From positions 1-31,032 of the IMG/VR virus record IMGVR_UViG_3300028581_001255: 31,032 nt of DNA; one strand, written 5' to 3'. The position numbers and the translations under genes are program-made. Positions 1 to 31,032 of this stretch are shown in pieces. How positions within the stretch are numbered: position 1 is the stretch's first letter; every line of letters starts with the position of its first letter. Source of the stretch: a virus. Below the pieces are notes generated by a model that saw only the letters and a list, made by a program, of their open reading frames with translations, had not been told where the DNA came from and searched no databases.

Positions 1-22
1 CTTATTCTTTCTATACCCTTTT

Positions 23-211
23 CTATAAATTTTCTTCTAAATCATCTACCATACCCTTGGTATAACTACCATTGTGAGTTATCGCATAATCTAATTCCTT
101 GATAATATCAATTAAGTCCGTTTTCGTATAATTATAACCGTCGGTATCCATAAAATCAAATAATGATCCACCCTTAATAACGCTCAATAATAATTCTTTA
201 TTTTCAACCAT
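23..211 (-). CDS. Small hypothetical protein, leftward
   Basis: A 62-residue acidic, probably helical protein that I do not recognise. It is the only convincing leftward gene in the window. On the minus strand an AAAGGAG ribosome site (complement of 222-228) lies 10 nt before the ATG, and a promoter-like sequence lies further upstream, which is why I accept it over other leftward frames. It has no membrane segment and no Cys or His cluster. It is transcribed divergently from the main phage operon, a position often held by small regulators or lysogeny and accessory genes, but nothing in the protein shows such a role. The gene that would follow it lies outside the window. Confidence 0.7.
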   Translation of the reverse strand: MVENKELLLSVIKGGSLFDFMDTDGYNYTKTDLIDIIKELDYAITHNGSYTKGMVDDLEENL

Positions 212-248
212 AGTTCTAATGCTCCTTTTTAGATATATTATATCTACT

Positions 249-280
249 ATTATAGTACCACAATTACATTAAAATGTAAA
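249..280 (-). promoter_or_regulatory. Leftward promoter with overlapping palindrome
   Basis: On the minus strand a TATAAT -10 (complement of 249-254) lies downstream of TTTACA (complement of 275-280), with a 20-nt spacer that is longer than ideal. A second TATAAT (complement of 237-242) is an alternative -10. The palindrome TTACATT-AA-AATGTAA at 264-279 overlaps the putative -35 box and could be an operator. The ribosome site of the leftward 62-aa gene follows directly. The elements are visible; their function is inferred. Confidence 0.45.
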
Positions 281-292
281 TAGTTTTAGACT

Positions 293-817
293 AAATAATT
301 AAATTATTTTTAGCGTTTTCCTAAACAAATGGGTAGATATATTTTGATCAATCTTTTTAACCCATTATCATTATTATATACTATTATATATCATATACTA
401 TATTGTATTACTATATACTATTATATTATAGTTAAGTTGTTTAACTATATAATAGTATTATATTTATATTAAGTAGTTAAGTAAGTAAACTAATAAACTA
501 CTATATATATATAGTATAATATATACTTATTATAACAAGTTAGCACTCTTAATGTTCAGGTGCTATTATGTGATATATGACCGTTTACTTAATAGGTTGT
601 ATATACAAGTCTATACAGCCCGTTCTCACACCACCTTTAAATAAGATAACCTTGTTTTGTTTTAGTCTTAAACAAATTGAACAACATACCTTATGCTTTG
701 TATTGTATTGTATTATCTTTTAAGTACACCCACCCCTTTAATGATTGAACTGCATTGTATTAAGGTACTCAATACTTCGTGCTTAAAAAACAATAGTTTT
801 ACATAGAAAGTAAAAGA
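293..817. other. Gene-free AT-rich region with repeats and hairpins
   Basis: I see no credible gene here on either strand. The region contains a near-perfect palindrome at 293-309 (AAATAATT-A-AATTATTT), a 15-bp direct repeat at 375-389 and 412-426, three copies of ATATACTAT near 376, 393 and 413, long TA runs at 500-535, a TAGCAC/GTGCTA hairpin at 541-565, and a GTATTGTATTGTATT run at about 700-714. Such a region could hold a replication origin, a packaging site, an attachment site or complex regulation; the sequence alone does not decide. GTATT motifs recur in the repeat array upstream of the helicase loader at 27460-27514. Confidence 0.5.
375..426. repeat. 15-bp direct repeat pair in intergenic region
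   Basis: TATATACTATTATAT occurs at 375-389 and again at 412-426, 37 bp apart, with a related ATATACTAT between them near 393. The low complexity of the surrounding TA-rich DNA makes chance repetition possible, so functional meaning is uncertain. Confidence 0.45.
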
Positions 818-846
818 CTTACATTGGTTTTAATAGGGTATATAAT
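818..846 (+). promoter_or_regulatory. Rightward promoter for the late operon
   Basis: CTTACA (818-823) and a perfect TATAAT (841-846) are separated by 17 nt. They lie about 80 nt before the first rightward gene and ahead of a run of closely packed genes with no obvious terminator until 22138. This is the best candidate for a sigma-A type promoter serving the accessory, packaging and structural genes. Confidence 0.5.
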
Positions 847-926
847 AGATAATGAGAGTATGATTGATTAGTTTACTCCTTTTCTAATTGGTTATACTCT
901 CACTAAACTGTAAAGGAGAATTACTG

Positions 927-2219
927 TTGAACGAAGATAACGAGATTATTTATGAATTAGCAAAAGAGATAGCAGAAGATAACGGTGGTGTAAACGATTG
1001 GAGTAGAGTTAGTTTAGAACTAAAAGATAGATTTGGAATAGATAGAAGTGCAGAAGCGTGTAGGTCTGTTTTTAAGAGATTAAGAATTGAGAAGGGTGTA
1101 ATGTTAGGAAAAGGGAATAATGGAGATGATGATGTTAGTATAGAGATATTTGCTGATGGAACACAAATAAGCCAGCGTAAAATAATAATGAGTGAGAGTG
1201 ATATGAAGAACGCAAGGTTTGTTATCAATGCTCACGGGTTTGATCCAGATGAGTTTGAGTTGGTTAATTGCAAGAATAATATATGGACAAGTCAAAGTAG
1301 CGAAGATGGAGAGAAGATAAATTATCAATCCAAGATTACGATTAAACCTAAGACAATTAGTAAAGATTTAACACTTGAAGATATTAAGAGCATAGTGGCT
1401 GATTTCAAGCCATTAGAGAACGATTTAGGTGATGTTGATAGTTTCATTACCCTAACAGAAGAAAATGCGTTAGAAGTGTGTTTAGCGGATATTCATATAG
1501 GAGCATTGAGTTGGCACGAAGAAGTTGGAGAAGATAACGATTACAAGATCACCCTTGCTAAGATGCAAAGAGTTATTAAGAAGATTAGAGCATTGATTGA
1601 GTTATATCCAGTTAATAAATTATACATTTGTTTCTTAGGAGATTTCTTTCATATAGACACAGAAGCGATGACAACTACTAAAGGGACTAAAGTTGACTTT
1701 GACAGTAGACCTAAAAAGATGTTGATGAAAGGCACTGAATTGATTGTTGATATTATTAAGACTTTATCTTATGAAGTTGAAACTGAAGTATATTGGGTTG
1801 AAGGTAATCACTCAAGAAATATTGAGTTTGCTGTGTTTAATGCGATGCCTTATATATTTGCTAATTACGATAATATTAAGTTTGATGTTTCACCTAAGAT
1901 TAGAAAAGCGTTTGTGTATGGAGATAATCTAATTGGACTTCATCATGGAGAAATCAACAAGACTAATAAGTTTAATTGGCTTCAAATTGAGTATCGTGAA
2001 GAGTGGGGTAAATGTAAATATGCCGAAACTCATTCAGGACATATCCATCACGAAAGTACAACAAGTAGGGGTGGTATTACAGAAAGGTCAATGTCAAGCC
2101 CTAAACCGATAGATAAGTATGAATACGATGAAGGTTATTTAGGTGGTTCTAAAGCAGTTATGTGCTACTTGTGGCACAAGACAGAGAACCTTAAATCCGT
2201 TCATTATATTAGGGGATAA
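927..2219 (+). CDS. Metallophosphoesterase with N-terminal Myb/SANT-like domain
   Basis: A calcineurin-type phosphoesterase of 430 residues. The TTG start is chosen because an AAAGGAG site (912-918) lies 8 nt before it; the frame extends upstream without a ribosome site. Residues about 1-55 look like a Myb/SANT helix-turn-helix segment (conserved W25, A-C-R-S-V-F-K-R-L near the end). The catalytic domain runs from about 180 to the C-terminus and shows the family's metal-binding motifs in order: DIH (188-190), GDFFH (238-242), EGNH (292-295), HHG (339-341) and GHIH (371-374). Such enzymes cleave phosphodiesters or phosphomonoesters with two metal ions. The DNA-binding-like N-terminus suggests a nucleic acid substrate, but the real substrate is not visible. 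It opens the operon that continues into the glycosyltransferases and terminase. Confidence 0.85.
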   Translation: MNEDNEIIYELAKEIAEDNGGVNDWSRVSLELKDRFGIDRSAEACRSVFKRLRIEKGVMLGKGNNGDDDVSIEIFADGTQISQRKIIMSESDMKNARFVINAHGFDPDEFELVNCKNNIWTSQSSEDGEKINYQSKITIKPKTISKDLTLEDIKSIVADFKPLENDLGDVDSFITLTEENALEVCLADIHIGALSWHEEVGEDNDYKITLAKMQRVIKKIRALIELYPVNKLYICFLGDFFHIDTEAMTTTKGTKVDFDSRPKKMLMKGTELIVDIIKTLSYEVETEVYWVEGNHSRNIEFAVFNAMPYIFANYDNIKFDVSPKIRKAFVYGDNLIGLHHGEINKTNKFNWLQIEYREEWGKCKYAETHSGHIHHESTTSRGGITERSMSSPKPIDKYEYDEGYLGGSKAVMCYLWHKTENLKSVHYIRG

Positions 2220-2220
2220 T

Positions 2221-2832
2221 ATGGTTAAATTATCTATCATCATACCAACTTATAATGTTGAAGAATATATTACACAATGTCTTAATTCAATCGTTAGGTA
2301 TTTAACCGTTGATTGTCAGCTGATTATTGTTGATGATTGTTCTACTGACCACACGGTTGAGATAATAGAGCATATTATCAATGGTAATTGTAGAAGTCAG
2401 TTGGTTAAGTTAAAAGAGAATAAAGGTGTTAGTAATGCGAGAAATGTTGGTTTAGAATTAGCAAAGGGAGAATATGTTGCTTTTATAGATGGCGATGATT
2501 GGGTTAGAGCCAATTATGTTCGTGAGATATTAAATGTTGTTGATACTAAAAAAGATTGGTATGAATTGAGTTGGTGTTTTATCAATTCTCCTAACGCTAC
2601 TTTTATTGCTGGAAGATTACCAAGATGGAATAAATCAGTTTGGGCGAGAGTATTCAATAGAAGCATAATTAAAGTTGAGTTTGATATTAAACACGAGTGG
2701 GGAGAAGATGGTTTGTTTCTAAGAGAGAATATTAAAGAAGGTATGACTTGTGGTTATATTTACAAAACAATTTATATGTACAGAAATAATCGTGATGGCA
2801 GTTTAAGTGTTAAATATAAGGGGAAAAAATAA
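2221..2832 (+). CDS. GT2 family glycosyltransferase
   Basis: A 203-residue GT-A fold transferase. It starts with the typical hydrophobic strand (SIIIPTYN near residue 5), followed by DDCSTDHT and the N-K-G-x-S-x-A-R-N stretch, then GEYVAFIDGDD with the DxD-type metal/nucleotide-sugar site. It is short, covering only the catalytic domain with no membrane segment. I choose ATG 2221 because AGGGG lies just upstream and it begins directly after the phosphoesterase stop; the frame extends to 2143 only by overlapping that gene. The donor and acceptor sugars cannot be told. It is the first of three transferase genes translated as a coupled block (TAATG overlap with the next gene). Confidence 0.88.
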   Translation: MVKLSIIIPTYNVEEYITQCLNSIVRYLTVDCQLIIVDDCSTDHTVEIIEHIINGNCRSQLVKLKENKGVSNARNVGLELAKGEYVAFIDGDDWVRANYVREILNVVDTKKDWYELSWCFINSPNATFIAGRLPRWNKSVWARVFNRSIIKVEFDIKHEWGEDGLFLRENIKEGMTCGYIYKTIYMYRNNRDGSLSVKYKGKK

Positions 2833-2948
2833 TGAAAATAATTAAGACAATTTTATTGATTATGGTGCTACCGATTTTATTTATTTTAACTATTGCTTTT
2901 GGTTTATGCAAAATAAATAATGGAATAGCGAGAAGTGAATATAGATGA
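2832..2948 (+). CDS. Tiny single-pass membrane protein
   Basis: A 38-residue ORF starting with MKIIKTILLIMVL and carrying one hydrophobic stretch at about residues 5-26, then a short polar tail. The hydrophobic segment could be a membrane anchor or an uncleaved signal. It is coupled on both sides: TAATG overlap with the GT2 gene and ATGA overlap with the GT4 gene, which supports it being real although it is short. Function unknown; it might anchor or position the neighbouring transferases, which is only an inference from gene order. Confidence 0.6.
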   Translation: MKIIKTILLIMVLPILFILTIAFGLCKINNGIARSEYR

Positions 2949-3877
2949 AAATAATTTTTTATAGTTATGCGTGGTATGTTGGTGGTATGGAAAATGTTGT
3001 TTATAACTTATGCCGACTATTAAAACAATCAGGAGATTACGATATAACGATTGCTTATTTTAGCGTTAATAACGGAACTAACAAGATGCTTGGTAAGTTA
3101 TCAAAAGTTGCCAAGATTGAGTGTGTTGTTATTGGAGAATATAAATGCGATTTACTTATAAACTGTTCAAGAAAAGAACTAGATTTGCCTTTTATCAAAG
3201 CCGATAGAATTATACATTGGTTTAGTTCTTGTTTGGTTGAGAACATAGATAAGATATTGCCTGATAGTAAAGTAATATCTCAAAGCGTTTGGCATAAGAA
3301 AATGTTATTGAAGTTAGGGCTTAATTCTACTATCATAGGTAATCCGTTAGATGTAGATTTAATACTTGAATTATCTAATGAGCAAATTGACTTTAAAAGA
3401 ACCAATAATGAAACTATTTACTTGATAGTAGCAAGAATATCACACGAAAAAGGTTTTGATAGAGCAATAGACTTTATGGTAAAAAGAGCAAGAGAACATT
3501 GCAGGTTAATTGTCATTGGCGAAGCATCAAACAAAAATAACGATTTGATTAGATTGAGAGTTGAGAAAGCATTAAGAAATAAAGTATTATTTTTAGGTGC
3601 TAAAGAGAACCCTTACCCATATATTAAAATGGCTGATTTTGTATGTTGTTTTAGCGACCAAGAGATTTATGGTTTAGTTAGCGAAGAAGCACATATTTTA
3701 GGTAAACCAGTTATATTCAATCAATACGCAAGTTCAATCTATCAATTTATAAATGGTTTTGATTATTGGACTACAGATAGAGTTGTTAAAAGAAAGAATA
3801 AATGTCTTAATGTCTATAAAGACCAAAATATAGCAAGATTTAAGCGTTGGAAGGAGATTATAGATGGAAAAGATTGA
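2945..3877 (+). CDS. GT4-like glycosyltransferase
   Basis: A 310-residue GT-B fold transferase. The N-terminal half has the GGMENVVYNL motif (about 13-22) that forms the acceptor-side glycine loop. The C-terminal half opens with VARISHEKGFD, the usual start of the nucleotide-sugar domain in glycosyltransferase family 1 proteins, and carries the E-x7-E type signature in IYGLVSEEAHILGKPVI. It is slightly short for GT4 enzymes (350-400) and has no membrane segment. It overlaps the preceding peptide gene (ATGA) and the next gene by 14 nt, so the block is translationally coupled. Specific sugar and acceptor unknown. Confidence 0.85.
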   Translation: MKIIFYSYAWYVGGMENVVYNLCRLLKQSGDYDITIAYFSVNNGTNKMLGKLSKVAKIECVVIGEYKCDLLINCSRKELDLPFIKADRIIHWFSSCLVENIDKILPDSKVISQSVWHKKMLLKLGLNSTIIGNPLDVDLILELSNEQIDFKRTNNETIYLIVARISHEKGFDRAIDFMVKRAREHCRLIVIGEASNKNNDLIRLRVEKALRNKVLFLGAKENPYPYIKMADFVCCFSDQEIYGLVSEEAHILGKPVIFNQYASSIYQFINGFDYWTTDRVVKRKNKCLNVYKDQNIARFKRWKEIIDGKD

Positions 3878-4829
3878 TTTTTTAGCAACAGAAACACACT
3901 TTTTTGACCATATAGTGCCAATTTGGAAGTTATTACCAGATAAATATAAGGGAACTTTCTATGTAAATGGCACTTTTGAAGATAAAGTGATTAGAAGTGG
4001 TGTTAAATACACGATAGGTTTACCAACTGATAGTAAATTGACTTTAGTTGCGAGTTATGGCGACTATAAAAAGACAACTGGTAAGGTTCTATTTATGGAA
4101 CACGGTATAGGACATACTTACAGTAGCAAGCACCCTGCTTATGCAGGTGGTGTAGGTAAAGATAGAGTAGTGCTGTTTCTTAATCAACACGCATTGAATA
4201 ATTATAAGAACTCATTTACATACCCTTTAGTTGAAAATGTCATTATAGGCACACCTAAAATGGACAATGTAGAGTTTGAAGATGTTGAGATTAAAGATAG
4301 AAAGCCGATAGTTTGTTTATCGTTTCATTGGGATTGTTTAGTATCACCAGAGAGTAGATCTGCTTATGATTTTTATAAAGTTATGATACCTTTATTGGCT
4401 CAACGAGATGAGTTTAAGTTAATAATGCACGGACACCCACATATTGGTTGGCAAGAACAGTTTAAGGAATATAACATTGAGTTTTTAACTAATTACGCAG
4501 ATGTGTTGAAAATAGCAGATATTTATGTCAACGATAACAGTTCAACAATGTACGAGTTCATGTGTACTGGTAAGCCAATAGTAGTGCTTAATTGTCCTTT
4601 TTATAGAAGGGGTGTTAATCACGGAATTAGGTTCTGGGAATATATCGGTGGTGTTCAAGTTAATAGACATAAAGAGTTGATACCAGCCATTTTAAGAACG
4701 ATAGCGAACCCTAATGAGTTTAGGGAACTAAGACACGATATTGTCCTTAAATTGTACCCTAATAGGGGTTATGCAACTCAAACAGCAGTACAAGAGATAG
4801 TTAAGTTTCTTGATGAATTAGGAGATTAA
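3864..4829 (+). CDS. CDP-glycerol glycerophosphotransferase-like protein (TagF/TagB type)
   Basis: A 321-residue GT-B-like protein. The C-terminal part resembles the CDP-glycerol:poly(glycerophosphate) glycerophosphotransferase group: a H-G-H-P-H segment followed by ADVLKIADIYVNDNSS and YEFMCTGKPIVVLN. In bacteria those enzymes build teichoic acid chains from CDP-glycerol at the inner membrane; related proteins transfer other groups. GGAG precedes ATG 3864 at good spacing. It is the last accessory gene before the terminase, which starts at the very next base after the stop. A role in changing the host surface polymer, the virion or the DNA is possible; the call to family is moderately sure and the substrate is unknown. 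Confidence 0.65.
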   Translation: MEKIDFLATETHFFDHIVPIWKLLPDKYKGTFYVNGTFEDKVIRSGVKYTIGLPTDSKLTLVASYGDYKKTTGKVLFMEHGIGHTYSSKHPAYAGGVGKDRVVLFLNQHALNNYKNSFTYPLVENVIIGTPKMDNVEFEDVEIKDRKPIVCLSFHWDCLVSPESRSAYDFYKVMIPLLAQRDEFKLIMHGHPHIGWQEQFKEYNIEFLTNYADVLKIADIYVNDNSSTMYEFMCTGKPIVVLNCPFYRRGVNHGIRFWEYIGGVQVNRHKELIPAILRTIANPNEFRELRHDIVLKLYPNRGYATQTAVQEIVKFLDELGD

Positions 4830-6578
4830 GTGGAAGAATATAAAAAAGCAATAGAAGAAATAACTTTGTTATTTACTAATAAGAAAATTAAGGACATTGA
4901 TACAAGTATTGAGATGTGTAAAACTCAATATGAACTGTTAGTGTCTTTATTTGATACAAGTGATATTGAAGAAGATAAACAATGGGCTGTTAGATATGCG
5001 GTATCTAAACTGCTACCGATTATTCAACAAATGTTAGCAAGTCCTAAAGTTGAAGAGAATAAGATAAACTCTATTTACCAAGTTTACCGAAGAACCTATG
5101 CTTTTTGCGGTAGAAGAAGTTTGGCTCATTTCATTGACTTTATGGAGTGGGAAAGACCAAGTGATAATAAAGTTTTTGTTAATCGTAAAGATGTATTAAA
5201 CCCTATTGTGTTTTATCTTAATAAAATGTTGTTTGATCCTATATTTACAACGATAGTTATTAGTCTACCTCCTGCTTATGGAAAGACTTTTGTATTAAAT
5301 TATTTTAGTGCGTGGTGTTATGGAGTTAATATAAATAATTCTATTTTAAGACTATCTTATAATGATGAGTTATTAAATGGGTTTTCAAGATCTATTAAAG
5401 ACTTAATCCAAAGTGAATTATATAATGAGATTTTCCCACAGTTTGCTATATACAAGGGTAAACCTTTTGACAAAGAAAAAGATAGCGATTGGAAGTTAAA
5501 GAATAGCGATATAATCGTTTCTCATTATGTTAGGACAAGAGATGGTGGTACAACTGGTGTTAGAGCAAGAACCGCTATTATTTTAGATGATATTACTAAG
5601 GGTAGCGATGAAGCATATAACGATGACTTACACGAGAACTACTGGAAGAAGTTTACAACAGAGTGGTGGAACAGAAGAGAAAATGACAAGATTAAATATA
5701 TCTTTGCAGGGACTATGTGGACACCTAAAGATATTCTTAATCGCATAACAGAGAAAGAGTGTAAGATAAGCCCGCCTATTCAATCAAGTAGATATAAATA
5801 TGTTATGGAAAGCGAAGATGGACACGCTGTTTTTATTAGAGTGCCTTTATTAGATGATAATGATACTTCAACTTGCACAAGGGTTATGTCAACTAAAGAA
5901 GCATTACAGTTGAGAGAGATAACAGACCCTTACTTGTTCAGTTGTGTTTATCAACAAAACCCAATAGCACCTACTGGTATGGAGTTTGCTTATGAGAACC
6001 TTAAACAGTATGATACTTTGCCTAAAGACCTTAATACATACGCTTATGCTGTTCTTGATCCAACTAGAAAAGGTAAAGATAATATCTCAATGCCTATTTT
6101 TAATATGACAGGAGATGGAGAAGAACATTACTTAATTGATGTTATCTACAAGAGAATAGCGATGACAGAAGCATACGATTTAGTTATAGACAAGATTTAC
6201 GAGCATAGAATAACTAACTTTGTAGTTGAGAATAATACCGACACATCGCTTAAACCGATATTAGAGATGAAATTAAAAGAGAAAGGTATAACCTTTTGCG
6301 TTATAAGAGAAAAGTATAATACTGCTAAAAAAGAGATAAGAATTAAAGATATGCGTGGTTTGATTTTGAGAAAAATGTTTTTTAAGAAGAAAGGTTTATC
6401 TGCTTCTAATAGTGATTATGGTAGATTTATGACCGCATTTACTACTTATTCATTTGATTATGCTAATAAAAACGATGATGCACCAGATAGTTTAGCGTTA
6501 TATGTTGCTGAAATTATAATGGACAATGTTAAAAGAAACAGTTTTGAGATTTTAGATAGGAGATTATATGGGTTTTAG
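4830..6578 (+). CDS. terL: Terminase large subunit
   Basis: The 582-residue DNA-packaging motor. It starts with GTG 4830 after AGGAG (4820-4824). The ATPase domain shows a Walker A-like SLPPAYGKT (145-153), Walker B TAIILDDI (248-255) and a coupling motif in YIFAGTMW (290-297). The nuclease domain has the RNase H-like acidic residues in AVLDPTRKGKD (D410), FVVENNT (E467) and DDAPDSLA (D549/D550/D553). The last motif is typical of the phage putative large-terminase C-terminal family. About 110 helical residues precede the ATPase. It cuts concatemeric DNA and pumps it through the portal. No small subunit gene sits beside it, which is unusual; a candidate lies at 29849. Confidence 0.95.
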   Translation: MEEYKKAIEEITLLFTNKKIKDIDTSIEMCKTQYELLVSLFDTSDIEEDKQWAVRYAVSKLLPIIQQMLASPKVEENKINSIYQVYRRTYAFCGRRSLAHFIDFMEWERPSDNKVFVNRKDVLNPIVFYLNKMLFDPIFTTIVISLPPAYGKTFVLNYFSAWCYGVNINNSILRLSYNDELLNGFSRSIKDLIQSELYNEIFPQFAIYKGKPFDKEKDSDWKLKNSDIIVSHYVRTRDGGTTGVRARTAIILDDITKGSDEAYNDDLHENYWKKFTTEWWNRRENDKIKYIFAGTMWTPKDILNRITEKECKISPPIQSSRYKYVMESEDGHAVFIRVPLLDDNDTSTCTRVMSTKEALQLREITDPYLFSCVYQQNPIAPTGMEFAYENLKQYDTLPKDLNTYAYAVLDPTRKGKDNISMPIFNMTGDGEEHYLIDVIYKRIAMTEAYDLVIDKIYEHRITNFVVENNTDTSLKPILEMKLKEKGITFCVIREKYNTAKKEIRIKDMRGLILRKMFFKKKGLSASNSDYGRFMTAFTTYSFDYANKNDDAPDSLALYVAEIIMDNVKRNSFEILDRRLYGF

Positions 6579-6684
6579 TCTTATATTTAGTAAATACACT
6601 TACTTTAGTTTGCTAAAGCGTGATAGGTTTAGAGTGAATAAATGTGAAAGGTGGTATCTATGGCTTTTGAAAAAGATGGAGTGA
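6568..6684 (+). CDS. Possible small overlapping ORF between terminase and portal
   Basis: A 38-codon frame rich in aromatic and basic residues. AGGAG (6558-6562) is placed 5 nt before ATG 6568, and it overlaps the end of terL by 11 nt and the start of the portal gene by 25 nt. It would fill the 81-nt gap between the two genes, and its translation could couple the portal to the terminase. There is no recognisable domain and the composition is not persuasive, so it may be chance. Confidence 0.3.
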   Translation: MGFSLIFSKYTYFSLLKRDRFRVNKCERWYLWLLKKME

Positions 6685-8186
6685 ATATAAAGTATTTATT
6701 TGACAATCTTTTTGGAAGAACTGTATTAAAGACATCGGCTAAAGATGAAGAACTAAACCCTATAACTATTATTCAAGTTCTTAGAGATGTTTTGCCTATT
6801 CACTTTGATAATCGTAAACAAATTGATTATCTAATTGGCTATTACAAAGGCAATCAAGATATTCTAAATAAGGTTAAGTTGATTAGAGAAGATATAAACA
6901 ATAAAGTATTAGAAAATAACGCATTTCACATTGTAGAGTTTAAGAAGGGCTACGTGTATGGTGATCCAATCCAATATGTTCAGCGTGGAGATATTGAAAA
7001 AGAAGAGATTGAGAAACTTAATAGATTTATGGTTGATAACGATAAACCAAGTAAAGATAAAGACTTAGCCGAAGATATGTATATTTGTGGAACTTCATAT
7101 AGATTGGTATTTCCAAGTTATGAGAGCGATGTACCATTTGTTATCTATAATTCTAATCCTAAAGACACCGCAGTTATCTATGATAGTGGTTATGAAGGTA
7201 AACCAGTTATGGCTTTCTATGTCGCTACTAAAAAGAATTATTTAACTAATCAAATATACTACATTATTACTGTTTATACTAAGACTAAGATATACACATT
7301 CAAGACTAACGATAGAGCATTTGAATATGGTAGTGAATTAGAGATTGATTATATACCGGATAAATTAGCAAGTGCAGAGATAAATTGGTTAGGTTATATA
7401 CCGATTATTGAGTACCCATTGAATAAGAGCAGATTAGGTATTATTGAGTTAGTTAAATCAACTTTAGATGCCCTAAACAAGATTAGTTCCAATGATATTG
7501 ATGATATTGAACAATTTGTTCAAAGTCTATTAGCCCTAATCAATGTTGATATTGATGTTGAAGAGTATAAGAAAATGCTTGAAGCAGGTGCGATTAAACT
7601 TATGTCTAATGTAGACAGGGGACAACCTGCCGATATTAAGTTGATAACAAACAAGTTATCTCATAGCGAAACTAAGATACTGTACGATAGATTATACAAT
7701 AATATGTTGACAATCGCAGGTGTACCACGAATGAGTGATAAAGTATCAAGTGGCGATACTGGACAAGCGAGATTAGTTGGCGAAGGTTGGACAATGGCTG
7801 ATGAAAGAGCAAAACAAGATGAATTATCGTTTAAGGTGGCGGAGAAACAGTTATTAAAGATTGTATTGAATATATGCAAGAATAAAGCGAATAGTGGCAT
7901 TACAACGCTTACCACAAGCGATATTGAGATTAAGTTCACAAGAAACAAGAGTGATAACATATTAGTTAAAACTCAAGCGTTACTTAATATGCAATCAGCA
8001 CAAGTTGCCCCAGCAGTTGCGTTTAATGTTATTGGGTTATTCAGTGATAGCAACGAAGTTGTTAATCAAAGTTCAGCGTTCTATGGGGAAGGGTTTTGGC
8101 AAAAAGACCAAACGATGACACCTGAACAAGAAGCAATTACAGATACAGTTGATACAGAAGTTAAAGCAGATATGCAAGTGGAATAA
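6660..8186 (+). CDS. Portal protein (SPP1 gp6-like)
   Basis: A 508-residue protein at the expected place after terL. The N-terminal part (IDYLIGYYKGNQ, then AFHIVEFKKGYVYGDPIQY) and the following helices match the pattern of SPP1-type Gp6 portals, which form the dodecameric DNA entry ring at one capsid vertex. Length is typical of that family. The frame can be read from 6651, but AAAGGTGG (6648-6655) fixes ATG 6660 as the start. The C-terminus is acidic and glutamine-rich, as often in portals. Confidence 0.9.
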   Translation: MAFEKDGVNIKYLFDNLFGRTVLKTSAKDEELNPITIIQVLRDVLPIHFDNRKQIDYLIGYYKGNQDILNKVKLIREDINNKVLENNAFHIVEFKKGYVYGDPIQYVQRGDIEKEEIEKLNRFMVDNDKPSKDKDLAEDMYICGTSYRLVFPSYESDVPFVIYNSNPKDTAVIYDSGYEGKPVMAFYVATKKNYLTNQIYYIITVYTKTKIYTFKTNDRAFEYGSELEIDYIPDKLASAEINWLGYIPIIEYPLNKSRLGIIELVKSTLDALNKISSNDIDDIEQFVQSLLALINVDIDVEEYKKMLEAGAIKLMSNVDRGQPADIKLITNKLSHSETKILYDRLYNNMLTIAGVPRMSDKVSSGDTGQARLVGEGWTMADERAKQDELSFKVAEKQLLKIVLNICKNKANSGITTLTTSDIEIKFTRNKSDNILVKTQALLNMQSAQVAPAVAFNVIGLFSDSNEVVNQSSAFYGEGFWQKDQTMTPEQEAITDTVDTEVKADMQVE

Positions 8187-8284
8187 ATACACTTTACATA
8201 TATTGATTGCTACCTATGGCAAAATAGGACTTTCACAAAGTTGGAGTGGTACTCCTTAATAACCTATAAGAAAGGTGGTATTGT

Positions 8285-8782
8285 ATGGCTACATTATTAG
8301 AAAAGTTGGTTGAAGTATTAGGAGATGAAGAGATTGCTAAGAAGGTTCAAAGTTCATTAGGTGATTATATGTTGCCTAAGACAGAATATGCCAAAGTAAG
8401 AGATGCTTTGAAAGAAAAAGAAGCAGAACTTGAAAAGATTAGATTGTCAAGTATGGATAATGAACAGAAGTGGCAACACGAGATGACAAAAGCACAAGCA
8501 ATTCAAAGCGAGTTCAATGTTAAGACTAACAGATTAGAAGCCGAAAAGTTATTTGTCGGTGCAGGGTTATCTCAAGAAGTCTACCAAGATATTTTAGATA
8601 AGTCAGTTAGTGAAGATAAAGATAGAACATTAGGATTGGTAAATGGGTTTATTGGTATATTAGGCAAAGAGAAAGAGATTATCGCTAATCAAACGAAAGA
8701 AAATCTACTCAACAGCACTAAGAAACCTGAAACTCCAGATAATATTTCTCCTAAAACTACTACTTTCAAAACAACTTTATAA
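8285..8782 (+). CDS. Capsid scaffolding protein (Gp20-like)
   Basis: A 165-residue, charged and largely helical protein with a coiled-coil-like stretch (about residues 35-85, many K/E and heptad-like spacing) and a disordered Pro/Thr/Lys-rich tail. Size, composition and position between portal and major capsid protein fit the minor structural GP20/scaffold group, which guides capsid assembly and leaves the head. AAAGGTGG (8272-8279) precedes ATG. A small GGAGT-GGT-ACTCC hairpin lies in the leader at about 8243-8255. Confidence 0.8.
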   Translation: MATLLEKLVEVLGDEEIAKKVQSSLGDYMLPKTEYAKVRDALKEKEAELEKIRLSSMDNEQKWQHEMTKAQAIQSEFNVKTNRLEAEKLFVGAGLSQEVYQDILDKSVSEDKDRTLGLVNGFIGILGKEKEIIANQTKENLLNSTKKPETPDNISPKTTTFKTTL

Positions 8783-8821
8783 GTTAAGATGCCTTAGGGC
8801 ATAGAAAGAGAAATTAAAAGT

Positions 8822-9688
8822 ATGGCAAGACAAGACGCATTAAGTATTAAACTCACAGATGGTACAACTCCAGCTGATTTGATGGAACAGTATGCAGGGT
8901 TAATTGAGAATATTGAAGCAACAGCAGTTTCAATTCAGTTAAAAAATTATAATTTAAGTGGCGACCCTATGGGTGGTAGTGTAGAAGCGAAGAGATTTGA
9001 AAACTCTGTATCAGTTGCTTATGGTACAGCAAGAACCGCTGGTGCTGGTGTTGATGTTCAAACCGAACCAGTTGTTATCAATCTAAATGTTGATAGAGAA
9101 ATTGTTGAAGAGATTGAAGCGAAAGATATTAAATTGTATGGAATACCTGCTATGTTGCAACGCAGAGCACAAAACCATAAGTCTGCTATGAAGAGAGAAT
9201 TAGATACTGCTTTCTTTACTGAAGCGTATGTAACTGGAACAGCGACTACTTGTGCTGGTGCTACTTGGGACATTAAATTAGAAGAGTTGGCAGTTGCCCT
9301 TGAAACAACTTCAAACACTTATGTTGATGGCGTTGATAGAAGTATGATGGCGTTTGTTGTTACTCCTTCAGTTCATAGTCTATTAAGATTACAAATTGAT
9401 GCTATGCCTGCCACAGATAATGCTTATGCCAAAGGTGCGGTAGGTTTGTACCACGGAGTGCCTATTTGGGTTTCAAATCATTTGCCTAAAGGCGTTGGTC
9501 AAGTTGTCAATGCGTTTGTAATGGCATTTGGTTCAGTTGCTCAACCAGTAGCAATTAGTCAACCTTATACCGATGAAAGAATACCTTTAAGTAATTCACA
9601 CGCAGTTGAATTGTTCTACAATTACGGAACTAAAGCAGTTACACCTGATTTAATCCGTTATGTTGGGGACACCTATTCTGCTTCTTAA
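8822..9688 (+). CDS. Major capsid protein
   Basis: A 288-residue protein following the scaffold, with the alanine/valine/threonine-rich beta composition of HK97-fold shell proteins. Residues about 40-80 (EAKRFENSVSVAYGTARTAG) and 90-115 (VVINLNVDREIVEEIEAKD) correspond to the E-loop/spine region in related phage capsids. The C-terminal half contains the A-domain-like segment VGLYHGVPIWVSNHLP. No protease gene is present, so the shell probably matures without a dedicated prohead protease. The leader contains a small ATGCC-TTAG-GGCAT hairpin (about 8788-8801). Confidence 0.85.
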   Translation: MARQDALSIKLTDGTTPADLMEQYAGLIENIEATAVSIQLKNYNLSGDPMGGSVEAKRFENSVSVAYGTARTAGAGVDVQTEPVVINLNVDREIVEEIEAKDIKLYGIPAMLQRRAQNHKSAMKRELDTAFFTEAYVTGTATTCAGATWDIKLEELAVALETTSNTYVDGVDRSMMAFVVTPSVHSLLRLQIDAMPATDNAYAKGAVGLYHGVPIWVSNHLPKGVGQVVNAFVMAFGSVAQPVAISQPYTDERIPLSNSHAVELFYNYGTKAVTPDLIRYVGDTYSAS

Positions 9689-9695
9689 TTATTAA

Positions 9696-9857
9696 ATGAA
9701 AGTTAAGAAAGGGGGAGTGGTTATCGCCATTCTCCCTACTGAACTAAAAAGGTATAAGTTGGCAGGTTGGGTTCTTGTTCAGGAAAAGACAGTTGAAGAG
9801 ATCAAGATAATGAATGAGAAAGCAAGATTAAAAAGATTAGCGAAAGGTGGTAGTTAA
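9696..9857 (+). CDS. Small basic hypothetical protein in head operon
   Basis: A 53-residue lysine-rich frame filling the gap between capsid and connector genes; it ends within the ribosome-binding region of the next gene. It starts MKVKKGGVVIAILP, has a short hydrophobic stretch and ends in a basic helix. The ATG lacks a good ribosome site, and a GTG at 9717 is preceded by GGGGGA too closely, so the start is uncertain. Small proteins of this sort are common between capsid and connector genes in Firmicute phages and may be head accessory proteins. No domain recognised. Confidence 0.5.
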   Translation: MKVKKGGVVIAILPTELKRYKLAGWVLVQEKTVEEIKIMNEKARLKRLAKGGS

Positions 9858-9858
9858 A

Positions 9859-10179
9859 GTGTTAAGTCAATTAAAATTATTATTAGGAATAACAGTTACA
9901 ACTTATGATACATTGTTAAACCTATTGATTGGTATTGCAACTGATAAGGCATTAAGAACTATCAATCCTTTTGAAGATAATTTTGATATACTGTTATTGC
10001 CTGAAAAGTATAATTATTGGGTAGTGCAAGCAAGTCAACAAATGTATTTAAGTTTAGGTCAAGAAATAGTAAACAGTTATAGTGAAAATGGCTTGTCAAT
10101 TTCCTTCAAGGAATTGCAAAGTGGGATTAGTAAAGAGTTGTTGAACGAGTTGATACCAAAAGCGAAAGCAATAGGGTAG
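9859..10179 (+). CDS. Head-tail connector (DNA packaging adaptor, SPP1 gp15-like)
   Basis: A 106-residue helical protein. The pattern MLSQLKLLLGI-x(5)-YDTLLNLLIGIATDKAL matches the first helices of the Gp6/gp15-type adaptor that docks under the portal. GTG 9859 is chosen because AAAGGTGG (9843-9850) lies 8 nt before it; reading from 9847 would place the start inside that site. First of four small connector genes in canonical order. Confidence 0.8.
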   Translation: MLSQLKLLLGITVTTYDTLLNLLIGIATDKALRTINPFEDNFDILLLPEKYNYWVVQASQQMYLSLGQEIVNSYSENGLSISFKELQSGISKELLNELIPKAKAIG

Positions 10180-10186
10180 GTCTAAT

Positions 10187-10552
10187 ATGGCTATATTACC
10201 CATTAAGAGTTGGAGTAAGACTGTTTACATCGCTAAACTAATTTCTACTAATAAAGACAGTTATGGCAACCAAACAAATGTTTACGATACACCGATACAG
10301 TTTACGCTTAATGTTCAACCTTTAAGTGATAGTGCAAGAATAGAGATATTTGGTGCTAACGCTAAAAAGATGTATGTAGCATTAAGTAAAGATATTAGTA
10401 TAGATATAAATGATTTTGATTTAGTGTATTTAGAAGATGCTACACCTACTGGAGAAACTAAAAATGGGTTTAATGCTAATTATGTTGTGCGTAGAGCAAG
10501 TATTCAAAACATAGTTGGTATATACTACTTTGAAAGTATTAAAGGTAGATAA
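10187..10552 (+). CDS. Head closure / head-tail adaptor protein
   Basis: A 121-residue beta-rich protein in the second connector position, where SPP1-like phages encode the stopper that closes the portal channel and binds the tail. Features such as SYGNQTNVYDTPIQFTLNVQPLSDSARIEIFG resemble head closure proteins of the Hc1 class. The assignment rests mainly on order, size and composition. Stop and next start are 2 nt apart. Confidence 0.65.
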   Translation: MAILPIKSWSKTVYIAKLISTNKDSYGNQTNVYDTPIQFTLNVQPLSDSARIEIFGANAKKMYVALSKDISIDINDFDLVYLEDATPTGETKNGFNANYVVRRASIQNIVGIYYFESIKGR

Positions 10553-10554
10553 AT

Positions 10555-11079
10555 ATGGCTCAAAAAGATTATGATTGGGCAAGTGGTGGTTTAGATGAAT
10601 TACTTAGAGATTTACAAGAATATGAAAGACAGTTGTTTTTAATAAATAGCGAGTTCGTTTATAAAGTTGGAGTTCTTACAAGGCAAAATATAATTAGTAG
10701 TGCGAGTAGTAATGATATGGAAGAATTGCAAGATATTAAGAATAGCAATATCTTAACACAAATTGCGTTTGGTTCTAATCCTAAAGTGTTAGTTCTAAAC
10801 ACAAGTCAAAATGCTACTTATAGTGAGTTCGGTTATGGTGTTAAATCTAAAGGGTTTAACAGTTATACAAATCTGTTTGAACCAGTTATAAATTGGGCTT
10901 ACGATGTGAATAATCACGGGTATAACGGTTGGTGGTACAAGAATAGAAGTGGAGAATGGCAACACTCAATAGGGCAACTACCGCAAGGAAGTATGTATAG
11001 AGCATATCTTAAAACTAAACAAGAATTAGGATCAGTTGCTCAAACGGTATTTAGTAAGATAAAGTTAGGTGGTAAATAA
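10555..11079 (+). CDS. HK97 gp10-like neck/tail completion protein
   Basis: A 174-residue protein in the third connector position. An N-terminal helix (GLDELLRDLQEYERQL) is followed by QNATYSEFGYG, the conserved aromatic-glycine turn of the HK97-gp10/minor tail family, and then a C-terminal helix. It is somewhat longer than the family norm because of an aromatic-rich insertion near residues 100-140 (NGWWYKN). It overlaps the next gene by one base (TAATG). Confidence 0.75.
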   Translation: MAQKDYDWASGGLDELLRDLQEYERQLFLINSEFVYKVGVLTRQNIISSASSNDMEELQDIKNSNILTQIAFGSNPKVLVLNTSQNATYSEFGYGVKSKGFNSYTNLFEPVINWAYDVNNHGYNGWWYKNRSGEWQHSIGQLPQGSMYRAYLKTKQELGSVAQTVFSKIKLGGK

Positions 11080-11504
11080 TGAAAAGAGAAGAAGTATTTG
11101 AAGAGATTTATGGTGGCATAAACACTAAACTGTCTAATGGCACATTAAACCCTTATGGTGCTACTATTCTATCGTTTATACCTTCTTATGAGCAAGATGA
11201 GTTTCCGTTGATTGTATTGAGCCAAGTTGAGTATAGTTTGAATAGTGAAACATTGAATAAGAGTGAGAAGAAACATAATTTGTCAGTTGAAGCACAGATA
11301 TTTGCTAAAGATACTGCAACAGTTAATAAGCGTATAATCGCTAATAGCGTTGCTGATTTAGTGGAAGTTGTATTACAAGATGATTATGGTTTAAGATTAG
11401 AATTGTCAAATGTATTACCTAATCTTGATGAGAATGTATATAGAGTATTATTAAGATTTAGTTGTATTATAGATGATGATAGTAAAGTTATTTATAGAGA
11501 ATAA
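11079..11504 (+). CDS. Tail terminator protein
   Basis: A 141-residue protein immediately before the major tail protein, the usual place for the tail terminator (SPP1 gp17-like / lambda U-like), which caps the tail tube and joins it to the head. The pattern FPLIVLSQVEYSLNSETLNKSEKKHNLSVEAQIF (written here in part) has the expected strand, loop and strand layout, and the protein ends with a hydrophobic beta stretch. Call based on position, size and fold pattern. Confidence 0.65.
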   Translation: MKREEVFEEIYGGINTKLSNGTLNPYGATILSFIPSYEQDEFPLIVLSQVEYSLNSETLNKSEKKHNLSVEAQIFAKDTATVNKRIIANSVADLVEVVLQDDYGLRLELSNVLPNLDENVYRVLLRFSCIIDDDSKVIYRE

Positions 11505-11525
11505 CGGAAAGGTGGCTAAACACTT

Positions 11526-11960
11526 ATGGCATTAGCACAAAGCGATATTGGGATTGAGTTATGGGCGAGTTCTACTGGCACTGCTGGAACATTCACTGAA
11601 TTAGTGGCTGTTACTGGTGTACCTGCAACTGGTTCAGCACAAGGTAAATTAGAAGCAACTGTATTAAGTTCTACCAAGAAACAGTATATTGCGGACAGAG
11701 AAGATTTACCTGATTTAGAGTTTACTTATAATCATTTGGAAGCGAATTATACTTTAGTAGAAGCAGTTTGTGGTCAAGCATATCACTTCTTAATCGTTTA
11801 TGGAGATGGAACTGGTGCGTTGATTGTTGGTGAAGGTAATACTTGGGTAGATGCAGTTTCGAGGGGTAGCGTTGTTCAAGCAAAATTGAATATCGTTCCT
11901 GAAAGCATTGAATACCAAACTATTGCAGAAGTTGCAGTATTAGTAGCAGTAGGATCTTAA
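11526..11960 (+). CDS. Major tail tube protein
   Basis: A 144-residue Ala/Gly/Thr/Val-rich protein preceded by a strong AAAGGTGG site, as befits a highly expressed virion protein. The core ELWASSTGTAGTFTEL, KLEATVLSSTKKQY and DLEFTYNH is typical of short siphovirus tail tube proteins of Firmicute phages. It polymerises around the tape measure. It sits directly upstream of the chaperone pair, as expected. Confidence 0.85.
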   Translation: MALAQSDIGIELWASSTGTAGTFTELVAVTGVPATGSAQGKLEATVLSSTKKQYIADREDLPDLEFTYNHLEANYTLVEAVCGQAYHFLIVYGDGTGALIVGEGNTWVDAVSRGSVVQAKLNIVPESIEYQTIAEVAVLVAVGS

Positions 11961-11984
11961 TAACTGTTTGAAGGGAGATTATAA

Positions 11985-12320
11985 ATGGTTAATGTATTAG
12001 TAATTGATGTTAGTGGAGTTGAATACAAGTTTGCGTTAGATAGAGCAGAAATTGTTAGAGCAGAGAAAATGGGATTAAAGTTAAAGGCATTAGAAGATAC
12101 ACCTTTAACCCAAATGACTTTCTTATGGGCGATTGGGTTGCATAAAATACAACCTAAACTGTCTAATGAACAATGCTATGAACTGTATGATAAGTACCTT
12201 GCTGAAAATGGAGATGTACAAGAAGTTATCCAATTCTTGTCTAATGAATATGGAAGTTTTTTTCAAACCACACAACAAAGTACAGAAGAAACAAAGAAAG
12301 CGAGATTGGAAGTTCTTTAG
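11985..12320 (+). CDS. Tail assembly chaperone, short form (lambda gpG-like)
   Basis: A 111-residue protein between the tail tube and tape measure genes. It has a beta-rich start and a helical middle (PLTQMTFLWAIGLHKI). Its role in this class is to bind and solubilise the tape measure during tail assembly. Near its end the frame contains T TTT TTT (12257-12263), at which a -1 shift would produce a longer protein joined to the following frame. The normal product terminates at 12320. Start supported by GGGAG 10 nt upstream. Confidence 0.8.
   Translation: MVNVLVIDVSGVEYKFALDRAEIVRAEKMGLKLKALEDTPLTQMTFLWAIGLHKIQPKLSNEQCYELYDKYLAENGDVQEVIQFLSNEYGSFFQTTQQSTEETKKARLEVL
12257..12263 (+). other. Programmed -1 ribosomal frameshift site (T TTT TTT)
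   Basis: A run of seven T that, in the frame of the upstream chaperone gene, is arranged as T TTT TTT, a perfect X XXY YYZ slippery heptamer. A -1 slip continues into a frame that is open from 12263 to 12730 with no stop. It lies at the conserved place, near the 3' end of the first chaperone ORF just before the tape measure gene. No strong downstream hairpin is obvious. Confidence 0.8.
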
Positions 12321-12730
12321 AAGAAGTTGAAGAACAAGATTTCTTAACTAACGAAGAGTATTTTAATTATTTGTTTCCTTATGCTATCCAATTTGGTATG
12401 TCTAATTATGATTTTTGGTATAACGAACCGAGTTTGTATTGGGCATACCAAGTTGCTTATCAAGATAAAGCGAAACGAGATTTAGAGATTATGAATTACA
12501 ATGCTTGGTTGTGTGGGTTATATAACTATAATGCGTTTAGTGTTGTTGAAGCAAATGTTAATCGTAGAGAAACAGATGAACTACAATCTTATGTTAATAA
12601 GCCGTTTGATTTTAGTGACAAAGATAATAATGTAGATGATAAAAAAGAAAAGAAGAATATGTTAGAAATTAGAATGAAAGCACTACTCTCGAAGAGTAAA
12701 AGTATATTAGGCAAAAAGAAAGAAGGATAG
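12263..12730 (+). CDS. Tail assembly chaperone, frameshift extension (lambda gpGT-like)
   Basis: This frame has no ribosome site of its own: its first start-like codon (TTG at 12371) lies deep inside the domain. Reached by a -1 slip at 12257-12263 it adds 155 residues to the first 93 codons of the preceding ORF, giving a fusion of about 248 residues. The extension holds an acidic linker (SSLEEVEEQD), an aromatic-rich domain (FPYAIQFGMSNYDFWY, then YNAWLCGLYNYNAF) and a basic C-terminal tail, matching the T part in Firmicute phages. The fusion bridges the tape measure and the tube protein and is made in small amounts. Confidence 0.78.
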   Translation, partial: SNHTTKYRRNKESEIGSSLEEVEEQDFLTNEEYFNYLFPYAIQFGMSNYDFWYNEPSLYWAYQVAYQDKAKRDLEIMNYNAWLCGLYNYNAFSVVEANVNRRETDELQSYVNKPFDFSDKDNNVDDKKEKKNMLEIRMKALLSKSKSILGKKKEG

Positions 12731-12737
12731 CAACTAT

Positions 12738-15197
12738 ATGGCAAGTAATTATTCAGTAGCGAACTTAGGTATAACAATATCATCTACTGCCAGAGGTGCT
12801 ATTTTGTCAATCAACTCTTTAACTAAAGCGGTAGAAAGAGCAAATGTTCAAACTGCTAAATTAAGTGCCGACTTTGTTAAAATGGGTGGGGTTTTAACTC
12901 CAACTACTGCTAAAATAACTGCTCAATCTTCAAGTCTAAAATCATTAGAAAGCAACCTAACGAAATCTACTAATGCTTTACAAAAGATGAGTGGTACTTT
13001 TAGTGGTCTTGGTAGGATCATATCAACTAATTTAGGTTTTGGAAGTTTGCAACAAAGTTTGAATACTATTACTACTGGGTTAAATAAAATTATAAATGAA
13101 GTTAGTGGTTATATTGAAAACTTTAATTTATTTAATGTTACTATTACTAACTCATTAAGAACCCAATATAAAGAAGAAACTAAAATAACTGAAGAGTTTA
13201 ACAAGCAACTTCAATTTCAATATCTAATGAACGATGTATTAAAAACTAATATGAGTGAAACTATGCGTTATCAAGGTTTCTTTCAAAATCTATCTGGCTC
13301 ACTTGGTTTATCAAGCGATAGTTCTATATTATTATCTCAAAATCTAACTAAGTTATCTTATGATCTATCATCTCTATTTAACATACCTGTGGCAACAGCG
13401 TTTTCAAAGATAAGTTCAGGTTTAATTGGTCAAACGAAACCTTTAAGAAACTTAGGTATAGATGTTACCCAACAGACTTTACAACCAATTCTATATTCAT
13501 TAGGTATCAATAAACAAGTTACATCTTTAACTCAAGCCGAAAAGGTTATGTTAAGGTACATATCTATTTTAAGACAATCAACTAATGCTCAAGGGGACTT
13601 CGCAAGAACTATTGAAGCACCTGCAAATCAAATTCGTATCCTAACTAATCAAATAAAAGAATTATCAAGATGGGTAGGTGCTATCTTTATCGGTACATTT
13701 GGTAAAATAATACCTTATGTAAATGCTTTTGTTATGGTCTTGAAAGAAATGGCTAAATGGGTTGCGTATGCTTTTGGTTTTAATTTGAATAATTATAATT
13801 TTATAGGTCAACAAGCAGAAGATGTTGGGACTTTAGATGAAGAATTAAATAATGCCACCGAAAGTGCTAATGCCTTAAAAAGAACATTAAGAAGTTTTGA
13901 TGAAATAAATAATATATCAACTGGTGCATCAACAAGTGTAAATGGTATTGCTATTGGTAATGATAGTGGTGCTTTTGATAAACTAAAAGATGTAATGAGC
14001 AGTTATGATAATCTTATGTCAAATGTTAGTACAAAGGCAGGTCAAATAAGCGATAAGATTTTAACTTGGTTAGGTTTCTCTAAAACTGTTAATGAACAAA
14101 CTGGAGAGATTAGTTGGTTTTTCACTCAAATTGTTGGATTAGACTTTAGTGGTTTATCTAAAGATTTCGGTTTATTGGCTGATAAACTTTCCGCTTTAGG
14201 AAGCACCTTATGGGATAGTTTAATTGATCTATACGACCACTTCTTAAAACCTTTAGGTGCTTACATTATAAATGTTGCTTTGCCTGATTTCCTTGAAACA
14301 GTTGGAGATGGGGTTGAAGCGATAGGCAAGTTCTATAAGAATAATAAAGAGTATATGACACTGTTTTATGATAAGTTCTTATTACCTGTATCTAAAATAT
14401 TATTAGATGCTTTTAATAAGTCTTTCGAAGGTTTTGTTGCTGTAATAGATAGTATGACAAGTAATGAAGCTGGTGCAAAGAGAATATTTGACTTAATCAT
14501 TGTATTCTTAGCGGCCTTAACTGCTACTAAACTTATTCTTGCTCTAAAAACACACCCATTTATTGCGTTGTCAGTTGCTATTTTAACTATCATAGGTAGT
14601 AAAGATGATTTCTCAAGTTGGTTAGAAAGTTTAGGGAAGATGGGGACTTATGTTGGAACATTGATAACTCTAACAGCGGCTTTAATGGGTGTCGCATTTG
14701 CGATAGCGGCTGTTATGGGTGCTTCAACCGCTGGAATTTCATTAGTTGCTTGGACAGCGGCTTTAGTTGCGGCTGGTGCTACTTATGAATTATGGCAAAA
14801 GAAATTAAAGACCCCTAATCCTCCACCAAAAATTCCTTTGCCACCTGGCGGGGGTACAAATAATCCTACACCAAAAATTCCTTTGCCACCTGGCGGGGGT
14901 ACAATATGGGCTGATGGTGGGTTTCCAACAACTGGCGAATTATTTATCGCAAGAGAAGCAGGACCTGAGATGGTTGGTAGTATGGGTGGCAAAACAGCGG
15001 TCGCTAATAACGACCAAATCGTTTCTGGTATCACACAGGGCGTATTTGCAGGCGTTGTGAACGCTTTTAGTGGTATTGGTAGTAATAGTCCACAGACAAT
15101 CAATTTGACTGTCCAGATTGGTTCTAATAAGGTTGGAGATGGTATAATAGATTTAGTCAATGATAGTATTAGTAGAGGTAAAACAATTTTAATCTAA
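12738..15197 (+). CDS. Tail tape measure protein
   Basis: An 819-residue protein, the longest in the window, and the ruler for tail length; if about 1.5 angstrom per residue holds, the tail is near 120 nm. The N-terminal 350 residues are Ser/Thr/Asn-rich and helical. Hydrophobic segments appear near 305-345 and at about 570-680 (AALTATKLILAL, LITLTAALMGVAFAIAAVMG), as usual in proteins that insert into the host membrane. Residues about 694-722 hold a tandem proline/glycine repeat, followed by a GGFPTTGELFIAREAGPEM segment found near the C-terminus of many tape measures. No muramidase or peptidase domain is seen. Confidence 0.9.
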   Translation: MASNYSVANLGITISSTARGAILSINSLTKAVERANVQTAKLSADFVKMGGVLTPTTAKITAQSSSLKSLESNLTKSTNALQKMSGTFSGLGRIISTNLGFGSLQQSLNTITTGLNKIINEVSGYIENFNLFNVTITNSLRTQYKEETKITEEFNKQLQFQYLMNDVLKTNMSETMRYQGFFQNLSGSLGLSSDSSILLSQNLTKLSYDLSSLFNIPVATAFSKISSGLIGQTKPLRNLGIDVTQQTLQPILYSLGINKQVTSLTQAEKVMLRYISILRQSTNAQGDFARTIEAPANQIRILTNQIKELSRWVGAIFIGTFGKIIPYVNAFVMVLKEMAKWVAYAFGFNLNNYNFIGQQAEDVGTLDEELNNATESANALKRTLRSFDEINNISTGASTSVNGIAIGNDSGAFDKLKDVMSSYDNLMSNVSTKAGQISDKILTWLGFSKTVNEQTGEISWFFTQIVGLDFSGLSKDFGLLADKLSALGSTLWDSLIDLYDHFLKPLGAYIINVALPDFLETVGDGVEAIGKFYKNNKEYMTLFYDKFLLPVSKILLDAFNKSFEGFVAVIDSMTSNEAGAKRIFDLIIVFLAALTATKLILALKTHPFIALSVAILTIIGSKDDFSSWLESLGKMGTYVGTLITLTAALMGVAFAIAAVMGASTAGISLVAWTAALVAAGATYELWQKKLKTPNPPPKIPLPPGGGTNNPTPKIPLPPGGGTIWADGGFPTTGELFIAREAGPEMVGSMGGKTAVANNDQIVSGITQGVFAGVVNAFSGIGSNSPQTINLTVQIGSNKVGDGIIDLVNDSISRGKTILI
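14817..14904 (+). repeat. 45-bp tandem duplication in the tape measure gene
   Basis: Two copies of a 45-bp unit (starting 14817 and 14862) that are almost identical, differing clearly only at one codon (CCA versus ACA). They encode N-P-x-P-K-I-P-L-P-P-G-G-G-T twice, a flexible Pro/Gly linker between the hydrophobic region and the C-terminal domain. High identity suggests a recent duplication by slippage. Confidence 0.9.
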
Positions 15198-15214
15198 TGA
15201 AAGGTGGAAATTAA

Positions 15215-15592
15215 ATGGCTCAAGTTTGGCAAATTAAAACAATCAATAGTGATCCAGTACCGATACCAACATCACTTAAAATAGCATACTATACTCTTGA
15301 AAAAGATGCAGGTGCTAATATGCTTGGTAATATGATACATAATGTGATAAACCATAAAAAGAAGTTCTTTATCACTACACCACCTTTATCACAAACTGAT
15401 TTAGATGCTTTTTTAGAGATTATGATACCTGATGCCTTAACTATCGTGTATTATGATCCATTTAATAGCGGTACTGAAACAACTGGTTATTTCTATCACG
15501 GAGATATTGAAGTAGAAGTATTATGGATTAAAAACGAGAGTATGACAGATGTTTTATATAAAGGTTTGAGTATCAACTTAATAGAGAATTAG
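15215..15592 (+). CDS. Short tail protein after tape measure (DUF6711-like)
   Basis: A 125-residue protein in the position of the distal tail protein but far shorter than a full Dit (about 250). The layout, with an early Pro-containing strand (PVPIPTSLKIAYY), a middle helix that begins with SQTDLDAFLEIM and ends in TIVYYDP, then GYFYHGDIEVEVLW, resembles the DUF6711-type small tail proteins of Firmicute phages. Likely a ring that links the tail tube to the tip. AAAGGTGG lies upstream. Family call is by resemblance only. Confidence 0.55.
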   Translation: MAQVWQIKTINSDPVPIPTSLKIAYYTLEKDAGANMLGNMIHNVINHKKKFFITTPPLSQTDLDAFLEIMIPDALTIVYYDPFNSGTETTGYFYHGDIEVEVLWIKNESMTDVLYKGLSINLIEN

Positions 15593-15600
15593 GAGAACAA

Positions 15601-17208
15601 ATGTACACAGTTTCAACAGAGTTAAAGAACATATTAAAAAGTAATACTTCAACGAATAAAGCGTATGTTATTTTGACTGACTTAACTACAAGCATTGAAA
15701 CTGTTATAGATGGGGAAAGCATGGCTAAGATTGATATTTCAATCAACGCTATACCTGATAATAGATTAGTCGGTAGTATTGCTAAAGGGACTTGTTATGT
15801 TGAGTTTGTAGGAGATATTACTGCCACACTTGATTTAGCACACGAATATGAACTACAACCATTTATAGGGGTTCTATTGAGTGGTGGTACAGTTGAGTAT
15901 ATACCACAACAGACTTTCTTTGTTAATGAGTATGAGTATAAACAAGATGTTAAAAAGACAGTATTTTCTTGTGTAGATTATACACAAAAGTTAAATAAAC
16001 CTTATGTTAGTACAATCAATTTTACATTAAACCCTACTTTATTTGATGTGTTAGAAGATGTTTGCTCACAATGTGGAATAGCGTTAAATAATACAACTAT
16101 CTTTAATGGCTCATTTGCGATTGATACTACAATGTATTTAGATGAATTAACTAATTATCAAGTATTAAATTATATATTAGATTTAGCATTATCATTTGCT
16201 TATATGAATAGAAGTAATGAGTTAGTTATTAAACAAGCGAGTTCTATTGTTTATACTAATACTTTTGTTGAAACTATTACTAAAGCACAAGCAAGAGAGT
16301 TTACTATCTATCAAGATAGTTTTAAGACTTTAGGTGTTAATACTTTAACATTGATATTAAATAATACTGTTCAAGTTGAAAATGTATCTTTAACAGACCC
16401 TACTAATTATGCTATTGATGGTTATGTTGAATTATCAATTACTGATAATCCATTTATTTGGAATAGCACATTAAAGAATAGTGTTATTACTGCTATGCTA
16501 GCCGAGATATTAGGGTTTAATTATCGTGCTTATAATGTCGTTTCTAAAATTGCTCCTTATTTAGATTTAGGAGATATTATTAAGTTAGATACTAATATAG
16601 ATAATAGTATTAGTTATAGTGCTGTATTAGATATAAATATATTGTTTGATGGTGCAATTAAAGTTGAATTAAACGCAGGTGCTGAAACTCTTGCTCAAAC
16701 AACTTATAAACAAACTGGAACATTGACTAATCGTGTTAGAAAAGCCGAGATTAGTATTGATAAAGCAAATGGGGAAATATCGCTTGTTGTTAGTTCTGTT
16801 AATGAAGTTGAAAGTGATGTTGCGAGTTTAGTTGTTTCAGTTGATAGTATTACAACTACTGTTGAAAACGATGTATTAGGCGATAGTGCTGAAAGTCTTA
16901 AATCTCAAATTACTCAAACTGCAAGCGATGTAACTACTGTAATTACTGATGTCAATGATATTCAAACTGTATTTCAAAGTACAGTTGATGGTTTCTCTAT
17001 TGTCAAGGGCGATGTAAGTATTATTGGTAATGTTAGTGGTGTACCTTATGTTGCGATTAGTGATGGAACTGGCGATGTTGCTACAATTCAATCTAACACA
17101 ATGACTATAAACAATATTGTTGTTAATGACAGTATCATAATTGGACAACACAAAATATCTAAATACTATGATGGTGCTAAATACATTACGATTGTTCAAC
17201 TCATATAG
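15601..17208 (+). CDS. Tail tip / tail-associated hub protein
   Basis: A 535-residue protein. The first 380 residues look like the gp27-like hub fold of phage tail proteins (STELKNILKSNTS at the start, an FVNEYEYKQDVKKTVFSCVDY core, and a LFDVLEDVCSQCGI segment). After about residue 385 it becomes repetitive and coiled-coil/beta in character (AEISIDKANGEISLVVSSV; SQITQTASDVTTVITDVND), which is typical of the C-terminal stalk in tail-tip proteins, and it ends with a short domain. It probably closes the tail and holds the receptor-binding proteins. No lytic domain is visible. Its TAG stop is 12 nt from the next start. Confidence 0.75.
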   Translation: MYTVSTELKNILKSNTSTNKAYVILTDLTTSIETVIDGESMAKIDISINAIPDNRLVGSIAKGTCYVEFVGDITATLDLAHEYELQPFIGVLLSGGTVEYIPQQTFFVNEYEYKQDVKKTVFSCVDYTQKLNKPYVSTINFTLNPTLFDVLEDVCSQCGIALNNTTIFNGSFAIDTTMYLDELTNYQVLNYILDLALSFAYMNRSNELVIKQASSIVYTNTFVETITKAQAREFTIYQDSFKTLGVNTLTLILNNTVQVENVSLTDPTNYAIDGYVELSITDNPFIWNSTLKNSVITAMLAEILGFNYRAYNVVSKIAPYLDLGDIIKLDTNIDNSISYSAVLDINILFDGAIKVELNAGAETLAQTTYKQTGTLTNRVRKAEISIDKANGEISLVVSSVNEVESDVASLVVSVDSITTTVENDVLGDSAESLKSQITQTASDVTTVITDVNDIQTVFQSTVDGFSIVKGDVSIIGNVSGVPYVAISDGTGDVATIQSNTMTINNIVVNDSIIIGQHKISKYYDGAKYITIVQLI

Positions 17209-17220
17209 AAAGGGGAACTA

Positions 17221-19485
17221 ATGGCTATATCAATTACAAGTAGTGTTAATCTTAATGATACAACTAATGTCGCAAGTGGTTTAGCGGTAACTGTTACTGG
17301 TAGGGAATTTCCTACTGAAAACTATACCTATGAATTAAGTGTTGGTGGTACAGTCATAGCGACTTCTACAAACAAGTTAAACTCATTTACGATTACTGGA
17401 ATAACTGCTACTGAAATATACGATAACGCTTATCTACATAATTTATCAGGTGTAGTTTCTCTAACTGGACACGATGCTTTAGACACTGATACTTACACTA
17501 AAACTGGCACACTTACTATCAACGCAAGGTTATCAAGTTTAGTAGTTACAAGCCCTAAAGACACATCAGTTTTGAATATGGATTTGGCTAATCCAGTTAA
17601 TGTTATTACAAGTTGGACAAGACCACACACTGCATTTCACGGAAGAATTAAAATGTATGTCAATGGAACACTTGCAGTTAATCGTGGGTGGTTTGATACT
17701 GGTGCTAATTTTGATGTTGTAACTGAAGGTTATGATAGTGCGATTATTACTGCTATGGGTGGAGTTAGTCCAGCAGACTTACGCTATGACCTTATAACAG
17801 AGTTTCAAACTGGTGCAAGTACCTATACCGCATTAAGCGGTGTTAGTGATACCGAAACTTACGCAGATGCTATTACACGAACATTTATCACTAAATCAAC
17901 AGTAGTATTGAGCAATTTTACTATCAATAGCGATTTGATAACTAATGATTTGGCTTATACATTGACAAGTGATGCAAGTACGACTAATAATATAACGCTA
18001 TATGTAAACAGTGTTTCTATAATGCAAATTACGGGTATAACTGCAAGTGGTGTGTTTAACATTACTTCAACAGAACTAACCGCTATGCTAAATGCAACGG
18101 ATCAAATAACTACTAGTTCTTGTACTGCTTATGCGATAGTTGAAACATTTGTTGGTGCGACTTCATTTGGTACTACTCAATCGGCTAATGTTATTGCCAC
18201 AATAGATGCAACTTATGTCCCTATTATTACTGCTCAATCATACGCAGAAAAGACAACAAGTCCTGATGTTAATACCTTAATTGGAAAGTTTGTTCAAGGT
18301 ATATCTACATTGGAGTTTTTAACCAGTGGTAATACTACCGCAAGTGGAACAAGAATTAAACAGATCAAAGTAGAGTTTAATCCTAAACCAATTTTAACTG
18401 ACTATTTATATACCGATAATATTACAAGTTTAACCAATAAGAGTTTAATTACTACTGCTCTTTTAAATAGTGGTACAAGTAATGCTATTATCACGATTAC
18501 TGATTTTAGAAATAGAGCAACAACTTATACCCATTTGAATATAGCGGTGTTAGCATACATTACTCCAACTATCAATACTTTCAATGTCATTAGATGTGGA
18601 AGTGGGGGTTCATTAAACGCTATTGGTATTTATGGTAAATATACATTAAATGGCAGTGTATCAAGTTTAATCAATGGAACTGAAAAGAACGAGTTATATT
18701 ACAGAATTGGTTATAAACTAACTGGTGGTGGTGCTTATACTTATTATTCGGCAGTTGATACTAATGCTATATCTTTCAATAGTACTTATGTAAGTGCTAA
18801 TGGAGATTATAATGTCGCTAATGTTTACGATGTTATTATTGAAGTTTACGATGTGCTTACAAGTGGTGCTAAAATAACCTCTACCGATACAATGCCTTAT
18901 GGAAAAGTGGCTATGATGTGGGGAGATGATTATGTTAGTTTTGGCAAGACAGCAACTGGTACTTATAATGTTGAAACTGGTGCAAAAGGAATAGGAACAG
19001 AAGGGCAATTTGTTTCTACTGTTGCGACAGGTACTGCACCTTTAGTGGTTGCAAGTGGTACAATGGTTTCTAATCTTAATGTCCAAAAATTAAATGGTGC
19101 TGAATATTCAACTACAACTTTCACACCACGATTATACGGTTTGACAACGGCAGGAACTGGGACATATACTACTCGGCTTGGTTATTATACAAGAATTGGG
19201 AATATAGTGTTCTTCTCATTAGACTTAATTTGGACAAATCATACAGGGGCAGGAAATATGCGTATAGATGGTCTACCAGTTAATGCTAACGCTACATACG
19301 ATGTTGCTTGTGCGGTTTTCGCACAAAATATCACTACTGTTGCTAATAATATAGTTGTTGGGTATGTATTAAAGAACTCAAATCAAATAGTGTTAGGTTC
19401 ATATACCATTACAACAGGTGCTAATAATTCAATCGTTATGGATACCACTGGCACATTTAAGATTAGCGGTCATTACTATGTTTAA
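17221..19485 (+). CDS. Large tail fibre / receptor-binding protein (DUF859-like)
   Basis: A 754-residue Thr/Asn/Ser-rich, beta-rich protein with repeated Ig-like blocks (for example around residues 1-100, 100-220 and 220-330). The segment GKVAMMWGDDYVSFGKTATG (about 560-580) resembles the end of the DUF859 siphovirus proteins linked to host range in streptococcal phages. The last 120 residues (LYGLTTAGTGTYTTRLGYYT, then MRIDGLPVNA) form a C-terminal domain common to phage tail fibres. Expected to sit at the tail tip and bind the host. The DUF859 link is by pattern only; the structural role is fairly sure. Confidence 0.72.
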   Translation: MAISITSSVNLNDTTNVASGLAVTVTGREFPTENYTYELSVGGTVIATSTNKLNSFTITGITATEIYDNAYLHNLSGVVSLTGHDALDTDTYTKTGTLTINARLSSLVVTSPKDTSVLNMDLANPVNVITSWTRPHTAFHGRIKMYVNGTLAVNRGWFDTGANFDVVTEGYDSAIITAMGGVSPADLRYDLITEFQTGASTYTALSGVSDTETYADAITRTFITKSTVVLSNFTINSDLITNDLAYTLTSDASTTNNITLYVNSVSIMQITGITASGVFNITSTELTAMLNATDQITTSSCTAYAIVETFVGATSFGTTQSANVIATIDATYVPIITAQSYAEKTTSPDVNTLIGKFVQGISTLEFLTSGNTTASGTRIKQIKVEFNPKPILTDYLYTDNITSLTNKSLITTALLNSGTSNAIITITDFRNRATTYTHLNIAVLAYITPTINTFNVIRCGSGGSLNAIGIYGKYTLNGSVSSLINGTEKNELYYRIGYKLTGGGAYTYYSAVDTNAISFNSTYVSANGDYNVANVYDVIIEVYDVLTSGAKITSTDTMPYGKVAMMWGDDYVSFGKTATGTYNVETGAKGIGTEGQFVSTVATGTAPLVVASGTMVSNLNVQKLNGAEYSTTTFTPRLYGLTTAGTGTYTTRLGYYTRIGNIVFFSLDLIWTNHTGAGNMRIDGLPVNANATYDVACAVFAQNITTVANNIVVGYVLKNSNQIVLGSYTITTGANNSIVMDTTGTFKISGHYYV

Positions 19486-19500
19486 GAAAGAAGGTAGAAA

Positions 19501-20670
19501 ATGAAGTACTTAAAATTGGATTTATTCAAAGATGGTTCAGTCAAGATAGTAGAGAACACTTTGCTATTTTACACCGAGAATATATCAGCACAACTAATAG
19601 TTGACTTTAGTAATGTTGATGTTGAAGGTTTACCTAAATGGGTAGACTTTGATATTGCAGATGGGACTACTGCAACAGTGCCGAGATTTGGAGATGCTAT
19701 ACAAACTGGAAATATTTTAACTATAACTTTAGATGATGGTTTATTGAAACAAGGTAGATTGACACTTCAACCTTACGCTTACGATGCTGATACAAATGTC
19801 AAAATGATATTTAGCAAAGTTCGTGTTGTTGTTGGTGGTTTCTTAAATGTGGTTAATGATACATCGTTTACAGATGAAAACCCATTACAAACTATATTAG
19901 ATGACCTGCAAGACCAAATAGATGCAATAGACCATACAGGAGTCCCTGATGGTGGTTTCACTAATCAGTATTTAGTGAAGATAGATGAAACAGATTATAA
20001 TACAGGATGGCGAACAATAGACAGTACTGAAGTTGCTTATGGAGATGGAAATGTTAGTGAAGGTCTTGAAAATAGATACACTGAAACAGAAGTAGATTTA
20101 TTGTTAGGTAATAAGGTTACCGTTGTAGCGGGAAGTTCATTAGTAGATGATATACAAATCGCTTCTACAACTATACCACGATGGGATGATTTATTCTTCC
20201 CGTTATCACAGTCTAAATTAGGTGCTAACTTAAAACCAGACTTCGACTTTACTAATAATGGATTGTTGTTTCCACGCAATGATACAAGTGAGTACGTGCT
20301 ATTTACAGTTCAAATGCCTCATAGTTGGCTAGTTGGTTCTGCAATTTATCCACATCTACATTATATACAGAATGCTAATACTCAACCAGTATTTACATTA
20401 CAGTATCGTTGGACTAATATTGGAGCAGTTGAAAGTGGTACTTGGACAACAATTACCTTGAACACTAATACACAGACATATACTTCTGGAAACTTACATC
20501 AGGTATTAAAAGGAACATCTATTGATGGAACTGGTAAAACAATAAGTTCTATACTTGATATTAAACTATATCGTAACGATAATGTTTATGTAGGGGACTT
20601 ACTTGCTAAGCAGTTTGATATACATTATCAAGTTGATAGTTTTGGTAGTCGTCAAGAATATGTAAAATAG
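19501..20670 (+). CDS. Baseplate upper protein-like receptor-binding protein
   Basis: A 389-residue protein. Residues 1-120 (KLDLFKDGSVKIVENTLLFY, QGRLTLQPYAYD) match the N-terminal domain of BppU/DUF2479 baseplate proteins, which attaches to the tail tip. A short coiled coil follows (LQTILDDLQDQIDAIDH, about 130-148), then a linker with YTETEVDLLLGNK, then a beta-rich C-terminal domain of about 180 residues (WDDLFFPLSQ, HSWLVGSAIYPHLHY) likely to bind the receptor. This modular layout is common in Firmicute phages. Confidence 0.75.
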   Translation: MKYLKLDLFKDGSVKIVENTLLFYTENISAQLIVDFSNVDVEGLPKWVDFDIADGTTATVPRFGDAIQTGNILTITLDDGLLKQGRLTLQPYAYDADTNVKMIFSKVRVVVGGFLNVVNDTSFTDENPLQTILDDLQDQIDAIDHTGVPDGGFTNQYLVKIDETDYNTGWRTIDSTEVAYGDGNVSEGLENRYTETEVDLLLGNKVTVVAGSSLVDDIQIASTTIPRWDDLFFPLSQSKLGANLKPDFDFTNNGLLFPRNDTSEYVLFTVQMPHSWLVGSAIYPHLHYIQNANTQPVFTLQYRWTNIGAVESGTWTTITLNTNTQTYTSGNLHQVLKGTSIDGTGKTISSILDIKLYRNDNVYVGDLLAKQFDIHYQVDSFGSRQEYVK

Positions 20671-20682
20671 AAAGGTGACATA

Positions 20683-20831
20683 ATGATACAAGTGCTCTAT
20701 CAACTATTTCAGCAAGTGGTATTATTCAAGTAGCAGATAATGATATTATATGGATAAGTGGTAAAAACTCTACTGACACTACTGATATGACTATTAGAAA
20801 TGCTACTATTGGTTTGATTAAGATTAAGTAG
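20683..20831 (+). pseudogene. Frameshifted small tail-associated gene
   Basis: A good ribosome site (AAAGGTG, 20671-20677) precedes ATG 20683, but that frame stops after 16 codons. The -1 frame is open from about 20679 to 20831 and encodes a plausible beta-rich peptide ending KNSTDTTDMTIRNATIGLIK, like the small Asn/Thr-rich proteins found after baseplate genes. That frame has no usual start codon. The simplest reading is a one-base change near the start codon that broke the gene, or a sequencing error. A fragment of a longer lost gene is the alternative. Confidence 0.5.
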
Positions 20832-20869
20832 AAAGCGATAATTCGCAGAAAGACAAAGGTAAAGATTAA

Positions 20870-21067
20870 ATGACACAAAACAGATGGAAGAGTAAAGTAT
20901 TATGGTTAGCGGTTGCATCGTTGATTACATTTCTTTTAACACAGTATGGCTTATGGCATTGGATTGGTTTAGATGAAGGTGCGTTTACTAAAGTTGTTGA
21001 TTTAATTTTAGTTGTACTTGGTTTACTTGGTATTATCAATAACCCTACTGATCCAGAGAACTTATAA
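20870..21067 (+). CDS. Holin
   Basis: A 65-residue protein with two hydrophobic segments (about 10-27 and 41-58) joined by a short loop, a basic start (NRWKSKVLW) and the ending LGIINNPTDPENL. These are hallmarks of the Phage_holin_1 (phi LC3-like) family. It forms lesions in the inner membrane that let the endolysin reach the wall. It is followed without a gap (TAATG overlap) by the endolysin. Confidence 0.92.
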   Translation: MTQNRWKSKVLWLAVASLITFLLTQYGLWHWIGLDEGAFTKVVDLILVVLGLLGIINNPTDPENL

Positions 21068-21858
21068 TGCTTAAAGGGCAGAAATTAAAAACGATAGGGG
21101 GTGTTGAAGTAGCATTACTCCCTATGCGTTATCTAAGAGTTACCCAAACGATTGATGAAGATGGTACTACTCACGATGGAACACTTAACATTGATTTAGC
21201 GGGTAGAGATAGCGGTAGAGATGATATGTACGCACCAGTTAGTTGGAGTGTGGTTAGAAACTCTAATACACCTAATCACGAAGTTATTTATTGGAGTGAT
21301 AATAAGGTGTTATGGGCTAATGGAACGATTGACTATATTTCAGTTAGAGTATTGCACGATGATGTTGTAATTGATTTGCCAGTTGGAAGAAACTTTGATC
21401 AAGGCGATGTTTGTTATCAAGAAGGTAATACAGGTGATAGCCAAGGTAACCATATTCATTTATGTGTCGCAAGGGGACATACTACTAAGATAATCAAACA
21501 CGCAAGTGGGTATCGTGATTTAGATGGTAGTGTTAATCCAAGCGATGTGTTCTATATCAATGATACAATCGTTATCAAAGATGGTGGTTTAAAATGGGGT
21601 ATTTATGTACCGCCTATTGTACCGCCTCCAATTATACCAATTAAGGTCGGCGATAAGGTGTTTATTAAGACAACTGCTACTACTTATTTAAGTGGTGTTA
21701 AAATACCACAGTCAAGAAAAAAAGGTGGTGTATTTGCTAAAAACCCATATACAATTAAACAAGATGGAGATACAGACAGATATAAAAAGAATAATGGTTA
21801 TTGGTTGTTAAAAGAAATTAATTCTTGGGTTAAGAAAACCGAAGTGGAAAGAAAATAG
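21067..21858 (+). CDS. Endolysin, M23 metallopeptidase with C-terminal wall-binding domain
   Basis: A 263-residue two-domain lysin. Residues about 1-165 form an M23 peptidase: H36 and D43 (in THDGTLNIDLAG), H97, and H129-x-H131 in GDSQGNHIHLCV, which supply zinc ligands and catalytic histidine; the spacing H-x-G-x4-D is the variant seen in Firmicute phage M23 lysins. A proline-rich linker (about 180-192) leads to a small C-terminal domain (VGDKVFIKTTATTYLSG, WLLKEINSWVKK) resembling the SH3-like wall-binding domain of clostridial lysins. It would cut peptide cross-bridges of peptidoglycan. Lack of a signal peptide means release depends on the holin. Confidence 0.88.
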   Translation: MLKGQKLKTIGGVEVALLPMRYLRVTQTIDEDGTTHDGTLNIDLAGRDSGRDDMYAPVSWSVVRNSNTPNHEVIYWSDNKVLWANGTIDYISVRVLHDDVVIDLPVGRNFDQGDVCYQEGNTGDSQGNHIHLCVARGHTTKIIKHASGYRDLDGSVNPSDVFYINDTIVIKDGGLKWGIYVPPIVPPPIIPIKVGDKVFIKTTATTYLSGVKIPQSRKKGGVFAKNPYTIKQDGDTDRYKKNNGYWLLKEINSWVKKTEVERK

Positions 21859-21866
21859 GTAATGTT

Positions 21867-22151
21867 GTGAACACTGAAACAACAATTGAATTAGGACTAT
21901 TATTAGCAGTGCTTGCAGGTGTAGTTACTCTATATAATGTGTTCACATCAAGGGGTATTAAAAAGTTAACAGAAGGTAGATGGCAAGGTTCGGTAGATAT
22001 TAAATTAGATAATATCATTAACACATTTACTGGCTTAAGCAAAGATGTTGCACTAATTAAAGATGATATAAACGCATTACACACAAGGGTATCATTATTA
22101 GAAGGTTCAACAGAGAGAAGAAAAAGAAAAGTTAAAGAAACAGTTGAGTAA
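21867..22151 (+). CDS. XhlA-like membrane protein
   Basis: A 94-residue protein with one N-terminal membrane segment (about 8-27, LGLLLAVLAGVVTLYNVF) and a long heptad-patterned helix (IKLDNIINTFTGLSKDVALIKDDINALHTRVSLLE), then a basic tail. This layout is like the XhlA/hemolysin-type lysis accessory proteins or a second holin, although XhlA proper has the membrane segment at the C-terminus, so topology differs. The start is GTG 21867; the nearby ATG at 21862-21864 region is out of frame and stops at once. It ends the late operon, overlapped by the terminator. Confidence 0.6.
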   Translation: MNTETTIELGLLLAVLAGVVTLYNVFTSRGIKKLTEGRWQGSVDIKLDNIINTFTGLSKDVALIKDDINALHTRVSLLEGSTERRKRKVKETVE

Positions 22152-22162
22152 ACTGTTTTTTT
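22138..22162 (+). terminator. Rho-independent terminator of the late operon
   Basis: AAACAGTT (22138-22145), loop GAGTA, AACTGTTT (22151-22158), continuing into a run of seven T (22156-22162). The stem contains the end of the preceding reading frame, and the loop and stem hold its TAA stop (22149-22151), so termination and the last codons overlap. Confidence 0.85.
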
Positions 22163-22181
22163 ATTACACTTTTATAGGGGA

Positions 22182-22228
22182 ATAATTTTCAATTATCACA
22201 CTTTTTACTATGAATAATTACGAATTAT
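22182..22228. promoter_or_regulatory. Paired inverted repeats, candidate operators
   Basis: Two copies of ATAATT-NNN-AATTAT, at 22182-22196 (spacer TTC) and 22214-22228 (spacer ACG), with centres 32 bp apart (about three helical turns). The second lies 11 bp upstream of the -35 box of the early promoter. Repetition of the same half-sites in the same spacing suggests a dimeric regulator; the HTH proteins at 28503 and 29324 are candidates. Confidence 0.5.
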
Positions 22229-22239
22229 GTAAATTAGCG

Positions 22240-22268
22240 TTGACATTATAATATATATAATATATAGT
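22240..22268 (+). promoter_or_regulatory. Early operon promoter
   Basis: Perfect TTGACA (22240-22245), 17-nt spacer, TATAGT (22263-22268). It stands between the late terminator and the first early gene and would transcribe the replication and recombination genes. Confidence 0.75.
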
Positions 22269-22301
22269 AAGCATTAAGAAAGGAGTGTAAACAATAACAC
22301 T

Positions 22302-22439
22302 ATGAAAAAGGTTCTAAGATTTCCTGCTATAACTGAAGAAGATAAAAGGAAATATCGTGAACGATTGAACAAAAGCAAATGGATAGATAGAAGCAATAAT
22401 AAAATAGTTAGACAATTAAAACGGAAAGGAGAATTATGA
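22302..22439 (+). CDS. Small basic hypothetical protein, first early gene
   Basis: A 45-residue, very basic protein (many K and R) with no domain I recognise. It is the first ORF after the early promoter. AAGGAG ends at about 22285, 16 nt before ATG, which is a wide spacing; no nearer start exists in this frame. Coupling with the next gene (ATGA-type overlap at 22436) supports translation. High charge suggests nucleic acid or protein binding, but this is only inference. Confidence 0.5.
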   Translation: MKKVLRFPAITEEDKRKYRERLNKSKWIDRSNNKIVRQLKRKGEL

Positions 22440-22537
22440 GTTGGTTGTCAATGTTATTTAGTTTCATCATTGGTTTAATATTTGGATATGGTATCGCTAT
22501 ATTCGTTGTTATATGTAGAGATTGGAGAAAGTTATGA
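22436..22537 (+). CDS. Tiny membrane protein
   Basis: A 33-residue protein, nearly all of it one hydrophobic segment (about residues 2-26, FSFIIGLIFGYGIAIFVVI) with a short basic end (CRDWRKL). AAAGGAG (22425-22431) lies 4-5 nt before ATG. It overlaps genes on both sides by 4 nt. Single-pass peptides made early in infection can act on host membrane proteins, for instance in exclusion or lysis timing, but nothing specific is shown. Confidence 0.6.
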   Translation: MSWLSMLFSFIIGLIFGYGIAIFVVICRDWRKL

Positions 22538-22662
22538 TGAATACAATAATGTTTGTAACTGGTTTATCAGTTGGATTATTAGTTAGTGTGGTTACCTTTT
22601 GTTTCTTCTATAATTTGGGCGACCCAGATGATTATAAAGATGATGAAGATAGTTTAATATGA
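22534..22662 (+). CDS. Tiny membrane protein with acidic tail
   Basis: A 42-residue protein with one hydrophobic segment (about 5-26) and a strongly acidic C-terminus (DPDDYKDDEDSLI), so its charge is opposite to that of the preceding small membrane protein. Two ATGs are in tandem (22534 and 22537); GGAG lies just upstream. It overlaps both neighbours. Function unknown; the complementary charges and adjacency suggest the two peptides might work as a pair. Confidence 0.6.
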   Translation: MMNTIMFVTGLSVGLLVSVVTFCFFYNLGDPDDYKDDEDSLI

Positions 22663-22976
22663 AAGAATATCTAAAGAGTAAAGAAGGTAATTTGTACTGT
22701 TGTAAATCAGGTTTAAGCGAAAATGAAAGACACATTGATGCAGACCATTACCCAGCAGAGATCAACAATGTTAATTATTGCGAAGATTGTTTAATAGAAG
22801 ATTTTAATTTAATTATTTGTCAAGTTTGTGGTTTATTAACGATACCAGTATCTTATGTCAATGATAAGGGAGAAGTTGCTTATAATTATAGAATATGCGA
22901 AGTATGTTATAGCGATTTAGAAGCAATTAAAGAGAATAAGTTTTTTTTAAGACAAGTAGGCAAAGGAGAAAAATGA
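22659..22976 (+). CDS. Putative zinc-binding protein
   Basis: A 105-residue protein with cysteine pairs: Cys-Cys near residue 14, C-x2-C (CEDC, about 41-44), C-x2-C (CQVC, about 54-57) and C-x2-C (CEVC, about 79-82), arranged like a treble-clef or double zinc ribbon. It may bind nucleic acid or protein. I do not recognise the family. It overlaps the following gene by 4 nt. Confidence 0.65.
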   Translation: MKEYLKSKEGNLYCCKSGLSENERHIDADHYPAEINNVNYCEDCLIEDFNLIICQVCGLLTIPVSYVNDKGEVAYNYRICEVCYSDLEAIKENKFFLRQVGKGEK

Positions 22977-23212
22977 AAACGAAGGATATTATGAAGTTAG
23001 ATTTAGATATTGATAGCCCTAATTATGTTAATAATGTAATGAGAATTATTGAAGATTATGACTTAGACCAAAAGCATTTATATTTAGCGAATATGTTATA
23101 TTTAAGTATTACTAATCCTATTTATAGAGAAGATGAGAGAAAGGCATTATTGATTAAGTTGATAAACTGTTATCTATTAGTTAGTTTGGGGTTTAAAAGA
23201 GATTATGATTAA
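22973..23212 (+). CDS. Hypothetical early protein
   Basis: A 79-residue protein, predicted mostly helical, with an acidic first half and no cysteine clusters, signal or membrane segment. AAAGGAG (about 22964-22970) gives good initiation. It overlaps genes on both sides, consistent with the early operon. No family recognised. Confidence 0.65.
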   Translation: MKTKDIMKLDLDIDSPNYVNNVMRIIEDYDLDQKHLYLANMLYLSITNPIYREDERKALLIKLINCYLLVSLGFKRDYD

Positions 23213-23396
23213 ATACTACTTTAACAAAGATAAGTATATTAGTGCAAGAAGTGAACACGAAGATTTAACTTTAGAAACTGCTAAATGGTTATTAGAACAC
23301 TCTTGTTATGCTGGCTTTAACGGTAAAGAAAAAGGAGAGTTAGAGAGAAGGGGTTATATTATTTTAAGTAGTTGGTGCGATGAAAGAGATGAGTAA
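23205..23396 (+). CDS. Hypothetical early protein
   Basis: A 63-residue protein with a helical middle (EDLTLETAKWLLEHSCY) and a basic turn. The start overlaps the previous gene by 8 nt and lacks a clear ribosome site, so it probably relies on coupling. Its end overlaps the YqaJ nuclease gene by 17 nt. No recognised domain. Confidence 0.55.
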   Translation: MIKYYFNKDKYISARSEHEDLTLETAKWLLEHSCYAGFNGKEKGELERRGYIILSSWCDERDE

Positions 23397-24075
23397 TGAT
23401 TTATACCAAACTAATGAAGTTTATACAATGCACATTGGTAATAATAGACAAGAGTGGTTAGATAAGAGAATTAAGGGAATTGGTGGAAGTGATATTAGTG
23501 CTGTTATCGGTGTTAATTCTTGGAAGAACAATCAAGAGTTATTTAGAGAAAAGGTTGGTGGAGTAAAAGATTATAAAGAACCAACTAAAGCAATGAGATA
23601 TGGCACTTTAGCCGAAAAGCATATTAGAGAATTGTTTGTGTTAGATAACGAAGGTAAGTATCAAGTTCAGTATATGGAAAATGCTATTGCACAGAATAAT
23701 GAATATCCGTTTATGTTGTATAGCCCTGATGGATTGATAATTGATTTAGAGAATAATCAAAAGGGCGTCTTAGAGATTAAGACTACTGAAACTGTTAAGA
23801 CTAACGATAAAGAGAAATGGAAAGAGCAGATACCACAGAATTATTATACTCAATGTTTACAAGGTTTGATTGTGTTAGGGTTTGACTTTGTGATATTAGT
23901 TGCCGAATTAAAGAATTACGAACACGAAACTAATACACCTTATTTTGTTAGAAAGATTTATAAGATTGAAAAAGTTAATGTATTAGAAGATTTACAATAT
24001 ATCAAAGAAAAGGAGATTGAGTTTTGGGGTAATGTGGTTGCTAAAAAAGAACCTACATTACTTCTAACATTGTAA
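23380..24075 (+). CDS. YqaJ-like viral recombinase (5'-3' exonuclease)
   Basis: A 231-residue PD-(D/E)XK exonuclease of the YqaJ/lambda Exo group. It shows the opening R-Q-E-W-L-D-K-R-I-K-G-I-G-G-S-D signature (about 23-38), YGTLAEKHI (E in the core), then SPDGLI and GVLEIKTTE, the D and E-x-K catalytic residues, and QNYYTQCLQGLIVLG, the conserved Q-x2-H/Q-Y helix. It resects double-strand ends so that RecT can anneal the strand. Start is uncertain: ATG 23380 or ATG 23389; both lie inside the end of the preceding gene. Confidence 0.88.
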   Translation: MKEMSNDLYQTNEVYTMHIGNNRQEWLDKRIKGIGGSDISAVIGVNSWKNNQELFREKVGGVKDYKEPTKAMRYGTLAEKHIRELFVLDNEGKYQVQYMENAIAQNNEYPFMLYSPDGLIIDLENNQKGVLEIKTTETVKTNDKEKWKEQIPQNYYTQCLQGLIVLGFDFVILVAELKNYEHETNTPYFVRKIYKIEKVNVLEDLQYIKEKEIEFWGNVVAKKEPTLLLTL

Positions 24076-24079
24076 AATT

Positions 24080-24361
24080 ATGAATAAAAAAGAATTAAAA
24101 GAATTGCAAGGTTGTATTATTGCGTTCACAGTTGAAGGTCTTACCAGAGTTAAGAATAAAGAAGCAACTGCTGAAGAAGTGATTTATTTATTATCGGTTG
24201 TGTATAGTTTATGGGCTAAAGATTTATTTGATAGTGTTGAAGGAATTAGCGATGATGCTTTATCTAAGTTTGAAAAGATTACTATGAAATTAAGCGATGG
24301 AGATTTATATATGGGTAGTGAAGATGATTATTATGAAAGTAAACCTATTGGTAAACACTAA
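24080..24361 (+). CDS. Hypothetical protein between YqaJ and DUF1351
   Basis: A 93-residue, acidic, helical protein. It stands in the recombination block and its stop overlaps the ATG of the next gene by one base (TAATG). It has no Cys cluster and no membrane segment. The start has only a weak ribosome site, so coupling with the upstream gene is likely. No family recognised. Confidence 0.6.
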   Translation: MNKKELKELQGCIIAFTVEGLTRVKNKEATAEEVIYLLSVVYSLWAKDLFDSVEGISDDALSKFEKITMKLSDGDLYMGSEDDYYESKPIGKH

Positions 24362-25191
24362 TGGCTGATAACTTTGAAGTAGATGTTAGACAAACTAATG
24401 GAATTATTGAGTTTAATTATCAAGAATTAAAAGATAAGATCACAACAGCGGTTAAGCCATATACAACTATGGTAGTTGATAAGTATGGAATTGCAGATGC
24501 TAAAAAGATTAGAGCCAATCTTAATAACTTTAAGAAAGCAATAGATGACAAGAGAAAGGAGATAAAAAAAGGTTACCTTACACCTTACGAGATATTTGAT
24601 AGACAGGTTAAGGACTTGTTAGAGATTGTTGATAGTGGAGTTAGTAATGTAGATATTCAATTAAAAGAGTATGAGCAACTTGATAAGACAATTAAGAAAT
24701 CCTTAATACTTGAGTATTTTGAAAGTTTACAGTTTGGGTTGGTTGAGTTTGATAGATTGTTTGAAGACAGTTGGCTAAATGTTGGTTCAACTGAAAAAGT
24801 ATGGAAAGAGCAATTATCAAACAAGATTGATAAAATTAGAGCCGATATTAAGATAATTGAGAATATGGGAGTTGAAGATACTAAAGTATTTATTCACTTC
24901 TACTTAAAAGATTTCAACTTACTGTCGGCTCAAGAAGAGTATAAATTGCTATACGCTAGCAAAAGCGATATAAAGCCATTAGAGAGAGATATTGAGTTAG
25001 GGGTAGATTATGTACCAGAACAACTAAATGTCAACCTAAACTCATTAGAACTCGTTATAGAGCATTATAATGATGGCTTGTTAGTTAGAACCTTTGAAGT
25101 AACAGGAACTGGACAACAATTACTAATGTTAGCCGATTATATGAACAATGTTATTAAAATTAAGTTTACTAAATTAAATAAAGGAGAATAA
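24361..25191 (+). CDS. DUF1351 family phage protein
   Basis: A 276-residue protein, mainly helical in the middle, with KKIRANLNNFKKAIDDKRKEIKK (charged, coiled-coil-like; written in part elsewhere) near residues 50-70, then PYEIFDRQVKDLLEIVD. Such proteins occur in Firmicute phages with YqaJ and RecT and are assigned to DUF1351; their role is not known but the fixed neighbourhood points to recombination. It ends in a beta-rich segment (LVRTFEVTGTGQQLLMLADY). The recT start follows immediately (AAAGGAG near the end of this gene). Confidence 0.75.
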   Translation: MADNFEVDVRQTNGIIEFNYQELKDKITTAVKPYTTMVVDKYGIADAKKIRANLNNFKKAIDDKRKEIKKGYLTPYEIFDRQVKDLLEIVDSGVSNVDIQLKEYEQLDKTIKKSLILEYFESLQFGLVEFDRLFEDSWLNVGSTEKVWKEQLSNKIDKIRADIKIIENMGVEDTKVFIHFYLKDFNLLSAQEEYKLLYASKSDIKPLERDIELGVDYVPEQLNVNLNSLELVIEHYNDGLLVRTFEVTGTGQQLLMLADYMNNVIKIKFTKLNKGE

Positions 25192-25192
25192 A

Positions 25193-25502
25193 ATGACAGT
25201 AAAGAATAGTTTAACAAATCAAAAGCCGAAGTTCAGCGTTGCTATACAAAGTGAAGGGTATAAGAACCTTATAAACTCAACACTTGGCGATCCACAAAGA
25301 GCGAGTAGATTTGTTGCAAGTATCAGCAGTGCAGTTGCTATAAACCCAGCGTTACAAGATTGTGATGCAGGTACAATTCTTAGCGGTGCTTTAGTTGGCG
25401 AAAGTCTTAATTTAAGCCCAAGCCCAGCATTAGGTCATTATTACTTAGTACCATTTAACGATAATGTGAATAATCGCAAGGTAGCCACATTTCAACTTGG
25501 CT
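25193..25502 (+). CDS. recT: RecT annealase, exon 1
   Basis: The first 103 codons plus the first base of codon 104 of a RecT single-strand annealing protein (starts MTVKNSLTNQK; motifs ALQDCDAGTILSGALVGESL, SPALGHYYLVPF, ATFQLG). Unspliced, the frame stops at once (TAA 25502-25504), removing the conserved G-W-K-G-x-x-Q-L-A segment that follows in this family. A group I intron separates it from exon 2 at 26469. Joining at 25502/26469 gives ggc-tgg-aag-ggt, that is, G-W-K-G, and a full 273-residue RecT. RecT coats and anneals complementary strands after resection by YqaJ. Confidence 0.88.
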
Positions 25503-26468
25503 AAACCAAATCTGGTCAAGTATAAAACCGCGTGAACCCTATTACTTAGGGGTGTGCCGATAAATCGGTGCTAACGATGAAACCCTTCAACCATTACAAC
25601 CTATGTGAAAAGTTGTAATTAAGGGCAATATCGTGCTATAATATTTATATGATAGGTATCTACAAAATTACAAATAGAATAAACGGAAAATCATACATAG
25701 GTCAAAGCAATAATATTGATCGTAGATTTAGAGAACACACTAATAAGAAAAGTGAATTAAACTTATCAATTAAGCGTGCTGTTAAAAAATACGGTAAGGA
25801 GAACTTTGATTTAGAAATATTAGAAACAATAGATATACCAAATAGAGATAAACTAAATGAACTTGAAATGTATTATATTAGTTTGCACAAACCTGAATAC
25901 AATAGAACTTTTGGGGGAAGTGGTCAAATGGGTATGTTTGCAAGTGATAAAACAAAAGAATTGTTAAGAAAATCAGGCAAAGAACAGTGGAATAACAAAA
26001 CTGATGAAGAAAAAAACAAAATATTAAAGAACTTCAAAAAGACTGAAATTGGTCATAAAGTTTCCATTGAAACAAGAGAAAAATTAAGATTGGCTAACAT
26101 TGGTAAAAAAGCCACAGAAGAAACAAAAAATAAAATGAGACAATCAATGTTAAACAAAAAATTAAATGGTTATGTTCGTGATAATAAAAAGTGGTATAAA
26201 AGAGTTGTTATCATTGAAACAAATATGGAGTTTGAAAGTGTTAAAGAATGTGCTTATTATATAGGAGTAATCCCCGCTTCCGTTAGCGGAGTTGTAACAG
26301 GTAGATATAAAACTTGTAAAGGGTATCATATTAAATATGTAGTGTAGAGACTACCTGTGATGAGTTTAACAGGGTAGGTTGGAAGATAAGTTACCAATCC
26401 AAGTGCGTGGCACACGAAAGTGTGAAGAGATAGTCCAAACCATAGTGATGATAAAATTACGGAGTTAG
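25503..26468 (+). ncRNA. Group I self-splicing intron in recT
   Basis: A 966-nt intron bounded by an exon T and an intron-final G. P1 is explicit: exon ACTTGGCT (25495-25502) pairs over all 8 positions with GGTCAAGT (25514-25521), ending in the U.G pair at the splice site. TCT (25511-25513) can pair with exon-2 GGA (P10). Hairpins follow: ACCCTA/TAGGGGT, GCCGA-TAAA-TCGGT, and TTACAAC/GTTGTAA enclosed by CCCTT/AAGGG. After the ORF, GACTA (about 26349-26354) can pair with TAGTC in GATAGTCC (P7), and CACAC-GAAA-GTGTG (26411-26424) is a GNRA hairpin. The ORF therefore lies in the L6-type peripheral loop, as in T4 td. Confidence 0.88.
25649..26347 (+). CDS. GIY-YIG homing endonuclease in the recT intron
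   Basis: A 232-residue intron-encoded enzyme that would cut intronless recT alleles and spread the intron. Residues 1-90 hold the GIY-YIG nuclease: GIY (3-5), YIG (16-18), R25/R26, H30 and the E73 region (ELEMYYI). Residues about 95-160 contain NUMOD3-type DNA-binding repeats (TKELLRKSGKEQW, ETREKLRLANIGKKATEETK). The C-terminal 45 residues (ETNMEFESVKECAYYIGV, then VVTGRYKTCKGYHI) look like a NUMOD1/HTH module. There is no ribosome site, but a TATAAT lies 6 nt before the ATG, suggesting an intron-internal promoter and a leaderless message. The ORF stops before the conserved 3' core. Confidence 0.92.
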   Translation: MIGIYKITNRINGKSYIGQSNNIDRRFREHTNKKSELNLSIKRAVKKYGKENFDLEILETIDIPNRDKLNELEMYYISLHKPEYNRTFGGSGQMGMFASDKTKELLRKSGKEQWNNKTDEEKNKILKNFKKTEIGHKVSIETREKLRLANIGKKATEETKNKMRQSMLNKKLNGYVRDNKKWYKRVVIIETNMEFESVKECAYYIGVIPASVSGVVTGRYKTCKGYHIKYVV

Positions 26469-26980
26469 GGAAGGGTTATGTTCAATTAGCGATTAGAAGT
26501 GGTCAATATAAGAAGATAAATGTTATTGCAATTAAAGAAGGGGAGTTGATTAAGTATGACCCTTTGACAGAAGATTTAGAGATTAAATTGATTGAAGATG
26601 ATTTACTGAGAGAAAAGACTAAAACTACTGGTTACTATGCGATGTTTGAATTGACTAACGGTTTTAGAAAGACAATGTATTGGGGTAAAACTAAAATGGA
26701 AACTCACGCACAAACTTACTCAAAAGGTTATCAAGCAAGAACAGGTTATACATTCTGGGAAAAGGACTTTGATGGTATGGCGTTTAAGACTATGTTAAGA
26801 CAACTAATCAGTAAATGGGGGATTATGTCCATTGAATTAAAAACTGCTTATGAAAATGATATGAGTGCAATTAGAGAAGATGGCACTAAGATTTATGTTG
26901 ATAATGATAATACAGTTAGTTTTGAACAAGTTAAAGATGATGTAGTTGTAGAAACGGTTGAACAAGAAAGTTTAGTATGA
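26469..26980 (+). CDS. recT: RecT annealase, exon 2
   Basis: The remaining part of RecT, starting with the last two bases of Trp104 and continuing KGYVQLAIRSGQYKKINV, ELIKYDPL, then GYYAMFELTNGFRKTMYW and FWEKDFDGMAFKTMLRQLI, which are conserved RecT segments, and an acidic tail. An internal ATG at 26546 is only a reading-frame start; no ribosome site precedes it, and the conserved residues upstream of it show the true protein includes exon 1. The gene overlaps the next by 4 nt. Confidence 0.88.
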
Positions 26981-27390
26981 GCAAGTACAACTCTAAAAAA
27001 GTTGAGTACGAAGGAATAACATTTGATAGCAAGGTGGAGTTTAATTACTTCATCTTGCTTAGAGAATGGTTAGAGTGTGGTGTTATTGCTGGGTTTGATA
27101 TTAAGCCGACTTATGAGTTGATACCTAAATATGAGAAGTATGGTGTCAAACACAGAGCAATTACTTATACACCAGACTTCCTAATACAACATTTGAATAA
27201 CACCATTGAATTAGTTGATATTAAGGGATTTGGAACATTGGCAAGTGATTTAAGAAGAAAGTTATTTGATTACCGATACCCAGAATTAAAGTTGACTTGG
27301 TTGAGTTATTGCAAGAAGTATGGCGGTTGGGTTGAATATAACGAATTGATCAGGTTGCGTAAGTTGAATAAAAAAGTTGTTGACTTATAA
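26977..27390 (+). CDS. DUF1064 nuclease-like protein
   Basis: A 137-residue protein of the DUF1064 group, phage proteins that resemble PD-(D/E)XK nucleases such as Holliday-junction resolvases. Typical features are the opening KYNSKKVEYEGITFDSKVE, with E in the first helix, YTPDFLI (D of the active site) and ELVDIKGFGT (D-x-K). These three acidic/lysine sites are spaced as in the fold. It is directly coupled to recT and would act in branch processing or DNA maturation. The biochemical activity is inferred from the motif set. Confidence 0.8.
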   Translation: MSKYNSKKVEYEGITFDSKVEFNYFILLREWLECGVIAGFDIKPTYELIPKYEKYGVKHRAITYTPDFLIQHLNNTIELVDIKGFGTLASDLRRKLFDYRYPELKLTWLSYCKKYGGWVEYNELIRLRKLNKKVVDL

Positions 27391-27459
27391 TATATATTAT
27401 GATAACTTATATATACCATTAGTAATAGATAACTATAAGTATAGAATATATGTGTATTA

Positions 27460-27514
27460 GTATTAGTATTGTATTGTCTTAGTATTAGTATTGTTTAAGT
27501 ATTGTATTGTTTTA
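27460..27514 (+). repeat. Five-unit 11-bp phased repeat array, candidate origin
   Basis: Five tandem 11-bp units: GTATTAGTATT (27460), GTATTGTCTTA (27471), GTATTAGTATT (27482), GTTTAAGTATT (27493) and GTATTGTTTTA (27504). The period matches the DNA helical repeat, and eight GTATT words occur in about 55 bp. The array lies in the 178-nt gap 27391-27568 between the DUF1064 gene and the helicase loader, in a strongly AT-rich stretch. Iterons near the replication gene are a common origin layout in phages. Confidence 0.6.
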
Positions 27515-27568
27515 AAGGATAAAGATAAAACAAAGAAGATATATCTTACTTATATAAAGGAGAATTAA

Positions 27569-28249
27569 ATGAGTGAAGAAGTATGCCCTAAATGTGAGAA
27601 CACCAGAATAAATGTTTATCAAGATGAAGAAGGTTATGTGTTCGCTAAACCTTGTGAGTGTGCTAATGAATATGATTTTAAGAGAAGAATTAAAAAGAGT
27701 GGATTGCTTAATGTGATTGAAGATTATACATTTGATAAGTTTGAAGTTAAAGGTATATGGCAAAAGACAGTTAAAGATAAAGCATTATCGTTTGTTGATA
27801 ATACTAATGGAAATTGGTTCTATATTGGTGGACAAGTTGGTTCAGGTAAAACAATGATTTGTACTGCTATTGTTGGAGAATTGATTAAGCGTGGTTTAGA
27901 TGCTCATTATATGATGTATCGCCAAGAGATAATGGAGTTGAAAATGGGTATGGAAGATTTTATGACTTACTCAAAAAAGTTAAATTATCTAAAGACAGTT
28001 AAGGTGTTATATATTGATGATTTATTTAAGGGCACTAATCAACCTACTGAAGCAGATTTAAGAATTGTGTTTGATTTATTGAATTATCGTTATGTCAATC
28101 GTGAGTTAATTACAATTATTTCAACAGAGAAAAGTATTGCTGATATTATGTTAATTGATGAAGCAATTGGAAGTAGAATATACCAACGAAGTAAAGATTA
28201 TGCTATTAAGTTAGCACAGAACCCAGATTTGAATATGAGAATGAAATAA
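27569..28249 (+). CDS. DnaC-like helicase loader (AAA+ ATPase)
   Basis: A 226-residue ATPase related to DnaC/DnaI and IstB. The N-terminus has Cys pairs (C6/C9 and C29/C31) likely to bind zinc. The AAA+ core shows Walker A GGQVGSGKT (87-95), Walker B VLYIDDL (146-152), a sensor-1 segment ITIISTE (181-187), and GSRI (201-204) with the arginine expected at the sensor/finger position. It would load the host replicative helicase at the phage origin; no phage helicase or primase is seen nearby. AAAGGAG (about 27558-27564) precedes ATG, after the repeat array. The gap before it suggests its own promoter, but I cannot place one firmly. Confidence 0.9.
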   Translation: MSEEVCPKCENTRINVYQDEEGYVFAKPCECANEYDFKRRIKKSGLLNVIEDYTFDKFEVKGIWQKTVKDKALSFVDNTNGNWFYIGGQVGSGKTMICTAIVGELIKRGLDAHYMMYRQEIMELKMGMEDFMTYSKKLNYLKTVKVLYIDDLFKGTNQPTEADLRIVFDLLNYRYVNRELITIISTEKSIADIMLIDEAIGSRIYQRSKDYAIKLAQNPDLNMRMK

Positions 28250-28261
28250 AGGAGAACTAAA

Positions 28262-28522
28262 ATGAATGAAAATGAATACAAAGAGAGATTATTAGAAAGA
28301 AGTATGAAGTTCTTTAATGAGCATTATATCAACGCTAAAATGGTTAATAAAGAAAATGGCAAGATAAACATTTACTTTGAAGGTAATGATAAAATACTTT
28401 GTATGGTTTACTACCCATATACTGCAACGATTAAGATACCAAGATTAGATATAAGCGTTATTGGTAGTAAAGAGTTATGTGCTAAAATGTTCTTTGAACA
28501 TTATGAGTTGTTCCGTGCCTAA
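28262..28522 (+). CDS. Hypothetical protein after helicase loader
   Basis: An 86-residue alpha/beta protein, with a helical start (EYKERLLERSMKFFNEHY) and beta strands in the middle (KINIYFEGNDKILCMVYYP). An AAAGGAG site is 8 nt before ATG. It overlaps the next gene's most likely start by 20 nt. No family recognised; position suggests a replication or regulatory accessory. Confidence 0.65.
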   Translation: MNENEYKERLLERSMKFFNEHYINAKMVNKENGKINIYFEGNDKILCMVYYPYTATIKIPRLDISVIGSKELCAKMFFEHYELFRA

Positions 28523-28997
28523 ACATAAATATTATCAAATTAAAAATAAGGACTTGTTAATTAAGCAAATTAAGAAAAAGTTTATAACTTATAGAAGTTT
28601 CGCAGATATAACTGGTATAAGTATTAAGCATATAAGTTCTTATATAAATTATAGTGATAATGGCAGATTGATAAGAGAAGAAAATGCAGAGAAAATATCA
28701 AGAGCATTAGAGATTGAGTTTGATGAGTTATTTAACGAAAAAAGAATTAAGCACTTGAATTACGGAGAAAAAGAGAGAGATGATAAAACAGATATGGAAA
28801 TTAGTGAAGAAATTATTTTAGGTCTAAAGCATAATGTTATGAATAAGTTATTGATTGCTTATAGTGAATTATATGTTAGAGATATAATGAGTATTATAAA
28901 TGATATTATTATAGAAGCCAGTTATTTAGGAGTTAATTCAACACTTGCTAATAAACAAGCATTTATAGTTAAAGCGATTGAGAAAAGGAGAAAATAA
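28503..28997 (+). CDS. HTH-domain protein
   Basis: A 164-residue protein whose first third resembles an XRE-type helix-turn-helix (LLIKQIKKKFITYRSFADIT, then GISIKHISSYINYSD and EKISRALEIEFDELF). The rest is helical with basic and acidic stretches and no recognised domain. The frame is open from 28461, but ATG 28503 (or GTG 28515) is the better start, since earlier codons would lie within the previous gene and no ribosome site is visible. Could be a transcription regulator acting at the operators upstream of the early promoter, by inference. Confidence 0.65.
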   Translation: MSCSVPKHKYYQIKNKDLLIKQIKKKFITYRSFADITGISIKHISSYINYSDNGRLIREENAEKISRALEIEFDELFNEKRIKHLNYGEKERDDKTDMEISEEIILGLKHNVMNKLLIAYSELYVRDIMSIINDIIIEASYLGVNSTLANKQAFIVKAIEKRRK

Positions 28998-28998
28998 A

Positions 28999-29322
28999 AT
29001 GATAAGATTAGAACATAATTATACCGCATTTAATCCCAAAAAAACAAAGACAGGTAAAACGATGTTTAGTATGATGGATTATGATAGCAAGAACCCACAA
29101 GCCAAAAGGTATGTAACTGTTTTTTGTGATAATGATATTGAGATTTATGATAGACAGAAAATTAAGATCATTACTATTACTGGAATTAGTTTAGGAGAAT
29201 ATAATGGCAAACAACAAGTATCAATGTTCGCTAAAGTTGAAGTTGAAGGTGTTGAGAAACAATTAGAACAGATGGTTGGCGAAGTACAGGCAGAAATATC
29301 TCCAGATGATTTACCATTCTAA
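28999..29322 (+). CDS. ssb: Single-stranded DNA-binding protein (short)
   Basis: A 107-residue protein ending in S-P-D-D-L-P-F, which matches the acidic-aromatic C-terminal tip (D-D-x-P-F) used by SSBs to contact replication partners. The body is beta-rich with alternating polar strands (KRYVTVFCDN, KIKIITITGISLGEYNGKQQVSMFAKV), as expected for an OB fold but shorter than typical SSB (about 140-170). ATG 28999 is selected because AAAGGAG lies 8 nt upstream; the frame also reads from TTG 28978. It fits between the HTH gene and the next XRE gene in the replication block. Confidence 0.7.
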   Translation: MIRLEHNYTAFNPKKTKTGKTMFSMMDYDSKNPQAKRYVTVFCDNDIEIYDRQKIKIITITGISLGEYNGKQQVSMFAKVEVEGVEKQLEQMVGEVQAEISPDDLPF

Positions 29323-29323
29323 T

Positions 29324-29545
29324 ATGACAGATACAATAAACGGAAGAATTAAACATCTAAGAACAACAAGGGGGGACAGTATCCCTGAACTTGCTGATTA
29401 CTTAGGTGTTAGCATTAAAGTTATTTATAACATTGAGAGTGGTTTAAACTTACCTGCTATTGATACTTTAATTAAGTTATCCAATAAGTACGGCGTTAGT
29501 ATTGATTATATATGTAAAGGTTTTGAAAGGGGAAATGTTAAATGA
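29324..29545 (+). CDS. XRE family transcriptional regulator
   Basis: A 73-residue Cro/CI-type helix-turn-helix protein: IKHLRTTRGDSIPELADYLG, then VSIKVIYNIESGLNLPAIDTLIK and YGVSIDYICKGFE, the complete five-helix layout. I choose ATG 29324, just after the SSB stop, over the extended frame at 29276, because the extra residues overlap the SSB gene and add nothing to the domain. It could bind one of the inverted repeats at 22182-22228 or 30877-30895. No C-terminal dimerisation domain, so it is more like Cro than CI. Confidence 0.8.
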   Translation: MTDTINGRIKHLRTTRGDSIPELADYLGVSIKVIYNIESGLNLPAIDTLIKLSNKYGVSIDYICKGFERGNVK

Positions 29546-29847
29546 ATATATACCAAAGAGCATTAGATTATATGTACGCAAATGCTGTTCAGGAAGTTAG
29601 TAATAGGGCTTATAGACAAGGTATAGAAATAACAGATGAAACATATAAAGATATTGAAGATTGGTTTGCTAAACTTGATACTTTAGTGGATAGAGCAAAA
29701 CAAATTAAACCAATAGAAGTTAAAGATGAGATTGAAGATGATGTAATTTTATGTCCTGTTTGCAAAGAAGAATTGCAGTACGCTTGTGATTATCAAGATG
29801 TGTTTTCTTATTGCCCTTATTGTGGTCAAGCGTTAGACAGGGATTGA
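29542..29847 (+). CDS. Zinc-ribbon hypothetical protein
   Basis: A 101-residue protein with a helical first half and a C-terminal zinc ribbon made of C-P-V-C (about 73-76) and C-P-Y-C (about 92-95). It follows a GGGGA ribosome site and overlaps the preceding gene by 4 nt. Small zinc-ribbon proteins like this are common in phage early operons, without a settled function. Confidence 0.7.
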   Translation: MNIYQRALDYMYANAVQEVSNRAYRQGIEITDETYKDIEDWFAKLDTLVDRAKQIKPIEVKDEIEDDVILCPVCKEELQYACDYQDVFSYCPYCGQALDRD

Positions 29848-29848
29848 T

Positions 29849-30556
29849 ATGACAAAACCAAGTAGAAATCAAAAGGTAATGAGCCAAGATGAAAAAGATA
29901 AAATGGTTGAAGGTAATAGTGAACGAAGAGAAAAAGATAATAAAGATAAATTATCAATTAAACGAGCAGAGCAAGAGATATTTAACAGGGAGAAAGATAA
30001 TCTACCTTTAGTTCTTAAACAACGCTTAGAAGTCATAGAAACAGCGTTAGAGAAAGAATTAGCAGATGTCAATGGTTTGAAATCAGCAAGAATACATCAG
30101 TTGATAAGTAGACAAGCATATTATTCTATTAGTTCAACAACTGGTTATTCTGCTCAAGAGTTATTTATTGTGTTTCAAGTATATCAAGATGTGATTGATA
30201 AGATAAATCAAAAGGTGTTGTTTATACCTTCCCAAAAGAACTTCTGCTCATTTGCAGGGTTTAGCACTAATACCTATAAGAACTATCTTCAATCACCAGA
30301 TGATGACAAGAGAAATGTTATGCAAATGGTAGATGATTATATTAGTGATCTAATCATAGATGCTTCTAAAATGAGAAAGACAGATAATTCAAGTAGTATA
30401 TTTGAGTTAAAAGCATTACACCAAATGGCAGAAGCAGTTAATCCGCAAGTTATCAATTTAGGTGGACAAATAAATGTAGACCAAGTATTAGATAGAATAG
30501 CACAGATTAAACAAGGTAATGTTATAGATGCAGATTTTAAAGAGAAAGGTAAATAA
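29849..30556 (+). CDS. Helix-rich protein, possible small terminase or DNA-binding protein
   Basis: A 235-residue protein. An N-terminal 50-60 residues are highly charged. The middle contains a helix-turn-helix-like segment FIPSQKNFCSFAGFSTNTYKNYL (shown in part: F-C-S-F-A-G-F-S-T-N-T-Y) followed by a helix that leads to DDYISDLIIDASK. Its end has VINLGGQINVDQVLDRIAQ. This resembles groups annotated as small terminase or phage DNA-binding proteins, and no small terminase lies next to terL, which makes the role attractive. Evidence is only a pattern of helices, so it could also be a replication or regulatory protein. Confidence 0.5.
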   Translation: MTKPSRNQKVMSQDEKDKMVEGNSERREKDNKDKLSIKRAEQEIFNREKDNLPLVLKQRLEVIETALEKELADVNGLKSARIHQLISRQAYYSISSTTGYSAQELFIVFQVYQDVIDKINQKVLFIPSQKNFCSFAGFSTNTYKNYLQSPDDDKRNVMQMVDDYISDLIIDASKMRKTDNSSSIFELKALHQMAEAVNPQVINLGGQINVDQVLDRIAQIKQGNVIDADFKEKGK

Positions 30557-30712
30557 ATGACAGATAAAGAATACGAGAATATCTTATACACCATTTATAT
30601 TGCAAGTGAGTGGTGGTTAACAATGGACTTTAATGATTTTATAGTATTTGCAAAAGAAAGAGAGCATTTAGATAGAAGGGTAAAACAAATATATGCGACA
30701 GGACAAAAATAG
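30557..30712 (+). CDS. Small hypothetical protein
   Basis: A 51-residue protein that starts at the base following the previous stop (TAA then ATG) and is aromatic and charged (YENILYTIYIASEWW, then KERE). AAAGGT lies 8 nt before. It overlaps the next frame by 20 nt. No domain recognised. Confidence 0.55.
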   Translation: MTDKEYENILYTIYIASEWWLTMDFNDFIVFAKEREHLDRRVKQIYATGQK

Positions 30713-30854
30713 CCAGATTAGATTTATTAAAGAAAAAATAGTTAGTTATGAGAATATGATTATGAACACAGATAGTGTTGAACAAGAGAATTACGCTAAT
30801 ATGGAATTAGATTATTATTACTCAATTTTAGAAACTCTAGAGAAAAGAGAATAA
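30693..30854 (+). CDS. Small hypothetical protein, end of early operon
   Basis: A 53-residue, helical, highly charged protein (KEKIVSYENMIMNTD, LDYYYSILETLEKRE). It overlaps the previous frame by 20 nt and is without a clear ribosome site. It is the last gene before an AT-rich promoter region. No domain recognised. Confidence 0.5.
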   Translation: MRQDKNSQIRFIKEKIVSYENMIMNTDSVEQENYANMELDYYYSILETLEKRE

Positions 30855-30873
30855 TATATTTATTAAATATGTA

Positions 30874-30902
30874 TTGACTTATTATTATAATAAGTTTAAT
30901 AT
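30874..30902 (+). promoter_or_regulatory. Promoter with embedded palindromic operator
   Basis: TTGACT (30874-30879), 17-nt spacer and TAATAT (30897-30902). A perfect 8-bp inverted repeat, ACTTATTA-TTA-TAATAAGT (30877-30895), occupies the spacer and touches the -35, the usual place for a repressor site. The serine recombinase gene follows, preceded by AAAGGAG (30914-30920). Confidence 0.6.
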
Positions 30903-30928
30903 AAAATCATAGTAAAGGAGAATGAACT

Positions 30929-31032
30929 ATGAAACAGTATTTATATGTTAGAGTATCTACTGATGGACAAGAATATCTTAGACAGTTTGATTTGTTAAAT
31001 GAGAAAGGTTATAACGAAAGTAATTCTATTAT
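30929..31032 (+). CDS. Serine recombinase (resolvase/invertase), N-terminal part
   Basis: Only the first 34 residues and two bases are in the window. The start MKQYLYVRVSTDGQEY carries the R-V-S-T-x-x-Q signature with the catalytic serine of the resolvase/invertase family. AAAGGAG is 8 nt before ATG. It has its own promoter and operator-like palindrome and so appears to be regulated apart from the early operon. The length is not known, so it could be a small DNA invertase or a large phage integrase. It is cut by the window end, not by a stop. Confidence 0.8.
   Translation, partial: MKQYLYVRVSTDGQEYLRQFDLLNEKGYNESNSI

Follow-up and report, generated by a model that had tools for sequence, protein, structure and literature searches.

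The DNA analysed here (the window) is a viral record of IMG/VR of 31,032 bp, in which recT, the gene for the phage single-strand annealing recombinase, lies at positions 25193-26980. Its neighbours code for a YqaJ nuclease, DUF1351 and DUF1064 proteins and a DnaC/IstB-like ATPase, a neighbourhood that fits a phage recombination and replication module. Elsewhere in the window (2143-4829) two glycosyltransferase genes and a CDP-glycerol glycerophosphotransferase-like gene are located directly upstream of the terminase gene, an unusual cargo for a small phage. The recT gene is present in two exons that match adjacent parts of the Pfam RecT family (PF03837) and are separated by 966 nt. Joined without this insert they yield a single frame of 273 amino acids, which reads ...ATFQLG-W-KGYVQLAIRSGQY..., and the predicted spliced protein matches the solved RecT of Listeria innocua (PDB 7UB2; E 1.6e-44, residues 35-241). 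Thus, three points of the first-pass annotation hold, i.e. that recT is broken in two by 966 nt, that the junction rebuilds the G-W-K-G motif of RecT (the joined exons read FQLG-W-KGY) and that the 273-residue product, the alignment of which it had proposed as a check, is a RecT protein. The main features of the locus are:

25193-25502, plus strand: recT exon 1 (Pfam RecT profile 2-61), part of the joined frame; its last base is the first of the Trp codon
25495-25502, plus strand: predicted P1 exon strand ACTTGGCT with U.G at the splice site (8/8 pairs; compensatory changes in relatives)
25503-26468, plus strand: putative group I (IA2-type) intron, 966 nt (13 same-site homologues; covariation)
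25514-25521, plus strand: predicted internal guide sequence GGTCAAGT, pairing with 25495-25502
25649-26347, plus strand: predicted GIY-YIG homing endonuclease ORF, 232 amino acids, with a NUMOD-like C-terminus (Pfam PF01541, E 5.4e-12; I-TevI catalytic domain)
26468, plus strand: omega-G, the terminal intron guanosine (G in 14/14 carriers)
26469-26980, plus strand: recT exon 2 (Pfam RecT profile 63-192, E 2.2e-26)

Among 54 non-self recT relatives from viral contigs 53 are continuous across the junction and L118 alone is interrupted, at the same position. Pattern scans using conserved pieces of the intron brought the total of same-site copies, all in recT genes of phages or prophages, to 14 (the window, L118, L137, L138, L140, L143, L144 and L146-L152), the 13 carriers beyond the window being 11 viral contigs and two Bacillota genome bins (L143 and L144, from bins named Clostridiales and Lachnospiraceae). 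L136, which represents the window's phage in a nearly identical contig and has the same intron region, was left out of the 14; recT had seemed to show too few mismatches between this contig and the window, an observation that was dropped, as most of the 59 mismatches lie in a misaligned tail. In all 14 carriers the 5' junction follows the T of GG[C/G]T, the last intron base is G and G-[W/Y]-[K/R]-G is restored, and the genes interrupted in this way belong to two distant recT subfamilies. The introns range in length from 249 nt (L138) and 275 nt (L143), both without an ORF, up to 982 nt, and in 12 of the 14 the P6 loop houses an ORF for a GIY-YIG endonuclease, the copy of L144 being frameshifted. 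Two matches to RAGATH-18 RNA are found on the contig of L138 as well (4067-4127 and 4447-4506), and in L123 recT is apparently frameshifted upstream of the junction (near position 3000) with no insert, due to either sequencing error or decay. No intron in recT was seen among 50,697 phage records, the intron core gave no BLAST match in plasmids, and a model of the 3' core, run on 392 genomes from the order to which G001 belongs, recovered only the known member among the eight candidates scored per genome.

The 8-bp P1 helix that had been proposed to end in U.G exactly where the frame can be restored is present in the window, and in every carrier P1 forms 7-8 of 8 pairs with its own exon, the pair at the 5' splice site being U.G in 14/14, as compared to a mean of 6.0 pairs between the guide sequences and intronless exons. 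At -2 the pair reads C-G in ten carriers and G-C in the other four, and at -6 L149 has G-C in place of U-A. A P10 pairing, also proposed before, exists, but is weak in the window, where it comprises just 3 bp (GGA/UCU); it measures 4-7 bp in 10 of the 13 other members and is absent or nearly so in L118, L140 and L152. Across the family P10 has a mean of 4.4 bp versus 2.2 bp for shuffled loops, with none of 2000 shuffles reaching as high. The glycine codon at the junction is GGC or GGG in all intron-bearing genes (14/14) versus 15 of 53 intronless recT genes (Fisher p 8e-7, or 4e-5 against 31 distinct intronless 16-mers, kinship being ignored), a bias of which exon co-conversion could be the source. 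Moreover, the recT frame meets a stop within four codons past the 5' splice site in 14/14 carriers, in six of them at the site itself, so that ribosomes that translate recT on unspliced RNA would be expected to halt before they reach the core.

Between these junctions the insert contains the following predicted core elements, the two hairpins between P3 and P4 being given under our own labels:

25528-25532, plus strand: P3 5' strand CCGCG, pairing with 26406-26410 (14/14 at all 5 positions, with both-side changes)
25537-25551, plus strand: conserved hairpin between P3 and P4 (covariation)
25554-25571, plus strand: second hairpin between P3 and P4 (both-side changes in 5/7 pairs)
25574-25579, plus strand: P4 5' strand, pairing with 25629-25634 (cells 100% paired; covariation in 2 pairs)
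25629-25634, plus strand: P4 3' strand, pairing with 25574-25579
25635-25640, plus strand: P6 5' strand, pairing with 26338-26343 (first 6 pairs standard in 12-14 of 14; ORF in the loop)
26349-26353, plus strand: P7 5' strand GACTA, pairing with 26431-26435 and forming a pseudoknot with P3 (invariant in 14/14)
26354-26373, plus strand: P7.1 (4/5 pairs covarying)
26377-26399, plus strand: P7.2 (3/6 pairs covarying, 100% paired)
26406-26410, plus strand: P3 3' strand CGTGG, pairing with 25528-25532
26411-26424, plus strand: P8 with GAAA loop (4/5 pairs covarying)
26431-26435, plus strand: P7 3' strand TAGTC, pairing with 26349-26353
26440-26462, plus strand: P9 hairpin (5/7 pairs covarying)

In the two half-core alignments of the 14 carriers 99% of the cells are standard and compensatory changes occur in 25 of 45 pairs, counts for which the helices were chosen with guidance from the same sequences. 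The 3' half-core (P7, P7.1, P7.2, P8 and P9) has 99.0% standard cells, both-side changes in 16/28 pairs and a covariation of 0.682 versus 0.175 when shuffled, and the 5' half-core (the two hairpins and P4) has 99.1%, 9/17 pairs and 0.416 versus 0.126, respectively. Covariation supports P3, P4, P6, P8 and P9 in the P3-P8 and P4-P6 domains, and P7 is invariant. One pair of P9 is mismatched in the window. A first, hand-made guess of the P3 pairing was dropped, as covariation pointed to CYRCG/CGYRG. The GNRA hairpin of the first-pass annotation corresponds to the GAAA loop of P8, and its core segment able to pair with GACTA is TAGTC, as placed. With 13 independent copies at the same site sharing a common anatomy, and covariation far above that of shuffled alignments, the pairings are more than a chance arrangement.

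The Rfam group I model (RF00028), a search with which had been suggested as a further check, gave no group I match (criterion >50 bits) in the window, the insert alone or the loci of its relatives. The same model, which has been noted as incomplete (PMC11878797), also misses an intron of Streptococcus phage S3b that is annotated as group I, and we therefore count its silence as uninformative and not as a refutation. R1, a model built on the 3' half-core with the window among its training sequences, scores the window at 139.9 bits, a value to be read with this membership in mind, and also detects related introns in phage genes other than recT. One of them, without an ORF, lies between the annotated genes for the N- and C-terminal parts of the tape measure protein of Geobacillus virus E3 (KP144388; L166:1501-1778; 74.4 bits). 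Two more (L142 and L145, from bins Clostridium sp. SUG825 and Erysipelotrichaceae RUG13160) interrupt a DNA polymerase III alpha-type-like gene, judging the translation by eye, and seem to carry their GIY-YIG ORF in the P8 region, not in P6; the ORF of L145 contains in-frame TGA codons. The genome of L142 (G004) has seven matches to the 3'-core model, i.e. several related introns may coexist there. A tape-measure-like gene on the minus strand of L141 (7848-8900) carries a group I intron with an HNH-like ORF, which scores 31 bits with Rfam and thus falls under the cut-off. As Rfam misses such introns, annotation pipelines can report an interrupted recT as two broken genes.

The location of a GIY-YIG/NUMOD ORF between the core halves, as annotated initially, proved right, the ORF residing inside the P6 loop. 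Residues Y5, Y16, R26, E73 and N85 are kept in the window and invariant among six aligned ORFs of the family. The catalytic domain aligns with that of I-TevI (PDB 1MK0/1LN0), both the GIY and the YIG motif being conserved along with an Arg position, yet the match is limited to this domain (~75 residues), and the C-terminus, unlike that of I-TevI, shows an I-HmuI-like NUMOD match. The ATG at 25649 lies inside an 8-nt stretch, ATATGATA (25647-25654), which is complementary to 26324-26331, and the start of the endonuclease could thus be hidden in the P6 stem of the full-length RNA.

Both helices between P7 and P3, P7.1 and P7.2, are present and covary, and their presence at this position marks subgroup IA. 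Together with DNA similarity to phage introns this makes subgroup IA2 the most likely assignment. The ORF-less intron of L143 shares ~78% identity with T-even phages over 85 nt of P7-P7.2-P8, i.e. over part of the core only, and the matching stretches of T-even and other coliphages are not annotated as introns in their records; the group I introns of these phages we take to be of the IA2 type. RecA belongs to a protein family other than that of RecT, and recA is a bacterial gene; nevertheless, Bacillus recA introns (reviewed in PMC3984707) resemble the present case in that a group I intron resides in a homologous recombination gene. L143 also has ~73% DNA identity, from P1 to P4/P5 and in part of the exon end, with the lysin-gene intron of the Streptococcus thermophilus phage S3b (AF148561), which is annotated as 'group I intron' with the endonuclease orf253. 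The S3b intron has the same two hairpins ahead of P4 and ends in a GATATAGTC core, but its host gene codes for lysin instead of RecT. Homing introns of this kind are already known. The first-pass annotation had called recT a less familiar host, and within the open-access literature we found no paper that describes an intron in recT, which appears to be undescribed there as a target.

The comparison supports the reading as group I intron in all its main elements, namely the exact junction, P1, the core helices P3-P9, the location of the ORF and the rebuilt RecT motif, and we assign a probability of roughly 0.94 to the recT insert being a mobile, phage-type group IA2 intron that codes for a GIY-YIG homing endonuclease, as judged from comparative sequence data. 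It is very improbable that the intron has decayed and lost splicing, leaving recT broken in this phage. The short P10 and the mismatched P9 pair of the window, as well as the frameshifted endonuclease of L144, might be taken as signs of decay, but the core is intact by its R1 score (again with the window in the training set), all 8 P1 pairs are present, the endonuclease ORF is open and retains the GIY-YIG residues, exon 2 is a full RecT frame and the near-identical contig has the same intron region.

Even less probable is a mere insertion of an endonuclease gene into recT, with the two RecT halves being made separately. Exon 2 does offer a TTG start candidate at 26546, but starting there would drop the conserved WKGYVQLAIRSGQY segment, and such an insertion would account neither for one exact boundary in 14 inserts with ribozyme pairings across both junctions nor for the two ORF-less members that retain the core. 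For an intein, a group II intron or an assembly artefact, which together we regard as the most remote case, no supporting point was found: stop codons immediately past the 5' boundary leave no continuous frame for an intein, the insert has neither a reverse transcriptase ORF nor a group II match in Rfam, and independent assemblies as well as two genome bins contain the same structure.

Assuming a mobile group I intron, we infer the following course of splicing, cleavage and homing. The transcript would fold into a ribozyme, a guanosine would attack after U25502 at the P1 U.G pair, and exon 1 would then attack after omega-G26468, joining T to GG and producing the Trp104 codon of a normal RecT. 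Ribosomes on unspliced RNA would halt at a UAA that coincides with the 5' splice site, so that the core would stay free to fold. The product of the P6-loop ORF may cut an intronless recT near the insertion site in a co-infecting phage, and repair of the cut gene would copy the intron across.

When mapped onto a tree of 55 RecT proteins, the presence of the intron requires eight changes, at least seven of which are forced by well supported branches, and L119, the closest relative of L137, is intronless. The endonuclease of L137 groups, with 100/99 support, in a clade whose remaining members come from the other recT subfamily, and keeping that subfamily apart on the endonuclease tree is rejected (p-AU 0.012). 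An AU test of clades by recT subfamily on the intron-core tree was not significant (p 0.073). The patchy distribution on the recT tree and the grouping of one endonuclease across recT subfamilies thus suggest that the intron moves between phages.

Homing introns typically land in conserved codons. Here, Q-L-G-W-K of the window's RecT corresponds to Q107-L108-G109-Y110-K111 of Listeria RecT, and the intron follows the first base of the codon equivalent to Y110 (Trp in the window). In the Listeria innocua protein (7UB2), the numbering of which was fixed via the residues named in PMC9772228 and the gene of which is not described as interrupted, Y110 makes contact with the inner DNA strand, as does K111, and Q107 forms a wedge into the base pairs. 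By splitting the codon of a DNA-contacting residue the intron would occupy a site that recT cannot easily change.

One may even imagine, although we consider it rather unlikely, an intron lineage that has specialised in recT and exploits this host gene for its spread, with homing depending on correct splicing. If so, cutting the intronless recT of a competitor would both disable the competitor's recombinase and make the break for homing, and the intron-bearing phage's own spliced RecT would anneal that break, copying the intron across. With the intron as presented here, recT, a gene of recombination and annealing, is added to the genes known to be targeted by homing introns of phages. The 14 copies at one site, two of which lack an endonuclease, provide a natural system for asking whether homing uses the recombinase that is made by the interrupted gene.
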